Origin: an uncultured Rhodobacter sp.
Lineage (GTDB): Bacteria > Pseudomonadota > Alphaproteobacteria > Rhodobacterales > Rhodobacteraceae
NCBI GenBank assembly: GCA_945952585.1
Contig: CAMFII010000007.1
Span: 124,001-188,000, forward strand
Direction of reading: 5' to 3'
Length of the DNA stretch: 64,000 bases
Part shown: positions 1 to 64,000 of the stretch, piece by piece
Position numbering within the stretch: position 1 is the stretch's first letter
Layout of the letters: each line of letters begins with the position of its first letter
The notes under the pieces: generated by a model
Databases searched by the model: none
What the model saw: the letters and a program-made list of their open reading frames with translations, nothing else
Told to the model about the DNA's origin: nothing
Made by a program: the position numbers and the translations under genes

Positions 1-6
1 ATGCCC

Positions 7-552
7 TCAGGCGCGGCCGCTCCACATGCGGCTGAGTGTGCCGTCGCCCTCCATCTGCCGCTTGAGCGCTGCGCCGACATGGATGAGAAGGACCGCCATC
101 AGGAGTTTCGTCAGCGCGCCATGCACCGCCCAGCCGGCGTTTTCCCAGGCCTCTGACACCGGTGCGATCGGCGGCACCACCCAGGTGTCGAAGAACATCG
201 TGTCGATGCCGCTGGCCGAGCTTGCGACCCATCCCGAGAGCGGGATCGCGATCAGGAGCAGGTAGATCGCGATGTGACCGGCGCGGGCAAGGCGCTGGCT
301 CAGCGCCGAGGGATCGCCGATCGGGGCAGGGGGCGGGCTGATCCGGTGCCAGACGAGGCGGATCAGGACCAGCATCAGCAGGGAAAGGCCGATGCTCTTG
401 TGCAGTCCGTAGAGCCACAGATTGGCCAGTCCCGGTTGGAGCCCCTGAAGCCGGGTTCCGAGCGCGAGCATGATGAGGATCGCCAAGGCCATCAGCCAAT
501 GCAGAAGCCGCGTTACCAGCCCGAAACTGTCAGATGTGTTCCGCCAGGCCAT
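7..552 (-). CDS. cytochrome b561 family protein
   Basis: This 181-residue integral membrane protein has about four hydrophobic segments and the bacterial b561 layout. Candidate heme-ligand histidines are His18 (RLLHWLMA), His51 (YGLHKSIG), His93 (AGHIAIYL) and His157 near the C-terminus (LLIHVGAAL). The family carries electrons from quinol across the inner membrane and often partners with a periplasmic protein. The YceI-like gene lies immediately upstream on the same strand with only three bases between its stop and this ATG, so the two are almost certainly co-transcribed, as is common for b561/YceI pairs. The length is normal for the family. The physiological electron acceptor cannot be read from the sequence. 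Confidence 0.9.
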   Translation of the reverse strand: MAWRNTSDSFGLVTRLLHWLMALAILIMLALGTRLQGLQPGLANLWLYGLHKSIGLSLLMLVLIRLVWHRISPPPAPIGDPSALSQRLARAGHIAIYLLLIAIPLSGWVASSASGIDTMFFDTWVVPPIAPVSEAWENAGWAVHGALTKLLMAVLLIHVGAALKRQMEGDGTLSRMWSGRA

Positions 553-555
553 CCT

Positions 556-1140
556 TCAGTCCCTCGTGATCCGGGCGCGAATATCCAGCTTCACCTCATC
601 CGCGACCATGTCGTTCCAGCCGGTCGCGCCGAAGTCGCTTCGGTTGATCGACCCGACCAGCCGGATGGTCAGGCGGCTCAGGTCGCCCGGCTCGCTGCCC
701 TGCTGCCGCCAGATGCTGGCGTCGAAGGTGATCGGCCGGGTCACGCCGCGGATGGTGATGTTGCCGTCGATCTGCGCCTCGCTCGGGTTGCGGGCGCGCA
801 CGGCGGTCGAGACAAAGGTGATCTGCGGATAGCTGCCCGCGTCCAGCACCTTCGGCCCCTTCATCGCCTGTGTCGCGAAAGGCAAGCTCGCCTCGGCGCC
901 AGATACGTCAAGCGTGACCGCCACCTGCGACGCGGCGAGCTTTTCGAAGTCGATCGTCACGTCGGCGCTGGCGACTGGCATGCTGCCGGTGATCGCGTCA
1001 GGCCCGAACATCGTCTCGAACCCGACCTTCGAAGCGGCCACATCGAGCGAATAGCGGGCCGGTGCGGCTTCGCCCGGCAAAGAGAAGAGTACGGTCAGCG
1101 CCGAAGCGACGATCACCGACCGGAAAAGGGATATTGTCAT
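556..1140 (-). CDS. YceI family periplasmic protein
   Basis: A 194-residue secreted protein. The chosen ATG follows a GAGGTG ribosome-binding site, and the product starts with a signal peptide (MTISLFRSVIVASALTVLF, cleavage near GEAAPA). The mature part has the YceI lipocalin-like pattern: the Y-S-L-D-x-x-x-S-x-V-G-F strand near the start, an I-D-G-N-I-T-I-R-G-V-T-R-P strand in the middle, and a closing R-S-D-F-G segment. YceI proteins bind isoprenoid or other amphiphilic ligands in the periplasm, and their ligand here is unknown. The open frame extends further upstream, but that part lacks a ribosome-binding site. It forms a tight two-gene operon with the downstream b561. Confidence 0.9.
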   Translation of the reverse strand: MTISLFRSVIVASALTVLFSLPGEAAPARYSLDVAASKVGFETMFGPDAITGSMPVASADVTIDFEKLAASQVAVTLDVSGAEASLPFATQAMKGPKVLDAGSYPQITFVSTAVRARNPSEAQIDGNITIRGVTRPITFDASIWRQQGSEPGDLSRLTIRLVGSINRSDFGATGWNDMVADEVKLDIRARITRD

Positions 1141-1332
1141 TTTCACCTCACTGCGCTGACAACGATAGCACGAGGCATTCCATCCATCGCAACAGTCACG
1201 TCTCGGTGAGGGGTCGCTTCGGATCTTGTCCGGGGGCCCGATCATCATCGTCGGCAGGCCGCGGCAGATGGGGTTGCCCGCGGCTTTCCGGGCGCTAGGG
1301 TGCCCGTCACAACCTGGGCCTGAGGAGGCAAG

Positions 1333-2376
1333 ATGAAGCAGATACCCCTGGGCCGGACCGGCCTGATCGTTTCAGAGATCTGCCTTGGGACCATGACATG
1401 GGGCAGCCAGAACACCGAGGCCGAAGGTCATGCCCAGATGGACATGGCGCTGGAGGAGGGGGCGAACTTCTGGGACACGGCCGAGATGTATCCGGTCAAC
1501 CCGGTCAAGGCCGAAACGGTCGGTCGCACGGAAGAGATCATCGGCAGCTGGTTCGCGAAAACGGGCCGGCGGAACGAGGTGGTCCTGGCGACCAAGGTCT
1601 GCGGCGGGGGGCAGAACGCCGTCCGCGACGGCGCGCCGATGACCGGCGCGATCATGCGCGAGGCGGTCGAAGCCTCGTTGCGGCGGCTGCGGACCGATGT
1701 GATCGACCTGTACCAGCTGCACTGGCCCAACCGGGAAGCCTATCACTTCCGGGACATCTGGACTTTCGATCCGCGCGGGCAGGACCCCAATGCCGTGACC
1801 GAGCACATGCTCGACATGCTGGAGACGGCAGACGATTTGATCCGCGCCGGCAAGATCCGCCATGTCGCGCTGTCGAACGAAAGCGTCTGGGGAGCGGCGA
1901 AATGGCTCGCCCTGGCTGAAGCCCGTGGCCTGCCGCGCATGATGACCGTGCAGAACGAGTATTCGCTGCTGTGCCGGCAGTTCGACAGCGATTGGGCCGA
2001 GTTTTCGGTGATGGAAGAGATGCCGCTTCTGGCATTCTCGCCGCTGGCGACGGGCCTTCTGACCGGGAAATATGCCGGGGATGCCACTCCGCCCGGGTCG
2101 CGCCGCAGCCTGAACCCGACGCTGAGCGGCCGCCTGACGCCGCGGTCACTGGAGGCGGTGGACGAATACGTTGCCGTCGCGAGGCGCCACGGCCTTGATC
2201 CGGCTCAGATGGCGATTGCTTTCTGCGGGACCCGTCCGTTTCCAGCCATTCCGATCATCGGGGCTACCTCCACCGACCAGTTGCGGGTCTGCCTGGGTGC
2301 TTCGGACCTGCGCCTGTCCGACGAGGTCCTGGCCGATATCGACCGGGTCCATCGCCGCTTTGGGCAGCCCTACTGA
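1333..2376 (+). CDS. aldo/keto reductase, Tas-like
   Basis: A 347-residue NADPH-dependent oxidoreductase. The start M-K-Q-I-P-L-G-R-T-G-L, the G-T-M-T-W-G segment, the catalytic Asp-Tyr region (W-D-T-A-E-M-Y) and the later D-L-Y-Q-L-H-W-P strand are those of the Tas/YajO branch of aldo/keto reductases. Near the C-terminus P-I-I-G-A-T-S corresponds to the family cofactor-binding loop. An AGGAGG ribosome-binding site lies just upstream of the ATG. The natural substrate cannot be deduced. It appears to be a single-gene unit, with a 190-base gap separating it from the divergent YceI gene. Confidence 0.92.
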   Translation: MKQIPLGRTGLIVSEICLGTMTWGSQNTEAEGHAQMDMALEEGANFWDTAEMYPVNPVKAETVGRTEEIIGSWFAKTGRRNEVVLATKVCGGGQNAVRDGAPMTGAIMREAVEASLRRLRTDVIDLYQLHWPNREAYHFRDIWTFDPRGQDPNAVTEHMLDMLETADDLIRAGKIRHVALSNESVWGAAKWLALAEARGLPRMMTVQNEYSLLCRQFDSDWAEFSVMEEMPLLAFSPLATGLLTGKYAGDATPPGSRRSLNPTLSGRLTPRSLEAVDEYVAVARRHGLDPAQMAIAFCGTRPFPAIPIIGATSTDQLRVCLGASDLRLSDEVLADIDRVHRRFGQPY

Positions 2377-2450
2377 CCGGCGGGGCTTGCGCCGGCCGCG
2401 TCGCTCGTGCCTTCTTGGCGGACCATCGTCTGCAACCGGGTTTCCTGTCC

Positions 2451-3059
2451 ATGTCCCGTCCCCTGATCCTTGCCGCACTTCTGGTGCTGGCGGCATGCAA
2501 GATGTCGCTGCCGGGCGCCGCCCCCAAGGATGAGGCACAGGCCGGCACCGCGCCTGCGGCGGCCGAGATTTCGGTCACCCCGCTTGATGCGCCGAAGCCG
2601 GGGGCAACGAAACCGGCGGCTGCTCCGGCGACCACTTCGGCGGCTTCCCCGGCGGCAAGCGTCGCTGCGACTGCCCCTGCAAAGCCCGCCCAGCCGGCAG
2701 CGAAGCCCGGCAAGCCGCAGATGTCGGCAGAGGAGGTCGCGCCCAACACCGACGACCCGGCCGCGAAGGCGGCAGTCGATGCCGCAGCTGAGGCCGTCCA
2801 GCCGCCGCCCCCGGTCTACAAGTCGCCCGAGCAACTGGCCTGCGAAAAGAAGAAGGGCGTCTATTCGAAGGTCGGGACAAGCGGTGCGCGGGCCTGCGTG
2901 ATGGAAACGCGCGACGCCGGGAAGCACTGCAGCAAGAAAAGCGATTGCGAGGGGCAATGCCTGGCCCGGTCGCAGACCTGTTCACCGATTACGCCGCTGT
3001 TCGGCTGTCAGGACATACTCGGGCTGAACGGCGAAAGGATGACCCAATGCATCGACTGA
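2451..3059 (+). CDS. Cys-rich lipoprotein of unknown function
   Basis: A 202-residue predicted lipoprotein. Starting at the internal ATG gives a short signal peptide ending in a lipobox (L-V-L-A-A-C), so Cys17 would be lipidated. A long Ala/Pro/Lys-rich linker (roughly residues 20-120) follows, then a compact C-terminal domain of about 75 residues with eight cysteines, which would fit four disulfides in the periplasm. I do not recognise the C-terminal domain. The last 13 bases overlap the start of the next lipoprotein gene, implying translational coupling. An upstream ATG in the same frame would bury the signal peptide and was rejected. Confidence 0.7.
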   Translation: MSRPLILAALLVLAACKMSLPGAAPKDEAQAGTAPAAAEISVTPLDAPKPGATKPAAAPATTSAASPAASVAATAPAKPAQPAAKPGKPQMSAEEVAPNTDDPAAKAAVDAAAEAVQPPPPVYKSPEQLACEKKKGVYSKVGTSGARACVMETRDAGKHCSKKSDCEGQCLARSQTCSPITPLFGCQDILGLNGERMTQCID

Positions 3060-3571
3060 TCCTAGCTGCGCTGACGCTTCTGGCGGCCTGCGCACCAGCG
3101 CCAACACCGACCGAGGCGCTGCGCCGCGATGGGACGCCGATGTATTCCAACGCGACCTTCGATCCGGCGCGGTTGGAGGGGAAATGGGTGCAGGTGGCCG
3201 AACTTGCCCCCGCCGGGGCACGGCCTTGCTCGGCAGGAGGGCTGACGGTTTCGGATGTGCGCGGCAGCGACTTCACCGTCGATGCTGACCTCTGCCTTGC
3301 CGGGCTGCCGGCAGGTTATGCGGGACCGGGTCGGATCAGCGGGCCGGGCCGGATCAGCCTGACCGCCGCCGATCCTGCCGGTCTTGGCGCCGAATGGTGG
3401 GTGCTGTGGGTGGACGCGGATTACCGGACGATGGTGGTCGGAACCCCGTCGGGCAAGTTCGGCATGATCCTGAACCGGACCGCCGATCTGCCGGCCGACC
3501 GTTACAAGGCCGCCAGGGAAATCCTGGACTGGAACGGCTACAACACCGCCCGCCTGCGGCCGGTCGGCTAG
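3047..3571 (+). CDS. lipocalin family (Blc-like) lipoprotein
   Basis: A 174-residue predicted lipoprotein with an early lipobox (T-L-L-A-A-C) and lipocalin features: G-K-W-V-Q-V-A-E in the first strand region, W-W-V-L-W-V-D-x-D-Y in the middle, and V-G-T-P-S-G-K-F-G-M-I-L-N-R afterwards. Blc-type lipocalins sit in the outer membrane and bind lipids or hydrophobic ligands, often during envelope stress. The ATG lies inside the 3' end of the preceding lipoprotein gene, and a GAAAGGA motif serves as ribosome-binding site. Its stop overlaps by three bases the stop of the convergent XRE regulator. Confidence 0.8.
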   Translation: MHRLILAALTLLAACAPAPTPTEALRRDGTPMYSNATFDPARLEGKWVQVAELAPAGARPCSAGGLTVSDVRGSDFTVDADLCLAGLPAGYAGPGRISGPGRISLTAADPAGLGAEWWVLWVDADYRTMVVGTPSGKFGMILNRTADLPADRYKAAREILDWNGYNTARLRPVG

Positions 3572-4431
3572 GAGGCGAGCCCCGCGCGCAGATCGCGCAG
3601 ATGGCCAGGCAGTTCCCGCGCGGCCATCCCCGCATCGCGCACGAGCCTGTCGAAATGGCGTGACAGCACCGCGATCCGTTCCGGGTCGCGAAGCGCAAGG
3701 TAATGGCTGCCCAGGTAGACGACCGCAAGGAATGGCCCGAAGACGGTGATCGGCGCCGAGAACATGCGCCGCGCGTCAAAAAGGTAGATGCGGAGCGACG
3801 GGTAAAGCGCATCGACCAGCGCAATCAGCCGGTCGATCTGCTCCAGCCGGGTATCGAGCGGCAGGCCAGCGTAATAGCCCTCGGCGCGGGCAAAGGCGTC
3901 GAGTTCGTGCATCGGAAAGGCGATCTCGTAGTCCGAGCGGGCGTGGCGCATCCAGTCGAGCCGCGCTTCGGCGGTGGCCAGCGCCCTTGCCGCATCCGCC
4001 CCGAGTTCGGGCCCGTATTCCCAGGCCATCATCGCCCGGGTCTTGACCATGTCGGGCAGGGTCGCGGGGACATGGCGGATCTTGTAGCCCGCGGCCTCCT
4101 GATGCCAGCCGAAGATCGTCTCGTCGATCAGGGCGCGCGAGGCGTCAGTCAGGCTCAGGACTTCGGCCAGGCGGGCTTCGGGCAGTTCGGGGCGGTCGGT
4201 CAGGCCTAGCAGCCAGTCGGCGCTGACCGATAGCGCCAGGGCGCATTCGGCCGCCACCTGGGCGTTTGGTAGTCGGGCCGAGGACGGATCGAGAAGCTGC
4301 GACACCGTCGAGCGGTCGATGCCGACGCGTCGGGCGAGGGCGCTCTGGGTCAGCCCGCGATCCGTCATCGCCTCGGCCAGACGGGTGCGGAAGACTTCGG
4401 CCCGCTCTCTCTTGTCGCGAAAATCCATCAT
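3568..4431 (-). CDS. XRE-family transcriptional regulator
   Basis: A 287-residue DNA-binding protein. Residues about 10-75 form a Cro/CI-type helix-turn-helix (L-T-Q-S-A-L-A-R-R-V-G-I-D-R-S-T-V-S-Q-L). The remaining ~200 residues are a helical domain I do not recognise, probably for sensing or dimerisation. I start at the paired ATG codons preceding D-F-R-D-K-R; the frame is open up to 4512 but the extension looks non-coding. The gene is divergent from the fatty acid desaturase with about 100 bases between starts, which suggests it regulates that gene. The effector is unknown. Confidence 0.8.
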   Translation of the reverse strand: MMDFRDKRERAEVFRTRLAEAMTDRGLTQSALARRVGIDRSTVSQLLDPSSARLPNAQVAAECALALSVSADWLLGLTDRPELPEARLAEVLSLTDASRALIDETIFGWHQEAAGYKIRHVPATLPDMVKTRAMMAWEYGPELGADAARALATAEARLDWMRHARSDYEIAFPMHELDAFARAEGYYAGLPLDTRLEQIDRLIALVDALYPSLRIYLFDARRMFSAPITVFGPFLAVVYLGSHYLALRDPERIAVLSRHFDRLVRDAGMAARELPGHLRDLRAGLAS

Positions 4432-4533
4432 CTGCTTCAAAAATTCACAGTTGTTGCGGCAGTGTTGCTTATCCTCTGAATTCCCGCGAGTCGACGCAAG
4501 TGGTAACGTCATGAAAAAGAGTCGGGGAAATCA

Positions 4534-5478
4534 ATGCGTTCGAATACCAGCGCGGTCGAATGGCCGACGGTTCTGTTGCTGGCGGCGACTTACGCGCTTT
4601 GGGCCGTTGGGACGACTTGGGCGGCGGCGGTCTGGTTGCCGCTTGGAATGGCCCTGACGGCGCTGGCGATCGTCCAGTTCTCATCCTTGCAGCACGAGGT
4701 CATCCACGGTCACCCGTTTCCCTCTCAGCGGCTGAACGACGCCTTGGTCTTCCCGGCGCTCATGCCCTACGTCCCTTACGAGCGGTTCCGCACGACGCAT
4801 CTTCAGCACCACTTCGACCCGGCCCTGACCGACCCCTACGACGACCCGGAGTCGAACTATCAGGACCCGGCGGTCTGGGTCCGGATGTCGCCGCTGGTGC
4901 AGAAGATCCTGCGATTGAACAACACCCTGCTTGGACGCATGGTGCTGGGGCCGATCATCGGCACGGTCCTGTTCGTCCGGGCAGACCTGCGGCTGATGCG
5001 CGAGGGCGATGTCACGATCCGCAAGGCCTGGGCGCTGCACGGGATCGGGGTGCTGATGGTGCTGGGCTGGCTCTGGGCGGTGGGGTCCATGTCTGTGCTG
5101 GCCTATCTGGCTTCGGCCTATCTGGCCTATTCGGTCCTGAAAATCCGCACCTATCTGGAACACCGCGCGCACGAGGCGGCCCGGGCCCGGACAGTTCTGG
5201 TCGAGGATCGCGGCCCGCTGGCGCTGCTGTTCCTGAACAACAACCTGCACGTCGTGCACCACACGCACCCGTCGGTCCCGTGGTACCGCCTGCCTGCAAT
5301 GTATGCTGCCAATCGCGACAATTACCTGCGCCGCAACGAGGGATATCGCTACGCCAGCTACGGCGAGGTGTTCCGGCGCTATTTTCTGAAGGCCAAGGAC
5401 CCGGTCCCGCATCCGGTATGGCCGGTCCGCAAGGACGCGATGCCGCCGCTTGAAGAGAGGCTGCGCGCCGCCGAATAG
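4534..5478 (+). CDS. membrane fatty acid desaturase family protein
   Basis: A 314-residue membrane protein with the three histidine clusters of di-iron desaturases/hydroxylases: H-E-V-I-H-G-H, H-L-Q-H-H, and H-V-V-H-H-T-H near residues 240-250. Hydrophobic stretches flank the clusters. The family also includes carotenoid ketolases and hydroxylases, so the substrate (acyl lipid or other) is uncertain. A GGGGAAA ribosome-binding site precedes the ATG. The divergent XRE regulator is the likely controller. Confidence 0.85.
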   Translation: MRSNTSAVEWPTVLLLAATYALWAVGTTWAAAVWLPLGMALTALAIVQFSSLQHEVIHGHPFPSQRLNDALVFPALMPYVPYERFRTTHLQHHFDPALTDPYDDPESNYQDPAVWVRMSPLVQKILRLNNTLLGRMVLGPIIGTVLFVRADLRLMREGDVTIRKAWALHGIGVLMVLGWLWAVGSMSVLAYLASAYLAYSVLKIRTYLEHRAHEAARARTVLVEDRGPLALLFLNNNLHVVHHTHPSVPWYRLPAMYAANRDNYLRRNEGYRYASYGEVFRRYFLKAKDPVPHPVWPVRKDAMPPLEERLRAAE

Positions 5479-5517
5479 CGCCTTGCGGCGGAAGGGACGG
5501 GCTGTCAAACCGGCGGC

Positions 5518-6411
5518 ATGGAACCCTGGGTCATCGTTACGATCGCTGCTGCTGCCGTCCAGACGCTGCGATTCCTGCTGCAGAAGCGGCTGAAGGGGAT
5601 CGGTCTTTCGACCGGCGGCGCGACTTTCTCGCGCTTCCTCTTCGGCGCACCGCTGGCAGTCGCCGTCCTCGTGGGACTGATCATCGGCGGCGACAGCCTC
5701 GACTGGCCGGGCTGGACCTTCTGGCCCTATGTGCTGATCGGTGGCGTGACGCAGATCGGCGGGACGTTCTGCACGGTGGCGTTGTTTTCCGAACGGAGTT
5801 TCGCCGTCGGCATTGCATTCACCAAGTCCGAGACGCTGATCGTTGCCCTGTTCTCGGCCGTGATCCTGACCGAGCCGGTCTCGAACGCAGGGCTGGTCGC
5901 GATTGCGATCGGGACGGCAGGGGTGATCTTGCTGTCACGCCCGGCCAAGGGCTGGGGCCATTTCACCATTTTCAACCGCGCCGTCGGTCTTGGCCTGGCG
6001 GCAGGAGCGCTGTTCGGCCTGTCCTCGGTCGGCTATCGCGGCGCGACGCTTGAGGTCGCGTCGGACTCACCGCTGTTCCGTGCTACCGTGGCGCTTGCGG
6101 CGGTCAGCACCTTTCAGGCCATTGCCATGCGGATCTGGCTTAACTGGCGCGAACCGGGCGAGGTTGGTCGGGTCATCGCCGCCTGGCGGTCGACGGCGCT
6201 CGTCGGGCTGACCGGGATCCTCGGTTCCTTCGGCTGGTTCCTGGCCTTCGCCCTGATGAATGCGGCCTATGTGCGCAGCCTGGGGCAGATCGAGCTGATC
6301 TTTTCGCTCGCCGTCTCGGTCTTGGTGTTCCACGAAAAGGTGAACGCACGCGAAATCCTCGGTATCGCGCTTCTGGCGGCGGGGATCGTGGGTGTGGTCG
6401 CCGTCGCCTAG
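5518..6411 (+). CDS. DMT superfamily (EamA) transporter
   Basis: A 297-residue protein with about ten transmembrane segments in two repeated halves of the EamA type, and short Gly/Ala-rich loops. Such proteins export amino acids, metabolites or drugs, or take up sugars; no substrate can be inferred. It follows the desaturase by 39 bases on the same strand and may share its transcript. Its stop codon overlaps the stop of the convergent NUDIX gene. Confidence 0.85.
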   Translation: MEPWVIVTIAAAAVQTLRFLLQKRLKGIGLSTGGATFSRFLFGAPLAVAVLVGLIIGGDSLDWPGWTFWPYVLIGGVTQIGGTFCTVALFSERSFAVGIAFTKSETLIVALFSAVILTEPVSNAGLVAIAIGTAGVILLSRPAKGWGHFTIFNRAVGLGLAAGALFGLSSVGYRGATLEVASDSPLFRATVALAAVSTFQAIAMRIWLNWREPGEVGRVIAAWRSTALVGLTGILGSFGWFLAFALMNAAYVRSLGQIELIFSLAVSVLVFHEKVNAREILGIALLAAGIVGVVAVA

Positions 6412-7088
6412 GCGATGCGGCGGAAGACGGGACGCGGGCCTGTGTTGTCGAAGAATGGCACTGGCGGCGGCGGGCCGTCTTCCTTGAGCCGCTGCGCCAC
6501 TTCGGCCAGTACGATCTCGGTGATAAAGGGCAGATCAAGGCGTCGCGCTTCGGTCAGGGGCAGCCAGTGCAGATGGCTGAGCTCGTCCGTCGCCGCCGAG
6601 AAATCGCCGGTATCACCCACGACCGCTTCCGCCCGCGCAAGGAAGAAACGGGCATCGAAGCGGCGCGACCGGGCCGGCGGTGTCACGGCGCGGAAGATGT
6701 AGCGCAGGCCGACGGCCGAAGGGATCACGCCGCGCGCTGCGAAGCCTTCCCAGCCGGGGGGAAGATCGGCCTTGCCCGGGCGGCCAAGCGCCAGACCCGC
6801 CTCTTCCCACATTTCGCGCAGCGCGGCGCCGACCAGCGCATCGGCTGGGCAGCCTCCCTCCGACGTCAGGCGCGCGGCGCAAACCGGCGAAAGCTCGGCC
6901 GCGAGAGGCAGGGCGGCGTCCTCGGGATCGACGGCCCCACCCGGAAAGACGAACTTCGACGGCATGAAGGCCGCGCCCGCGCCGCGCTGGCCCATCAGCA
7001 CTTCGGGTCCCGACGCTCCGTCCCGGATCAGGATCAGGCTGGCCGCGTCGCGGGGAACGGGGATCTCATCCACTTGCGCCGAACCCAT
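6408..7088 (-). CDS. NUDIX hydrolase with an insertion in the Nudix box
   Basis: A 226-residue nucleotide-diphosphate hydrolase. The Nudix box is split: G50-G-A-V-D-P-E56 carries the first half and R91-E-M-W-E-E-A-G-L the catalytic half, with about 34 residues between Glu56 and Arg91 instead of the usual seven. This arrangement is known in NUDT19-like enzymes, some of which cleave CoA esters. All catalytic glutamates are present, so it should be active on a dinucleotide or CoA-type substrate. The start overlaps the end of the upstream DUF983 gene by 23 bases, so the two are translationally coupled. Confidence 0.9.
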   Translation of the reverse strand: MGSAQVDEIPVPRDAASLILIRDGASGPEVLMGQRGAGAAFMPSKFVFPGGAVDPEDAALPLAAELSPVCAARLTSEGGCPADALVGAALREMWEEAGLALGRPGKADLPPGWEGFAARGVIPSAVGLRYIFRAVTPPARSRRFDARFFLARAEAVVGDTGDFSAATDELSHLHWLPLTEARRLDLPFITEIVLAEVAQRLKEDGPPPPVPFFDNTGPRPVFRRIA

Positions 7089-7458
7089 GCATACGCTTGG
7101 CCCATTGCAGGCCGATCAGCGCCCCCTTGAGCCTTGGCAGGAGGTAAAGCGACAGGGCGACCGTTCCGACCGAGAAGATCGTGCCGAGCAGCAGCGGGTC
7201 GGGGCGGAATTCGACGAAGGCGATCAGCAGCGCCGGTGCCATCAGGTGTCCGACGATCAGGATGGTCAGGTAGGCCGGGCCATCATCGGCGCGGTGATGC
7301 ATCAGCTCCTGCCCGCAGACGGGGCAGTGATCGCGAACCTTGAGATAGCCGCTCATCATCGGTCCGGCGCCGCAACTCGGGCACCGCCGCCGCCAGCCCC
7401 GCGAAAGCGCCACGCGCAGCGGTCGGTCTTCTGCATCGATGAGGGCGGCGTCGGTCAT
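7066..7458 (-). CDS. DUF983 domain membrane protein
   Basis: A 130-residue protein of the alphaproteobacterial DUF983 family. A short N-terminal region holds a zinc-ribbon-like pair of C-x2-C motifs (C-P-S-C and C-P-V-C) and is followed by two transmembrane segments (about residues 63-105). Its role is not established; members often sit next to NUDIX hydrolase genes, as here. The last 23 bases overlap the NUDIX start. Confidence 0.88.
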   Translation of the reverse strand: MTDAALIDAEDRPLRVALSRGWRRRCPSCGAGPMMSGYLKVRDHCPVCGQELMHHRADDGPAYLTILIVGHLMAPALLIAFVEFRPDPLLLGTIFSVGTVALSLYLLPRLKGALIGLQWAKRMHGFGASG

Positions 7459-7635
7459 TGCGGAATCCTGAACTGCGGAGATCGGATTTCTACATGGGAG
7501 AGAGTGTCTCAGAAAGCCATGATCGACAGGGCGCGGCGCGTTGTCGCTGAGAAAGTCGGCGACGGAAGTTCAGGCCCCATACGTTTCTCATTCAGAACGG
7601 CGCGCAAGGATGCGCCCGGCATGAGGAGAAAGACG

Positions 7636-8241
7636 ATGAACAAGAAGAGCGTGTTTGGCACTTTCGGTCTGATCGCCGCATTGGGTGTTGCCGGCATTGC
7701 GCTGGCGCAGGAAAACGCGCCCGATGCCCCGCCTCCCGGGATGATGGACGCTGGCCCGCAGGGCGGCCCGGGAATGGGTCATGGCATGGGCGGGATGCCG
7801 ATGGTCATCTTCGAGCAGATTGATGCGAATGGCGACGGCACGATCACCAAGGAAGAGGTCCTGGCCTTCCGTCAGAGCCGCATCGCCGGTCTGGATGCGA
7901 ACAAGGACAACAAGATCACCGCTGACGAGCTTTCCGCACGGATGATGCAGAACGCCGCACAGATGATCCAGCAGCGGTCGGCCCAGATGGTTGCTCGTCT
8001 TGACGTCGACGGGGACGGCGCCCTTTCGGTCGAGGAACTGGCCGCCGGTCCGATGATGGGCGGTGGCATGACCGAGATGATGTTCGAGCGCTTTGATGCC
8101 AATGGCGACGGCGCGATTACCAAGGACGAAGCATCTGCAGCAATGGCCGGCAGGGGGGGGCATGGACCCGGCGAAGGCAGGCACGGTCACCGCGGCGAAG
8201 GCTGGGGCGAGTGGATGCGTGGCTGGGGCGACGACAACTGA
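7636..8241 (+). CDS. secreted four-EF-hand calcium-binding protein
   Basis: A 201-residue protein with a signal peptide (cleavage near ALA-Q25) and four canonical 12-residue EF-hand loops: residues 63-74 (DANGDGTITKEE), 87-98 (DANKDNKITADE), 123-134 (DVDGDGALSVEE) and 154-165 (DANGDGAITKDE). Each has Asp at position 1 and Glu at position 12. Met/Gly-rich segments link the hands, and the tail is rich in His, Gly and Trp. It should bind calcium in the periplasm. The ATG follows an AGGAGAAAG ribosome-binding site. The genes for an ECF sigma factor and its partners start 81 bases downstream, suggesting a calcium or metal signal. Confidence 0.9.
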   Translation: MNKKSVFGTFGLIAALGVAGIALAQENAPDAPPPGMMDAGPQGGPGMGHGMGGMPMVIFEQIDANGDGTITKEEVLAFRQSRIAGLDANKDNKITADELSARMMQNAAQMIQQRSAQMVARLDVDGDGALSVEELAAGPMMGGGMTEMMFERFDANGDGAITKDEASAAMAGRGGHGPGEGRHGHRGEGWGEWMRGWGDDN

Positions 8242-8322
8242 CCCGCGCAACCTGCGTCCCGGCCCGCAGGGGCCGGGGCGCGGACTTGGAAAGGACGGAC
8301 GGTCAGGATAGACCCGGACGGG

Positions 8323-8910
8323 ATGGAAATGGCGCTTGATGCCCTGTCGGAAGTCTCGGACGAGGCGCTTCTGGTTCTCTATGCCAACGGGGATCAGGCG
8401 GCGGCTCGTGCCCTGACCCTCCGCCTGACCCCGCGTGCCTTCGGTTTTGCTGCAAGGGTGCTCAGCGACCGGGCCGAGGCCGAGGATGTGGTCCAGGAGG
8501 CGATGTTGCGCCTCTGGCGCGTGGCCCCGGAATGGCGACAGGGCGAGGCCAAGATTTCGACCTGGCTGTATCGCGTGGTGCTGAACCTGTGCACCGACCG
8601 CATCCGCAAGAAACGCCCCGAGGCGCTCGATGAGGTGCCCGAACCCGAGGACGGCCAGCCCGGCGCCTTGGCGGGGCTGATCGAGCAGGACCGGATCCAG
8701 GCGCTGGAGGCGGCGCTGGAACGGCTCCCCGAGCGGCAAAGGCAGGCTGTGGTGCTGCGGCACCTAGAAGGATTGGGCAATCCCGAGATTGCCGAGGTGA
8801 TGGACATAGGCGTGGAAGCGGTCGAGAGTCTGATTGCGCGGGGCAAGCGAAGCCTGACTGCGCTTCTGTCGCCGCGGCGGGCGGAGCTCGGATATGAAAA
8901 CGAGGTTTGA
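8323..8910 (+). CDS. ECF-type RNA polymerase sigma factor
   Basis: A 195-residue sigma-70 family protein with region 2 (A-E-D-V-V-Q-E-A-M-L-R-L-W, then the -10-reading T-W-L-Y-R-V-V-L-N segment) and region 4 with a helix-turn-helix (G-N-P-E-I-A-E-V-M-D-I-G-V-E-A-V-E-S). No region 3 is present, as expected for ECF factors. The 3' end overlaps the next gene, a predicted membrane protein, by 17 bases, which is typical for a sigma/anti-sigma pair. A second in-frame ATG two codons in is an equally good start. Confidence 0.92.
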   Translation: MEMALDALSEVSDEALLVLYANGDQAAARALTLRLTPRAFGFAARVLSDRAEAEDVVQEAMLRLWRVAPEWRQGEAKISTWLYRVVLNLCTDRIRKKRPEALDEVPEPEDGQPGALAGLIEQDRIQALEAALERLPERQRQAVVLRHLEGLGNPEIAEVMDIGVEAVESLIARGKRSLTALLSPRRAELGYENEV

Positions 8911-9280
8911 GATGGACGAGGCGGAACTGGAGGGCCTGTTTGCGGAAGCGCGGGCGACGACGCCGCTTCCTTCGGGCAGTCTGATCCAGCGGATCGAGGC
9001 GGTGGGACTGGCCGAGCAGGCCGCCCACGCTGAGCCGGCTGTGCGGCGGTCCGCCACGCCGCCACGAGGGGCGTTGTCGCGCCTGTCGGGCTGGTTAGGT
9101 GGGCTGGGCGTCACGGCGGGCCTCGCAACGGCGACGCTGGCGGGCGTCTGGCTTGGGGCAGTCCAGCCGGCGGGGCTGTCGAGCGTGACGGACAGTGTCT
9201 CGCGCGCTCTTGGCGTGACAGCCAATCTGGACAGGGTCGATCTGATCCCCTCCTTTGACCCTTTCGCGTCCGAGGGCTGA
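8894..9280 (+). CDS. putative membrane anti-sigma factor
   Basis: A 128-residue protein with an acidic N-terminal cytoplasmic segment, one transmembrane helix around residues 70-92 (L-G-V-T-A-G-L-A-T-A-T-L-A-G-V) and a short periplasmic tail. Topology, size and the overlap with the ECF sigma gene make an anti-sigma role the best inference, but no zinc-binding anti-sigma motif (H-x3-C-x2-C) is visible. The next gene begins one base after its stop. Sequence alone does not prove that it binds the sigma factor. Confidence 0.65.
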   Translation: MKTRFEMDEAELEGLFAEARATTPLPSGSLIQRIEAVGLAEQAAHAEPAVRRSATPPRGALSRLSGWLGGLGVTAGLATATLAGVWLGAVQPAGLSSVTDSVSRALGVTANLDRVDLIPSFDPFASEG

Positions 9281-9281
9281 C

Positions 9282-9800
9282 ATGACGTCTGACACCAACC
9301 CCGACCTGCTTTCCGCCAAGCCTCCGCGCTGGATGAAGATTGCGCTGGTGGTTTCGGTTGCGCTCAACCTTGCCGTGGTCGGGATGGTCGCCGGTGCGGC
9401 GCTGTTCGGCCCGGGGCGCGACCATCGACTGAACGTGCGCGAAGTCGGCTTTGGCCCCTTCGACCGGGCGCTGTCGCTGAAGGACCGCGAAGCGCTGCGA
9501 GAGGAGTTCCAGTCCCGGATGGGGGGGCGGTGGACCGAGATCAAGTCGATGCGCAAGGATCTGCAGGACATGCTTGTGGCCCTGCGCGCGGATCCGTTCC
9601 AGCCTGACACGCTTTGGACGCTGGCATCACAGCAGGAACAGCGGCTGACCGAACGGTTGAAATTGGGTCAGAAGCTTCTGATCGAACGGGTCATCGCCAT
9701 GTCGACGGAGGAGCGGCTGCGTTTCGCCGACCGGCTTGAAGAGGAAATGTCCCATGGTCCGCACATGGGCGAAGCGCCGCCACAACCGATGGCGCCTTGA
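9282..9800 (+). CDS. periplasmic heavy-metal sensor-like (CnrX/ZraP) protein
   Basis: A 172-residue protein with an N-terminal membrane anchor (residues about 16-40) and a helical periplasmic domain. The E-F-Q-S-R-M-G-G-R-W and Q-Q-E-Q-R-L-T-E-R-L-K helices resemble the CnrX/CpxP/ZraP fold. The C-terminus contains H-G-P-H-M-G, which could bind metal. CnrX-type proteins hold an anti-sigma factor in place until metal binds, so the order sigma, anti-sigma, sensor fits a metal-responsive ECF circuit. I placed the start at the ATG one base after the preceding stop. Confidence 0.8.
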   Translation: MTSDTNPDLLSAKPPRWMKIALVVSVALNLAVVGMVAGAALFGPGRDHRLNVREVGFGPFDRALSLKDREALREEFQSRMGGRWTEIKSMRKDLQDMLVALRADPFQPDTLWTLASQQEQRLTERLKLGQKLLIERVIAMSTEERLRFADRLEEEMSHGPHMGEAPPQPMAP

Positions 9801-9815
9801 ACGGCAGGCCGGCCT

Positions 9816-11198
9816 TCAGGCGGCAGACCGGCTCTGGATGGCGCGGTTGCGGCCGGCGGCCTTGGCCATGAGAAGGGCCTGATCTGCGCGTTCGACCATG
9901 TTCAGCCGCGTTTCCTCGGGCCGGTCTGGCATGGACAGCGACCAGCCAAGCGAGACAGTGATCGGGATCGACTGCCCGGACGGCGTCTTGAAGGGTTCGC
10001 CCTTGACCGCGGCGCAGAGGCGCTGGGCGGTGGCGCGGGCAAGATCGGGATCGCAGTCGGGCAGGGCCACGATGAACTCCTCACCCCCCATGCGGGCCAG
10101 CAAGGCGCGAGGGCAAAGCGCAGCCTTGAGCCGCCGCGCGACCTCTACCAGAACCGCGTTGCCGGTCGGATGGCCCCAGATGTCGTTCACCGATTTAAAG
10201 CGGTCGAGGTCGATCACCATCACGGCCAGTGTCGTGCCCTGACGGCGCGACAGGTCGATCAGCCGGTCCAGTTCAGGCTCGGCAAAGCGCATGTTGTGCA
10301 GGCCGGTCAGGGGATCGATCACCGAATAGCGCAGACCGTCGTCGATCGCCTTGCGTCGGCGGTCGTCGTGCTTCTTGCGGCGGATCATCCGGTCGAGCCG
10401 GAAGGCGATCTCTTCTGCCGGGCAGTCCCGGTCGAGCACGTCTTGGGCATCCATGTTCAGGGCGTTGATCGCTGCCGTGCCGGCCGCGTCTTGCAGCAGC
10501 ACGCAGAATTCCGCTTCCGGCGCGGCGCCGCGGGTTCTGAGTTCAGACATGAGACGCAGCGTGGCCTCGCCATTCCCGGGGCTGGCGGCCAGAAGGAAGG
10601 CGTCGATGTGAAGCTGGCCGGCATCGCGCGGATTCAACGCCTCGCTCCGGGTCAGTGCCACGAGGCGATTGCGCTGGTGCGGTTCGAGCCGCTGCAGCAG
10701 GGCATCGGCCACGTCGTACTTCTCGGCCACGATGGCGACCAGCCCGGGATGGTCGAACCCCTCGGGCCGTTCGGCCATCCCCGCCTGGCCGAGCGTCGCC
10801 TCATGCGCCCGCAGGAGTCGCGATGCCGCACGGGACCGCATCAGTGCCCGCGCCCGCGCCAGCAGCCAGTTCGGATCGATGGCCCGGGGCAGCGCGTCGT
10901 CCGCGCCGGCGCGGATAAGCTCAAGGCGCTGGTCGGGCAGGAGGTCGTCCATCAGCATCACGACCGGCACGTCGCGCAGGCCGGGATTGGACCGGATCCG
11001 CGCCAGAACCGCAGTGCCCGGCATGTCGGGCAGGGTGCCATTCAGCAGCACCAGGTTAGGAAGGTTGCGCCGCATCACGTCAAGCCCGTTGGCGCCATCC
11101 GCGGCTGTCACGGCGTCGTAGCAGGCCGCCTGAAGCCGCGCCATCAGCACGATCCGGTTTGTCGCAACGCCGTCGATGATGAGTATCCGTCCGCTCAT
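9816..11198 (-). CDS. PleD-like response regulator diguanylate cyclase with degenerate receiver
   Basis: A 460-residue protein with PleD architecture: receiver (1-120), a second receiver-like domain (about 150-275) and GGDEF (285-460). The cyclase motif is G371-G-E-E-F375, so c-di-GMP synthesis is expected. The phosphoacceptor aspartate of PleD (position 53) is asparagine here (L-L-N53-G), the acidic pair is D9-G10 and the conserved lysine is R105, so the first receiver probably cannot be phosphorylated in the usual way. The product-inhibition R-x-x-D site five residues before the GGEEF motif is also absent (C-P-R-A). The ATG is at M-S-G-R-I-L-I; the long in-frame extension upstream is non-coding. 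Confidence 0.88.
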   Translation of the reverse strand: MSGRILIIDGVATNRIVLMARLQAACYDAVTAADGANGLDVMRRNLPNLVLLNGTLPDMPGTAVLARIRSNPGLRDVPVVMLMDDLLPDQRLELIRAGADDALPRAIDPNWLLARARALMRSRAASRLLRAHEATLGQAGMAERPEGFDHPGLVAIVAEKYDVADALLQRLEPHQRNRLVALTRSEALNPRDAGQLHIDAFLLAASPGNGEATLRLMSELRTRGAAPEAEFCVLLQDAAGTAAINALNMDAQDVLDRDCPAEEIAFRLDRMIRRKKHDDRRRKAIDDGLRYSVIDPLTGLHNMRFAEPELDRLIDLSRRQGTTLAVMVIDLDRFKSVNDIWGHPTGNAVLVEVARRLKAALCPRALLARMGGEEFIVALPDCDPDLARATAQRLCAAVKGEPFKTPSGQSIPITVSLGWSLSMPDRPEETRLNMVERADQALLMAKAAGRNRAIQSRSAA

Positions 11199-11309
11199 GC
11201 CCGGGCCGCCGCATCCTGTTCTTCGCCCCTTCACACTGGGTCTCGATTGGTTAAGAAAGTCTTTCATCGGGTCGGTCGCAGCGCTCTCGCGAGGGGAGAT
11301 TACGAAATC

Positions 11310-11588
11310 GTGAAGCAGGACTCCGCCGAGATGCTGGCGATCCGGGCTCTGGGCTGGATCGCGTCGCAGGATGACCTGTTGCCTGCCTTTCTTGCCGCGA
11401 CGGGCGCCTCGCCCGCCGATCTGCGAAAGGCGGCATCGCAGCCGGACTTCCTGCGGTCGGTGCTCGAGTTCCTGTTGCAGGAGGATGCCAGGATCATCGC
11501 GTTCTGCGACGCCACGGGGCTTCCCTATGGCGAGCCGATGCAGGCGCATCTCCAGCTTCTGGGCGAGGCCGGGCGGAACTGGACCTGA
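11310..11588 (+). CDS. DUF3572 family protein
   Basis: A 92-residue small cytoplasmic protein of the alphaproteobacterial DUF3572 family, recognisable by A-L-G-W-I-A-S-Q-D-D-L-L-P-A-F-L and the closing C-D-A-T-G-L-P-Y. Its function is unknown. The GTG start is chosen because GAGGGGAG lies about 11 bases upstream; an ATG seven codons later is the alternative. The gene is divergent from the PleD-like regulator, an arrangement I recall as common in this order (a recollection, not checked). Confidence 0.8.
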   Translation: MKQDSAEMLAIRALGWIASQDDLLPAFLAATGASPADLRKAASQPDFLRSVLEFLLQEDARIIAFCDATGLPYGEPMQAHLQLLGEAGRNWT

Positions 11589-11654
11589 CGGATTGCATTT
11601 GCCGGTCGCGCGGGTAGTTTGCGCGCAATCACCTGTCAGCTTGGGTAGGAAGCG

Positions 11655-12389
11655 ATGATCAAGGGCGTTCTCTTCGACAAGGACGGCACGCTTTTCGACT
11701 TCCGCAAGAGCTGGGGCCGCTGGACTCGCGGCATGCTCGAGGAATTCGCCCGGGACGAGGCTCATGCCGACGCGATGGCGACGGCCCTTGGCTATGATCT
11801 TGTGACGGATGTTTTCGCGCCGCACAGCCTGGTCGTGACCTCGACCAGCTACGAGATCGCCGAAACCGTCCTGCCGCACCTTCCCGGTGCGACGCACGAG
11901 GCGTTGGTGGCGCGCTTCAACCAGCTCGCGGTCGAGGCCGAGATGGTGCCGGCCGTGCCTCTGGCGCTGCTGCTTTCGGAATTGCGCGAACGGGGGCTGC
12001 GGATCGGCCTTGCGACGAACGACGTGGAAGAGGCGGCGCGCGCGCATCTGTCCGCGCATGGAGTCGAGTCGCTGTTCGATTTCATCGCCGGCAGCGATTC
12101 CGGCCATGGCGCCAAACCGGCACCGGGGATGCTTCTGGCGTTCGCCCATGCACAGGGCGTTTCACCCGGGCAGGTGCTGATGGTTGGTGACAGCGCCCAT
12201 GATCTCGTTGCCGGCAAGGCCGCCGGAATGCGGCCGATCGGCGTCCTGACCGGGCCGGCGGAACATGAGGATCTGGCCCATCTCGCCGAGGCGGTTCTGC
12301 CAAGCATCGGGGCTCTTCCGGCCTGGATTGACGGTCAGCACAGGGCCTCGCTGGATCCTGAAGTCAAAAACGACGCAATCACGTCGTAA
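11655..12389 (+). CDS. HAD superfamily hydrolase (phosphoglycolate phosphatase-like)
   Basis: A 244-residue HAD phosphatase. Motif I is F-D-K-D-G-T-L at residues 7-13, motif II is the T in L-A-T-N-D, and motif IV is G-D-S-A-H-D around residue 178. A helical cap lies between motifs I and II. It resembles Gph-type enzymes that dephosphorylate 2-phosphoglycolate or similar small phosphates; the substrate is unproven. A TAGGAAG ribosome-binding site precedes the ATG. Confidence 0.88.
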   Translation: MIKGVLFDKDGTLFDFRKSWGRWTRGMLEEFARDEAHADAMATALGYDLVTDVFAPHSLVVTSTSYEIAETVLPHLPGATHEALVARFNQLAVEAEMVPAVPLALLLSELRERGLRIGLATNDVEEAARAHLSAHGVESLFDFIAGSDSGHGAKPAPGMLLAFAHAQGVSPGQVLMVGDSAHDLVAGKAAGMRPIGVLTGPAEHEDLAHLAEAVLPSIGALPAWIDGQHRASLDPEVKNDAITS

Positions 12390-12457
12390 AGCACTCGCCG
12401 TGCCCCGGTTCCTTGCGCCAATGTCAGGGAAAGACGCGCATCAGGCGGAGTGAAACG

Positions 12458-14014
12458 ATGAACGATGATGCAGGCCGGCGCAAGCGGGCCGGGGGACGGG
12501 CGGGCAACAAGCAGCGCGCCGGGTCCGCGGCGATCGAGCAGATGCCGTGGCGCATTCCCGAGAACCCTGACCGTCCGACCGAGCCGCTGGACCATGACGG
12601 CGTCTTGGCGATCCACCGCACCACGATGCGCATCCTGCGCGACATCGGCATCGAGTTCCTGAACCCCGAAGCGGTCTCGATCCTGAAGAAGGCGGGCTGC
12701 AAGGTCGACGGCACGAATGTCCGCATGGACGAGTCTTTCGTCATGGAGATGCTGGGCCACGCCCCGGCCAGCTTCACCATCACGCCGCGCAACCCCGAGC
12801 GCGAGATCGTGATCGGCGGCAAGAAGATGGTCTTCGTCAACGTCTCGTCGCCGCCGAACTCCTGGGACCTCGAACGCGGCAAGCGGTCGGGCGACTTCGA
12901 GACGTTCAAGGATTTCATGAAGCTGACGCAGTATTTCAACTGCATCCACATCGCCGGGGGGTATCCGGTCGAGCCGATCGACATCCATCCCTCGATCCGC
13001 CATCTCGACTGCCTTTTCGAGAAGCTGACCCTGACCGACAAGGTCTGCCACGCCTATTCGCTTGGCGCCGAGCGGGTCGAAGACGTGATGGAGATGGTGC
13101 GCATCGCCGGGGGTCTGAGCGAGGACGAGTTCCGCGCCAAACCGCGGATGTACACCAACATCAACTCCGTCTCGCCGCTGAAGCACGATTTCCCGATGCT
13201 GGACGGCGCGATGCGCCTTGCCCGACGTGGGCAGCCGGTGGTGGTCACGCCCTTCACGCTGGCAGGTGCGATGGCACCCGTTACCATGTCGGGCGCCGTG
13301 GCGCTGTCGCTGGCCGAGGGCCTCGCCGCGATCGCGCTTCTGCAATACATCAATCCGGGCTGCCCGGTGGCGATCGGTACCTTCACGTCGAACGTTGACA
13401 TGAAGTCGGGTGCGCCGGCCTTCGGCACGCCTGAATACATGCGCGCGACGCAGATGACCGGACAACTGGCGCGGTTCTACAAGCTGCCGATGCGGTCCTC
13501 GGGCGTCTGCGCCGCCAACGTGCCCGACGCTCAGGGGATGTGGGAAACCTCGAACAGCCTGTGGGCTGCCGTCACCTCGGGAACCAACATGGTCTACCAC
13601 GCCGCCGGCTGGCTCGAGGGCGGGCTGATCGCGAGTCCCGAGAAGTTCGTGATGGACTGCGAAGTGCTGCAGATGATCCAGCGCTATTTCGAAGAGGCGA
13701 CCTGGGCCACGACCGAGGACGACCTTGCCTTCGACGCGATCCGCGAAGTCGGCCCGAACGGTCACTATTTCGGCTGCCAACACACGCAGGAACGCTACAC
13801 CACGGCCTTCTATTCGCCCTTCGTCTCGGACTGGCGCAACTACGAGGCCTGGCAGCTGGACGGTGCCGTCGAGACGCCGGAGCGGGCGCACCGCATCTAC
13901 AAGGCGATCCTGGCCGAGTTCGAGGCGCCGCCGATCAATGGCGATCACCTCGAGGAGTTGCGCCGCTTCGTGGCGCGGCGCAAGCAGGAAGGCGGCGCCC
14001 CCACCGACTTCTGA
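12458..14014 (+). CDS. trimethylamine methyltransferase (MttB-like) family protein
   Basis: A 518-residue TIM-barrel protein of the MttB superfamily. The I-E-F-L-N-P-E-A segment, the M-Y-T-N-I-N-S-V-S-P-L region, and the conserved A-G-A-M-A-P-V-T and G-A-P-A-F-G-T-P-E-Y-M strands identify it. There is no in-frame amber codon, so it is a non-pyrrolysine homologue; characterised relatives demethylate glycine betaine or other quaternary amines and transfer the methyl to a corrinoid protein. No corrinoid protein gene is visible nearby. The ATG is 68 bases after the HAD stop. Confidence 0.85.
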   Translation: MNDDAGRRKRAGGRAGNKQRAGSAAIEQMPWRIPENPDRPTEPLDHDGVLAIHRTTMRILRDIGIEFLNPEAVSILKKAGCKVDGTNVRMDESFVMEMLGHAPASFTITPRNPEREIVIGGKKMVFVNVSSPPNSWDLERGKRSGDFETFKDFMKLTQYFNCIHIAGGYPVEPIDIHPSIRHLDCLFEKLTLTDKVCHAYSLGAERVEDVMEMVRIAGGLSEDEFRAKPRMYTNINSVSPLKHDFPMLDGAMRLARRGQPVVVTPFTLAGAMAPVTMSGAVALSLAEGLAAIALLQYINPGCPVAIGTFTSNVDMKSGAPAFGTPEYMRATQMTGQLARFYKLPMRSSGVCAANVPDAQGMWETSNSLWAAVTSGTNMVYHAAGWLEGGLIASPEKFVMDCEVLQMIQRYFEEATWATTEDDLAFDAIREVGPNGHYFGCQHTQERYTTAFYSPFVSDWRNYEAWQLDGAVETPERAHRIYKAILAEFEAPPINGDHLEELRRFVARRKQEGGAPTDF

Positions 14015-14036
14015 GCCGATCCGGTAGAATTCGCTT

Positions 14037-14063
14037 CATTCCGGCCCGGAACTGGCCGGAATG
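14037..14063 (+). terminator. 10-bp perfect hairpin after the MttB-like gene
   Basis: Inverted repeat CATTCCGGCC, a 7-base loop, then GGCCGGAATG. It sits 22 bases after the methyltransferase stop and 68 bases before the HNOB start. No run of T follows on the plus strand, so it is either a weak terminator or an operator for the HNOB/cyclase unit. Confidence 0.45.
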
Positions 14064-14131
14064 TGCTGATGCGGATTACCGATCTGTTAACCCCTGGATC
14101 CTAGCCTTCCCGAAACACCGGGGATGTTCGG

Positions 14132-14716
14132 ATGCATGGTTTGCTCAACCGCTCGATCCAGGGCTTTCTTCGCCGCACCTATGGCGAGGCGGTCTGGCAT
14201 GACGTGGCCGCGCGGGCCGGGCTTGGCCCCGATGGCTTCGAGGCGATGCTCGACTATGACGACAACCTGACGGATCGCGTCATCAACGCGGCGGCCCTTC
14301 GTCTGGATCGCCCGCGCGATGCCCTGCTCGAGGATCTGGGGACCTACCTAGTCTCTCATCCCGACCTTGAGCGGCTGCGACGGCTTCTGCGTTTTGGCGG
14401 AACCGGTTTTGTCGACTTCCTGCATTCGTTGGATGAACTGCCCGACCGCGCCCGCATGGCATTGCCGGAGCTGGAACTGCCGGAACTCGACCTGAACGAG
14501 CAAAGGCCGGACAGGTTTCGCCTAATGTGCAAGTCTCCGCTCATCGGGGCGGGGCATGTCATCCTTGGGCTTCTGCGGGCGATGGCCGACGATTACGGTA
14601 GCCTTGCCGTGCTGGAGCATGAGGGGTCATGGCCCGAAGGCGAGATCATCCGCATCGACCTCCTCGACCCGCGCTTTTCGGAAGGGCGGCGCTTCGATCT
14701 GGCCGGAGTGGCGTGA
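14132..14716 (+). CDS. heme NO-binding (HNOB/H-NOX) domain protein, axial His missing
   Basis: A 194-residue single-domain protein of the H-NOX/HNOB family. It begins M-H-G-L-L-N-R like family members (M-Y/H-G-x-x-N), and the later G-A-G-H-V-I-L-G-L-L-R-A-M-A helix matches the C-terminal subdomain. In guanylate cyclase beta and bacterial H-NOX the heme iron is bound by the His of an L-D-x-L-H motif; here the segment is L-D-E-L-P104. The Y-x-S-x-R heme-propionate motif is also degenerate (C-K-S-P-L). His98, six residues earlier, is the only nearby histidine. It may therefore bind heme differently or not at all. The cyclase gene starts one base after its stop, so they are probably translated together. 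Confidence 0.85.
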   Translation: MHGLLNRSIQGFLRRTYGEAVWHDVAARAGLGPDGFEAMLDYDDNLTDRVINAAALRLDRPRDALLEDLGTYLVSHPDLERLRRLLRFGGTGFVDFLHSLDELPDRARMALPELELPELDLNEQRPDRFRLMCKSPLIGAGHVILGLLRAMADDYGSLAVLEHEGSWPEGEIIRIDLLDPRFSEGRRFDLAGVA

Positions 14717-14717
14717 C

Positions 14718-15710
14718 ATGGATGGCGGAATGACCCTGCCGGGGCTGACGCTCGACATCATCTCGCTGGCCCGGCTGATGCCGATGTATCTGTCGCTGAC
14801 CGAGGACGGCCGGATTGCCGAAGTCGGGCCGACGCTGGCAAAGCTGCTGCCCAAGGATGCCGCAGGGCAGGATTTCTTCGCCTTGTTCGAGATCAGCCGA
14901 CCGGGAAATGTCAGGGACATGGCGGGGCTCGCGGCGCGGACGGGCGACCGGCTCCACCTCGTCCGCCGCGACGAAAGCCGAACCTCGCTGCGTGGCCTGG
15001 CCGTGCCGCTGAAGGGGGGGCAGGGGATGCTGCTCAACCTGTCCTTCGGTATCACGGTGGCCGAGGCCGTGCGCGACCACGATCTGACGGATGCCGATTT
15101 CGCCCCGACCGACCTCGCGATGGAACTGCTTTACCTGATCGAGGCGAAGACAGCCGTCATGGGCGAATTGCGCGCCATGAACCGCCGGCTGGAGGGCGCG
15201 CGATCCGAGGCGGAAGAGCGCGCCCTGACCGACACGCTGACCGGCCTGCGCAACCGGCGGGCGCTCGATCTTGCCCTGGCGGAACTGGTGGCGCGCGGGC
15301 AGCCCTTTGGCCTCATGCACCTGGACCTCGACTGGTTCAAGGCGGTGAACGACACGCTCGGCCACGCCGCGGGCGACCATGTCCTGCGCATGGTGGCGGG
15401 TGTCCTGCGCGCCCAGACCCGCGCCGGGGATACCGTCGCGCGGGTGGGGGGCGACGAATTCGTCATCCTGTTGCCCGGCCTGGTCGATGCCGAGCGGATG
15501 CGGATCATCGCGGCCCGCATCATCGCGCGGCTCGAGGAACCGATGGATTATCAGGGGGTTTCCACCCGGGTTTCGGCCAGTATCGGCATGGCGGCCTCGA
15601 CCGCCTATGACAGGGTACTGGGCGACCGGATGCTGGCCGATGCCGATTCCGCGCTCTATGAGGCCAAACGCCAAGGGCGCGGCCGCGCCGAGCTGCACGT
15701 CCCGGACTGA
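14718..15710 (+). CDS. HNOBA-like sensor diguanylate cyclase
   Basis: A 330-residue protein. The N-terminal ~115 residues resemble the HNOBA (heme-NO-binding-associated, PAS-like) domain of guanylate cyclases, with M-P-M-Y-L-S-L-T-E-D-G-R-I-A-E-V-G and F-E-I-S-R-P. A linker coiled coil (about 140-172) leads to a GGDEF domain with an intact G244-G-D-E-F248 and a product-inhibition R235-A-G-D238 site. It should make c-di-GMP, gated by the HNOB protein encoded upstream. The ATG is one base after the HNOB stop. Confidence 0.88.
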   Translation: MDGGMTLPGLTLDIISLARLMPMYLSLTEDGRIAEVGPTLAKLLPKDAAGQDFFALFEISRPGNVRDMAGLAARTGDRLHLVRRDESRTSLRGLAVPLKGGQGMLLNLSFGITVAEAVRDHDLTDADFAPTDLAMELLYLIEAKTAVMGELRAMNRRLEGARSEAEERALTDTLTGLRNRRALDLALAELVARGQPFGLMHLDLDWFKAVNDTLGHAAGDHVLRMVAGVLRAQTRAGDTVARVGGDEFVILLPGLVDAERMRIIAARIIARLEEPMDYQGVSTRVSASIGMAASTAYDRVLGDRMLADADSALYEAKRQGRGRAELHVPD

Positions 15711-15894
15711 ACTGCGCGCCGGTTAGGCGCCTCGGGCCGTCAGCCTTTCCTGATGGGTTGGAGTCTGTTGATTTCCCCCGGGGGACAGGTGGTCTGCGGA
15801 AGGCAAAGTCTGGCGGCACTCATCCGCAGGTTGGCGCTGGACCGCCGCCACGGCTTTGGATAAGCCTCTCGCCGCGCAAACAGCCGAGGTTTCC

Positions 15895-17238
15895 ATGTCA
15901 GGCCACGCCACGCCCGAACCGATGACCGCCCGCCGCTCGGGCCCGCTCAAGGGCCGGGCCGAGGTGCCGGGCGACAAGTCGATCAGCCACCGGGCGCTCA
16001 TCTTCGGCGCGATGGCCGTGGGGGAAACGAAGATCACGGGCCTGCTGGAAGGGCAGGATGTGCTCGATACCGCCAAGGCGATGCGCGCCTTCGGGGCGGA
16101 GGTGACGCAGCACGGTCCCGGAAGCTGGACGGTGCATGGCGTTGGGGTCGGTGGCTTTTCCGAGCCGGCCGATGTCATCGACTGCGGCAACTCCGGCACG
16201 GGTGTGCGTCTCATCATGGGGACGATGGCGACCACGCCGATCACCGCGACCTTCACTGGCGATGCGAGCCTGCGCAAGCGGCCGATGGGGCGCGTGACCG
16301 ATCCCCTGTCGCTGTTCGGTGCGCGCGCCTATGGCCGGCAGGGCGGACGACTGCCGATGACCATCGTCGGTGCGGCCGATCCGGTGCCGGTGCGCTATGC
16401 GCTTCCGGTCGCTTCGGCGCAGGTCAAATCGGCGGTGCTGCTGGCCGGCCTCAATGCCCCCGGCGAGACCGTCGTGATCGAGAAGGAACCGACGCGCGAC
16501 CATTCGGAGCGGATGCTTCTGGGCTTCGGCGCGAAACTGTCGGTGGAGAAGACGGCCGAGGGCCATGTCATCACCCTGACCGGCCGGCCCGAGCTGAAGC
16601 CGCAGACGGTTGCCGTGCCCCGCGATCCGTCCTCGGCCGCCTTCCCGGTCTGCGCGGCGCTGATCGTCGAGGGGTCCGACATCCTCGTGCCGGGCGTCAG
16701 CCAGAACCTGACCCGCAACGGCCTCTACCTGACGCTGGTCGAGATGGGGGCCGATATCGAGTTCCAGAACCCGCGCGAGGAGGGGGGCGAGCCGGTGGCG
16801 GACCTGCGCGTCCGGGCAAGCAACCTTAAGGGCGTCGAAGTGCCGCCCGAGCGGGCGCCGTCGATGATCGACGAATACCCGATCCTGTCGGTTGTCGCGG
16901 CCTTCGCCGAGGGCCGGACGGTGATGCGCGGGGTGAAGGAGCTTCGCGTCAAGGAAAGCGACCGGATCGACGCCATGGCGCGCGGGCTCGAGGCCTGCGG
17001 CGTTCGCATCGAAGAGGATGAGGACACGCTGATCGTCCACGGCCTTGGGGCCGGCGGCGTTCCCGGCGGGGCCGTGGCAAAGACCCATCTCGACCACCGG
17101 ATCGCGATGAGCTTCCTTGTTTGCGGCATGGCGTCGAAGTCCGCCGTCGGCGTCGATGACGCCTCGCCGATCCTGACCAGTTTCCCGATCTTCGAGGGGC
17201 TGATGAAGGACCTCGGCGCCGACCTTTCGCGCGGCTAG
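15895..17238 (+). CDS. aroA: 3-phosphoshikimate 1-carboxyvinyltransferase (EPSP synthase), class II
   Basis: A 447-residue shikimate-pathway enzyme joining PEP and shikimate 3-phosphate. The start [14 protein letters not shown], the [10 protein letters not shown] loop, [13 protein letters not shown] and S-M-I-D-E-Y-P-I-L match the CP4-like class II group. At the position decisive for glyphosate in CP4 (Ala100) this protein has Gly101 (G-N-S-G-T-G), as in sensitive enzymes. It heads the cluster that continues with cmk and rpsA, although a minus-strand VOC gene intervenes. An in-frame ATG 13 codons upstream is less likely. Confidence 0.96.
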
Positions 17239-17241
17239 GCC

Positions 17242-17317
17242 GAATTTTCTACGAAAATTCAAGGGGGCGCTGCCCCCTCGCGCCTTTGGCGCTCACCCCC
17301 GGGGTATTTGCGCCAAG
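17242..17317. repeat. intergenic hairpin repeat, copy A
   Basis: Between the convergent aroA and VOC stops. It opens with a perfect palindrome (GAATTTTC, TAC, GAAAATTC; 17242-17260), then a C/G hairpin (AGGGGGC, GCT, GCCCCCT; 17262-17278), a second small stem (GCGCC, TTT, GGCGC) and a tail CTCACCCCCGGGGTATTTG. The hairpin order and tail recur at 33999, 52773 and, more diverged, 45266. It probably works as a bidirectional terminator. Confidence 0.8.
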
Positions 17318-17332
17318 AAGAAGCCCAGGGCG

Positions 17333-17773
17333 TCAGCCGAGGGGTTTCTCGCCAATCCTCTGGGCGACCATGACGAGATAGCCGTCGGGATCCTGCACGA
17401 GAAATTCGCGCTGGCCGCCCTGCCGGTCGCCCCAGTGACGCCAGCGCTCGCGGGGGGCGACGTAGAATGGCAGCCCCGCCTCTTCCACGGCCCGGACATG
17501 GGCATCGACATCGCCGACATAGACCTGGAACACCACGCCGCGGCCAAAGGGGCGCTCCATCGGGCCGACTTCCCAGTCGCCATCGCGCGGATACATCATC
17601 ATCTGCGCCCCGTCCGGATGTTCGAGATACACGAACTGCTGTTCGGGGCGGGAATAGGCGATGCGGAAACCGAGCACGCCCCGCCAGAAGGCAAGGCTTT
17701 CCTCCAGATCGGTGATGAGGAATTCGGGCATGCCCATGGCCCAGGTCCGAGGCGGTGCGCCGGTGATCATCAT
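17333..17773 (-). CDS. VOC (glyoxalase/bleomycin resistance) family protein
   Basis: A 146-residue vicinal-oxygen-chelate protein. The beta-alpha-beta-beta-beta halves are seen in [15 protein letters not shown] and in [12 protein letters not shown], with F-L-V-Q-D-P-D-G-Y at the second metal-ligand region. The function (lyase, dioxygenase or antibiotic-binding) is not determined. I start at the first of two ATG codons preceded by GAGGAA; a start at M-G-M-P-E-F is possible. It is divergent from cmk and convergent with aroA, so it interrupts the aroA-cmk cluster on the other strand. Confidence 0.85.
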
Positions 17774-17837
17774 TTCCTCGCGGTTTGACAGGGGGCCATC
17801 CTTGGGCAACAAGGTCGTCCGGCGCAAGGAGGAGCGG

Positions 17838-18452
17838 ATGATCTTCACGGTGGCGATCGACGGGCCGGCGGCTTCGGGCAAGGGGACGATCGGGCGCGCG
17901 ATCGCCGAACGGTTCGGGTTCTCGCATCTGGATACCGGGCTGCTTTACCGTGCCGTCGGCGCGAAAGGCGGTGACCCGGTTGCGGCCGCGCGCGGACTGA
18001 CCGCGGCCGATCTGGCGCGCCCCGATCTGCGCACGGCCGAGGCCGGGCAGGCGGCGAGCCGGATCGCGGTGATCCCGGAAGTCCGCGCGGCCCTTTACGA
18101 CTACCAGAGGCGGCGGGCGCGGGCCGAGGGAGGGGCCGTCCTGGACGGGCGGGATATCGGCACGGTGATCTGCCCCGAGGCGGAGGTGAAGCTTTTCGTC
18201 ACGGCCTCGCCCGAAGTCAGGGCCAGGCGCCGCTGGCTTGAACTGGGCGGCGAGGCGGCGCCCCTGACTTTCGAAGCGATGCTGGCCGAGGTGCGCGACC
18301 GGGACGCCCGCGACATGGGGCGCGCCGATGCTCCGCTGAAGCCGGCGGATGATGCCGTGATTTTCGATACGTCGGAGATGCCTGTCGACAGCGCGGTCGC
18401 GCGCGCCATATCGATCGTGGAGGCGGCCTTGGCCAAGGGGAAATCAGAGTGA
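17838..18452 (+). CDS. cmk: (d)CMP kinase
   Basis: A 204-residue cytidylate kinase converting CMP and dCMP to their diphosphates. The P-loop is G-P-A-A-S-G-K-G-T at residues 8-16, the D-T-G-L-L-Y-R-A substrate segment follows, and D-G-R-D-I-G-T-V is the nucleotide-binding motif. The ATG follows AGGAGG. The gene sits between aroA and rpsA as in many alphaproteobacteria. Its last four bases overlap the GTG start of the SDR gene, so the two are coupled. Confidence 0.95.
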
Positions 18453-19225
18453 CACAGCTTCGCATTCCGGATCTCGACGGCAAGGCAGTCCTTGTCACCG
18501 GAGCCTCGACCGGCATCGGGGCCGCTGTCGCGCTCGCTTTCGCTGCGCAGGGGGCCCGCGTTGGGTTGCATTTCAACTCGAGCGTCGAGGCGGCAGAGAC
18601 GCTCGCGGCCGAGATCGTGGCACGGCAGGGCCGCGTGACGCTCATCCGCGCGGACATCTCGACGGGAGCGGGTGCCCGCGAGGCCGTGGCGCAGGCGGTC
18701 CGGGCGTTTGGCGGTCTGGACGGGCTCATCAACAACGCGGGCGGCATGGTGCGCCGGGTTCCCTATGCCGAGGCGAGCGAAGCCGACTATGACGAGATCA
18801 TGGATCTGAACGCCCGCTCGGTCGTGGTCGCGAGCCAGGCTGCGATCCCTCATCTCAAGGCGGCTGGCGGCGGCTTCATCATCAACACGACCTCGATCGC
18901 CGCCCGAAACGGGGCGAGTGGTGGCGCGGGGCTTTACGGCTCGTCCAAGGCTTTCGTCCACAACGTCACCCGCGGCATGGCCAAGGAACTGATCTCCTTC
19001 GGCATCCGCGTCAACGCCGTGGCGCCGGGCGTCATCACCACGCCTTTTCACGAGCGCTATTCGACCGAGGCGCAGCTCAAGGCGCAACTGGCCACGATCC
19101 CGCAGGGCCGGCTCGGCACCGCGGAGGATTGCGTGGGCGCCTACCTGTTCCTCGCCTCGGCGGTCCTCTCCCCGTACATCATCGGCCAGGTGATCGAGGT
19201 GAATGGCGGGCAGCTGATGCCCTGA
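18449..19225 (+). CDS. SDR family oxidoreductase
   Basis: A 258-residue short-chain dehydrogenase/reductase. The cofactor motif T-G-A-S-T-G-I-G is at residues 17-24, N-N-A-G follows near residue 91, and the catalytic Ser and Y-x-x-x-K (Y-G-S-S-K) come near residues 150-170. It resembles 3-oxoacyl-ACP or glucose dehydrogenases, but the substrate is unknown. The GTG start overlaps the cmk stop by four bases. Its placement between cmk and rpsA, which are usually adjacent, suggests an insertion in this lineage. Confidence 0.9.
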
Positions 19226-19237
19226 GGTGCCTTTTGC

Positions 19238-19266
19238 TTGCCTTTCAGGACGGATGCGCCTATAGC
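19238..19266 (+). promoter_or_regulatory. probable rpsA promoter
   Basis: A TTGCCT box, a 17-base spacer and TATAGC, located just after the SDR stop and about 170 bases before the rpsA start. Position and spacing fit a housekeeping sigma promoter giving rpsA its own strong transcript with a long leader. Read by eye only. Confidence 0.5.
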
Positions 19267-19436
19267 CCGCCCCGTCGAACAGGCCGCCAGAGCCAGGAGC
19301 GTGAGGACGAGAGGGTCGGGTCAACACCGGCCCTTGTTGTTTTCGAATAGCTCCCCATCTCGGGCGGGCAATTGGTGACAAGACCGGCGGAGCCAACCGC
19401 ATGGCCAGTGAAAATGATGAAAGGACCAAACTACGC

Positions 19437-21122
19437 ATGTGCGCTAAAGCATCCATGGAAGAATTCGAAGCCCTCCTTAAGGAGAGCTTCGAGATCGACA
19501 CCCCCGAAGAAGGTTCGGTGGTGAAGGGCAAGGTCATCGCCATCGAGGCGGGCCAGGCCATCATCGACGTCGGCTACAAGATGGAAGGCCGCGTTGATCT
19601 GAAAGAATTCGCAAGCCCCGGCGAGGCGCCGAACATCACTGTCGGCGACGAGGTCGAGGTCTATCTGGACCGGGTTGAGAACGCGAAGGGCGAAGCGGTC
19701 ATCAGCCGCGAGAAAGCCAAGCGCGAAGAAGCCTGGGATCGTCTGGAAAAAGCCTATGCCGCCGAGACCCGCGTCGAAGGCGCGATCTTCGGCCGCGTCA
19801 AGGGTGGCTTCACCGTCGATCTGGGCGGTGCCGTGGCCTTCCTGCCGGGCAGCCAGGTTGATGTGCGCCCCGTGCGCGACGCCGGCCCGCTCATGGGCAT
19901 GAAGCAGCCCTTCCAGATCCTGAAGATGGACCGCCGCCGCGGCAACATCGTGGTTTCGCGCCGCGCGATCCTGGAAGAAAGCCGCGCCGAACAGCGCGCC
20001 GAAGTCATCTCGAACCTGACCGAAGGCCAGGTTGTGGATGGCGTGGTCAAGAACATCACCGAATACGGTGCGTTCGTTGACCTGGGTGGCGTGGACGGCC
20101 TGCTGCACGTCACCGACATGGCCTGGCGCCGTGTCAACCACCCGTCGGAAATCCTGTCGATCGGCGAGACCCTGAAAGTCCAGGTCATCAAGATCAACAA
20201 GGAAACCCACCGCATCAGCCTCGGCATGAAGCAGCTTCAGGCCGATCCGTGGGATGCTGTGGAAAAAGCCTATCCGATCGGGTCGGTCCACAAGGGCCGC
20301 GTGACGAACATCACCGATTACGGTGCGTTCGTCGAACTGGAAGCGGGCGTTGAAGGCCTGGTCCACGTCTCGGAAATGAGCTGGACCAAGAAGAACGTGC
20401 ACCCCGGCAAGATCGTCTCGACCTCGCAAGAGGTTGACGTCATGGTCCTCGAGATCGACAGCGCCAAGCGTCGCGTCTCGCTCGGCCTGAAGCAGACGCA
20501 GCGCAACCCGTGGGAAGTCTTCGCGGAAACCCATCCGGTCGGTTCGACCATCGAGGGCGAAGTCAAGAACATCACCGAATTCGGTCTGTTCGTCGGCCTC
20601 GACAACGACATCGACGGCATGGTGCACCTCAGCGACCTGAGCTGGGACCAGCGCGGCGAGGATGCGATCCAGAACTACCGCAAGGGCGACACGGTGAAAG
20701 CCGCCGTCACCGAAGTGGACACCGAGAAAGAGCGTATCTCGCTCTCGATCAAGGCTCTGGGCGACGACACCTTCACCGACGCCGTCGATGGAGTGAAGCG
20801 CGGTTCGGTCATCACCGTGACCGTTTCGGCGATCGAGGATGGCGGGATCGAGGTGGAGTACAACGGCGCCAAGTCGTTCATCCGCCGCTCGGACCTGTCG
20901 CGTGACCGTTCTGAACAGCGCCCCGAGCGCTTCCAGGTCGGTGACCACATCGATGTGCGCGTGACCAACATCGACCCGAAGACCCGTCGTCTGGGCCTGT
21001 CGATCAAGGCGCGCGAGATCGCGGAAGAGAAAGAGGCCGTCGAACAGTATGGCTCGTCCGATTCGGGCGCGTCGCTCGGCGACATCCTCGGCGCGGCACT
21101 CAAGGGCTCCGACCGGGGCTGA
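19437..21122 (+). CDS. rpsA: 30S ribosomal protein S1
   Basis: A 561-residue protein with six S1 (OB-fold) repeats, each showing the G-x-V-x-x-I-T-x-Y/F-G-A-F/L-F-V pattern (for example N-I-T-E-Y-G-A-F-V-D-L and N-I-T-D-Y-G-A-F-V-E-L). It binds mRNA on the 30S subunit and aids initiation. I start at the ATG encoding M-C-A-K-A-S-M-E-E-F, preceded by AAAGGA; an ATG 12 codons earlier is also usable. The gene is followed by a strong terminator and then ihfB, the classic order. Confidence 0.96.
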   Translation: MCAKASMEEFEALLKESFEIDTPEEGSVVKGKVIAIEAGQAIIDVGYKMEGRVDLKEFASPGEAPNITVGDEVEVYLDRVENAKGEAVISREKAKREEAWDRLEKAYAAETRVEGAIFGRVKGGFTVDLGGAVAFLPGSQVDVRPVRDAGPLMGMKQPFQILKMDRRRGNIVVSRRAILEESRAEQRAEVISNLTEGQVVDGVVKNITEYGAFVDLGGVDGLLHVTDMAWRRVNHPSEILSIGETLKVQVIKINKETHRISLGMKQLQADPWDAVEKAYPIGSVHKGRVTNITDYGAFVELEAGVEGLVHVSEMSWTKKNVHPGKIVSTSQEVDVMVLEIDSAKRRVSLGLKQTQRNPWEVFAETHPVGSTIEGEVKNITEFGLFVGLDNDIDGMVHLSDLSWDQRGEDAIQNYRKGDTVKAAVTEVDTEKERISLSIKALGDDTFTDAVDGVKRGSVITVTVSAIEDGGIEVEYNGAKSFIRRSDLSRDRSEQRPERFQVGDHIDVRVTNIDPKTRRLGLSIKAREIAEEKEAVEQYGSSDSGASLGDILGAALKGSDRG

Positions 21123-21146
21123 GGCCGCTCGCCGCCTTGCAGCAAT

Positions 21147-21180
21147 TGGGGCTCCGCCGCTGGCGGGGCCCTTTCTTTTT
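21147..21180 (+). terminator. rpsA terminator
   Basis: A GC-rich stem (GGGGCTCCGCC, GCT, GGCGGGGCCC) directly followed by TTTCTTTTT, 25 bases after the rpsA stop. It is a textbook rho-independent terminator separating rpsA from ihfB. Confidence 0.85.
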
Positions 21181-21224
21181 GCGCGAAGCCCCGCCAAGTG
21201 CAGGCATTGGCAGGGTTTTCCTGT

Positions 21225-21252
21225 TTGTGCGGTGAAGTTTCTTCCCTATAGT
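21225..21252 (+). promoter_or_regulatory. probable ihfB promoter
   Basis: A TTGTGC box, a 16-base spacer and TATAGT, 53 bases before the ihfB start. It lies downstream of the rpsA terminator, so ihfB is likely transcribed separately from rpsA. Confidence 0.5.
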
Positions 21253-21305
21253 CACCTGAAGATCATGTGGCGGCCTGGCACGACCACAGGGGGGGACTCA
21301 ACGGT

Positions 21306-21587
21306 ATGATCCGGTCTGAACTGATCCAGAAGATCGCGGACGAGAATCCGCATCTCACGCAGCGCCATGTCGAGCGCATCGTGAACACCGTATTCGAAGA
21401 GATCATCGAGGCGCTGGCGAAGGGCGACCGGGTGGAGCTTCGCGGCTTCGGCGCCTTCTCGGTGAAAGCCCGCGATGCCCGCCTGGGCCGCAATCCGCGC
21501 ACCGGGGAAGCGGTCGATGTCGAACAGAAGAACGTGCCGTTCTTCAAGACCGGAAAGCTCTTGCGCGACCGGTTGAACGGCAAGTAA
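21306..21587 (+). CDS. ihfB: integration host factor subunit beta
   Basis: A 93-residue HU/IHF family DNA-bending protein. The core [12 protein letters not shown]-x-R and the arm [10 protein letters not shown] identify it as IHF; the start [10 protein letters not shown] and the neighbouring rpsA make it the beta subunit. It dimerises with IHF-alpha and bends DNA at promoters and recombination sites. A GGGGG-rich ribosome-binding site precedes the ATG. Confidence 0.95.
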
Positions 21588-21635
21588 ACCTCGGGCGGGG
21601 TCGGAGGTCCGATCCCACGGACGCGAGGCCTGACG

Positions 21636-21995
21636 ATGCGATTCCTTCGCTACCTGCTGCTTGCCCTGCTGGCGGTTGCGCTCCTGACCATCGCGCTGGC
21701 CAACCGGGCACCCGTGGCCCTGCGCCTGCTGCCGGACAGCATCGGCCCCTTTGCCGGCATCGGCTGGACGATCCAGATCCCGCTGTTTCTGGTGGTCTTC
21801 GGCGGCATCGTCGTGGGTGTGCTGATCGGCTTCGTCTGGGAGTGGCTGCGCGAAACCAAGCACCGCTCGACCGCCAGCCGCAAGTCGCGCGAGGTGGCGA
21901 GCCTGGAGCGCGAGGTTGCGCGCTTGCGCGAGGACAAGCCCGAACACAAGGACGAGGTTCTGGCGTTGCTGGAAAGCCCGCGCAAGGCAGGCTGA
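21636..21995 (+). CDS. LapA domain (DUF1049) membrane protein
   Basis: A 119-residue protein with two transmembrane helices (about 5-24 and 48-70) joined by a short loop containing A-N-R-A-P-V, then a charged C-terminal coiled coil (residues 80-110). LapA/LapB-type proteins take part in lipopolysaccharide assembly control in gammaproteobacteria; in alphaproteobacteria the role is uncertain. It lies between ihfB and trpF, three bases before trpF, so it is probably co-transcribed with trpF. Confidence 0.85.
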   Translation: MRFLRYLLLALLAVALLTIALANRAPVALRLLPDSIGPFAGIGWTIQIPLFLVVFGGIVVGVLIGFVWEWLRETKHRSTASRKSREVASLEREVARLREDKPEHKDEVLALLESPRKAG

Positions 21996-21998
21996 GCG

Positions 21999-22652
21999 AT
22001 GGCCGAAATCCGCGTCAAGATCTGCGGCCTGCGCACGCCGGCCGATGTCGAGGCCGTGGCCGAGGCGGGGGCCGCCTATGCCGGCTTCGTTTTCTTCGCG
22101 AAATCGCCCCGCAATCTGACAGTGACCGAAGCGCGGACGGCCGCGCTGGCGGCGCCGGTCGGATTGGCGAAGGTCGCGCTGGTGGTCGATGCCGATGATG
22201 CCACGCTCGACCGCATCACCGGTGAGGTGCCGCTCGACATGCTGCAACTCCACGGGCGGGAAAGCCCCGACCGGGTGGCGGAGGTCCGCGCCCGCTATGG
22301 GCTGCCGGTGATGAAGGCGGTCGGCGTGGCCGAGGCGGGCGATCTGGCGGCGGTGCTGGACTACAGCCTCGTGGCCGACCAGATCCTGGTCGATGCCAAG
22401 CCGCCGAAGGATGCCGTGCTGCCCGGGGGCAACGGCCTGACCTTCGACTGGCGGCTGGTGGCGCAGCGCCGCTGGCTCCGGCCGTGGATGCTCGCGGGCG
22501 GGCTGACGCCGGAGAATGTCGCGGAAGCGATCCAGTTGACCAATGCGCGGCAGGTCGATGTGTCTTCGGGAGTCGAAAGCGAGCCGGGCGTGAAGGACCA
22601 TGCGAAGATCCGGGCATTTGTGAAGGCGGCGCGCGGCTTCACGCTTCCTTAG
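21999..22652 (+). CDS. trpF: phosphoribosylanthranilate isomerase
   Basis: A 217-residue TIM-barrel enzyme of tryptophan synthesis, converting phosphoribosylanthranilate to CdRP. The K-I-C-G-L-R start motif with the catalytic Cys, the Q-L-H-G strand and the D-V-S-S-G-V-E phosphate-binding loop are all present. It follows the LapA gene by three bases, and trpB follows after 120 bases. Confidence 0.95.
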
Positions 22653-22772
22653 CATCCACAGGCTGCTACCAAAGATCTTGGACCCCTTCCTTGCTTCGGT
22701 CGGGTCAAAACCTCGCGCTTTACCCTGCGGCCGGGCGGCGCTACATCCAACAGGCCAAGCCCGGAGGATGCG

Positions 22773-23999
22773 ATGCCCGAAGACCTGCCCAACAGCTACA
22801 TGACCGGCCCCGACGAGCGCGGCCGCTTCGGCATCTTCGGCGGGCGCTTCGTGTCGGAAACGCTGATGCCGCTTATCCTCGATCTCGAGGAACGCTACGA
22901 GCATGCCAAGACCGACCCGACTTTCTGGGCCGAGATGAACGATCTCTGGACCCATTATGTCGGCCGGCCCTCGCCGCTCTACTACGCCGACCGGCTGACG
23001 CAGCACCTCGGCGGCGCCAAGATCTACATGAAGCGCGACGAGCTGAACCATACTGGCGCGCACAAGATCAACAACGTGCTGGGCCAGATCATCCTTGCCC
23101 GCCGCATGGGCAAGACCCGGATCATCGCCGAAACCGGTGCGGGCCAGCACGGGGTGGCGACGGCCACCGTCTGCGCCAAGTTCGGGCTGCAATGCGTGGT
23201 CTACATGGGCGCCCATGATGTCGAGCGTCAGGCGCCGAACGTGTTCCGGATGAAGCTTCTCGGCGCCGAAGTGATCCCGGTGACCTCGGGGCGCGGCACG
23301 CTCAAGGACGCGATGAACGACGCGCTGCGCGACTGGGTCACGAACGTGCGCGACACCTTCTACTGCATCGGTACCGTCGCCGGCCCGCATCCCTATCCGG
23401 CGATGGTCCGCGATTTCCAGTCGATCATCGGCAAGGAGGCCAAGCAGCAGATCCTCGAACGCGAGGGGCGGCTGCCCGACACGATCATCGCCGCGATCGG
23501 CGGCGGGTCGAATGCGATGGGGCTGTTCTATCCCTTCCTTGACGACAAGAGCGTACGGATCATCGGGGTCGAGGCCGGCGGCAAGGGTGTTGATGACCGG
23601 ATGGAGCATTGCGCGTCCCTCACCGGCGGACGCCCTGGCGTGCTGCACGGCAACCGCACCTACCTGCTGCAGGACGAGGACGGGCAGATCCTCGAAGGCT
23701 ATTCGATCTCGGCCGGGCTCGACTATCCGGGGATCGGGCCGGAGCATTCCTGGCTGCATGATGTCGGCCGCGCCGAATACGTCTCGATCACCGATGCCGA
23801 GGCGTTGGCCGCGTTCCAGCTCTGCTGCCAGCAGGAAGGGATCATCCCGGCGCTTGAGCCGAGCCATGCGCTGGCCCATGTGATGAAGATCGCGCCAACG
23901 CTGCCCAAGGACCACCTGATCGTGATGAACCTGTGTGGTCGGGGCGACAAGGACATCTTCACGGTGGCCAAGCACCTTGGCGTCAACATGAAGGTCTGA
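22773..23999 (+). CDS. trpB: tryptophan synthase beta chain
   Basis: A 408-residue PLP enzyme joining indole and serine. The PLP lysine lies in H-T-G-A-H-K-I-N-N (about residue 96), the phosphate-binding G-G-G-S-N-A is near residue 245, and the C-terminal N-L-C-G-R-G-D-K-D is conserved. A GGAGGATGCG ribosome-binding site precedes the ATG. The alpha subunit gene is not adjacent; it lies about 8.6 kb downstream on the other strand. A terminator follows the stop. Confidence 0.97.
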
Positions 24000-24027
24000 C
24001 GGACCTTCGCATCCACCGAAAATCTGG

Positions 24028-24060
24028 AAGCCCCGCTTTCTGGTGGGGCTTTTCCTTTTC
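24028..24060 (+). terminator. trpB terminator
   Basis: Stem AAGCCCC, loop, GGGGCTT followed by TTCCTTTTC, about 30 bases after the trpB stop. It is a rho-independent terminator that closes the rpsA-trpB block. Confidence 0.85.
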
Positions 24061-24223
24061 CGACAGTGGGTTGCGCCGAGCTCCGAGCGCCTAAACCCTG
24101 GTTTATGGACCTAAACCGCCTGCCAATGACAGCAATGCTAAACTCTCGGCGAATGGTCTGTTGCCGGAAAATGCGGCCTCGTTGGCCTGTCGCAACACCG
24201 CGGCGCAACAGAGAGGAAAGGCC

Positions 24224-24364
24224 ATGCAGATCTTGATCGCGTCCTCGATCGCCATGTTCATCTTCGCGGCCGGCAGCCTGCCATCCCAGGCTGCCGTATC
24301 ATCCGCTGTCGGGTTCCCGCCCACCGTGATGCATAGCGGCACGACATCAGGCGAACCGGTTTAA
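24224..24364 (+). CDS. possible small secreted peptide (46 aa)
   Basis: In the 519-base gap between trpB and the first PepSY gene, a short frame starts with ATG after GAGAGGAAAGG and encodes a convincing signal peptide (M-Q-I-L-I-A-S-S-I-A-M-F-I-F-A-A-G, cleavage near SQA) and a 23-residue mature part. It ends at TAA, but a neighbouring frame then stays open with protein-like codons to 24506. So this could be a small peptide, or the front half of a frameshifted gene. I see no homology. Confidence 0.35.
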   Translation: MQILIASSIAMFIFAAGSLPSQAAVSSAVGFPPTVMHSGTTSGEPV

Positions 24365-24518
24365 CTCGCTCGCCGCCGCCGTGGCACCGACGATCCAGCT
24401 GGAGATACGCGCTGCCGACGCGGCGCTGATGATCCGGTTTGCCACGGCCAAGACAGATGACTGCGGTCGGCTGCCCCCGCAGCCGGTCGTTTCCCCCGAA
24501 TCCTGAAAGGAGCCCCCA

Positions 24519-25136
24519 TTGAAACAGAAACTCCTCCCCTTCACCTTGTTCCTGCTGCTCTCGGGCGGCGGTGCTTCGGCCGAGGTCAATGTCAACGCGC
24601 TTGCGGCGGACCTTCAGTCCCAGGGCTTCACGCGCATCGAAATGCGGGAGACGCCAAACCAGCTGAAAGTCGAAGCGATCCGCGGCACCGAAAAGGTCGA
24701 GACCATCTACGACAAGTCGACCGGTGCGGTCCTCAAGTCCGAGACTGAGAGGGTCGGGGCCTTTGAGGACAACACCCCCGGTGTGACCCTGCGCCAGAGG
24801 AACCGCGATTTCGTTCGAGCGACCGAAGGGCCGTCATCCGACGACGGTTCCGCAGACGACAGCTCGTCCGACGACGACAGCCAGAGCTCGGGATCGGATG
24901 ACGGTCCGAACCACGATGTCGGAGACGATCATGGCAGCGATGATAGCGGTGATGACAACGGCGGTGACAATTCGTCGGGCGGCAGCTCTGGTGCTGGATC
25001 GCATGACGGCGGCGCGGACGATCACGGCGGCGACAGCGGCTCAGATCACGGCGATTCCGGCGGTGATAGCGACGGCGGATCGGGTGGTTCGGACCACAGT
25101 GGGAGCGGCGGCGGAGGCGAAGGAGCGGACGACTGA
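24519..25136 (+). CDS. secreted PepSY-like protein with Asp/Ser/Gly-rich tail (1)
   Basis: A 205-residue protein using a TTG start with an AAAGGAG ribosome-binding site. The signal peptide ends near ASA-E22. Residues 25-80 resemble a PepSY-like domain (L-A-A-D-L-Q-S-Q-G-F-T-R-I-E, then V-E-A-I-R-G, I-Y-D-K-S-T-G-A-V-L-K). From about residue 105 to the end the chain is almost only Asp, Ser and Gly with some His, strongly acidic and surely disordered. The next gene has the same design, and a membrane LuxR regulator follows. The function is unknown; calcium or cation binding outside the cell is one idea. Confidence 0.8.
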   Translation: MKQKLLPFTLFLLLSGGGASAEVNVNALAADLQSQGFTRIEMRETPNQLKVEAIRGTEKVETIYDKSTGAVLKSETERVGAFEDNTPGVTLRQRNRDFVRATEGPSSDDGSADDSSSDDDSQSSGSDDGPNHDVGDDHGSDDSGDDNGGDNSSGGSSGAGSHDGGADDHGGDSGSDHGDSGGDSDGGSGGSDHSGSGGGGEGADD

Positions 25137-25241
25137 TCTGCACCTTGATTGACCCTCGAGACCCGGCGCGCGGCAGTCTTGCCCCGCGACCGGGCGTCGT
25201 CGATACTGACCCGGCCCTGCCCGGGGGAGAGTGAGAAAGAC

Positions 25242-25832
25242 ATGCGGCGAAGAACCCTGCTTTTGGGGCTGGCACTGATGGCGGTTCCACTCGCGCCTGC
25301 CCTTGCTCAGGATGTTGGCCAGCAGATTGCTGGCCGCCTGCGTGAGCTTGGTTACCAAGACATTACCATGTCGCGGACCCTGCTGGGTCGGGTGCGCATC
25401 ACGGGCATTCGCGGCAGTGAGCAACGTGAGATCGTCATCAACCCCAGCTCAGGCGAGATTTTGCGCGATCTCGCGACTGACACCCGCACAGGATCGGCGG
25501 CGTCTGACATTCTCGATGACGATGGCCGATCAGATCAAGGTCGTTCCCAATCTTCCGGTCGATCGGGCGGTGACGACTCCGGAGGCAGCAACTCAGGAAG
25601 CGGCGGGTCCGGAAGTGGCGGCTCTGGTGGCGGCGGCTCCGATGACGGCGGGTCTGGTGGAAGTGACTCCGGCGGAAGCGGATCCAACCATGACGGCAGC
25701 TCCGGCGATGATGGCGGTTCGGACAGAGGCGGCGGGTCAGGCAGCAATAGCGGTTCTGGAGGATCCGGTTCGGGAGGTTCCGGATCGGATGATTCTGGTG
25801 GCGGTCACGGATCTGGTGGCGATGACGACTGA
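25242..25832 (+). CDS. secreted PepSY-like protein with Gly/Ser-rich tail (2)
   Basis: A 196-residue paralogue of the upstream protein. The signal peptide ends near ALA-Q23; residues 25-80 carry the same motif set (L-R-E-L-G-Y-Q-D-I-T, V-R-I-T-G-I-R-G, I-N-P-S-S-G-E-I-L-R-D). The tail (from about 96) is built of G-S-G-G-S and D-D-G-G-S runs, more Gly-rich and less acidic than in the first protein. The start is the ATG after GAGAAAGAC. The tandem arrangement suggests duplication followed by divergence of the tail. Confidence 0.8.
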   Translation: MRRRTLLLGLALMAVPLAPALAQDVGQQIAGRLRELGYQDITMSRTLLGRVRITGIRGSEQREIVINPSSGEILRDLATDTRTGSAASDILDDDGRSDQGRSQSSGRSGGDDSGGSNSGSGGSGSGGSGGGGSDDGGSGGSDSGGSGSNHDGSSGDDGGSDRGGGSGSNSGSGGSGSGGSGSDDSGGGHGSGGDDD

Positions 25833-25865
25833 CGGCGTGCTGAGACGGCGCAGGGCGGACCGGGG

Positions 25866-26402
25866 ATGAGGAAGGGTTGGCTTGTTCTGGCCATTCTGCT
25901 TGTTCAGGCCGTTTGCACGGTTTTCTTCGTCTGGGACATCCTGAGTTCGGTTTTGGGTCTTCAATCGCATCCCCTCAGCTGGGAAGCGCGGGAACTCCTG
26001 GAAATCGGCGCGGCTGTCGGTCTGTTGCTTGGGCTGGTTCTGGGGGGCTTCGCGCTATTCCGCGCCATCGCGGATCGCAACCGCGCAGAAGAGCGGCTGC
26101 GGCGTGCGTCTGGAGCCTTCATGGAGCTTCTTGAGGAGCGGTTCGCCGAGTGGGGACTTACACCGGCGGAAAGTGATGTTGCCCTGTTTGCGATCAAGGG
26201 AATGACAACGGCCGAGATCGCCAGCCTGCGCAAGACCAGCGAAGGCACGGTCAAGGCCCAGACCAACGCGATCTATCGCAAGGCCGGAGTGACCGGACGT
26301 TCGCAACTCTTGAGCCTCTTCATCGAGGATCTGATGACGGGCGAACTTGGCGGTGTAAGCCCAGCTGTCGAGAAGGTCGCCCGCCAGGTCGAGACCGTCT
26401 GA
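25866..26402 (+). CDS. membrane-anchored LuxR-type HTH regulator
   Basis: A 178-residue protein with two N-terminal transmembrane helices (about 5-27 and 46-68), a short coiled linker (70-90) and a C-terminal LuxR/GerE helix-turn-helix (G-L-T-P-A-E-S-D-V-A-L, then M-T-T-A-E-I-A-S-L-R-K-T-S-E-G-T-V-K). Such a layout lets an envelope signal control DNA binding. It lies 33 bases after the second PepSY-like gene on the same strand and may regulate it. No receiver domain is present. Confidence 0.85.
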   Translation: MRKGWLVLAILLVQAVCTVFFVWDILSSVLGLQSHPLSWEARELLEIGAAVGLLLGLVLGGFALFRAIADRNRAEERLRRASGAFMELLEERFAEWGLTPAESDVALFAIKGMTTAEIASLRKTSEGTVKAQTNAIYRKAGVTGRSQLLSLFIEDLMTGELGGVSPAVEKVARQVETV

Positions 26403-26405
26403 AAC

Positions 26406-26777
26406 CTAATCTGCATCCACGGCATAAAGCCGAAGCGTTTCCAGCGGCACGATGTCCAGCGTCCGGCGGTGGGTCGCTTTCAGCCGCACCTGTGGCGCCG
26501 CGCCTTCGTGATGGGCCTGCAAGAATCGGGCCGCGCAAAGGCACCATTGGTCGCCCGCCTTCAGGCCCGCAAAGCCGAATTCGGGCCGCGGTGTCGACAG
26601 GTCGTTGCCGAGATATTTCGACAGCGCCAGAAACTCGTCCGTCATCAAGGCGCAGACGGTGTGGACCCCGTGATCGTAGGGCCCCGTATCGCAACAGCCG
26701 TTGCGGAAGAAACCGGTGATCGGGGCAGCGGAACAGAGTTCCAGCGGACCGCCCAGCACGTTCAGCGATGCGTCCAT
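26406..26777 (-). CDS. DUF2237 family protein
   Basis: A 123-residue protein starting M-D-A-S-L-N-V-L-G-G-P-L-E-L-C, with the family core G-F-F-R-N-G-C-C-D-T-G-P-Y-D-H-G-x-H-T-V-C-A and a later G-D-x-W-C-L-C-A-A-R-F. Several conserved cysteines suggest metal binding or redox chemistry, but no function is established. The stop is three bases from the LuxR-type stop (convergent). A chaA-like gene follows upstream on the same strand. Confidence 0.88.
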   Translation of the reverse strand: MDASLNVLGGPLELCSAAPITGFFRNGCCDTGPYDHGVHTVCALMTDEFLALSKYLGNDLSTPRPEFGFAGLKAGDQWCLCAARFLQAHHEGAAPQVRLKATHRRTLDIVPLETLRLYAVDAD

Positions 26778-26811
26778 CGGGGGCCTTTCAGGATCGAACC
26801 TCGGCCTTAGC

Positions 26812-27924
26812 CTAAGGCACAGCGGCCAGCACAAGGAAGACCGCAAGGATCACGAGATGGACAAATCCCTGCAGCAGCGTCGTCCGCCCAGTTCCGAGAG
26901 TTTGCGAGCTGATGAAAAGCGTCAGCAAGAGCAGGGCCGTATCTTCCTGTCCCAAGCCCAGGACCAGCGTCCGTCCGGTGAAAAGCGAGACGGCCGCAAC
27001 CGTGGGGATGGTCAGGCCGGTGCTGGCCAGCGCCGAGCCGAGGGCCATGTTGATGCTGCTTTGCAGCCGGTTCTGCCGGGCAGCGCGCAGGGCGGATAGA
27101 CCCTCGGGCATCAGGACGATCGCCGCGATGACGACCCCAACAAGCGAGCGTTCCAGATGCGCCCCGCTGATCGCCTGTTCAAGCGGCAAAGACAGGAATT
27201 CGGCAATTCCGATGACCGAAAGCAGCGCGACGACCAGCAGAAGTCCCGCAAGGGCCACGGCACGCGGCGGGGTCGGGGCATGTGACGGTGTCACCAGTTC
27301 GTCGCCGTCCACGAACCGGTCGCGGTGCCGGACGGTCTGGACGAACAGGAAGACGCCGTAGAGGATGATCGACGAGAAACCGACGACAAAAAGCTGCAGC
27401 GGCGTGTAGCTTGCCCCGATCGTTGCCTTGGTGAAATTCGGCATGACCAGCGTGAAGACCGACAGCGTGCCCAGAACCGCCAGTGTGGCCGAGGCGCTGT
27501 CGATCTGGAATGTCTGCTCGCGGTGCTTCAGGCCGCCAAGGACAAGCGAGAGGCCGACAATGCCGTTCAGGACCAGCATGACCGCCGCGTAGACGGTATC
27601 GCGGGCGACCTGATCCGCCCCCTCGGCGCCGCCCAGCAGAACAGAGATGATCAGCGAAACCTCGATCACCGTGACGGCCAGAGCCAGGATCAGCGAACCG
27701 AAGGGCTGGCCGATGCGGTGGGCCAGAACCTCGGCATGTTGGACCGCGGCAAAGACTGCACCACCCAGCAGGCATATGGCAATCGGGATGGGGGCAAGGC
27801 CCAGGCCGTGGAGGAGCCCTGAAAGCTCGGCTCCGACGAAAAGCATGGCCAGAAGCGGCATCGCGACGCTCCAGGCGGGCGGCCGACTGGCCGTCGAGTG
27901 GGCATGTTCGGTGACGGATTCCAT
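26812..27924 (-). CDS. chaA: calcium/proton antiporter, ChaA-like
   Basis: A 370-residue cation/Ca2+ exchanger with about eleven transmembrane helices. The two internal repeats contain the acidic ion-binding motifs: V-T-V-I-E-V-S-L-I near residue 90 and I-V-L-M-P-E-G-L-S-A near residue 275. ChaA exports Ca2+, Na+ or K+ in exchange for protons. Its start is six bases from the end of pth on the same strand, so they are likely co-transcribed. Confidence 0.9.
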   Translation of the reverse strand: MESVTEHAHSTASRPPAWSVAMPLLAMLFVGAELSGLLHGLGLAPIPIAICLLGGAVFAAVQHAEVLAHRIGQPFGSLILALAVTVIEVSLIISVLLGGAEGADQVARDTVYAAVMLVLNGIVGLSLVLGGLKHREQTFQIDSASATLAVLGTLSVFTLVMPNFTKATIGASYTPLQLFVVGFSSIILYGVFLFVQTVRHRDRFVDGDELVTPSHAPTPPRAVALAGLLLVVALLSVIGIAEFLSLPLEQAISGAHLERSLVGVVIAAIVLMPEGLSALRAARQNRLQSSINMALGSALASTGLTIPTVAAVSLFTGRTLVLGLGQEDTALLLLTLFISSQTLGTGRTTLLQGFVHLVILAVFLVLAAVP

Positions 27925-27930
27925 CAGGGG

Positions 27931-28632
27931 TTATCGTCCGAACCGGTCGAGCAGCCGCTGCATCGGGCTGCGGGGCTCCGCCTCCGGGGCGGGGTCGGAG
28001 GCGGGCTTGGGGTCGGGCCGCGCTTCGGACGCGGTGGCAGCTTGCGTTCCGGTCGAGGATCGGGGCGGCGCGGTGCGCAAAGCAACGGCGTTCTGGAACC
28101 GCGCCGCGTCACCGGCGGCCAGGGCCACAGCGCCATCGGACACCCCGCGCAACACATCGTCGAGCCAATCCTGATCCGACTTGGCGAAATCGTGCAGCAC
28201 GTAGCCGGCCACAGCATCCTTGTGGCCGGGATGGCCGATCCCGAGACGCACGCGGCCATAAGCCTCGCCAATATGGGCGTGGATCGAGCGCAGGCCGTTA
28301 TGCCCGGCATGGCCGCCGCCTGTCTTGACGCGGACCTTGGCCGGGGCAAGGTCAAGCTCGTCGTGGAACACCGTCACCTCGGCGGGGGTCAGCTTGTAAA
28401 AGCGCAGGGCCTCGCCGACCGACTGGCCGGAAAGGTTCATGAAGGTTTCAGGCTTGAGCAGGATCACCTTCTCGCTGCCAAGGCGGCCTTCGCTGACCTG
28501 CCCCTGAAAGCCCTTGCGCCACGGGCCGAAACCGTGATCCGCGGCGATGCGCTCGACGGCCATATAGCCGATATTGTGCCGGTTGCCGGCATACTTCGCG
28601 CCGGGATTGCCGAGGCCGACAAAGAGTTTCAT
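27931..28632 (-). CDS. pth: peptidyl-tRNA hydrolase
   Basis: A 233-residue enzyme that frees tRNA from stalled peptidyl-tRNA. The G-L-G-N-P-G start motif, the catalytic histidine in N-R-H-N-I-G, the H-D-E-L-D-L segment and G-H-N-G-L-R-S-I are all present. The last ~45 residues form a Pro/Ala/Glu-rich extension beyond the usual ~190-residue enzyme. I start at M-K-L-F-V-G because GGGAG lies about nine bases upstream; an ATG three codons earlier is possible. Confidence 0.95.
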
Positions 28633-28720
28633 CGCGGGCATCTCCCGTCCTGCGGGGCGGTATATGCTCTGGCGTAACGCCGCGACGCGCCGTGTGCAAC
28701 CCGACTGCTGCGGTCAGCGG

Positions 28721-28760
28721 CAAATGCAAAGGGGCGCGGCAGGTTGTCCTGCCGCGCCCC
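28721..28760 (-). terminator. rplY terminator
   Basis: A perfect 13-bp stem (GGGGCGCGGCAGG, loop TTGT, CCTGCCGCGCCCC) followed on the minus strand by TTTGCATTTG, about 20 bases after the rplY stop. Confidence 0.85.
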
Positions 28761-28778
28761 TGTCCGCTTGAGCGAAGA

Positions 28779-29372
28779 TTATTCGGCTTCCGTCGACACC
28801 AGGCCCGACGGGGCCGAGATGTTGGCGATGACGAAGTTGCGCTCGATCGTCGGCTTCGCGCCCGACGGCAGGGCCACATCGTTAATGTGGATGACGTCGC
28901 CGATCTGCTTGCCGGTCAGGTCCACAGTGATGTGGTCCGGGATGTCCGATGCAACCACTTCGAGTTCGACTTCGGGGCGAACCACGGTCAGGGTGCCGCC
29001 GCGCTTGATGCCCGGGGCCGCTTCGTGGTTGATGAAGTCGACGTGGATGAACAGGTTGATCCGGCTTTCGTCATGCAGGCGCATGAAGTCGATATGCGTC
29101 GGCAGGTCTTTCACCACATCGCGCTGGACGCCGCGGCAGATGACGTGCGTGTCGGGCTGGCCTTCGACCTTGAGGTTGATCAGGGTCGACAGGAAACGGC
29201 CGGCGCGCAGACGCTTCAGAAGGGTGTTGTAGTTCACCTTGATCGGCGTCGGCTCCTTGCCGTCGCCATAGATGATGCCAGGTACGTAGCCCTCGCGGCG
29301 GGCTTGACGGGCGGCCCCCTTGCCTGTCCCCGTCCGTACCTCGACCATAAGATCCGGGATCTCACGAGCCAT
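28779..29372 (-). CDS. rplY: 50S ribosomal protein L25 (CTC-type)
   Basis: A 197-residue protein of the long L25/CTC form: an N-terminal 5S rRNA-binding beta-barrel (about 5-95, with [18 protein letters not shown]) and a C-terminal TL5-like domain ending in the acidic region of the family. It binds 5S rRNA in the large subunit. The start is M-A-R-E-I-P-D-L with AGAACCTCT-type upstream sequence; a promoter is seen about 60 bases further up. Confidence 0.95.
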
Positions 29373-29430
29373 AGAGGTTCTCCATATGTTAGGTCCGCCG
29401 CCCTCCAAGGGTGTGCGGCGCGACCGGGGG

Positions 29431-29459
29431 CCTATAGCGGGGAATCGGCCCCTTGGAAA
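29431..29459 (-). promoter_or_regulatory. probable rplY promoter
   Basis: On the minus strand, TTTCCA, a 17-base spacer and TATAGG, with the -10 element about 60 bases upstream of the rplY start. Spacing is ideal for a housekeeping promoter. Read by eye. Confidence 0.45.
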
Positions 29460-29571
29460 GCGCAAATCGCGCCATTCGCATACGCCGTCGCCGTCAGGAC
29501 GGGCCGTGTCGGGGCCAGACTTGCCGCAGCGGAGGCCTCCCGCTACCTATCGCGGCGAAGACGGAGTCCCC

Positions 29572-30729
29572 ATGTCAGCCCTTTCCACCCTCAAGGCCGC
29601 ACGTCCGGCCGTGGCAGCCTTCGCCGCAATGGGCGTCGTCTGGGGCACTTATGCGGCTGTCCTGCCTGACATCAAGGTCCAACTCGGCGTCGATGAACGG
29701 CAGCTTGGCCTTCTGATGCTGATGACGCCGATTGCCGCGGTGATGGCCATGTTGGTCGCGCCGGCTGCGGGCGTAGCGTTCGGGCGGGTGGCGCTTCCCG
29801 TTTCCGCCATCGCCATGGCGCTCGCCTTTGCCCTGCCGGGCCAGGTCCATACGCTGTGGCTCTTTCCGCTCGCCATGATGTGCTGCGGGGCCGCGACCGG
29901 CCTGACCGACGTGCTGATGAACGCGCGTGTGGCGGATCTGGAAAACAGCCGCAATGTCCAGCTGATGAACCTCAGCCACGCTGCCTATTCCTTCGGCTAT
30001 GCCGGGGCCGCAATCGGGACCGGGGTGCTGCGTTCGGCCCAGTGGTCACCTGCTTGGGTGATGGGGGCAATGGCACTTGTCGCGCTGCTCATGGCGCTTG
30101 CCACGGTAGAACAGGATGGAACCATCCACGGATTGAAGAAGCCGAAGGATGGACGTCACGGCGGTCTTGGCCTGGTCCCGGTCATCGGGGGGGCCATCGT
30201 GCTGATCGCCTTCATGACCGAGAACGCGGCCGAGAACTGGTCGGCGCTGCATATCGAGAAGACGCTGCATGGGTCGCCCGCCCAAGGGTCGATGGGACCG
30301 GCTGCGCTGGCGCTGACCATGGGATTTGCACGTCTGGCGGGACAGGGCCTGGTCACCCGCACCAGCCCACTGCTGCTTCTGCGCCTTGGAGCGGTGATCT
30401 CGGCCTGCGGGGCCATCGTGGCGGCGCTGGCCGTCAGCCCGGCGATGGCCTATGCGGGCTTCATCGTCATGGGCATCGGATCTTCGGTGATTGCGCCGAC
30501 GGCGTTTTCGCTGGTCGGGCGCCTCGCTCGGCCCGATGCGCGCGCCCGCGCGGTCGCGCGCGCCACCCTGCTGGGCTATTTCGGCTATTTCTTCGGTCCG
30601 CCGACGCTTGGCTTTCTTGCAGGTGTCTTCGGTCTCAGGGCGGCCTTCGTCTTTGCCACCGTCATGTTGCTGGTCATTCTGGCGCTGGTGGCAGCGATGG
30701 AGCGCAGCCGCGCCGTCGTTTCGGCCTGA
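29572..30729 (+). CDS. MFS transporter
   Basis: A 385-residue membrane protein with twelve hydrophobic segments in two halves. The order resembles fucose/FucP- or YbjJ-like MFS members (A-x-M-G-V-V-W-G-T-Y-A-A-V-L-P, later S-H-A-A-Y-S-F-G-Y-A-G-A-A). The substrate is unknown. The ATG was chosen because the hydrophobic N-terminus begins there. It is divergent from rplY with 199 bases between starts. Confidence 0.85.
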   Translation: MSALSTLKAARPAVAAFAAMGVVWGTYAAVLPDIKVQLGVDERQLGLLMLMTPIAAVMAMLVAPAAGVAFGRVALPVSAIAMALAFALPGQVHTLWLFPLAMMCCGAATGLTDVLMNARVADLENSRNVQLMNLSHAAYSFGYAGAAIGTGVLRSAQWSPAWVMGAMALVALLMALATVEQDGTIHGLKKPKDGRHGGLGLVPVIGGAIVLIAFMTENAAENWSALHIEKTLHGSPAQGSMGPAALALTMGFARLAGQGLVTRTSPLLLLRLGAVISACGAIVAALAVSPAMAYAGFIVMGIGSSVIAPTAFSLVGRLARPDARARAVARATLLGYFGYFFGPPTLGFLAGVFGLRAAFVFATVMLLVILALVAAMERSRAVVSA

Positions 30730-30738
30730 AGCGTCACC

Positions 30739-31902
30739 TCACGCCCAAGACCCTTCGAAATCAGCCGGTACCAGCAGGTTGTGCCGCCCGAAGTTAAGCA
30801 CATCGCGTTCGCCGCAAAGCGCCATGGTGATGTCCATCTCTTTCTGGATCACCTCGAGCGCCTTGGTCACGCCCTCTTCGCCCATGGCGCCGAGGCCGTA
30901 GATGAAGCTGCGGCCGATGAAGGTCGATTTCGCCCCCATCCCGATCGCCTTCAGCACGTCCTGACCCGAGCGGATGCCGCTATCGAGATGGATCTCCACC
31001 TTGTCGCCGACTGCTCGCACGATCTGTGGCAGCATCCGGATCGAGGACAGAGCCCCGTCAAGCTGGCGCCCACCGTGGTTCGACACCACGATCGCATCCG
31101 CGCCGAAATCCGCCGCCATGCGGGCATCGTCGGGATCGAGGATGCCCTTGAGGATCATCTTGCCGCCCCACTGGTCGCGGATGCGGGCGATCTTCTTCCA
31201 GTCAAGCTGCGGGTCGAACTGCTCGTTGGTCCAACTCGATAGCGAGGCAAGGTCGCCCACATTCTTCACATGCCCGACGATGTTGCCGAAGCTGCGCCGT
31301 TTCGTCCCAAGCATGCCAAGGCACCAGCGCGGTTTGGTCATCATGTTCAGGATGTTCGGAAGCGTCAGCTTCGGCGGCGCCGAAAGGCCATTCTTGATGT
31401 CCTTGTGGCGTTGGCCGAGGATCTGCAGGTCGAGTGTCAGGACCAGGGCCGAGCACCGCGCCCGCTTCGCCCGCTCGATCATCTCGTCGACGAACTCCTC
31501 GTCGCGCATGACGTAAAGCTGGAACCAGAAGGGCTTGGTCGTATTCGCCGCCACATCCTCGATCGAGCAGATCGACATGGTGGACAGGGTGAAGGGCACA
31601 CCGAACTTCTCGGCCGCGCGGGCCGCCTTGATCTCGCCATCCGCGCTTTGCATCCCGGTCGAGCCGACAGGAGCCAAAGCCACCGGCATCGTGACCGGCT
31701 GGCCGATCATCTCGGTGGCAAGCTTGCGGTCGGACATGTCGACGGCCACCCGCTGGCGCAGGCGGATCTTGCTGAAATCGCTGCAATTCTCGCGGAAAGT
31801 CTGCTCGGTGTAGCTGCCGCTTTCGGCATAGTCCCAGAACATTTTCGGCACCCGGCGCTGGTGCAGCCGCTTGAGGTCGTCAATGCAGGTGATGATCGTC
31901 AA
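30739..31902 (-). CDS. lldD: FMN-dependent alpha-hydroxy-acid (L-lactate) dehydrogenase
   Basis: A 387-residue FMN enzyme. Motifs include F-W-D-Y-A-E-S-G-S-Y near residue 22, P-V-A-L-A-P-V-G-S-T-G, and the catalytic S-N-H-G-G-R-Q-L-D around residue 275 with D-S-G-I-R-S-G-Q-D-V-L-K-A after it. It oxidises L-lactate (or a similar 2-hydroxy acid) to the keto acid and passes electrons to quinone. The length fits LldD. No lactate permease is next to it. Confidence 0.92.
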   Translation of the reverse strand: MTIITCIDDLKRLHQRRVPKMFWDYAESGSYTEQTFRENCSDFSKIRLRQRVAVDMSDRKLATEMIGQPVTMPVALAPVGSTGMQSADGEIKAARAAEKFGVPFTLSTMSICSIEDVAANTTKPFWFQLYVMRDEEFVDEMIERAKRARCSALVLTLDLQILGQRHKDIKNGLSAPPKLTLPNILNMMTKPRWCLGMLGTKRRSFGNIVGHVKNVGDLASLSSWTNEQFDPQLDWKKIARIRDQWGGKMILKGILDPDDARMAADFGADAIVVSNHGGRQLDGALSSIRMLPQIVRAVGDKVEIHLDSGIRSGQDVLKAIGMGAKSTFIGRSFIYGLGAMGEEGVTKALEVIQKEMDITMALCGERDVLNFGRHNLLVPADFEGSWA

Positions 31903-31964
31903 GGCGCTCTCCGATGTCGGTGGTTAGTTTTTCTTACCAATTCCTTCAGGCGCCTGCAATACGG

Positions 31965-32543
31965 TCATGCCGCCTCCGGCGGCCGGGCAAAGCGGCGGTC
32001 CGGGACGATCCAGATCAGCGCAACGGCCAGGATCAGCGCCAGCGAGACCCAGACATTCACGAAGGCCAGCGGGATCGACAGGATATAGGCGACGAGCGAG
32101 ATCTTGCCCTTGCTGTCCGAACCGAGCGCCCGGGCAAATTCCGAGTGGCGGCCATGCTCTGCGAGAAGGGCGATGACGAGCAGCGTGTAGGCGATGGCGC
32201 ACATCAGCAGGTCAAAGCCGTAGATCGCGACCGGCACCGGTTGGAAACCGCTTTCCTCCATGAAGCCGGTGGCAAACGGCAGGAGCGACAGCCAGAACAG
32301 CAAGTGCAGGTTGGCCCAAAGTACCCAGCCGCCGACATGCTTCACCGCGTGGAACATGTGGTGATGGTTGTTCCAGTAGATCCCGACATTGATGAAGGAC
32401 AGAACATAGGCCAGGAACACCGGCAGGAGGTGCCGCAGGGCCGCGAGGTCATATTCCTCGGGCACTTTCAGTTCCAGCACCATGATGGTGATGATGATCG
32501 CCAGCACCCCGTCCGAGAATGCTTCGAGCCGTCCCTTGGTCAT
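31965..32543 (-). CDS. TMEM175-like potassium channel family protein
   Basis: A 192-residue membrane protein with six hydrophobic segments and the signature R-L-E-A-F-S-D-G-V-L-A-I in the first helix. Bacterial TMEM175 (DUF1211) proteins form tetrameric K+ channels. The usual second element (W-x-x-H-H-x-x-F, here W-N-N-H-H-H-M-F) is present. The ATG is at M-T-K-G-R-L; a longer frame upstream is not needed. Confidence 0.88.
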   Translation of the reverse strand: MTKGRLEAFSDGVLAIIITIMVLELKVPEEYDLAALRHLLPVFLAYVLSFINVGIYWNNHHHMFHAVKHVGGWVLWANLHLLFWLSLLPFATGFMEESGFQPVPVAIYGFDLLMCAIAYTLLVIALLAEHGRHSEFARALGSDSKGKISLVAYILSIPLAFVNVWVSLALILAVALIWIVPDRRFARPPEAA

Positions 32544-32638
32544 GCGCCTGTCCCCCGTTTGCCGCAGGGCCATGCTGCGCATGGCAAGGGGCAATGGCAA
32601 GCCGGGTCAGGGCGGCAAAGGGCCTGCGGGGCCGCAGG

Positions 32639-33430
32639 TCAGGCGGAATGTGCGCCCTGCGCCAGGGCCGCCACCTGTGCCAGCACCTCGGCCGGGGCCT
32701 TGCCGGCGCCTATCTCCTTGACGATGGCGGAGCCGACGACGCAGCCGTCGGCGATGGAGGCGATGGCCTTGGCACTGTCCGGCGTTGAGATGCCGAAGCC
32801 CACGATCACCGGCAGGTCGGTTGCCGCCTTGATCCGGGCGACCTCGGGCGCGACCTCGGCTGCCTGCGCAGCCGCCGCCCCGGTGATCCCGGTGATCGAG
32901 ACGTAGTAGACGAAGCCCGACGTATTCTGCAGCACCTTGGGGAGCCGCTTGGCATCCGTGGTCGGCGTCGCAAGGCGGATGAAGTTCAGACCGGCTTTCT
33001 GGGCGGGGATGCAAAGCTCCTCGTCCTCTTCCGGCGGCAGGTCCACAACGATCAGCCCGTCGATCCCGGCCTCCTTCGCCTCGACGAGGAAGCGGTCAAC
33101 GCCGCGCGAATAGATCGGATTGTAATAGCCCATCATCACGATCGGCGTGGTCTGGTCGGTCTTGCGGAAGGTCCGCACCATGTCCAGCGTCTTGGCCAGC
33201 GTCTGTCCGCCGTCGAGCGCGCGTTGTCCGGCCAGCTGGATCGTCGGGCCATCGGCCATCGGATCGGTGAAGGGCATGCCAAGCTCGATCACGTCCACCC
33301 CTGCGCCCGGCAGCCCCTGCATGACCGCAAGCGAGGTATCCAGATCCGGGTCGCCGGCCATGATATAGGCCACGAAGGCCTTGCGGCCCTTGGCTTTCAG
33401 CTCCGCAAACCTGTCGTCGATCCGGGTCAT
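32639..33430 (-). CDS. trpA: tryptophan synthase alpha chain
   Basis: A 263-residue TIM-barrel enzyme cleaving indole-3-glycerol phosphate. The catalytic Glu lies in [17 protein letters not shown] and the catalytic Asp in I-V-V-D-L-P-P-E-E. The G-F-G-I-S-T-P phosphate loop is near residue 210. It is separated from trpF-trpB and on the opposite strand, so the two subunits are made from different transcripts. Confidence 0.95.
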
Positions 33431-33510
33431 CTGCCCCAAGCCCTCGCCTTGAATTCCTCGCGCCCCGGTTTGCACGGGGCGGCCGGGAAAAGCAAGGACT
33501 GGCGGGCGCG

Positions 33511-33900
33511 TCACTCGGGCCGGTGGCAGACCGCCTCGACATTGTTGCCGTCGGGATCGAAGACGAAGGCACCGTAGTAGTCGGGGTGGTACTGCGGGCG
33601 CAGACCCGGTCCGCCATTGTCGCGTCCGCCCGCCTTCATCGCGGCCTTGTAGAAGGCATCCACCTCGGCGCGGTTCCGGGCCGACAGGGCGATGTGGATC
33701 GGCGAGGAAGCCCCGTCAGGCCCGGCCTCGGTCAGCCAGAAGACCGGGACCTCGCGCCCGAAGCCCAGAACGGTCAGTCCGCCGGTGAATTCCTTGGGGA
33801 CTTCTTTTCGCTCGCCTCCACCCAGGGCCGCGAAGGCCTCATCGTAGAAGCGGCGCGAGGCGGCGATATGGGCGGTTCGGATGCCGATATGGTCGATCAT
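33511..33900 (-). CDS. VOC family protein
   Basis: A 129-residue vicinal-oxygen-chelate protein with D-H-I-G-I-R-T at the first metal-ligand strand and [14 protein letters not shown] near the end. It is close to the glyoxalase-like proteins of unknown substrate. The ATG is preceded by a CAGGAGTTTC-type ribosome-binding site. It lies 80 bases upstream of trpA on the same strand. Confidence 0.85.
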
Positions 33901-33998
33901 GGGGAAACTCCTGTCCTGAAATGCCGGCACTCTGGCATGCAGGCCGGCGTCGGACCAGCGCCCTGATCGGACCGGCCCTTTCCAGTTCGGGGCAGGGA

Positions 33999-34066
33999 AG
34001 GGGGCTTTCCGCCCCCTCGCGCGCAGGGCGCGCTCACCCCCGAGGATACTTGAGAGCAGAAAATGG
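33999..34066. repeat. intergenic hairpin repeat, copy B
   Basis: AGGGGGC, TTTCC, GCCCCCT, then a second stem (GCGCG, CAGGG, CGCGC) and the tail TCACCCCCGAGGATACTTGAG plus AGCAGAAAATG. It is nearly the same as copy C at 52773. It lies just downstream of the GNAT stop on the minus strand. Confidence 0.85.
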
Positions 34067-34071
34067 GCCGG

Positions 34072-34566
34072 TCAGGCCTTGCGGATCAGGTAGCGGACGA
34101 TCTTGCCGGGGGCGGGGGAGCCGCGGCCCATCTCGGTGAAGCCGAGCGCTGCGTGGAAGGCGTCCGATCCGGGATTGGGCGGGTCGGAATTCACCTCGCA
34201 GACGAGCGGGCCGAGATCGTGCTGGGCGGCATGGACCGCGAAGGCGTCATAGAGGCGCCGCGCATGCCCCTGGCCGCGCGCGGTTTCGGCGACCACCACG
34301 CGGTCGATATAGGCGAAGCGGGGCAGGCGGTCGCAGAACCAGCGGTAGTTCGGGCTTTGGTAATCGGCGCCAGGGGCAAAGCCGATCAGGAAGGCAGCAA
34401 GTGCCCCGTCCGGGCCCGGGATGCCCATGGCAAAGGTTGCGGCGCGCAGCAGACGGTCCAGCGCAAGTCGGTCGAGCGGCGAGGTCTTGACCTCGACCGC
34501 GCGGTTGAGGGCGAGCACTTCCTCCAGCCGGGCATCGCCGGCGCGCTTGAGATTGCGCAGCTGCAT
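34072..34566 (-). CDS. GNAT family N-acetyltransferase
   Basis: A 164-residue acetyltransferase. The acetyl-CoA loop is V-V-V-A-E-T-A-R-G-Q-G-H-A-R-R-L around residue 92, the C-terminal half has L-V-C-E-V-N-S-D-P-P-N-P and A-L-G-F-T-E-M-G. Similar proteins are annotated as tabtoxin-resistance-like or of unknown substrate. It is followed downstream by repeat copy B. Confidence 0.88.
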   Translation of the reverse strand: MQLRNLKRAGDARLEEVLALNRAVEVKTSPLDRLALDRLLRAATFAMGIPGPDGALAAFLIGFAPGADYQSPNYRWFCDRLPRFAYIDRVVVAETARGQGHARRLYDAFAVHAAQHDLGPLVCEVNSDPPNPGSDAFHAALGFTEMGRGSPAPGKIVRYLIRKA

Positions 34567-34630
34567 TCATCCCCTCCCCGAGTGACCGACCGGGTTCTCG
34601 CCAGAGGCGGTTGCGATGGCAAGCCCGGAC

Positions 34631-35041
34631 TCAGGCGGCTGGTCCGGCCGCGACAATCCAGGTTGTGCCATACCGGTCCTTCACCATGCCGAACCCGGCT
34701 GAAAAGAAGGTCGGGCCAAAGGGCTGGATCACCGCGCCATCCCTGGCGAGCAAGGTGAACCAGCGCTGTGCCGTGGCGGCGTCCGGCGCACTCTGCATGA
34801 TCGAAACGGCCGCCTGCGCATCGCCTGCCGTGCCGGGTGGATAATCCGAAGCCATCAGCGTGCCGTCCCCGAGCGTCACCTGGCCGTGCATGACGAGATC
34901 CGAGGAGGCCCAGCCAGCGGGCGCGTCCGGCGCCTGGGCGTAGCGCATCATCTGCAGGTTCGTGCCGCCGAAGACCTCGGCGTAGAAGGCAAGCGCACTT
35001 GCACAGTCGCCGCGGAAATGCAGGTAGGGCATCGTCGCCAT
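34631..35041 (-). CDS. PhnB-like VOC family protein
   Basis: A 136-residue protein of the PhnB/3-demethylubiquinone methyltransferase-like VOC branch: P-Y-L-H-F-R-G-D-C at the start, A-F-Y-A-E-V-F-G-G, and a closing F-G-M-V-K-D-R-Y-G-T-T-W. The biochemical role is not known. An AGGAGAG ribosome-binding site precedes the ATG. It is divergent from ychF. Confidence 0.88.
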   Translation of the reverse strand: MATMPYLHFRGDCASALAFYAEVFGGTNLQMMRYAQAPDAPAGWASSDLVMHGQVTLGDGTLMASDYPPGTAGDAQAAVSIMQSAPDAATAQRWFTLLARDGAVIQPFGPTFFSAGFGMVKDRYGTTWIVAAGPAA

Positions 35042-35160
35042 GGCTCTCTCCTCTTTTCCCGCCGAGAGATTACGGTCGGTGCCCGAGTCGTGGAACCTTG
35101 AACCTGTCCCTCGGCACCACTAGAAGCGGCGCCGGATGACGGCCGGCGGAGGCAGCGCAG

Positions 35161-36258
35161 ATGGGATTCAAGATGGGCATCGTTGGCCTGCCGAATGTCG
35201 GCAAGTCCACGCTCTTCAACGCGCTGACGCGCACGGCGGCGGCGCAGGCGGCGAACTTTCCCTTCTGCACGATCGAGCCGAACGTGGGCGAGGTCGCGGT
35301 GCCCGATCCGCGGCTCGACACGCTTGCGGCCATTGCCGGGTCTAAGCAGATCATCCCGACGCGGATCACCTTTGTCGACATCGCGGGCCTCGTGCGCGGT
35401 GCCTCGAAGGGTGAGGGCCTCGGCAACCAGTTCCTCGCCAATATCCGCGAATGCGACGCCATCGCCCATGTGCTGCGCTGCTTCGAGGACGGCGACATCA
35501 CCCATGTCGAGGGCCGGATCGACCCAGTGGCCGATGCCGAAACCATCGAGACCGAGCTGATGCTGGCCGACCTCGAGTCAATCGAACGGCGGCGGGCAAA
35601 CCTGGCCCGCAAGCTGAAAGGCAACGACAAGGAAGCGGCGGATCAGGATCGGCTTCTGGCGCAGGCGCAGGCGGCGCTGGAACAGGGTCAGCCCGCTCGG
35701 ACCGTCAAGGTGTCCGAGGATGACCAGCGCGCTTGGCGGCTGCTGCAGCTCCTGACCGCCAAGCCGGTGCTTTACGTCTGCAACGTCGAGGAAGCTTCGG
35801 CCGCCAGCGGCAACAGCCAATCGGCACGCGTCGCCGAGATGGCGAAGAAGCAAGGCGCGGCGACGGTGGTGATCTCGGCCCGGATCGAGGAAGAGATCAG
35901 CCAGCTTCCCGCCGACGAGGCCGAGATGTTTCTGGAGGAGATGGGCCTGCATGAGGCCGGTCTCGACCGGCTGATCCGCGCGGGCTACGAGCTTCTGGGC
36001 CTGCAGACCTATTTCACTGTCGGCCCGAAGGAGGCCCGCGCCTGGACGATCACCAGGGGAACGCTTGCGCCGCAGGCCGCGGGCGTGATCCATGGCGATT
36101 TCGAGAAGGGCTTCATCCGCGCCGAAACCATCGCCTACGACGATTACGTCGCAGGCAAGGGCGAGGCGGGCGCCAAGGAAGCGGGCAAGTTCCGGGTTGA
36201 AGGCAAGACTTACGAAGTGCAGGACGGCGACGTGCTGCACTTCCTGTTCAACGGCTGA
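35161..36258 (+). CDS. ychF: redox-regulated ATPase YchF
   Basis: A 365-residue Obg-family P-loop protein. G1 is G-L-P-N-V-G-K-S-T at residues 8-16, G3 lies in F-V-D-I-A-G-L-V, and an altered G4 is typical of the ATP-binding YchF branch. A helical insert sits at residues 130-200 and a TGS-like C-terminal domain includes [13 protein letters not shown]. It associates with ribosomes and responds to oxidative stress in other bacteria. Confidence 0.96.
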
Positions 36259-36337
36259 TCTCGACGGGCCGTGCGAGCCGTCCTCGTCCCGGCCGCGCCC
36301 GAAGGGGGTGCCACGCTCCTTCCGTTGGCTTGGGCGC

Positions 36338-37234
36338 CTATTCGGCGGCAAGCCGTGGCACGCTGCCATCAGGGGATTCGTTGGTGTCGCATCCCTCGCG
36401 TCCCTGCCACATCGCCCCTAGCCACAGGTCGCAGAGGGGGGTCACCTCTCGGCCCCGTGCGGGAAAAGGTGTGAACTCGCCAAAGACCGGGCCGCGGGTC
36501 GTCGCATAGAGGTCGATCCGCATGAAGACGTTGAGATTCCGCCCGATGTCGGAGGCCATGGCGAACAGCGCGTCAAGGAATGGCGGAGCCGGTGCGATCC
36601 CGCGCTCGGGACGGACGTCCCACCTCAGGCGCATCGGCACCTTCTTCCACTCTGGTGTCATGTACCAGTAGCGGTTCAGGTCGCCGTCTCCGGTAATCGT
36701 GTTGCGCTCGATTACGGTGCAGTAGGCGATCCGTGGGCCGAAACAGTAGAACTTGTAGTCAAGCGGCGCTCCGACCCGACCGTCGAAGTTCACCAGCAAC
36801 TCCTCCGCCATATAGGGAACGTCGGCCTTCTTGCCGGCTTCGGAAAGGAGCCAGTCGCGGGTTGCCGTCTTGCCCGTCAGCTGCTCCACCCCATCCCGCA
36901 GCAGGAAGACGCCCTTGGAGGAATAGCCGTGCTGGGGCTTCAGCACGACATTGGGGGGGAGCTGGTCAAGCGGGACGTCGGCGAGGCTCGGGAAAAGGCC
37001 ATAAGTCTCGGGCACGGCATGACCAAGGCCTCGGACATACTCGATGCCCTTCAACTTGGGGGAAAGCTTCGCGCTCCAATGCGCGGTTTCGGGATCACGC
37101 CAACGGACGATGCGGTCGCGCATCCTCTGCTGGTATCCGATTGTTCCCAACTCTGACGAGCGAGGACAGGTAAGTTTGGACATCTTGCGGCGCAAAGGCA
37201 GCACAAGACGGTCGAGGCGTCCGGCAAATGACAT
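36338..37234 (-). CDS. TupA-like ATP-grasp protein
   Basis: A 298-residue ATP-grasp enzyme of the TupA (teichuronopeptide) type. It shows V-V-L-K-P-Q-H-G-Y-S-S-K-G-V (nucleotide-binding lysine and glycine-rich loop), D-Y-K-F-Y-C-F-G, and F-M-R-I-D-L-Y-A-T followed by F-G-E-F-T-P-F-P for metal binding. Such enzymes ligate amino acids or sugars onto polysaccharides. The start is uncertain: no clear ribosome-binding site is seen, and the frame is open to an ATG at 37294. No other surface-polysaccharide genes are nearby. Confidence 0.75.
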   Translation of the reverse strand: MSFAGRLDRLVLPLRRKMSKLTCPRSSELGTIGYQQRMRDRIVRWRDPETAHWSAKLSPKLKGIEYVRGLGHAVPETYGLFPSLADVPLDQLPPNVVLKPQHGYSSKGVFLLRDGVEQLTGKTATRDWLLSEAGKKADVPYMAEELLVNFDGRVGAPLDYKFYCFGPRIAYCTVIERNTITGDGDLNRYWYMTPEWKKVPMRLRWDVRPERGIAPAPPFLDALFAMASDIGRNLNVFMRIDLYATTRGPVFGEFTPFPARGREVTPLCDLWLGAMWQGREGCDTNESPDGSVPRLAAE

Positions 37235-37529
37235 GGTGGACCCGCAATCAAGGAGTAATTTCAAACACGCCCAAAATATCAGCAGAAAATGCATTCACGC
37301 AATTGAAGATTGGGCAAATGACTGTCCGCGACTGACGTGGCAATCGAAGGCACTCCGCACAGCCAAACCGGCTGGCGCCGGCCTACCCAGGATAGTCCCG
37401 CGGGGAAGGCTTGGGCCGTCAGGCACAAGGGTGCAAATGCGCGCGGGATTGACGCCAGAGGCGTGCGCGTAGGCCGTTGTCCAAATCGCGTCCTACGAGG
37501 CAAGGGTGCAATTCTGTCAATTCGGACGT

Positions 37530-38111
37530 TTAGCCTGCGGGCAGAGGATCCCCGAGCAGACGGTAACCTTCGGTATGACATTGGCCGAGACCGCATTGAA
37601 GCACGACCGCGACGAGGTTGATCGCACAGAGAAGAATAAGGATCAGCCCGACCGCACTCCCAATCCGAAACAGCGAAGGAAAATAGTGCGATGGAACCTG
37701 GTGAAGATGGCCATCATTCCCAAGGGCAGTCAGCTTCAGCGCATAGGCAAACACCGTGCCAAGACCGATCAGGATCGACCAGACCGGCATGTGAAGGCCA
37801 AGGATGGCACTGCCGATATAGGCGTGTCCTGGCCGGGGATAAATGTCGAGGAGGGTCTGGCGCGTCGCAATGACTACCAGCAGGATCGCGAAAAGCAGGA
37901 TCAACCCCATATGCTTGCCACTGAAGCCACCGCGCAGGTTCATCACCACGCCAAGCCCGATGCCGAACATGCAGACCCGTTCCAGAAGGCATAGCGGACA
38001 GGGCAATTCGCCCATGGTGAACTGGATCACAAGAGCGGCGGTGAGAATGGATGCCATCATCGCCGCGAGAGCGACCTGAAAGCCGTAGTCCAGAAGGGCG
38101 AGCGTCCTCAT
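37530..38111 (-). CDS. dsbB: disulfide bond formation protein DsbB-like
   Basis: A 193-residue membrane protein with about five hydrophobic helices. The first redox pair is C-P-L-C, preceded by G-E-L-P, at about residue 40; a second pair (Q-C-G-L-G-Q-C-H) lies near the C-terminus. It should reoxidise a DsbA-type thiol oxidase and pass electrons to quinone. The upstream small gene overlaps by four bases (ATGA), as in other DsbB/DUF5993 pairs. No dsbA is in the window. Confidence 0.82.
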   Translation of the reverse strand: MRTLALLDYGFQVALAAMMASILTAALVIQFTMGELPCPLCLLERVCMFGIGLGVVMNLRGGFSGKHMGLILLFAILLVVIATRQTLLDIYPRPGHAYIGSAILGLHMPVWSILIGLGTVFAYALKLTALGNDGHLHQVPSHYFPSLFRIGSAVGLILILLCAINLVAVVLQCGLGQCHTEGYRLLGDPLPAG

Positions 38112-38314
38112 GCTTGTGCCTGAGTCTCGATCCGTTCCAGCCGGGTGTCGATCCAGGGCATGCGGAACCCGTCGACCGGACTCCAGACCTCCCACAGGAA
38201 CAGCCACACCGTCAGGAGAAGACAAAGACAGGCGGCAACCCAGGTCGCGTCCTTTCGCCGTGCCCAGGCAAACGTCAGCGCCGCAAGCATTGTGGTAAGG
38301 ATCGCGACCATCAT
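38108..38314 (-). CDS. DUF5993-like small membrane protein
   Basis: A 68-residue protein with two hydrophobic segments (about 3-20 and 26-45), beginning M-M-V-A-I-L-T-T-M-L. Small proteins of this kind (DUF5993) are typically encoded directly before a DsbB-like gene, matching the four-base overlap here. AAAGGGGTG serves as ribosome-binding site. It probably assists or stabilises the DsbB protein; this is inferred from context. Confidence 0.65.
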   Translation of the reverse strand: MMVAILTTMLAALTFAWARRKDATWVAACLCLLLTVWLFLWEVWSPVDGFRMPWIDTRLERIETQAQA

Positions 38315-38450
38315 CGCCTGCACACCCCTTTGTTTCCGCAACGGCAGGCTAACCGGTTTTCGGGCCGGGACAAGCCGCATCGCCTCCGCAGGGCTGCCGC
38401 GAAATAGTCCGATTGGGAGTAAATCCTGAATGCCAATGAGGGAGGATAGG

Positions 38451-38768
38451 GTGCACCCGAAGGACAACGGATTGCCGTATGCCAGACTGCACGAGGACCT
38501 GCCTCTCGAGGCTGAACCACTGCGCGACCCCCGCCCCCTTGCTGGCCGTCTGCGCGGCCTTGCGCATCGCAACAGCGCCGCCATTGCGCTTGCGCTGGCG
38601 ATCTTTGGCCTGACTGCGCCCGTACTCTCTGCGTCCTTTCTGGAAAGCCGCGCCATCTTGCCTGAAAGCGCTAGGGTGGCAGTCTGTGGCTCCGAGGAAG
38701 TCGATCCCCTGGGCGACCGCGCGCAGGCGAAAACCAGCCCCATGGCAGGCTGTTTCCAGCGAATGTGA
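38451..38768 (+). CDS. hypothetical protein with one transmembrane segment
   Basis: In a 467-base stretch with no recognised gene, a frame starts at GTG after GGGAGGAT and encodes 105 residues with a charged N-terminus, one hydrophobic stretch (about residues 43-63, A-A-I-A-L-A-L-A-I-F-G-L) and a short C-terminal part. Codon choice has the high GC third positions of its neighbours. I do not recognise it. An ATG seven codons earlier is an alternative start. Confidence 0.4.
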   Translation: MHPKDNGLPYARLHEDLPLEAEPLRDPRPLAGRLRGLAHRNSAAIALALAIFGLTAPVLSASFLESRAILPESARVAVCGSEEVDPLGDRAQAKTSPMAGCFQRM

Positions 38769-38847
38769 CATCGATCAAGAGGGGTTTAGGGCGGGAACGC
38801 TCCTGAAGGGCGGATGGTCCACGATCCTTCCCCGGACGCGCCCCACG

Positions 38848-41034
38848 TTACCGCCGTCCCCGGTTCGACCTCTTCCCGCCCCTTTGCCCCGGCCTGCCGG
38901 CGGTAGACCGGCCCGAGAGCTTCACGGCTTCCTCGACCGCGTCCTCCACCACCGACTGTCGGGCGAGGGGATCGTCGGCGACAGCGAGTTCCACGGCCTC
39001 CAGTCGCTTGATCTCGTCCCGGAGCCGCGCGGCTTCCTCGAATTCCAGGTTCTCGGCCGCCTTGCGCATCTGGGTCCGCAATCCGTCGAGATGCGCGGCG
39101 AGGTTCGAGCCGACCATGGCCTTTTCGACCTTGGCGGTCACGCGGGACATGTCGGTGTCGCCCTGCCAGAGACCGGCCAGAACATCCTCGACGTTCTTCT
39201 TCACCGTCTGCGGCGTGATGCCATGCTCGAGGTTGTAGGCCATCTGCTTTTCGCGGCGGCGGTTCGTCTCGGCAATCGCGCGTTCCATGCTGCCGGTGAT
39301 CCGGTCGGCATACATGATGACGCGGCCTTCGGCGTTCCGCGCCGCGCGGCCGATGGTCTGCACCAGCGAGGTTTCCGACCGCAGGAAGCCTTCCTTGTCG
39401 GCGTCGAGGATTGCGACTAGTCCGCATTCGGGGATGTCGAGCCCCTCGCGCAGAAGGTTGATGCCCACCAGCACGTCGAAGGCGCCTAGCCGCAGGTCGC
39501 GCAGGATCTCGATCCGCTCCAGCGTGTCGATGTCGGAATGCATGTAACGGACACGGATGCCCTGTTCGTGCAGGTATTCCGTCAGGTCCTCGGCCATGCG
39601 CTTTGTCAGGGTCGTGACCAGCGTGCGCATGCCGTTGGCGGCGACCTTGCGCACCTCGTCAAGGAGGTCGTCCACCTGCATCTCGACGGGGCGTATTTCG
39701 ACCTCGGGGTCGATCAGGCCGGTCGGCCGGATGACTTGTTCGGTGAAGACGCCGCCGGTCTGCTCCAGTTCCCAGGCGGCGGGGGTGGCGCTGACGAAGA
39801 CCGACTGCGGCCGCATCGCGTCCCATTCCTCGAATTTGAGCGGGCGGTTGTCCATGCAGGAGGGCAGGCGGAAGCCATGCTCGGCCAGCGTGAACTTGCG
39901 CCGGTAGTCGCCGCGATACATGCCGCCGATCTGCGGCACCGAGACGTGGGATTCATCGGCAAAGACGATGGCGTTGTCGGGGATGAACTCGAACAGCGTC
40001 GGCGGCGGCTCGCCCGGGGCGCGGCCGGTCAGGTAGCGGGAATAGTTCTCGATCCCGGCGCAGGAGCCGGTCGCCTCGAGCATCTCGAGGTCGAAGTTCG
40101 TCCGCTGTTCCAGCCGCTGCGCCTCGAGCAGCTTCCCCTCGTTCACAAGCTGGTCGAGGCGCTGGCGCAGCTCGATCTTAATCCCCTGGATCGCCTGCTG
40201 GAGCGTCGGGCGCGGGGTGACGTAGTGGCTGTTGGCGTAGATGCGGATCTGGCGGAAGGTGTCGGTCTTGGCGCCGGTCAGCGGATCGAATTCGACAATC
40301 GACTCAAGTTCCTCACCGAAGAAGCTGAAACGCCAGGCCCGGTCTTCCAAGTGAGCCGGCCAGACTTCCAGGCTGTCGCCGCGCACCCGGAACGAACCAC
40401 GGGCGAAGGCCTGGTCGTTGCGGCGGTATTGCTGGGCCACGAGTTCGGACATGACCTTGCGGATGTCGTAGGACTGGCCGACGACGAGGTCCTGCGTCAT
40501 CGCAGAATAGGTCTCGACCGAACCGATGCCGTAGATGCACGAGACAGAGGCCACGATAATCACGTCATCGCGCTCCAGAAGCGCCCGGGTGGCCGAGTGC
40601 CGCATCCGGTCGATCTGTTCGTTGATCTGGCTTTCCTTCTCGATATAGGTGTCCGACCGCGGCACATAGGCCTCGGGCTGGTAGTAGTCGTAGTAGCTGA
40701 CGAAGTACTCGACCGCGTTGTCGGGGAAGAAGCCCTTGAATTCCCCGTACAATTGCGCCGCCAGCGTCTTGTTCGGCGCAAGGATGATCGCCGGGCGCTG
40801 CGTCTCCTCGATGATCTTGGCCATGGTGAAGGTCTTGCCGGTCCCGGTCGCGCCAAGCAGCACCTGGTCGCGCTCGCCGGCCATAACGCCGGCCGTGAGC
40901 TCCGCGATAGCCGTCGGCTGGTCGCCCGCCGGCTGGAACGGGGTGGACAGGGCAAAGCGCCGCCCACCTTCCAGCTTGGGCCGGGTCAGCACCTCGGGGC
41001 GGGGCGAAAGGGCGTTGTCGTTGTTGTGGGGCAT
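38848..41034 (-). CDS. uvrB: excinuclease ABC subunit B
   Basis: A 728-residue DNA-damage recognition helicase. The Walker A motif is G-A-T-G-T-G-K-T, the beta-hairpin is [10 protein letters not shown], the DEAD-like box is D-E-S-H-V, motif VI is Q-T-I-G-R-A-A-R-N, and the C-terminal UVR domain ([11 protein letters not shown]) for UvrC binding is present before a basic tail. The start is M-P-H-N-N-D-N; the frame runs nine codons further up. Confidence 0.97.
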
Positions 41035-41184
41035 GGGCAGCTGATTCCTGCGGGAGCCCAAGATTTGATCCGTTTTTGTTCCGGTTCAAGGCCAGAGCCG
41101 CACAGCTTGCCGCAGGGCCGCGCCGCCCCTTGCATCACCGGGGGGATTCCCGCCATAAACAGACGTCGAATTTCGGAGTTCCGC

Positions 41185-41496
41185 ATGCAAGCCCGCATCT
41201 ATCAGCCCGCCCGCACCGCGATGCAATCCGGCACCGCCAAGACCAAGGACTGGGTGCTGGAATTCGCCCCCGATAGCCCGCGCGAGATCGATCCGCTGAT
41301 GGGGTGGACCTCGTCCTCGGATACGCAGCGCCAGGTCAAGCTGCGCTTCGAAAGCCAGGAGGCTGCCGAGGATTACGCCAAGGCGCAGGGCATCGACTAC
41401 GTGGTTCTGCAACCCAAGGGCCGTGCCGCGAACATCCGCCCGCGGGGCTATGGCGAGAATTTCGCGACCGACCGCAAGGGCGCTTGGACGCATTGA
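41185..41496 (+). CDS. ETC complex I subunit (NDUFS4 family)
   Basis: A 103-residue homologue of mitochondrial complex I subunit NDUFS4, found in alphaproteobacteria. Key segments are [14 protein letters not shown] near the start, [10 protein letters not shown], and a closing Y-G-E-N-F. It stabilises the NADH dehydrogenase module. It is divergent from uvrB and not part of a nuo operon here. The ATG follows CGGAG. Confidence 0.93.
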
Positions 41497-41550
41497 CGCC
41501 ACAGTCAGGCGGCACGGTCCCGCACGTTGATTCCAAGGGAGGATTGCGCC

Positions 41551-43008
41551 GTGATTCATTTTCGTTGTTGCCTGACGGCCTTGCCGCTTCTCATTGCCAC
41601 CGGGACCGCCGGTCTCGCGGCAGACGCGACCCCGGAAGGGGCCGCGCGCCTGACCGAGGTGTTCCAGACCTATCTGGGCAAGACCCCCGGCGTGGTGACT
41701 GTGACACCTTCGGGTGCGGTCTATGACCTGCGGCTCGATGCCGGCCCGCTGCTGTCTTCGATCCCCGAGACCGACGCCAAGGTCACGGTCTCGCCCATCC
41801 TGCTGCAACTGACCGACAACGGCGACGGCACCTGGTCGATGACCCAGGACCAGGCCTTTGACATGAAGATGCAGGTGCCCGGCGAGGCGGATGTGACGCT
41901 CAGCATTGCTTCGCTGAAAACGACCGGCATCTTCGATGAAAAGCTGGCGGCTTTCAGCACCACGACCAGCGAATTCACCGATCTGAAGATGGACCAGACC
42001 GTCACCGCCCCCGATGGTCCGTCCCATGTTGCCTATTCGATCGCGTCGGGCCAGGTGACCACCACCGGGACGGCTGGTGCGTCTGGCGGTGTCGACCTGA
42101 CCCAGACCATGTCGGCGCAGACGCTGATCGAGACCTTCAACGTTCCGATGGAACCCGGCGGCGCGCCGGTCGAGATCTCGCTGACCGCCGAGTCCTACGG
42201 GATCGACGGCAAGATGACAGGGCTGCGCACCCAGCAGATCCAGTCGACCCTTGCCTTCTTCGTCGCCCATCCGTCGGATGCCGAGGTCAAGGCGGCGCAG
42301 GAAGATCTGCGCGGCCTCCTACGGTCGGACCTTCCTCTCTTCGACCATCTCGGTGCCAAGGGGCTGGTCAAGACTATCGCCGCACAAACCCCGATCGGTC
42401 CGGTGACCCTGTCCAGCATGGGTGTCGAGGCGGAAGCCAACGGCATCGTCGCCGACGGCATGGTGCGCGAGGCGCTGAGCCTCGACGGGCTGGTCCTGCC
42501 GCCTGGACTCGTCCCGGAATGGGCGGCGGCGCTGGTTCCGCAGAAGACGGCGCTGGACGTCAAGGTCTCGGGCTTTGATCTGGCGAACCCGGTCGGCCAG
42601 ATCCTTGCCGCCTTCGACCTGACGAAGCCCGAGCCGCTGGAGCAGGCTTTCCTCGACAGCCTGCTGCCGGCTTTCCTGCCGAACGGCACGGTCGACATCA
42701 CCCTTGCCCCCGGCGAGACCGTCGCACCTGCCTTTACCCTTGGCTATGAGGGGGCGATGAAGGCCGGTCCTGCGCAGGAAATTCCATCTGGCAAGGCCAA
42801 GATCAGCCTGAAGGGCTACGATGCCATCGTTGCGGCCTTGTCCGACGCCCCGCCGGAAGTCGGCCAGCAGATGCTGCCCGCTCTGACGTTGATCCGGGGC
42901 ATGGCGCAGCAAGTCGGGGATACGCTGGTCTGGGATATCGACGCCTCGACCCCCGGTACGATGCTGGTGAACGGCAACGACCTTGGCCCGATGTTGGGAC
43001 AACCCTGA
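41551..43008 (+). CDS. secreted protein of unknown function (possibly DUF2125-like)
   Basis: A 485-residue periplasmic protein. The GTG start with GGGAGG seven bases upstream gives a clear signal peptide (L-T-A-L-P-L-L-I-A-T, cleavage near GLAA-D). The mature chain is Thr/Asp/Val-rich with many predicted beta strands (L-L-Q-L-T-D-N-G-D-G-T-W-S-M). It recalls DUF2125/YdgA-type proteins, but I cannot be sure. Its stop shares one base with the ATG of the GNAT gene, so they form an operon. Confidence 0.65.
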   Translation: MIHFRCCLTALPLLIATGTAGLAADATPEGAARLTEVFQTYLGKTPGVVTVTPSGAVYDLRLDAGPLLSSIPETDAKVTVSPILLQLTDNGDGTWSMTQDQAFDMKMQVPGEADVTLSIASLKTTGIFDEKLAAFSTTTSEFTDLKMDQTVTAPDGPSHVAYSIASGQVTTTGTAGASGGVDLTQTMSAQTLIETFNVPMEPGGAPVEISLTAESYGIDGKMTGLRTQQIQSTLAFFVAHPSDAEVKAAQEDLRGLLRSDLPLFDHLGAKGLVKTIAAQTPIGPVTLSSMGVEAEANGIVADGMVREALSLDGLVLPPGLVPEWAAALVPQKTALDVKVSGFDLANPVGQILAAFDLTKPEPLEQAFLDSLLPAFLPNGTVDITLAPGETVAPAFTLGYEGAMKAGPAQEIPSGKAKISLKGYDAIVAALSDAPPEVGQQMLPALTLIRGMAQQVGDTLVWDIDASTPGTMLVNGNDLGPMLGQP

Positions 43009-43472
43009 TGACGATCACGATCCGGCGCGAGAGCCCGGTGGGGCCGGACCTTGCCCTTCTGTTCGAGCGGCACACTGCCGACATGCATGCCGACACCCCG
43101 CCCGAAAGCATCCACATGATGGATGCCTCGGAACTGGACATCCCGGAAGTTTCCTTCTTCGTCATGCGCGATGAAGGTGAACCGGTCGCGATGGGGGCCT
43201 TCAAGCGGATCGCTGAAGGCCACGGCGAGATCAAGTCGATGCATGTGCTCGTCGAACGCCGCGGGCAGGGCCTGTCGCGCCGGATGCTCGACCATCTTGT
43301 CGCCGAGGCGCGGGCCTCCGGGCTGAAGCGTCTCAGTCTCGAGACCGGATCGCAGGCGATGTTCGAACCGGCCCGCGTCCTCTATTCCCGCGCAGGGTTC
43401 GAGGAATGCGGGCCGTTCGAGGGTTATGTGCTCGATCCCAATTCGATCTTCATGACGCGAAGCCTTGCGTGA
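43008..43472 (+). CDS. GNAT family N-acetyltransferase
   Basis: A 154-residue acetyltransferase. The acetyl-CoA-binding loop is V-E-R-R-G-Q-G-L-S-R-R-M-L around residue 86, with E-I-K-S-M-H-V before it and A-R-V-L-Y-S-R-A-G-F-E-E-C-G-P-F at the end. It resembles YsnE/PanZ-type acetyltransferases. It is translationally coupled to the upstream secreted-protein gene. The substrate is unknown. Confidence 0.9.
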   Translation: MTITIRRESPVGPDLALLFERHTADMHADTPPESIHMMDASELDIPEVSFFVMRDEGEPVAMGAFKRIAEGHGEIKSMHVLVERRGQGLSRRMLDHLVAEARASGLKRLSLETGSQAMFEPARVLYSRAGFEECGPFEGYVLDPNSIFMTRSLA

Positions 43473-43503
43473 AGCGGCCGCCTGCCGCTAAACGGACGAC
43501 GTC

Positions 43504-43581
43504 GGTCCCGTAGCTCAGCTGGATTAGAGCAGCCGCCTTCTAAGCGGCGGGTCGGGGGTTCGAGTCCTCCCGGGATCGCCA
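43504..43581 (+). tRNA. tRNA-Arg (anticodon TCT)
   Basis: A complete cloverleaf: acceptor GGTCCCG/CGGGATC with one G-U pair, anticodon stem GCCGC/GCGGC around loop CTTCTAA (anticodon TCT, reads AGA), T arm with GGTTCGAGTCC, discriminator G and an encoded CCA. The gene follows the GNAT stop by 31 bases. Confidence 0.96.
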
Positions 43582-43640
43582 GCCTCATAAACGGACATGT
43601 CGCGGTTTCCGCTGATCTGCCCGGCGGCAACGCCGCCGCG

Positions 43641-43841
43641 CTAGCTGTTTTCGCCGCCCCAGGTGTAGGTGCCGTCGCTATGCTCGGAGCCGCCGTTGAC
43701 GTGGGTGCCGTCCTCATTCACCATCTTGGTGCAGGAACGGCCGGGATAATCGGGGTTCGGAGCCTCGCAGTAAATCTTGCGGCTGATTTTGTCGTCCTTT
43801 GCCCCCGGTGCAGAGGGGGCCTCATCTGACGTCTGGGTCAT
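43641..43841 (-). CDS. small hypothetical protein
   Basis: A 66-residue hydrophilic protein starting M-T-Q-T-S-D-E and ending Y-T-W-G-G-E-N-S, with two cysteines (I-Y-C-E-A, R-S-C-T-K). It has no signal peptide or membrane segment. I recall similar short proteins in related genomes but know no function. It sits convergent with tRNA-Arg and 152 bases downstream of the enolase-family gene on its own strand. Confidence 0.6.
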   Translation of the reverse strand: MTQTSDEAPSAPGAKDDKISRKIYCEAPNPDYPGRSCTKMVNEDGTHVNGGSEHSDGTYTWGGENS

Positions 43842-43993
43842 GGCGCAAATCCTGAGCTGAAAAAACGTTGATGCAATTCCGTGCCGCGATGGAAGCACGG
43901 CAATGCCGAATCTTCAATCCTCGAGTTGTCCGTGCTGCCGTCCGCGCGGGCATCGAGCCCGCGCGTCCGGCGTTGCCACGGAAGGTGGCGAGG

Positions 43994-45229
43994 TCAGGTG
44001 TCGGTCGGCGCCCCACCCTCGAAGCGGTTGCCGTGGCGGTAATCGCAGGGGGCTTCCTGCATCTCCAGGTGCAGCCGCGTCCCGGTATAGGGATGGGCGC
44101 GGGCGAGGTCCTCGTCGAACTCGATGCCGAGGCCCGGGGCGGTCGGCGGCAGGATGTAGCCGTCTTCCCAGGTGATCGTGTGCTTGATGAGTGCGAGGTG
44201 GAAGGCGCCGCCGGTCTGGATCGTCTCGGCCATCAGGATGTTGGGGATCGAGGCGGCGAAGTGGATGTTGGCCGCCCATTCCACCGGGCCGGCATAGAGA
44301 TGGGGCGCCATCTCGGCATTGAAGACCTCGGCGATGGCTGCGATCTTCTTCGCCTCCCAGATGCCGCCGACGCGGCCGAGCGCCGGTTGCAGGATCTTGA
44401 CCCCGCCGAGGCGCAGCAGCGTGCCGAATTCGGCCTTCGTCGTCAGCCGCTCGCCGGTCGCGAGCGGGATGCGGACCTGGCGCGCGACCTCGGCGAATTC
44501 GGGCAGCATGTCGGGCGGGATCGGTTCCTCGTACCAGAGCGGGTTGTAGGGTTCGAGTTCGCGCCCGAGGCGGATCGCGCCGGGGGTGTTGAACTGGCCA
44601 TGCGTGCCGAAGAGGAGATCAGCCTTGTCGCCGACGGCCTCGCGGATCTTCGCGCAGAAGGCGACCGAGCGGCTGATGTCGGACATGGCGGGCTGGTGGC
44701 CGGTGCGGATCGTGTAGGGGCCGGCCGGGTCGAACTTGACCGCGGTGAAGCCCTGCCTGACGCAATTCGCCGCCGCTTCCGCCGTCCAGTCGGGATTGAC
44801 CCAGAACTCGGCCGCGTCCTGGCCGGGTTCGGGGTAGAGATAGGTGTAGGACCGGATGCGCTCGTTGATCCGCCCGCCAAGGAGCGCCCAGACCGGGCGG
44901 TTGCGCGCCTTGCCGATGATATCCCAGCAGGCGATCTCGAGACCCGAGAAGGCGCCGATCGTGGTCGGGTCGGGGCGTTGGGTGAAGCCCGAGGAATAGA
45001 CGCGGCGGAACATCAGCTCGATCTCTTCCGGCGAGGTGCCGAGCATGTGGCGCTCGAACACGTCGCGGATGACGGCATCCATTGCCTTCGGGCCGACGGT
45101 CGAAACGTAGCATTCACCGATGCCGGTGATGCCGTCGTCGGTCGTAAGCTTGACGAACGTCCAGTAGCGGCCGCCCCAGCCGGGCGCGGGCGGGGCGACG
45201 GTGAAGATCTCGAGATCGGTCAGGCGCAT
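43994..45229 (-). CDS. mandelate racemase/muconate lactonizing enzyme family protein
   Basis: A 411-residue enolase-superfamily enzyme. An N-terminal capping domain (1-125) precedes the barrel. Candidate metal ligands are the Asp in K-A-D-L-L-F-G-T-H, the Glu in W-Y-E-E-P-I-P and the Glu in A-T-G-E-R-L; the V-K-F-D segment and the His in A-P-H-L could be acid/base residues. Sugar-acid dehydratases and cycloisomerases have this layout, so sugar-acid catabolism is a fair inference. It follows repeat copy D and the hydrolase operon on the same strand. Confidence 0.85.
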   Translation of the reverse strand: MRLTDLEIFTVAPPAPGWGGRYWTFVKLTTDDGITGIGECYVSTVGPKAMDAVIRDVFERHMLGTSPEEIELMFRRVYSSGFTQRPDPTTIGAFSGLEIACWDIIGKARNRPVWALLGGRINERIRSYTYLYPEPGQDAAEFWVNPDWTAEAAANCVRQGFTAVKFDPAGPYTIRTGHQPAMSDISRSVAFCAKIREAVGDKADLLFGTHGQFNTPGAIRLGRELEPYNPLWYEEPIPPDMLPEFAEVARQVRIPLATGERLTTKAEFGTLLRLGGVKILQPALGRVGGIWEAKKIAAIAEVFNAEMAPHLYAGPVEWAANIHFAASIPNILMAETIQTGGAFHLALIKHTITWEDGYILPPTAPGLGIEFDEDLARAHPYTGTRLHLEMQEAPCDYRHGNRFEGGAPTDT

Positions 45230-45265
45230 GGTCGGGCCTCTGTGGCTGAAGTCGGTCCGGGTGGA

Positions 45266-45322
45266 GAGCCCCCGGGGGTTTCACACCCCCGGGACCCCCG
45301 TGGGGTATTTCTCGAGGAGAAT
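45266..45322. repeat. intergenic hairpin repeat, copy D (diverged)
   Basis: A variant of the repeat: GCCCCCGGGGG, TTTCACA, CCCCCGGGA, then CCCCCGTGGGGTATTTCTCG and GAGGAGAATTG. The GGGGTATTT core is shared with copy A. It lies between the alpha/beta hydrolase stop and the enolase-family start, both on the minus strand. Confidence 0.6.
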
Positions 45323-45395
45323 TGCTTTGGGGGAGGCTAGAGCGGTCGCCGGGCAGGGCGCGCGGATTTGCGACATTTTCTGCCGCAAATGGAAG

Positions 45396-46121
45396 TCATC
45401 GGCGGGCCGCAAACCCGGCGGCGATGGCGGAGAGGCGCGCGGCAAGGGCCTCGGGGGCGGCGAAATAGGGGGAGTGGCCGGAGTCGAAGGAACTCGTCGT
45501 CACCCCGGCCGCGTCTGCCATGGTCTGCTGCCAGCCGGGCGGGATGACGCAGTCGGCAGTGGTGATGATCGCATGGCGGGGAAACGACCGGGAGGCGTCG
45601 GTGAGGGCAAGGGCAGTTTCCTGCGGCGCGATGGGTTCCGGGCCAAGACGCGGCAGCGACCGGTCGGCGGTTCCGGGCGGACAGTCGTGGAACAGGAGAG
45701 GCGCGATCGTCGCGGGGTCGAAGCGGTAGGTCGGGGCGCCCGGATCGCGCAGGAGCTTGCCACGGAGGGGTTGGCTGGGCCCGGCGCGGCGCAGGTCGGC
45801 CACGGACTGGCCGGGGCGGGGGATATAGGCGCAGAGATAGATCAGGCCCGCCACCTTGCCGCGCGCGGCTTCCGCCGCCGCGGTGATGGGGTAACCACCG
45901 GCGGAGTGGCCGACAAGGATCGAGGGCTGGTCGATCCGGTCGAGGATGGCGGCGGCGTAGCTCGCCAGCGTGACCTGTGACGGGGCGGTGCGGTCGTCGC
46001 CATGGGCCGGAAGGTCGATGGCGTGCGCCTCGATCCCGGCCCGGTCGAGATGGGGCAGGAGGTCCTGCCAGCACCACGCGGCGTGGCAGGAGCCGTGGAC
46101 GAGGAGTAGGCGGGTCGTCAT
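45396..46121 (-). CDS. alpha/beta hydrolase
   Basis: A 241-residue esterase-type hydrolase. The oxyanion region is L-L-V-H-G-S-C-H-A-A-W-C-W, the nucleophile elbow G-H-S-A-G-G is near residue 92 (Ser), and the catalytic His lies in D-S-G-H-S-P-Y near residue 220. It resembles plant methyl-esterase and MhpC-like enzymes. It is the last gene of a minus-strand hydrolase group, 16 bases after the PcaD-like gene. Confidence 0.88.
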   Translation of the reverse strand: MTTRLLLVHGSCHAAWCWQDLLPHLDRAGIEAHAIDLPAHGDDRTAPSQVTLASYAAAILDRIDQPSILVGHSAGGYPITAAAEAARGKVAGLIYLCAYIPRPGQSVADLRRAGPSQPLRGKLLRDPGAPTYRFDPATIAPLLFHDCPPGTADRSLPRLGPEPIAPQETALALTDASRSFPRHAIITTADCVIPPGWQQTMADAAGVTTSSFDSGHSPYFAAPEALAARLSAIAAGFAARR

Positions 46122-46137
46122 TGCCGGGCGGGTCGCA

Positions 46138-46932
46138 TCAGCAGTGACCGATGGAGCGAAGAAAAGCCGAGACGGCAGCGGCCCAGGGCTCTGGCCGGTC
46201 CACGGGCGGCAGGTGGCCGGCGCCGCGGATCAGCTCGAAGCGGCTGCCGCGGATCAGGGCGGCGGTTTCGCGGACGAGGTCGGCGGGGGTCGAGCCGTCC
46301 TCGGACCCGGCAAGGGCCAGCGTCGGCAGGGTCAGCGTTGCAGTCGTGGCGTAGAAATCGGTCCCGGCGATGGCAGAAGCGCAGCCGATCCAGCCCTCGG
46401 GGTTCTGCGCCAGCAGCCGGTCGCGCCACCGCTGCGCCGCGGGCGTGGTCCTGAAGGCGCGCGGGAACCAGCGGTCGATCGTCGGATCTGTGACCGCGGC
46501 CATGCCGCCGGTCCGGACCGCCTCGATCCGACTGGCCCAGGTGTCCGCCGTGGCGATCTTGGCGGCGGTGTTCGACAGCACGAGCCCGCGCACGAGGTCG
46601 AGCCGCTTTACCGCCAGGCCCTGTGCGATCATGCCGCCGATCGACAAGCCGATGACGACCGCGTCACGGAGTTCCAGCCGCTCCATCGCGCGCTCGGCGT
46701 CGCGGATCAGGGCCCCCATGCTATAGGGTGGCGGCGGGCAGTCCGACGCGCCATGGCCCCGCAGGTCGAGACGGACATAGCGGGGGCCGTCCGGCAGCAG
46801 GGGCAGGACCCCGTCCCAAAGCGACAGGTCGGTGCCGAGTGCATGGAGGAGCAGGACCGGCGGGCCATCGGCGCGGCCATCCTCGGCCATCCCGACGGCC
46901 AGATCGCCAAGGTACAGGCGCGCTGGCGTCAC
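46138..46932 (-). CDS. pcaD: alpha/beta hydrolase, 3-oxoadipate enol-lactonase-like
   Basis: A 264-residue hydrolase like PcaD of the beta-ketoadipate pathway: H-A-L-G-T-D-L-S-L-W-D, D-L-R-G-H-G-A-S, nucleophile elbow G-L-S-I-G-G-M near residue 96, and the catalytic His in G-A-G-H-L-P-P near residue 240. The pathway partners (pcaC, pcaB) are not in the window, so the assignment to this substrate is uncertain. Its start overlaps the PLP dehydratase stop by four bases. Confidence 0.78.
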   Translation of the reverse strand: MTPARLYLGDLAVGMAEDGRADGPPVLLLHALGTDLSLWDGVLPLLPDGPRYVRLDLRGHGASDCPPPPYSMGALIRDAERAMERLELRDAVVIGLSIGGMIAQGLAVKRLDLVRGLVLSNTAAKIATADTWASRIEAVRTGGMAAVTDPTIDRWFPRAFRTTPAAQRWRDRLLAQNPEGWIGCASAIAGTDFYATTATLTLPTLALAGSEDGSTPADLVRETAALIRGSRFELIRGAGHLPPVDRPEPWAAAVSAFLRSIGHC

Positions 46933-47906
46933 TGGCCGAACCGCGACAGCGCCTGGATGAAGACCGCCGGATCGACATTGCCGCCCGAGGCGACGGCGAT
47001 GACCGGCTCGTCCGGGCGCGCGGGGGGGCGGAACAGGGCGGCGGCCAGCGCCACCGCGCCTCCGGGTTCCAGCACGATGCGGAGATGGGCAAAGGCCAGC
47101 GCCATCGCGTGCAGCGCCTCGTCATCGCTGACGGTCAGGCCGGGACCGCAGAGGCGCTTCATGATCGGAAAGGTCAGCTGGCCCGGCGTCGGCGTGATGA
47201 TCGCGTCGCAGATCGAACCGGTCATCCGGGCATTCGTGCGGTGGGCTCCGGCGGCAAGGCTCTGGGTGACATCGTCGAAGCCTTCGGGTTCGACCGGGCG
47301 GGCGCGCAGGCCCCGGGCATGCCTTTCAAGTGCAAGGGCGATGCCGGCGGTCAGGCCTCCCCCGCCGCAGCACACCAGGACATCGGCCATGTCGATACCA
47401 AGCAGGGCGGCCTGTTCTGCGATCTCGATCCCGGTTGTGCCCTGGCCGGCGATGACCTCGGGGTTGTCGAAGGGCTTGATGAGGGTCAGGCCGCGCTCTT
47501 CGGCCAGTTTCGCGCCAATCGCGTCGCGGTCCTCGGTCGCCCGGTCATAGAGGATGACCTCGGCGCCATAGGCGCGGGTGTTGTCGATCTTCACCTTCGG
47601 CGCGTCCGAGGGCATGACGATGACGGCCGGGATGCCGTGCCGGGACGCCGCCAGAGCAACGCCCTGCGCATGGTTCCCCGAGGAAAAGGCGATCACGCCC
47701 CGGTCGCGGATCGGCGCCGGCAGGGCCGAGATCGCCGCCCAGGCGCCGCGGAACTTGAAAGAGCCGGTGAACTGCAGGCACTCGGCCTTGACGAAGACCC
47801 GGCGGCTGGCGACCCGGTCAAGCAGCGGCGAATTCAGCAGCGGCGTACGCCGGACATGGCCGGCAAGCCGTTCGGCAGCACGCTCGACTCGGTGCAGGTC
47901 CGTCAT
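46929..47906 (-). CDS. PLP-dependent threonine/serine dehydratase-like protein
   Basis: A 325-residue fold-type II PLP enzyme. The PLP lysine lies in G-S-F-K-F-R-G-A near residue 52, followed by S-S-G-N-H-A-Q-G and the phosphate-binding C-G-G-G-G-L near residue 175; no regulatory ACT domain is present. Relatives include catabolic threonine dehydratase, hydroxyaspartate dehydratase and serine racemase. It overlaps both neighbours by four bases, so the three genes are one operon. Confidence 0.88.
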   Translation of the reverse strand: MTDLHRVERAAERLAGHVRRTPLLNSPLLDRVASRRVFVKAECLQFTGSFKFRGAWAAISALPAPIRDRGVIAFSSGNHAQGVALAASRHGIPAVIVMPSDAPKVKIDNTRAYGAEVILYDRATEDRDAIGAKLAEERGLTLIKPFDNPEVIAGQGTTGIEIAEQAALLGIDMADVLVCCGGGGLTAGIALALERHARGLRARPVEPEGFDDVTQSLAAGAHRTNARMTGSICDAIITPTPGQLTFPIMKRLCGPGLTVSDDEALHAMALAFAHLRIVLEPGGAVALAAALFRPPARPDEPVIAVASGGNVDPAVFIQALSRFGQ

Positions 47907-48772
47907 GCTGTGGAGGCTGGCTGAAGCAAGGCGACAAAGGCCTGGATCGCTGCAAGGCATTCGGATTCGTCGAGAAAGGGCGTATGTCCACGGTTGCGCA
48001 CGGTCACCGCGACGAGATCCGGATGGCGCGCCCGCATCTTCTCGACCGTTGCGGCCGACAGGATGTCCGAATGTTCGCCGTGAAGAACCGTGACCGGCAG
48101 GCCCTTCAGCTGATCGAAGAAGAGCCAGAGGTCCGGCGCGGCCCCTGCTGCCGACTGCTCGATCAGCGCGCGACGCAGGAGCGGGTCGTAGCGCAGGACA
48201 AGACCCTCGGGGGTTTCGCGCCACATCCGCTCGGCCGCTTGCCGCCACTGGACCCGCGAAACGCCGGGAAACTCGTCGGCAAAGGACCGGGTAAGCCGGT
48301 CAGTCACCGCCTCGTAGGTCGGCTCGACAGGAGGGATGCCAACATACTCCATGATCCGCGTCATGCCCTGCGTGCCGACCTCGGGGCCGACATCGTTCAG
48401 GATCACCCCCAGCAGCCGCTCGCGGTGCATGGCGGCCAGCGCCATGGCAATCAGCCCCCCGCGCGAGGTTCCAAGGATTGCGACCTTTGCGATCCCGAGA
48501 TGGTCAAGCAGTTCCAGCACATCATGCGCCTCGCGCAGGACATTGTAGTTCATGTAGTCCGGGTCGTGGTCCGACAGGCCGCGCCCGCGGCTGTCGAGCC
48601 GGATCAGGCGGCAACTGCCCGCCAGCGGCGCAAGGATCGGCTCGAAATCCGCCATGTTCCGGGTCAGCCCCGCGAGGCAAAGAAGTGGCAGCCCGCTTCC
48701 CCGATCATCGTAGGCCAGGTGCAGGCCGTCGATTGTCGTGAACTGCTTCATGGCGGTCATACGCCAGACCAA
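47903..48772 (-). CDS. alpha/beta hydrolase
   Basis: A 289-residue hydrolase with L-C-L-A-G-L-T-R-N at the oxyanion region, L-D-S-R-G-R-G-L-S-D, nucleophile elbow G-T-S-R-G-G near residue 102, and catalytic His in N-R-G-H-T-P-F near residue 264. The start may be at an ATG four or seven codons later, since no ribosome-binding site favours one. It is the first gene of the operon running to 45396. The substrate is unknown. Confidence 0.85.
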   Translation of the reverse strand: MVWRMTAMKQFTTIDGLHLAYDDRGSGLPLLCLAGLTRNMADFEPILAPLAGSCRLIRLDSRGRGLSDHDPDYMNYNVLREAHDVLELLDHLGIAKVAILGTSRGGLIAMALAAMHRERLLGVILNDVGPEVGTQGMTRIMEYVGIPPVEPTYEAVTDRLTRSFADEFPGVSRVQWRQAAERMWRETPEGLVLRYDPLLRRALIEQSAAGAAPDLWLFFDQLKGLPVTVLHGEHSDILSAATVEKMRARHPDLVAVTVRNRGHTPFLDESECLAAIQAFVALLQPASTA

Positions 48773-48982
48773 CGGGATTGAACAGACATCACCGCGCGGA
48801 TCACCGGCGTCCTCCTCCTACGTTGGGATACTTGCGGAAGGTGGCACAGGGATGACACCGAGGAAAGGGCCGAAGACGGGTCAGCGCCGATTGCCGCAGT
48901 TCGGGCAGGCGAAGCCCGCTTGCCGCCCCGGCGGTCAGGGCCTAAACCCCTGCGGGCGGCAGACAGACAGGAAGACGCGCGG

Positions 48983-50758
48983 ATGGCGGAACAGCTGGAA
49001 GAACGGCAGCGCTCGAAAAAGGTAGGCGCTCTGGGCGGTTTGATGCCCTTCCTGCGGCCTTACCGGGGGCTGGCAATCTTTGCCGGTTTGGCCCTTGTCC
49101 TGACAGCGGCGGTCAGTCTGGTGCTGCCGATTGCCGTGCGCCGGGTGGTCGACGGGTTCGAATCCGGCAGCGCCGAATTGCTGGATCACTATTTCGTGGC
49201 CGCCCTGTTCATCGCCGCCCTGCTCGCGGTTGGAACCGGGGCCCGCTACTACCTTGTGACCCGTCTGGGCGAACGGGTGGTGGCCGACATCCGCCGCGCC
49301 ATGTTCGACCGGGTCGTGGGCCTGAGCCCCGCCTTTTTCGAGCGCATCCTGACGGGTGAGGTTGTCAGCCGCCTGACCACGGACACGACGCTGATCCTGT
49401 CGCTGATCGGGTCATCGGTTTCGGTGGCGCTGCGCAACCTGCTGATTCTGATCGGCGGCATCGTGATGATGTTCTTTTCGTCGCCCAAGCTTGCAGGGCT
49501 GGTGCTGCTCCTCGTGCCGCTGGTCGTCGTGCCGATCGTGGTGATGGGGCGCCGCCTGCGCGCGCAGAGCCGCGAGAACCAGGACTGGATCGCCGCCTCC
49601 TCCGGCAATGCCTCCGAGGCGCTGCAGGCAGTGCAGGCGGTGCAGGCCTTCACCCATGAGGCGGAGTCGCGCGAAAGCTTCGGTGAGATCACCGAGAAAT
49701 CCTATGTCTCGGCCCGGACCCGGATCGGCACGCGGGCGGTGATGACGGTCATTGTCATCTTCCTCGTCTTCTCGGGTGTCGTCGGCATCCTCTGGATCGG
49801 CGCGCGCGACGTGCGGGCGGGCGCGATGAGCCCGGGCGAACTGATCCAGTTCCTGATCTATGCCGTCATGGTGGCGGGATCGGTCGGCGCCCTCTCCGAG
49901 ATCTGGGGCGAGCTTCAGCGGGCGGCGGGCGCGACCGAGCGCTTGCAGGAACTGCTCGCGACCGAGGACCCTGTCCTCGACCCCGCAAGACCGAAGCCGC
50001 TGCCGCGCCCGGTCAAGGGCGAGGTCGTCTTCGACGACGTGGTCTTCCACTATCCCGCGCGGCCCGAATACAGGGCGCTGAACGGGGTGAGCTTCACGGT
50101 CCGCCCGGGCGAGACGGTGGCGCTCGTCGGGCCGTCGGGGGCCGGTAAGTCCACGGTTTTCCAGATCCTGCTGCGGTTCTACGACCCGCAGGCGGGCCGG
50201 GTGACGCTGGACGGGGTCGACCTGCGCGAGATGGCGCGCAGCGATTTCCGCCAGGCGATGGCGCTGGTGCCGCAGGATCCGGTGATCTTCGCCACCTCGG
50301 CGCGCGAGAACATCCGCTTCGGCCGGCCAGAGGCGAGCGATGCCGAGGTCGAGGCCGCGGCAAAGGCCGCCGCCGCACACGACTTCCTGGTCGCCCTCCC
50401 GCAGGGCTACGATACTTTCGTGGGCGAACGCGGCGTGATGCTGTCGGGCGGACAGAAGCAGCGCATTGCCATTGCCCGCGCCATCCTGCGCGATGCGCCG
50501 GTCCTCCTCCTGGACGAGGCGACGAGCGCGCTCGATGCCGAAAGCGAACGGGCGGTGCAGCAGGCGGTCGAACGCCTGTCCCAGGGCCGCACGACCCTTG
50601 TCGTCGCGCACCGTCTGGCGACGGTGAAGCGTGCCGACCGCATCTTGGTCTTCGACCACGGCCGGATCATCGACAGCGGCACGCATGAGGAGCTTGTGGC
50701 GGGCGGCGGGCTTTACGCGCGCCTTGCGCGGCTGCAGTTCACCGACGGCACGCTCTGA
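48983..50758 (+). CDS. ABC transporter, fused permease and ATPase (MsbA-like)
   Basis: A 591-residue half-transporter with six transmembrane helices (about 25-310) and a C-terminal ATPase. Walker A is G-P-S-G-A-G-K-S, the signature is L-S-G-G-Q-K-Q-R, Walker B is L-L-L-D-E-A-T-S, and the H-loop is V-A-H-R-L. It forms a homodimer that exports lipids or drugs. The start is M-A-E-Q-L-E-E; the gene is divergent from the hydrolase operon. Confidence 0.93.
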   Translation: MAEQLEERQRSKKVGALGGLMPFLRPYRGLAIFAGLALVLTAAVSLVLPIAVRRVVDGFESGSAELLDHYFVAALFIAALLAVGTGARYYLVTRLGERVVADIRRAMFDRVVGLSPAFFERILTGEVVSRLTTDTTLILSLIGSSVSVALRNLLILIGGIVMMFFSSPKLAGLVLLLVPLVVVPIVVMGRRLRAQSRENQDWIAASSGNASEALQAVQAVQAFTHEAESRESFGEITEKSYVSARTRIGTRAVMTVIVIFLVFSGVVGILWIGARDVRAGAMSPGELIQFLIYAVMVAGSVGALSEIWGELQRAAGATERLQELLATEDPVLDPARPKPLPRPVKGEVVFDDVVFHYPARPEYRALNGVSFTVRPGETVALVGPSGAGKSTVFQILLRFYDPQAGRVTLDGVDLREMARSDFRQAMALVPQDPVIFATSARENIRFGRPEASDAEVEAAAKAAAAHDFLVALPQGYDTFVGERGVMLSGGQKQRIAIARAILRDAPVLLLDEATSALDAESERAVQQAVERLSQGRTTLVVAHRLATVKRADRILVFDHGRIIDSGTHEELVAGGGLYARLARLQFTDGTL

Positions 50759-50868
50759 CGCAACGCTGCGTCGCCCCGGCCAGCCATGCCTTGCGAGGCT
50801 GCGACAAACCGTCCATCCTTTGCGCGGGAGACACGCCCGCCGGTCAACGGCGGCAGGGAGGGGTTTGC

Positions 50869-52764
50869 ATGCGGGAGTTTTCGTCCGTCGCGGATGTGCG
50901 CGCCATCGAGGCCGAGGCCGATTGGGCCGGCCGGGGCGAACCGGCGACGATCTATGATTTTCTCAGCCGCACCAAGGCCAGGCATGGGGGCAGGCCCGCC
51001 GTGTCCTTCCAGCTGCTCTCCGGGGCCGCAGACCCGGCGCGGACCCTGACCTGGAGCGAGCTTCATGCCCGCGTCACCCAGGCCGCAAACGCCTTTCGTG
51101 CCCTCGGCGTGGGCGAGACGGATGTCGTGGCCTATGTCCTGCCGAACAGCCTGGAAACAGTGGTGACGCTGCTCGGCGGCATGGTCGCGGGGATCGTCAA
51201 CCCGATCAACCCGCTGCTCGAGCCGCAACAGATCGGCGCGATCCTGCGCGAGACCAGGGCCAAGGTCGTGGTCACCCTGCGCGCCTTTCCCAAGGCCGAT
51301 GTGGCGCAGAAGGTTGCCGAGGCCGTGCGTCACGCGCCGAATGTCCGGACAGTGATCGAGATCGACCTTGTCCGCTATCTCTCGCCACCGAAAAGCTGGA
51401 TCGTCCGGATGATCCGGCCCAAGAACCCGATGGCCCATGACGCGCAGGTCAACGGCTTCCGGTCGCAGCTTGCCGCGCAACCTTCAGACCGGCTGACCTT
51501 CGAGGATCGCAAGGCCGATCGGGTCGCGGCCTATTTCCACACGGGCGGCACGACAGGAATGCCGAAGGTGGCGCAGCACCGTGTCTCGGGCATGGTCTAT
51601 AACGGCTGGCTGGGCCATACGCTTCTTTTCCGCGAGACGGACGTGGTGATCTGCCCGCTGCCGATGTTCCACGTCTTCGCCGTCTATCCGATCCTGATGT
51701 CGATGATCGCCGCCGGTGCCCATGCCGTCTTTCCGACGCCCGCGGGCTATCGCGGCGAAGGGGTGTTCGACAATTTCTGGAAGCTCATCGCGCGCTGGAA
51801 GGTGACCTATGTCATCACCGTGCCGACCGCGTTGGCTGCACTGATGCAGCGCAAGGTCGATGCCGATGTCTCGACCCTGCGCGGCGCCTTTTCCGGCTCG
51901 GCACCCCTGCCGGTGGAGCTTTTCAACCGCTTCGAGGCGGCGACTGGCGTCAAGATCATCGAGGGCTACGGCCTGACCGAATGCACCTGCCTCGTCTCCT
52001 GCAACCCGCCGGGCGGGGCGAAGAAAATCGGCTCGGTCGGAATTCCTTTCCCCTACACTGAGGTGCGGATCCTGCATTTCGGCTCGGACGGCAAGGTCAG
52101 CCGGACCTGCGGCACAGACGAGGTGGGCGAGATCTGCGTGTCGAACCCGGGGGTCTATGTCGGCAACACCTATACGGAGGCCGAAAAGAACGCCGGCCTC
52201 TTCGCCGATGAGCGCTTCCTGCGGACCGGTGACCTCGGGCGGATCGACGCACAGGGCTACCTGTTCATCACCGGCCGGGCGAAGGATCTCATCATCCGTG
52301 GCGGCCACAACATCGACCCGGCCGAGATCGAGGAGGCACTGATGCGCCACGAGGCGGTGGCCTTCGTCGGTGCGATCGGCCAGCCCGACAATTTCGCCGG
52401 AGAGTTGCCCTGCGCCTATGTCGAACTCGTCAAGGGTGGGAAAGTGACCGAGAAGGACCTGCTGGACTTCGCCAAGGCCCATATCCACGAGCGCGCCGCG
52501 GTGCCGAAGCATATCGAAATCCTGGACGAACTGCCGAAGACGGCTGTTGGAAAGGTGTTCAAGCCCGACCTGCGCCGCCGCGCGATCACGCGGGTGATCG
52601 ACGCGGCGCTGTCGGGCGCCGGGCTCGAGGCCGGCGTGCGCGAGGTGGTCGAGGACAAGAAACGCGGGTTGGTCGCGAAGGTCGAGCGGCGCGGCGAGGT
52701 CGATGACGGAAAGCTCGCCCATGTGCTGGGCGAATTTGCCCTGGCCTGGGACTGGGCCGACTGA
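50869..52764 (+). CDS. acyl-CoA synthetase (AMP-forming)
   Basis: A 631-residue ANL-family ligase. The P-loop is T-G-G-T-T-G-M-P-K, A5 is Y-G-L-T-E, A7 is T-G-D-L-G-R-I-D, the hinge is G-R-A-K-D-L-I-I-R-G-G, and the catalytic lysine lies in P-K-T-A-V-G-K. It activates a carboxylic acid to its CoA thioester; the length (631) is longer than average because of a C-terminal extension of ~70 residues. A GCAGGGAGG ribosome-binding site precedes the ATG. Confidence 0.92.
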   Translation: MREFSSVADVRAIEAEADWAGRGEPATIYDFLSRTKARHGGRPAVSFQLLSGAADPARTLTWSELHARVTQAANAFRALGVGETDVVAYVLPNSLETVVTLLGGMVAGIVNPINPLLEPQQIGAILRETRAKVVVTLRAFPKADVAQKVAEAVRHAPNVRTVIEIDLVRYLSPPKSWIVRMIRPKNPMAHDAQVNGFRSQLAAQPSDRLTFEDRKADRVAAYFHTGGTTGMPKVAQHRVSGMVYNGWLGHTLLFRETDVVICPLPMFHVFAVYPILMSMIAAGAHAVFPTPAGYRGEGVFDNFWKLIARWKVTYVITVPTALAALMQRKVDADVSTLRGAFSGSAPLPVELFNRFEAATGVKIIEGYGLTECTCLVSCNPPGGAKKIGSVGIPFPYTEVRILHFGSDGKVSRTCGTDEVGEICVSNPGVYVGNTYTEAEKNAGLFADERFLRTGDLGRIDAQGYLFITGRAKDLIIRGGHNIDPAEIEEALMRHEAVAFVGAIGQPDNFAGELPCAYVELVKGGKVTEKDLLDFAKAHIHERAAVPKHIEILDELPKTAVGKVFKPDLRRRAITRVIDAALSGAGLEAGVREVVEDKKRGLVAKVERRGEVDDGKLAHVLGEFALAWDWAD

Positions 52765-52772
52765 CGGAAGAG

Positions 52773-52839
52773 AGGGGGCTTTCTGCCCCCTCGCGCCTTT
52801 TGGCGCTCACCCCCGAGGATATTTGAGAGCAGAAAATGA
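52773..52839. repeat. intergenic hairpin repeat, copy C
   Basis: AGGGGGC, TTTCT, GCCCCCT, then a stem (GCGCC, TTTT, GGCGC), then TCACCCCCGAGGATATTTG and AGAGCAGAAAATG. It lies exactly between the convergent stops of the acyl-CoA synthetase and dtd genes and is almost identical to copy B. Confidence 0.88.
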
Positions 52840-52848
52840 CCTGCCTGG

Positions 52849-53292
52849 TCAGAGGGTTTCTGTGTCGAGCCAGATCGTCACCGGGCCGTCGTTGACAAGG
52901 CTGACCGCCATGTCTGCACCGAATTCGCCGGTTTCGGTGGGAAAGCCCTCGGACCGCATCCGCGCGGCGAAGTGTTCGTAGAGGCGGCGACCCTCGGCCG
53001 GGGGGGCGGCATAGGAAAAGCCGGGGCGGTTGCCGCGCAGGTCGGCGGCCAGGGTGAACTGGCTGACGACCAGCACCGAGCCCTTGGTGTCGCGGAGCGA
53101 GAGGTTCATCTTGCCCGCCTCGTCCTTGAAGATCCTGAGCTTGGCGATGCGTTCCGCCAGCCGGTCTGCCTCGGCCTCGCCATCGCCCTGCATTGCGCAG
53201 ACGAGGATCATCAGGCCCGGCCCGATCTGGCCGATGACGTCGCCCTTGACGGTGACCCGCGCCTCGCTGACGCGCTGGACGACCGCCCTCAT
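52849..53292 (-). CDS. dtd: D-aminoacyl-tRNA deacylase
   Basis: A 147-residue enzyme removing D-amino acids from tRNA. Both signature motifs are present: S-Q-F-T-L-A-A near residue 77 and N-D-G-P-V-T-I-W near the C-terminus. It begins M-R-A-V-V-Q-R-V. The start overlaps the stop of the upstream sugar kinase gene by four bases, and repeat copy C follows. Confidence 0.96.
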
Positions 53293-54212
53293 AGCTCGTG
53301 CGCCCAGGGCGGGTTCGCGCCGGGGCGCGAGACGGTCACGGCAGCGGCGCGCGCGCCGAGCGACAGGGCGGCATCGAGCGCGGCATCGGACAGGTCGGCC
53401 ACCGCGCCCTTGGTCAGGACCCCGTCGCGATCGAGCGCGGCCAGGACGCCGGCGTTGAACGTGTCGCCCGCGCCGACGGTGTCGGCCACGGTCACCTTCT
53501 GCGACGCGACGAAGCGTTCTCCGGTGGCGGTGATGGCGCGGGCGCCCTTTGCCCCTTCGGTGATGAACACGACCTTCGGGCCACGCGCGACAATGCCGCG
53601 GGCGAGGGTGGTGATGTCGCCCGCGCCTTCCAGCCAGTGCAGGTCCTCGTCGGACAGTTTCACGATGTCGGCGCGCGCCATCATCCGGCCGATCCGGGCG
53701 CGGTAGGCAGCCTGGTCGGTGATGAAGCCGGGGCGGATGTTCGGGTCGATCATCGTCACCCGGCCCGAGGCCGCAGCGCGGGCCTGAAGCTCGTCATAGG
53801 CACCGGCGGCGGGGTCGTTCACCAGGCTGATGCCACCGAAGAAGAGCGTGCCGATATGGTCGGGCAGGGCGGGCAGGTCGGCGACCGACAGCAGGCGGCC
53901 CGCGGTGTTTTCATCGTAGAAGGCGTAGGTCGCCTGTCCGTTCACCAGCTTGACGAAGGCGAGCGTCGTCGGCCGGACCGAGCGGGCGCAGAGCGAGGTA
54001 TCGACCCGGGACGCGGCCAGCGTCTGGTCGAGGATCTCGCCGAAGAGGTCTGTCGAAAGGCCGGTGAAGAAGCCGGACGCAGCACCCAACCGGCCAAGCG
54101 CGATGGCGGTGTTGAAGACGGCGCCGCCCGCATAGGGGGCGAAGGCGGCCTCGCCCGCCGTGCTTTCGCGCGGCAGCATGTCGATCAGCGCTTCTCCGCA
54201 GCACAGGATCAT
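53289..54212 (-). CDS. PfkB family carbohydrate kinase (fructokinase-like)
   Basis: A 307-residue ribokinase-family sugar kinase. Signature 1 includes [15 protein letters not shown], and signature 2 is [12 protein letters not shown] with the catalytic Asp. Fructokinases are the closest pattern (C-C-G-E-A-L-I-D at the start). It overlaps dtd and follows purC by 67 bases on the same strand. The exact sugar is not proven. Confidence 0.9.
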
Positions 54213-54279
54213 CGCATCTTCCCCCCTTTGCCTTTGCCCCTTCCTAGGCGGCTCGGGCGTTTCCGGCAATGGGAAGATG

Positions 54280-55254
54280 TTAGCGCCCAAACAAGGGGGC
54301 GAGATTTGCCCGCACCCGGTCCAGAGGCGTGGCCCCGGACATGTCCGGCACGAAGGTCTGGCCGGTGATCGTCTCGTAGGCCTCGATATAGACCTGCGCG
54401 GTGCGGGCGATCATCTCGGCGGGGATCTCCGGGATCGGATCGTGGTAGGGATCGCAGCGCGCGGCGACCCATGCGCGGATCACGTCCTTGTCGAAGGAGG
54501 GCGGACGGGCGCCGGCCTGGAAGGCCTGCTCGTAGCCCGAGGCGATCCAGTAGCGGCTGGAATCGGGGGTGTGAATCTCGTCGGCGATCAGGATGTTGCC
54601 GTCCCTGTCCACGCCGAATTCGTACTTGGTGTCGACGAGGATCAACCCCCGTTCGGCCGCCATCCGCTGGCCCCGGGCGAACAGCGCAAGCGCCCGCTCG
54701 GCGACGAAATCCCATTGCGCCTTGGTCAGAAGGCCGGTCTCGACGATCTGGGCTGCGGTCAGCGGCGCATCGTGGCCGCCGCCGAACTCTTTCGATGTCG
54801 GGGTAAGGATGGCCTGCGGCAGCGCCTGGTTCGGGCGCAAGCCATCGGGGAAGCAGTGGCCATACATCTGCCGCTCGCCCTTCTGGTACAGCGTCAGGAT
54901 CGAAGTGCCGGTGGTTCCGGCCAGATACCCCCGCACGACGATCTCGACCGGCAGGATCGTGACATGCTTGCCGATCACGACATTCGGGTCGGGATAGGCA
55001 AGGACATGGTTCGGGCAGATGTCCGCTGTGTGGTCGAACCAGTAGCGCGCCATCTGGGTCAGCACCTGACCCTTCCACGGGATCGCCGCCAGAATCCGGT
55101 CGAAGGCCGAGATCCGGTCGGACGAGATCAGGATACGCCGCGGTCCATTCACACCGTCGTCGGGCAGGTCGTAGCAGTCGCGGACCTTGCCGAAATAGGG
55201 GTTGGGCAGTTCCGGGATGCGGGCGTGGTCGAGGACGCGGGTCATGTCGGGCAT
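54280..55254 (-). CDS. purC: SAICAR synthase (phosphoribosylaminoimidazole-succinocarboxamide synthase)
   Basis: A 324-residue purine biosynthesis enzyme of the longer form. Motifs are G-K-V-R-D-C-Y-D near residue 22, [18 protein letters not shown], and L-V-D-T-K-Y-E-F-G with [12 protein letters not shown] later. GGAGGCAAAG precedes the ATG and fixes the start. It joins CAIR and aspartate. Confidence 0.96.
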
Positions 55255-55306
55255 CTTTGCCTCCGGCTCGGGACGTGCCGCTCTATCGGGCCGGGGGCAG
55301 CGGGAG

Positions 55307-56266
55307 TCAACCGGACGCAAGGCTGGGTGGGCGGCTGTCGTCGAGCGGGCGCATGGATTGCTGAAGCAGCGTGCGAATCCAGCGATGTGTCGGATTCGCG
55401 GTCGACCTTCTGTGCCAGGCGGCGACGATGCGCATGTTCGGCATCGGCATCGGCGGCTCATACGAGACGAGGCCCATCTTAGGGCCGAGGATGAGGCCGA
55501 GCTGTCTGGGCACCACAGCGATTAGGTCGCTTTCGGCCACGACACGGCAGATACCGGAGAACACGGGCATCGTCATCACGACCCGGCGTGACTGTCCGAT
55601 CCGGGCCAGGGCCTCGTCTGTGATCGAGTGCATCCGCCCTTCGGGCGAGAACAGGGCGTGCCCGAGCGAACAGAACAGGTCGAGAGGAAGCATCTGGCCG
55701 GGCGCAATTCCGGCGGCGGCGATGGCCGGGTGGTCTTTCCGCGCGATGACCCCGAAGGGAGAGTTGAACAGCGTCACCTCATCCACCCAGTCCGGAAAGG
55801 TTTCGGCCGGGATCAGGGCGATGTCGGCCTGATAGCGTTCCAGACTGTCGAGGTAGTTGCTGGGAACAAGATCGACCAGTTGGACCCGGACATTGGGCGC
55901 GCGGGCCGGAAGCTCGCGGGCGAGGACCGGCATCAGCACCTCGGCGAAGAAATCGCTGCCGGCCAGCCGGAAGGTGCCCTCGGCCGTGGTCGGATCGAAA
56001 GCGGAGGGTGGCGCGAAAAGCGCCTCGATCCGGTCAATCTCCTGGCGCAGCGGCAAGGCCAGGCCGCGCGCGTAGTCGGTCGGGACAAGGCCCGATCCCT
56101 GCCGCACGAACAATTCGTCGTCCAGTGCGTGCCGCAGGCGGCCGAGCGCGGCCGATACCGCCGGTTGAGACAGGCCAAGCCGTTCGCCGGCCCGCACCGT
56201 CGAGCCTTCGCGGAGCAGGGCGTCGAGTACCCGCATCAGGTTGAGGTCGAAGGTCGCGAAATTCAT
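55307..56266 (-). CDS. LysR family transcriptional regulator
   Basis: A 319-residue regulator. The winged helix-turn-helix is residues 5-65 ([21 protein letters not shown]) and the rest is the periplasmic-binding-protein-like effector domain (NodD/nitrobenzoate-like branch). I chose M-N-F-A-T-F-D as start; an ATG six codons upstream is possible. It is divergent from the cupin-GST-ThDP genes, with an inverted repeat between them, and probably regulates them. Confidence 0.9.
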
Positions 56267-56287
56267 GCTGTTGATACCGATCATACG

Positions 56288-56303
56288 ATCAATCGATTTT
56301 GAT
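56288..56303. promoter_or_regulatory. candidate LysR operator
   Basis: Inverted repeat ATCAA, 6 bases, TTGAT, located 22 bases upstream of the LysR start in the divergent region. Spacing is one base longer than the T-N11-A rule, so the call is tentative. Confidence 0.4.
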
Positions 56304-56375
56304 TATACACTTCGGCTGGTTATTTTCCAAACCAGAGGCGCCTCACCTTCACCCAAGTGCAAACGGAGATGTTCG

Positions 56376-56822
56376 ATGTTCGATGAATTTCACGGACCCG
56401 GCGCGCTGGACTGGAATGGCGTGCTCTACCGCGTCCTGCTTTCGGCCGCCGATACGGGCGGTGCCCTGTCGGTCGTGGACAGTTGGTGCCCGGCCGGCGA
56501 AGGCCCGCCCCGCCATGTCCATGATGCCGAAGACGAGGCCTTCCTTGTCATCTCGGGCCGGATGCGCTTTTGGCTCGACGGCGTTCTGAGCGAAAAAGGC
56601 CCAGGCGAAACCGTGTTCATTCCCCGCGGCCACGAGCACACGTTCCAGGTGACCGAGGATGGGCCCGCGCGCCATCTCGTCATCCTGACGCCCGGCGGCT
56701 TCGAAGGGTTCTTTGCCGACATGGCGGCGGCTCACTACCAGATCCCGCGCGACATGGGGCCGATCATGGACTCTGCCGCCCGCCACAACCTGCGCTTCAC
56801 CGGCCCGCCGATCGGCGCCTGA
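56376..56822 (+). CDS. cupin domain protein
   Basis: A 148-residue cupin. Motif 1 has G-E-G-P-P-R-H-V-H-D-A-E-D-E-A-F near residue 50 (metal ligands His, His, Glu), and motif 2 has G-E-T-V-F-I-P-R-G-H-E-H-T-F near residue 88. It could be a dioxygenase, isomerase or binding protein. The ATG follows CGGAGATG. It leads the probable operon with the GST and ThDP enzyme, opposite to the LysR gene. Confidence 0.85.
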   Translation: MFDEFHGPGALDWNGVLYRVLLSAADTGGALSVVDSWCPAGEGPPRHVHDAEDEAFLVISGRMRFWLDGVLSEKGPGETVFIPRGHEHTFQVTEDGPARHLVILTPGGFEGFFADMAAAHYQIPRDMGPIMDSAARHNLRFTGPPIGA

Positions 56823-56835
56823 CACGAGAGGGACC

Positions 56836-57633
56836 ATGACGACCGCGACCCGACACATCGTCTACCACATCCCCGTCTGCCCGTTTTCCCAAAGGCTCGA
56901 GATCCTGCTCGAACTGAAGGGCGCGCGTGGGGCTGTGGAGTTCCACACCGTCGATATCACCAGACCCCGCGACCCGGAACTTTTGCGCAAGGCAAACGGC
57001 ACGACCGCCCTGCCGATGATGGAACTGCCCGATGGCCGGATCCTGAAGGAAAGCCTGGTCCTGCTCGACTACCTCGATGAAACCCTGCCCGGTGGCCTGA
57101 TCCGCCGGGCCGACCCCTACGACCGCGCGGTCGAGCGAATGCTGATCGCGAAAGAGGGACCCTTCGCCACGCAGGGCTACATCTTCGTGATGAACGGCGA
57201 TCCGGCGACGCGTGCGGCGCATCGGGCGAAGATGGATGCGCTCTGGCGCGACCTGGACGCCTTCCTTGTCCAGCACAATCCTGACGGCGACTTCCTGTTC
57301 GATCGCTTCGGTCTGGCGGAGGCCGTCTTTACCCCGCTTTTCATGCGCTTCTGGTTCCTTGGTTATTACGAGGGCTACGACCTGCCCGCCGACGCGATCC
57401 GTGCCCGACGCTGGCGCAAGGCCTGTCTTGCTCATCCGGCCGCGCAGCAGGTCACGGAAGAGGAAATCGTCAAGGTTTACTATGACTACGCCCTGGGCGC
57501 AGGGAACGGGGCACTGGTGCCGGGCCGCGGACGCTCGAGCTTTGTCTTCTCGCCCGATTGGCGCGACCGGCCCTGGCCGCCGCGCGACAAGTACGCGGCG
57601 CGGGCGAGCGACGCCGAACTCGGGCTCGCCTGA
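56836..57633 (+). CDS. glutathione S-transferase family protein
   Basis: A 265-residue protein with an N-terminal thioredoxin-like domain starting I-V-Y-H-I-P-V-C-P-F-S-Q-R, where the Cys or Ser is the likely catalytic residue, T-T-A-L-P-M-M-E-L-P and E-S-L-V-L-L-D-Y-L for glutathione binding, and a helical C-terminal domain. It resembles omega- or beta-class enzymes that act on maleylpyruvate, quinones or haloaromatics. It starts 14 bases after the cupin stop. Confidence 0.85.
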   Translation: MTTATRHIVYHIPVCPFSQRLEILLELKGARGAVEFHTVDITRPRDPELLRKANGTTALPMMELPDGRILKESLVLLDYLDETLPGGLIRRADPYDRAVERMLIAKEGPFATQGYIFVMNGDPATRAAHRAKMDALWRDLDAFLVQHNPDGDFLFDRFGLAEAVFTPLFMRFWFLGYYEGYDLPADAIRARRWRKACLAHPAAQQVTEEEIVKVYYDYALGAGNGALVPGRGRSSFVFSPDWRDRPWPPRDKYAARASDAELGLA

Positions 57634-57701
57634 CGGGCCTTGGGGTTGCATCCGGCTGCAGCAGGGTCCAGCCTCGCCGCAGGTCGGGATGGAGGCATTG
57701 C

Positions 57702-59252
57702 ATGAACGGGGCAGAGACGCTGGCGGATACGCTGCTGGCGAGCGGGGTGACTGTCTGTTTTGCCAACCCCGGCACGTCGGAGATGCACTTCGTCTCGGCG
57801 CTGGATGCCCGGCCCGAGATGCGCTGCATCCTCTGCCTGTTCGAAGGCGGCGTGACCGGTGCGGCGGACGCCTATTTCCGCATGTCGGGGCAGGTCGCGG
57901 CAACGCTTCTTCACCTTGCGCCCGGCTTCGCCAACGGCATCGCCAACCTCCACAATGCGCGGAAGGCCGGCAGCGGCGTGCTGAACGTGATGGGCGACCA
58001 TGCGAGCTATCACCTGAAATTCGAAACCCCGCTCAAGGGCGATACCGAGGCGATGAGCCGCACCGTCTCGCACTGGACCCGCAAGGCCGAAGATGCCGGA
58101 TCAGTGGCGCGTGACGGGGCCGAGGCGGTGCGCGCGGCCCGCAGCGCCAACGGCCAGATCGCCACGCTGATCCTGCCCGCTGATGCGGCCTGGAGCGAGG
58201 CCTCCGGTCAAGCGGTGGCGGCCCCGCCGCCCGCCTTGCCACGCCCGAGCCAGGACCAGATCTCGGCGGCGGCACGGGCGCTGCAGGCGCCGGGGGCCGT
58301 CCTGTTCCTCGATGGCGCGGTGCTGCGGCCCGAACACAGCCTTTGGGCGGTGCGGGTGCAGAAGGCCACGGGCTGCCGGCTGATGACGCATTACCTCGCG
58401 GGGCGCATCCCCCGTGGGGAAGGCGCGCCCCGGATCCAGCGCCTCAGCTACCGAATCGACGACGCGCGGGCGGACCTGAAGGGTGTGCCGGAACTGGTGC
58501 TCCTCGGCGCGAGCCGGCCAGCCGGGTTCTTCGCCTATCCGGGCAAGCCGAGCCTGTCGGAAGACCCGTCCTCGCGCGTGACCGAGCTGTGCACGGCCGA
58601 GATGGACACGGTCTGGACCCTGCAGGCGCTGTCGGTGGAGCTTGGCGCGGAGGCGCTCGCGGTGACGCCCGCCGACCTGCAGCCATACGAGCCGTCGTCC
58701 CTGCCCGCCGGCCCGATCACGCCTGCGGCCATCGGCCAGGCGCTGGCGGCGCTGATGCCGTCCGGCACTGTGGTGGTAGACGAGGCGATCACCGCCTCCG
58801 GACCGATCGCGGCGGCAACCGACAAGGCGCGCGCGCATGACTGGCTGAACGTCACGGGCGGCGCGATCGGCTTCGGCCTGCCGGCTGCGGTGGGCGCGGC
58901 GGTGGCCTGCCCCGACCGCCGGGTGCTGGCGCTGCAGGCCGACGGCTCGGCCATGTACACGCTGCAATCGCTCTGGACCATGGCGCGGGAGGAACTGGAC
59001 GTGACCGTGGTCCTCCTCGCCAACCGCGGCTACCAGATCCTGCGGCTCGAGATGCTGAACCTCGGCCTGCCCCCCGCCGGCGGCAACGCCCGCCGGATGG
59101 TCGACGTGGCGGGACCGGAGCTCGACTGGGTGGCGCTGGCCAAGGGTCACGGGGTCGAGGCCGTCCGGGTGACGGACATGGATGGCTTCAACACCGCGCT
59201 CGCGGCGGGGCTGGGGCGGAAAGGGCCGTATCTGATCGAGGCGGTGCTCTAG
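57702..59252 (+). CDS. thiamine diphosphate-dependent enzyme (acetolactate synthase/benzoylformate decarboxylase-like)
   Basis: A 516-residue ThDP enzyme. The catalytic Glu lies in C-L-F-E-G-G-V-T-G near residue 48, the central Rossmann-like domain is at 185-330, and the ThDP/Mg motif is Q-A-D-G-S-A-M-Y about residues 410-417 with L-A-N-R-G-Y downstream. It decarboxylates or condenses 2-keto acids; the true substrate is unknown. No small regulatory subunit is next to it, which argues against a biosynthetic acetolactate synthase. It follows the GST by 68 bases. Confidence 0.85.
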   Translation: MNGAETLADTLLASGVTVCFANPGTSEMHFVSALDARPEMRCILCLFEGGVTGAADAYFRMSGQVAATLLHLAPGFANGIANLHNARKAGSGVLNVMGDHASYHLKFETPLKGDTEAMSRTVSHWTRKAEDAGSVARDGAEAVRAARSANGQIATLILPADAAWSEASGQAVAAPPPALPRPSQDQISAAARALQAPGAVLFLDGAVLRPEHSLWAVRVQKATGCRLMTHYLAGRIPRGEGAPRIQRLSYRIDDARADLKGVPELVLLGASRPAGFFAYPGKPSLSEDPSSRVTELCTAEMDTVWTLQALSVELGAEALAVTPADLQPYEPSSLPAGPITPAAIGQALAALMPSGTVVVDEAITASGPIAAATDKARAHDWLNVTGGAIGFGLPAAVGAAVACPDRRVLALQADGSAMYTLQSLWTMAREELDVTVVLLANRGYQILRLEMLNLGLPPAGGNARRMVDVAGPELDWVALAKGHGVEAVRVTDMDGFNTALAAGLGRKGPYLIEAVL

Positions 59253-59360
59253 GCTGCCTGCTCGTGCGCCATGCGCCGCCTTAATCGTTAGGAACCCGGA
59301 AAGGGGAACCGGGCCAGCATTCCGGGTGAAATGTCATGCCCGGGGGGGCCGCAACTTGAC

Positions 59361-59385
59361 TTGTAACTACAATATGTGGTTACAA
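59361..59385 (+). promoter_or_regulatory. brnTA operator/promoter palindrome
   Basis: A near-perfect 25-base palindrome with arms TTGTAAC and GTTACAA and inner ACA/TGT pairs. A TTGACT box (59356-59361) and a TACAAT box (59381-59386) overlap it. It directly precedes brnT, so it is the likely site where the antitoxin represses its own operon. Confidence 0.7.
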
Positions 59386-59390
59386 TAGCC

Positions 59391-59681
59391 GTGATCTTCG
59401 AATGGGATCCGGCGAAGGACGCCGCAAACATTGCCAAGCACGGGGTCGGTTTCGCGGCCGCTTCCCGCATCTTCGAAGGGCCGGTCCTTACAGCCGAGGA
59501 CCGGCGAAGCGACTACGGAGAGAGGCGGTGGAACAGCATCGGGCGCGTCGCCGGCGTCGTGATCCTTGTGGTGACGCATACCGACAGGGCAGGGCGGGTC
59601 AGGATCATCTCGGCCCGGCCGGCCAAACGTGCGGAAAGGGAACGCTATGAAGAAGCGATACGACCGGGAACTGAGCCTTAA
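59391..59681 (+). CDS. brnT: BrnT family toxin
   Basis: A 96-residue RelE-fold ribonuclease toxin of type II. The start I-F-E-W-D-P-A-K-D-A-A-N-I-A-K-H-G-V, the R-R-S-D-Y-G-E-R-R-W segment and I-I-S-A-R-P-A-K-R-A-E-R-E-R-Y-E at the end are diagnostic. I take the GTG before I-F-E-W; another GTG five codons earlier is possible. The 3' end overlaps the antitoxin start by 35 bases. Confidence 0.92.
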   Translation: MIFEWDPAKDAANIAKHGVGFAAASRIFEGPVLTAEDRRSDYGERRWNSIGRVAGVVILVVTHTDRAGRVRIISARPAKRAERERYEEAIRPGTEP

Positions 59682-59907
59682 GGAGCTTGCTGCGCTGCCG
59701 GACGACCAGATCGACACGCGCGAGGTGCCGGACCTGGACGAAGCCTTCTGGAAAGCGGCCAAGCTGGTCAAGCCCGACCCCACCCAGCAGATCACGCTCA
59801 GGGTGAAGCGCTCGGTGCTGGAGGCCTACAAGGCGACCGGCAAGGGCTACCAGACCCGGATGAATGCGGTGCTGGAGAGCTATGCGAAGGTGTTGAGGAA
59901 GGGGTGA
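59647..59907 (+). CDS. brnA: BrnA family antitoxin
   Basis: An 86-residue antitoxin. The N-terminal part binds the toxin; residues about 50-85 (T-L-R-V-K-R-S-V-L-E-A-Y-K-A-T-G-K-G-Y-Q-T-R-M-N-A-V-L) form the ribbon-helix-helix dimer that binds the operator. AAGGGAACG serves as ribosome-binding site. Toxin-first gene order with overlap is usual for brnTA. Confidence 0.92.
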   Translation: MKKRYDRELSLKELAALPDDQIDTREVPDLDEAFWKAAKLVKPDPTQQITLRVKRSVLEAYKATGKGYQTRMNAVLESYAKVLRKG

Positions 59908-59956
59908 TTTCAGTTCAATAGGTTAACACATAAGCCACGCTTGGAATTGAGCCTAC

Positions 59957-60340
59957 TTATGGATGTAATTTGCCCCTAGATATGGCTTGACGTCTTAGCT
60001 CCTGAGACTTGGTCTTTTTCTCTCCATTTGTCATATTTCCAAAATCCGCATGTGAGTGGTGAGGATTGTGTGGCAAGGGGCTTTCATAGCAGTCCACTAC
60101 ATAAGGCCCCTCAGAAAATTCTTGCGGCGTCAGTCCAAATACTGCTCCCGACGAAAGACCCATGGCAATGAAATCGTCGAAGGAATCCTTGGCTGTCGTC
60201 GTCGCTGAACGATCCATAGAAAGAAGATTCTCATCTTTCTTTGTAGGGATGAATGCAAGTCGACTAGGAAGGTCGTTTTCGATCCAACTGGGATGAACTT
60301 GCCGAAACTGAATCTCCGACTCGTCTTCAATCTTCTTCAT
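59957..60340 (-). CDS. uncharacterised small protein of AT-rich cassette
   Basis: A 127-residue hydrophilic protein with V-H-P-S-W-I-E-N-D near the start, S-R-L-A-F-I-P-T-K-K-D-E-N-L-L-S-M and a basic C-terminus (S-Q-E-L-R-R-Q-A-I-S-R-G-K-L-H-P). Histidines cluster in P-H-N-P-H-H-S-H. I recall a widespread family of small unknown proteins with the H-P-S-W start and R-G-W/K-L end, often in accessory DNA; that is memory, not a search. Its ATG overlaps the upstream gene by 14 bases and has no ribosome-binding site of its own, so it is translated by coupling. Confidence 0.7.
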   Translation of the reverse strand: MKKIEDESEIQFRQVHPSWIENDLPSRLAFIPTKKDENLLSMDRSATTTAKDSFDDFIAMGLSSGAVFGLTPQEFSEGPYVVDCYESPLPHNPHHSHADFGNMTNGEKKTKSQELRRQAISRGKLHP

Positions 60341-61466
60341 TTGCAACACCAGTCATTTTGTCAAAGGCAGCAAAGAATTCGGCATTAAAGCCCGGAAAAT
60401 CTTTAGCCTCTGACACTGCACCATTTGGCGAGCTCCCATCTATTTCTAGTCGCCCATCAGGAAAAATTTCTACAGCGAAGCTCCAATCGGCAATGTCAAA
60501 CTCGATTGATACACCTCCATCTTCGGTCGGGAAGATATGAAAGAGTTTGGCTAGATCAGCTCGGGCAAATATCAACTGAGTGGCGCGCATGCCCGCAAGA
60601 TGAACGAGTTGCTCTCCGTGATCCTCTCCCAGCCAACCTTTTTCATTTCTAGAGATTTCCTGAAGCCGAGTTAGGCACCTCTTGACGTGTTCATCATATG
60701 GCCGAACAAGATCAACGGAGTGAACCTCTTCAATTGCACTAATTTCATCATGTGCATCTAAAGCAATTGAGATTGAGAATTCTACTGGGGAATGTAAATT
60801 TCCGTCGAACTGTTCCGCAGGCATCGAAACACCATCCAGATCGACGCGAATCTCACCAAACCTTTCTGTTTGAACCTGAATAGTGTTGTGAGTTGCATCA
60901 ATACCTGTCAGGATTCCGACATCCTCATACTGTATAGTGTAGGTTTCACGAATTCTGGTGAGAAGTTGCTTTCTTTTGTGTTGATCTAGGCTCACCACAT
61001 TTCCGTCTTCGTGATTCTTGCCGACGAACTCTATTCGCTCGTCATCTCTGATATTGGCGCCAAATTTTGACAACGCCCGAATTGCATCCTGTGGAAGAGC
61101 TTTTGGATACTTATCGATTGATGCATCTTTGAATATTTCAACGGCTCTGATATAGGCTTTTCCCACAATTCCTTGCATCTTGTTCCCAATATTGGGAAGA
61201 TTTTGCTGCGCCACGTCGAGCTCCAATTCCAAGACTGGAATGGCGCTTCCATCTCTAATCTCTGTCAGTGCGAAAGCGATACTCCTGTCAAATCCTTGTG
61301 GCACTCGCTTCCTGTCGGGGTTTTTTTGCCGAAAATCCTGTTTGGCGAGTGCTGCAATGAGGTCGCGAAGTGCTGGCAGATCTGACAACACATCAACGGG
61401 AAGGCGAGCACCCTTATAACGGTCACCGACGTAGCGCAGGCACAATGAGCTTTCCAGATCGTCCAT
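60327..61466 (-). CDS. uncharacterised protein of AT-rich cassette
   Basis: A 379-residue soluble protein of unknown function. It begins M-D-D-L-E-S-S-L-C-L-R-Y with a helical N-terminal domain (to ~130), then a region with T-I-Q-Y-E-D-V-G-I-L-T-G-I-D that reads like a small beta-barrel, and a C-terminal domain rich in strands ending F-A-A-F-D-K-M-T-G. No nuclease, NTPase or membrane motif is visible. The ATG follows GTGAGG. Base composition is near 45% GC on the lines I counted against roughly 65% in the neighbours, so it was likely acquired. The small gene downstream is coupled to it. Confidence 0.7.
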   Translation of the reverse strand: MDDLESSLCLRYVGDRYKGARLPVDVLSDLPALRDLIAALAKQDFRQKNPDRKRVPQGFDRSIAFALTEIRDGSAIPVLELELDVAQQNLPNIGNKMQGIVGKAYIRAVEIFKDASIDKYPKALPQDAIRALSKFGANIRDDERIEFVGKNHEDGNVVSLDQHKRKQLLTRIRETYTIQYEDVGILTGIDATHNTIQVQTERFGEIRVDLDGVSMPAEQFDGNLHSPVEFSISIALDAHDEISAIEEVHSVDLVRPYDEHVKRCLTRLQEISRNEKGWLGEDHGEQLVHLAGMRATQLIFARADLAKLFHIFPTEDGGVSIEFDIADWSFAVEIFPDGRLEIDGSSPNGAVSEAKDFPGFNAEFFAAFDKMTGVANEED

Positions 61467-61547
61467 TTGCAAATGCCTCACAACTTTTGGCTTGGCGGTC
61501 AAGGGCTGACTCAACTCTGGGCATACTTTTGACGCATCTGCGCCGTC

Positions 61548-62666
61548 TCACCCCACCTGTATCACACCATTCTCCCTCAAATAAACCACCACACCCACCA
61601 CTACCGCCGCCGCCAGCACCGCCAGCATGATCTTCCAAACCGAATAGGGCCGCTCGCCTTGGACCTCGCCGGTCTGGGCGTTGACGAGGAAGCGGTAGCT
61701 CTTGCCGTTGTACTTGTAGGCGGCAGACCAGATCGGCAGGAGGATGTGCTTGAAGGTCTCGGCGGAATGGCGCGTCTCGACCGCCTCGATGCGCTGCTCG
61801 TCGCCACCGATGTCGCGGGCGACGTCGAGGCGGATGATCTGCTCCATCCGTGCCCGCGCCTCGGCATGACCGTCGCGGAGCGCGACGGTATAGCCCTCGG
61901 CCCCGAACCCGGCGAGGTAGTCTGGGCGGTAGGGGACGAGCGCGTTCAGGTCCCAAGGCGTCAGCTCGTCGCCCAGCCGCTTCGGCAGGCTGGTCGAGGC
62001 CATGACCAGAACGTCGTCGAAGCGCCGCGCGACCTGGCCCGAGACCGGATACCAGCGGATCTTGCGCACCTGCACCTGCCGCCGTTCGTTGCGGCCATTG
62101 ACGTTCACCGTCACCCATTCGGTGTCGTAATAGGCGACCCCGCGCTGGCCGCGGTAGCGGCTGGCGGTGTCGGCATCGAAGGTCCAGAACGGCACATACA
62201 TCCCGGCCAGCGCCCGGCCGCGGCGGGTGTATTCCACAAGCCCGTTCGGCGCGAACCAGAGGCGGCCCAGCCACTTGACCATCTCGGCCCGCGCCTGCGT
62301 CTCGGACAGGCGGAAGGGGATCAGTGCCTGCGGCTTGATAAGGCGGCTCGTGCCGGTATCGATGACGACAGGCGTCGCGCAGAACGGGCAGTCGGCGGCA
62401 TGGGTGGCACCGTCGAAGGTCACGACGGCCCCGCAGGAGGGGCAGTGGGCGGTCCGCACCTCGGTCATCTGGCTGGCGGGCAGGTCGTTGGCGAGGCCCG
62501 CGCGCAGGTCGTATTCGGTCAGGGCCGAGCGGCGCGAGGGCGTGTCGGCCTGCGGAATGCCCTGCACATGGCCGCAATAGGGGCAGACGAGTTCGGTCTG
62601 CCCGGGGGCGAAGCGCAGGTCCGCGCCGCAGCTTTCACAGGGAAAGCGGTGTTCTTCCTGCGGCAC
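61548..62666 (-). CDS. zinc-ribbon membrane protein
   Basis: A 372-residue protein with two N-terminal zinc ribbons: C-E-S-C with C-P-Y-C (about residues 10-31), and C-P-S-C with C-P-F-C (about 75-96). A middle domain of ~220 residues has Y-V-P-F-W-T-F-D-A-D, and one transmembrane helix lies at the C-terminus (about 346-365). Such proteins are often called primosomal-N'-like, but no helicase domain is present. It follows the SPFH gene by 12 bases on the same strand, a common pairing. Confidence 0.8.
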   Translation of the reverse strand: MPQEEHRFPCESCGADLRFAPGQTELVCPYCGHVQGIPQADTPSRRSALTEYDLRAGLANDLPASQMTEVRTAHCPSCGAVVTFDGATHAADCPFCATPVVIDTGTSRLIKPQALIPFRLSETQARAEMVKWLGRLWFAPNGLVEYTRRGRALAGMYVPFWTFDADTASRYRGQRGVAYYDTEWVTVNVNGRNERRQVQVRKIRWYPVSGQVARRFDDVLVMASTSLPKRLGDELTPWDLNALVPYRPDYLAGFGAEGYTVALRDGHAEARARMEQIIRLDVARDIGGDEQRIEAVETRHSAETFKHILLPIWSAAYKYNGKSYRFLVNAQTGEVQGERPYSVWKIMLAVLAAAVVVGVVVYLRENGVIQVG

Positions 62667-62678
62667 GTCCGCCTCCCG

Positions 62679-63779
62679 TCAGGCCCCCGGCGGCAGGGGT
62701 GGCGGGGTCTGCGACAGGAGATCGGCGAGGGCCGTGTCCGACGCGGCCTTCCAGCCCTCCTGCCCGGCGGTCCAGACGAGGGTCTTCGCCGTCAGCGTGC
62801 CGTTGGCCGCCATCCCTGCCAGCTGCGACTGCGGGAAGGGGCCCTGCGTCGCGCCGTTGGCGGCGATGTGCCACTGGCGCTCGGCCGAGGGGGCGGGGGG
62901 CGGCGGTGGCGCGGCCGGGCCAGGGGCCGGGGCGGTGCCCCAGGGGCCACGCCGCGCCATCTCCATCCCCATGCCCGCGCCCATGCCCGTCGCCATGGCC
63001 GAGCCCGCGCCCGAGGCCGGGTTGTTCAGTGCTTCGGCCGCCGAGAACTCGGTGTATTTCGACAGGTCACCGGCGATGCCGGTTGAGGTCCGCTTGTCGA
63101 GCACTTTCTCAACTTCCTCGGGCAAGCTGATGTTCTCGATGTAGAATTCCGGCAGGATCAGCCCATATTCCGCGATCTGCGGCGCGATCGCCGTGGTGAT
63201 GAGCTTGGACAGGTCCTTGGTGTTCGCCGCCATATCGAGCACCGGGATCTTCGACGAGGCGAGCACGCGGCCGACCTCCTGCAGGATCACGTTGCGGATC
63301 TGGAAGCTGATCTCGTCGGCGGTGAATTCGCCATCGGTGCCGACGATCTCGGTCATGAAGCGGGCCGGGTCTGAGACGCGCATCGAATAGGTGCCGAAGG
63401 CGCGCAGGCGGATCGGGCCGAACTCCGGATCGCGGGTCATGATGGGGTTCTTGGTGCCCCATTTCTGGTCGTTGAAGCGCGTGGTGTTGATGAAATAGAT
63501 CTCGGACTTGAACGGCGACTTGAAGCCGTGGTCCCAGTGCTGGAGCGTCGTCAGGATCGGCAGGTTGTTGGTCTCGAGCATGTAGAGACCGGGGCCGAAG
63601 GTGTCGGCCAGCTGCCCCTCGTGGATGAAGACCGCCGCCTGCCCCTCGCGAACGGTCAGCTTCGCGCCATACTTGATCGCGTTGCCCCGGCGTTCAAAGC
63701 GCCAGACCATGGTGTCGCGTGTGTCATCGGTCCATTCGATGACGTCGATGAATTCGCCTGTGAAGAAGCCGAGGACCAT
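62679..63779 (-). CDS. SPFH domain protein with C-terminal GYF_2 domain
   Basis: A 366-residue protein. Residues about 45-240 form an SPFH/band-7 domain of the YdjI-like branch (E-G-Q-A-A-V-F-I-H-E-G, F-G-P-G-L-Y-M-L), then a Gly/Met/Ala/Pro-rich linker (260-305) and a GYF_2 domain (W-H-I-A-A-N-G-A-T-Q-G-P-F, then W-T-A-G-Q-E-G-W). SPFH proteins build membrane platforms. The partner is the zinc-ribbon protein downstream. The start M-V-L-G-F-F-T-G-E-F is typical. Confidence 0.88.
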   Translation of the reverse strand: MVLGFFTGEFIDVIEWTDDTRDTMVWRFERRGNAIKYGAKLTVREGQAAVFIHEGQLADTFGPGLYMLETNNLPILTTLQHWDHGFKSPFKSEIYFINTTRFNDQKWGTKNPIMTRDPEFGPIRLRAFGTYSMRVSDPARFMTEIVGTDGEFTADEISFQIRNVILQEVGRVLASSKIPVLDMAANTKDLSKLITTAIAPQIAEYGLILPEFYIENISLPEEVEKVLDKRTSTGIAGDLSKYTEFSAAEALNNPASGAGSAMATGMGAGMGMEMARRGPWGTAPAPGPAAPPPPPAPSAERQWHIAANGATQGPFPQSQLAGMAANGTLTAKTLVWTAGQEGWKAASDTALADLLSQTPPPLPPGA

Positions 63780-63802
63780 CAGTCACTCCTCCGTTTTGAC
63801 AA

Positions 63803-64000
63803 TCAACTGTTGCCACCAACCAGCTCGGTGGCGAGCGAATAGACAATCGGCCGCGCCTCGGCCTCGGTCATGCCGGTGCGCAGGCGCGGGTCATAGAGCA
63901 TCTTCAGCATCAACTCGTCCTGCGGGGTGAGCAAGGCGAATTCCTCGTCATCGTTGAAGATCGACGGTCGGGCATCGGGGCTGTCATTGGCCAGGCCAAG
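63803..64000 (-). CDS. DUF2927 domain protein (C-terminal part)
   Basis: Only the last 65 codons lie in the window; the gene continues beyond position 64000. The visible end reads N-D-S-P-D-A-R-P-S-I-F-N-D-D-E-E-F-A, then D-E-L-M-L-K-M-L-Y-D-P-R-L-R and E-A-E-A-R-P-I-V, the C-terminal pattern of DUF2927 secreted proteins. It is 23 bases upstream of the SPFH start on the same strand. Confidence 0.75.
   Translation of the reverse strand, partial: LGLANDSPDARPSIFNDDEEFALLTPQDELMLKMLYDPRLRTGMTEAEARPIVYSLATELVGGNS

Follow-up and report, generated by a model that had tools for sequence, protein, structure and literature searches.

The overlapping gene pair and its neighbours

The window analysed here, a 64,000-nucleotide stretch of DNA from an uncultured Rhodobacter sp., contains two overlapping genes on the minus strand. 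Gene A (60327..61466), a homologue of PDC-M32A, encodes 379 amino acids from an ATG, or 395 if translation begins at a TTG at position 61514. Gene B (59957..60340), a homologue of PDC-M32B, encodes 127 amino acids from an ATG, or 130 from a GTG at position 60349, and its product has a predicted ADP-ribosyltransferase (ART)-like fold. The two reading frames share the 14 bases from 60327-60340, so the coordinates bear out a preliminary description of this DNA in which two coupled genes of 379 and 127 residues were reported with an overlap of that length.

That description also placed the pair convergent to an adjoining toxin-antitoxin pair, and Pfam confirms both of these neighbours. The brnT toxin gene (59376..59681; PF04365, E 2.9e-24) and the brnA antitoxin gene (59629..59907; PF14384, E 3.2e-15) lie on the plus strand, 49 bp from the A/B pair. 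Beside A, the segment 61548-63779 of the window carries a gene for a zinc-ribbon-like protein, whose likeness is below Pfam cut-offs, and a gene for an SPFH/GYF_2 protein. The zinc-ribbon-like gene is present in 19 of the 31 genomes searched, the window's own included, and the segment is an ordinary flank. Two RES-domain genes are found elsewhere in the window's own genome (G000:C10:190541-190981 and G000:C2:107932-108372).

Base composition and presence of the block

The GC content of A and B is 0.464 and 0.462, respectively, versus 0.655 for the whole window, in agreement with the AT-richness first noted against surroundings of about 65% GC, and a 500-base GC profile falls to 0.44-0.48 within the pair. 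Third-position GC is 0.42 for A and 0.45 for B versus 0.71 for brnT and 0.88 for brnA. Among 15 selected loci, 13 showed a pair richer in AT than its flanks; L046 and L048 were the exceptions.

Window positions 54001-64000 were compared by blastn with L141, a locus of a close congener (G1024). The two are collinear over window positions 54001-59253 (85% identity) and 61541-64000 (90% identity), and 208 bp in L141 stands in place of the 2287-bp block from 59254..61540 that contains brnTA plus B and A. As the flanks are collinear, we conclude that brnTA and the A/B pair form a single block that one of the two genomes has and the other lacks. Three further congeners (L142-L144) matched both sides by blastn, in another arrangement. 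Because the GC content of brnTA is host-like (0.63) and that of the A/B pair (0.46) is not, brnTA and the pair may have come from separate sources. We judge the original reading of an acquired two-gene cassette to be right.

Assignment to PDC-M32 and distribution

A matched the PDC-M32A model of PADLOC-DB 2.0.0 (PDLC04577) with an E value of 6.6e-96 over residues 6-370 of 379, and B matched PDC-M32B (PDLC04578) with an E value of 7.9e-26 over residues 11-129 of 130. With both proteins matched and the genes adjacent through their 14-base overlap, the pair almost certainly belongs to the PDC-M32 family (phage defence candidate, multi-gene 32). No difference from the PADLOC entries was found, and these give no function. 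Neither protein had a Pfam match at E<=1, a meaningful NCBIfam match, or a match better than E 0.009 to a named PADLOC system. Homologues with a housekeeping role, named at the outset as evidence that would count against a defence reading, were likewise absent from the Pfam, NCBIfam, PADLOC and related searches.

As PADLOC-DB lists both proteins, the claim of an undescribed system was too strong. PDCs are described as products of a guilt-by-embedding approach, experimental validation being missing for most (PMC12988326), and the PDC-M32 label has been reported in Sinorhizobium meliloti prophages (PMC12429752). No published phage-protection test of PDC-M32 was found in a search of an open-access full-text collection. 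The A/B pair is thus a catalogued candidate without an assigned function.

The family is rare. Of 295 genomes from the same taxonomic family, 4 were positive, including the window's own, and the window's own was the single positive among 385 genomes of a class-wide sample. When another M32A model was applied to a phylum-wide sample, 14 of 398 genomes matched, six of them with E below 1e-50 (the window's own included). Six plasmid records also carry family members. A homologous pair occurs in Aliiroseovarius lamellibrachiae, with 67% identity for A in the best segment and 70% for B; since this pair exists and the pairing recurs elsewhere, the A and B reading frames are not a product of chance.

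We counted 22 genome and plasmid copies of A or its C-terminal part, taking L049 and L050 as one. In 20 of these a B homologue follows A directly, although this B is partial or split in L027 and L045 and in the record L049; B is missing downstream in L033 and in the middle copy of L026, which is decaying. Conversely, alignment to B picked out 12 viral contigs, each of which has an A-like frame immediately upstream of B. In two of these (L061 and L062) A is reduced to its C-terminal part, and B diverges from the family beyond about residue 100. The expectation that the genes are kept together in other genomes therefore holds, and the contrary outcome anticipated as a refutation, that they never occur together, is the opposite of what was seen.

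Several observations concern individual copies. Genome G102 (L026, L027 and L045) contains several copies of the pair, including an A with an internal TGA and no B found alongside, and resembles a decaying array. L049 and L050 are two records of one 5.4-kb Paracoccus aestuarii plasmid that differ in length by one base, with B split in one record and whole in the other. At L033:4454-5821 there is an M32A-type gene with no B homologue found alongside.

Genomic settings

Four of the 22 copies (L030, L031, L032 and L034) sit in type I restriction operons. A directly follows hsdM (PF02384, PF12161) in L030, L031 and L032, and a contig end falls inside A in L034. An hsdS gene (PF01420) follows B in all four, with a RhuM-like gene intervening in L030. 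Pfam further identified FRG proteins in both L032 and L034, HsdR in L030 and a CAP12-type TIR protein in L034. Since the A protein of L031 shares 63-66% identity with its counterparts in L030, L032 and L034, these placements may reflect a single embedding event. In viral contigs L051-L060, which form five groups at 90% identity of A, an S24 repressor gene is upstream in 10 of 10 (with HTH_3 in seven), at 38-77 bp from A in eight and at 446 and 663 bp in the other two. By eye, no upstream repressor was seen in L061 or L062. Toxin-antitoxin genes are near the pair in plasmid and genome copies L035, L037, L048 and L049, and a relaxase gene is near L002. Nucleotidyltransferase/HepT genes (L035:9642-10464) and a HepT gene (L037:6981-7661) also lie near the pair. 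We consider the initial view of the locus as a defence-like place to be right.

Placement between hsdM and hsdS and adjacency to S24-type repressors could mean that the pair is not an effector module but assists or regulates restriction-modification or lysogeny, for instance by modifying HsdM/HsdS or a repressor. We consider this improbable. A type I operon was not seen for the other 18 of 22 copies, including the window copy, although L047 has a methyltransferase-helicase pair nearby; moreover, two such unlike settings suit portable cargo better.

Protein B

The two sequence features of B pointed out earlier were readily located: the HPSW motif corresponds to residues 16-19, and the histidine cluster is contained in HNPHHSHADF. 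A combined alignment of 40 sequences identified three near-invariant polar residues spanning 60056..60304 on the minus strand. R13 (60302-60304) is kept in 38 of 40 sequences, S41 (60218-60220) in all 40, and H95 (60056-60058) in 38 of 40. These residues would form the active site of B.

A Foldseek search with the B model gave no significant match. Among the structures ranked for resemblance to the model, several separate ART families occupied the top 13 places. The model aligns with residues 84-177 only of the KptA/Tpt1 chain, and the R, S and H residues are on or at its strands 11-15, 39-44 and 95-99. The NAD site of ARTs is built from three motifs (R/H, S/Y/H, and E/D/Q or similar). The order of R, S and H along B presumably agrees with the order of these motifs, and a histidine (H95) as the third residue is atypical for such a site. 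Alignment of B with KptA and RES profiles using hhalign gave P values of 0.098-0.87, and so lends no profile support to ART kinship; however, KptA versus RES, two accepted ARTs, also gave 0.54, and so the comparison cannot exclude it.

With neither significance in Foldseek nor sequence-profile support, there is a serious possibility, one we place somewhat below even, that B is a small alpha/beta protein that merely resembles the KptA lobe and has a binding site unrelated to it, a reading compatible with the other alternatives discussed here. Against it stand the several ART families filling the top ranks and the location of R, S and H on or at model strands in the ART motif order. On balance we favour a predicted ART fold for B, in which case B may use NAD.

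Protein A and a wider set of relatives

The central beta-barrel suspected in the large protein was recovered in the predicted structure, as an OB-like barrel at about residues 175-255 (60702..60944, minus strand). What follows the barrel, about residues 256-379 (60330..60701, minus strand), is a C-terminal GW(D)G domain delimited from the PADLOC M32A models and the alignment, and modelled with low confidence. Invariant residues of A are G14, R16, P23, F59, E143, W278, G317 and E322. The GW(D)G domain is common to short proteins preceding B-like genes, which the M32A models match over this part only.

Fourteen frames of this C-terminal-only kind were inspected, namely L038-L042, L096-L102, L104 and the second frame of L045; L103 was dropped as false. 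By eye, a B-like gene is downstream in 13, although weak in L042 and split in L098, and none was seen downstream of the second L045 frame. The B model predates inspection of the last eight loci, three of which pass at E<0.01. Comparison of the M32B profile (27 sequences) with a profile of the 13 hand-picked downstream proteins gave a probability of 97.7 and a P value of 1.7e-12 over 119 columns.

Upstream of these 13, TIGR04255 is present in seven, six of which exceed the NCBIfam cut-off (L104 is just below it), and an AAA_21 ATPase also matching AbiLi is present in one. No recognisable sensor was seen upstream in L041, L042, L096, L097 or L100. Three-gene cassettes encoding TIGR04255, a GW(D)G-domain protein and a B-like protein were thus seen in L038, L040, L098, L099, L101, L102 and L104, and are candidate relatives of PDC-M32. 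The AbiLi-like ATPase, GW(D)G protein and B-like protein follow one another at L039:3856-6311, the same place as L021. At L037:8938-10314, the GW(D)G domain is preceded in the same protein by TPR/PPR-like repeats, which score just below the Pfam cut-off, and B follows; by eye, L061 and L062 have a Cys-rich part in that position. With TIGR04255 as the starting point, 8 of 19 genes were followed by GW(D)G and B-like proteins at E<0.01; five of the eight loci were already known and had gone into the models, which leaves an independent count of 3 of 14. TIGR04255 genes therefore mostly occur with other partners. A search of the open-access full-text collection found no mention of TIGR04255.

These arrangements bear on two further explanations. 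The pair could be an addiction (toxin-antitoxin) module that stabilises plasmids, prophages and islands and has no phage-specific function, with A as the antitoxin of B; two overlapping genes, carriage on plasmids (including one of 5.4 kb) and viral contigs, and toxin-antitoxin neighbours in several loci would all fit. We regard this as unlikely, since A is multi-domain and three times the size of B, type I restriction operons hold four of the 22 copies, and relatives carry TIGR04255, an ATPase or TPR/PPR-like repeats in place of the part before GW(D)G, an exchange that suggests sensing of something variable. Alternatively, A could be the effector and B its inhibitor or regulator, as A is larger, has its own invariant residues and a predicted nucleic-acid-type barrel, and once (L033) occurs without B. 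This reversal is quite improbable, given that the three polar residues of B are kept across the whole divergent family, that B best resembles an enzyme fold, and that relatives swap the N-terminal part of A but retain the C-terminal domain and B.

Proposed function

An anti-phage role for the pair is fairly probable. Our best explanation, held tentatively as a whole, is a horizontally acquired two-gene anti-phage (superinfection-immunity) module of the toxin-antitoxin type, with B as an ART effector and A as its sensor-partner. B would be a small effector enzyme with an ART fold whose R, S and H residues act on NAD, either cleaving it or modifying RNA or protein. The C-terminal domain of A would pair with B, and its OB-containing N-terminal part would sense an infection product, plausibly nucleic acid. 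In the resting cell A would hold B silent, a restraint to which we give an even chance; infection would free or activate B, and growth would stop before phage release. This model is the most economical because GW(D)G accompanies B in nearly all loci, the preceding part varies, and B has a conserved site.

The most interesting lead is a more speculative extension, which we rate as rather unlikely. PDC-M32 might be a single branch of a large, unnamed family of modular immunity systems in which a core of an R-S-H ART-type effector and a GW(D)G partner domain is served by exchangeable sensors (the OB-containing N-terminal part fused to the partner domain in M32A, TIGR04255, the AAA_21 ATPase, TPR/PPR-like repeats or the Cys-rich module) that feed a new class of NAD-dependent effector. 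If so, sensors for different phage products would converge on one effector class with an active site unlike that of known ARTs. Should B prove to be an NAD-using effector, the PDC-M32 database entry would gain a testable mechanism, and the unnamed TIGR04255/GW(D)G/B-like cassettes would become a candidate defence family with swappable sensors.

Comparison with known systems

B was compared with the C-terminal NAD-binding lobe of the tRNA 2'-phosphotransferase Tpt1/KptA. It gave no significant profile match, and the absence of PF01885 (Pfam, E<=1), of the N-terminal lobe and hence of a two-lobe architecture in a protein of 127 amino acids argues against membership. RES toxins of Xre-RES toxin-antitoxin systems adopt an ART fold, and NAD depletion is described for several of them (PMC12204516). 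Neither a RES domain in B nor an Xre/MbcA or other Pfam domain in A was found at E<=1, so the pair was not assigned to Xre-RES, and B is a putative toxin.

Lambda has the layout cI-rexA-rexB, and the second partner in RexAB is a membrane protein. The viral relatives of A/B share the position downstream of a prophage repressor, whereas no prophage setting was seen for the window copy. B has no membrane-like segment (top 19-residue hydropathy 0.99, and at most 1.40 in 27 B relatives), which speaks against RexAB membership.

CmdTAC, an experimentally studied mRNA ADP-ribosyltransferase defence system (PMC11618068), consists of three genes with other partners, unlike the two-gene A/B pair. The comparison is one of working principle only: as described for CmdTAC, an ART effector is held by its partners and released upon infection, as B might be by A.
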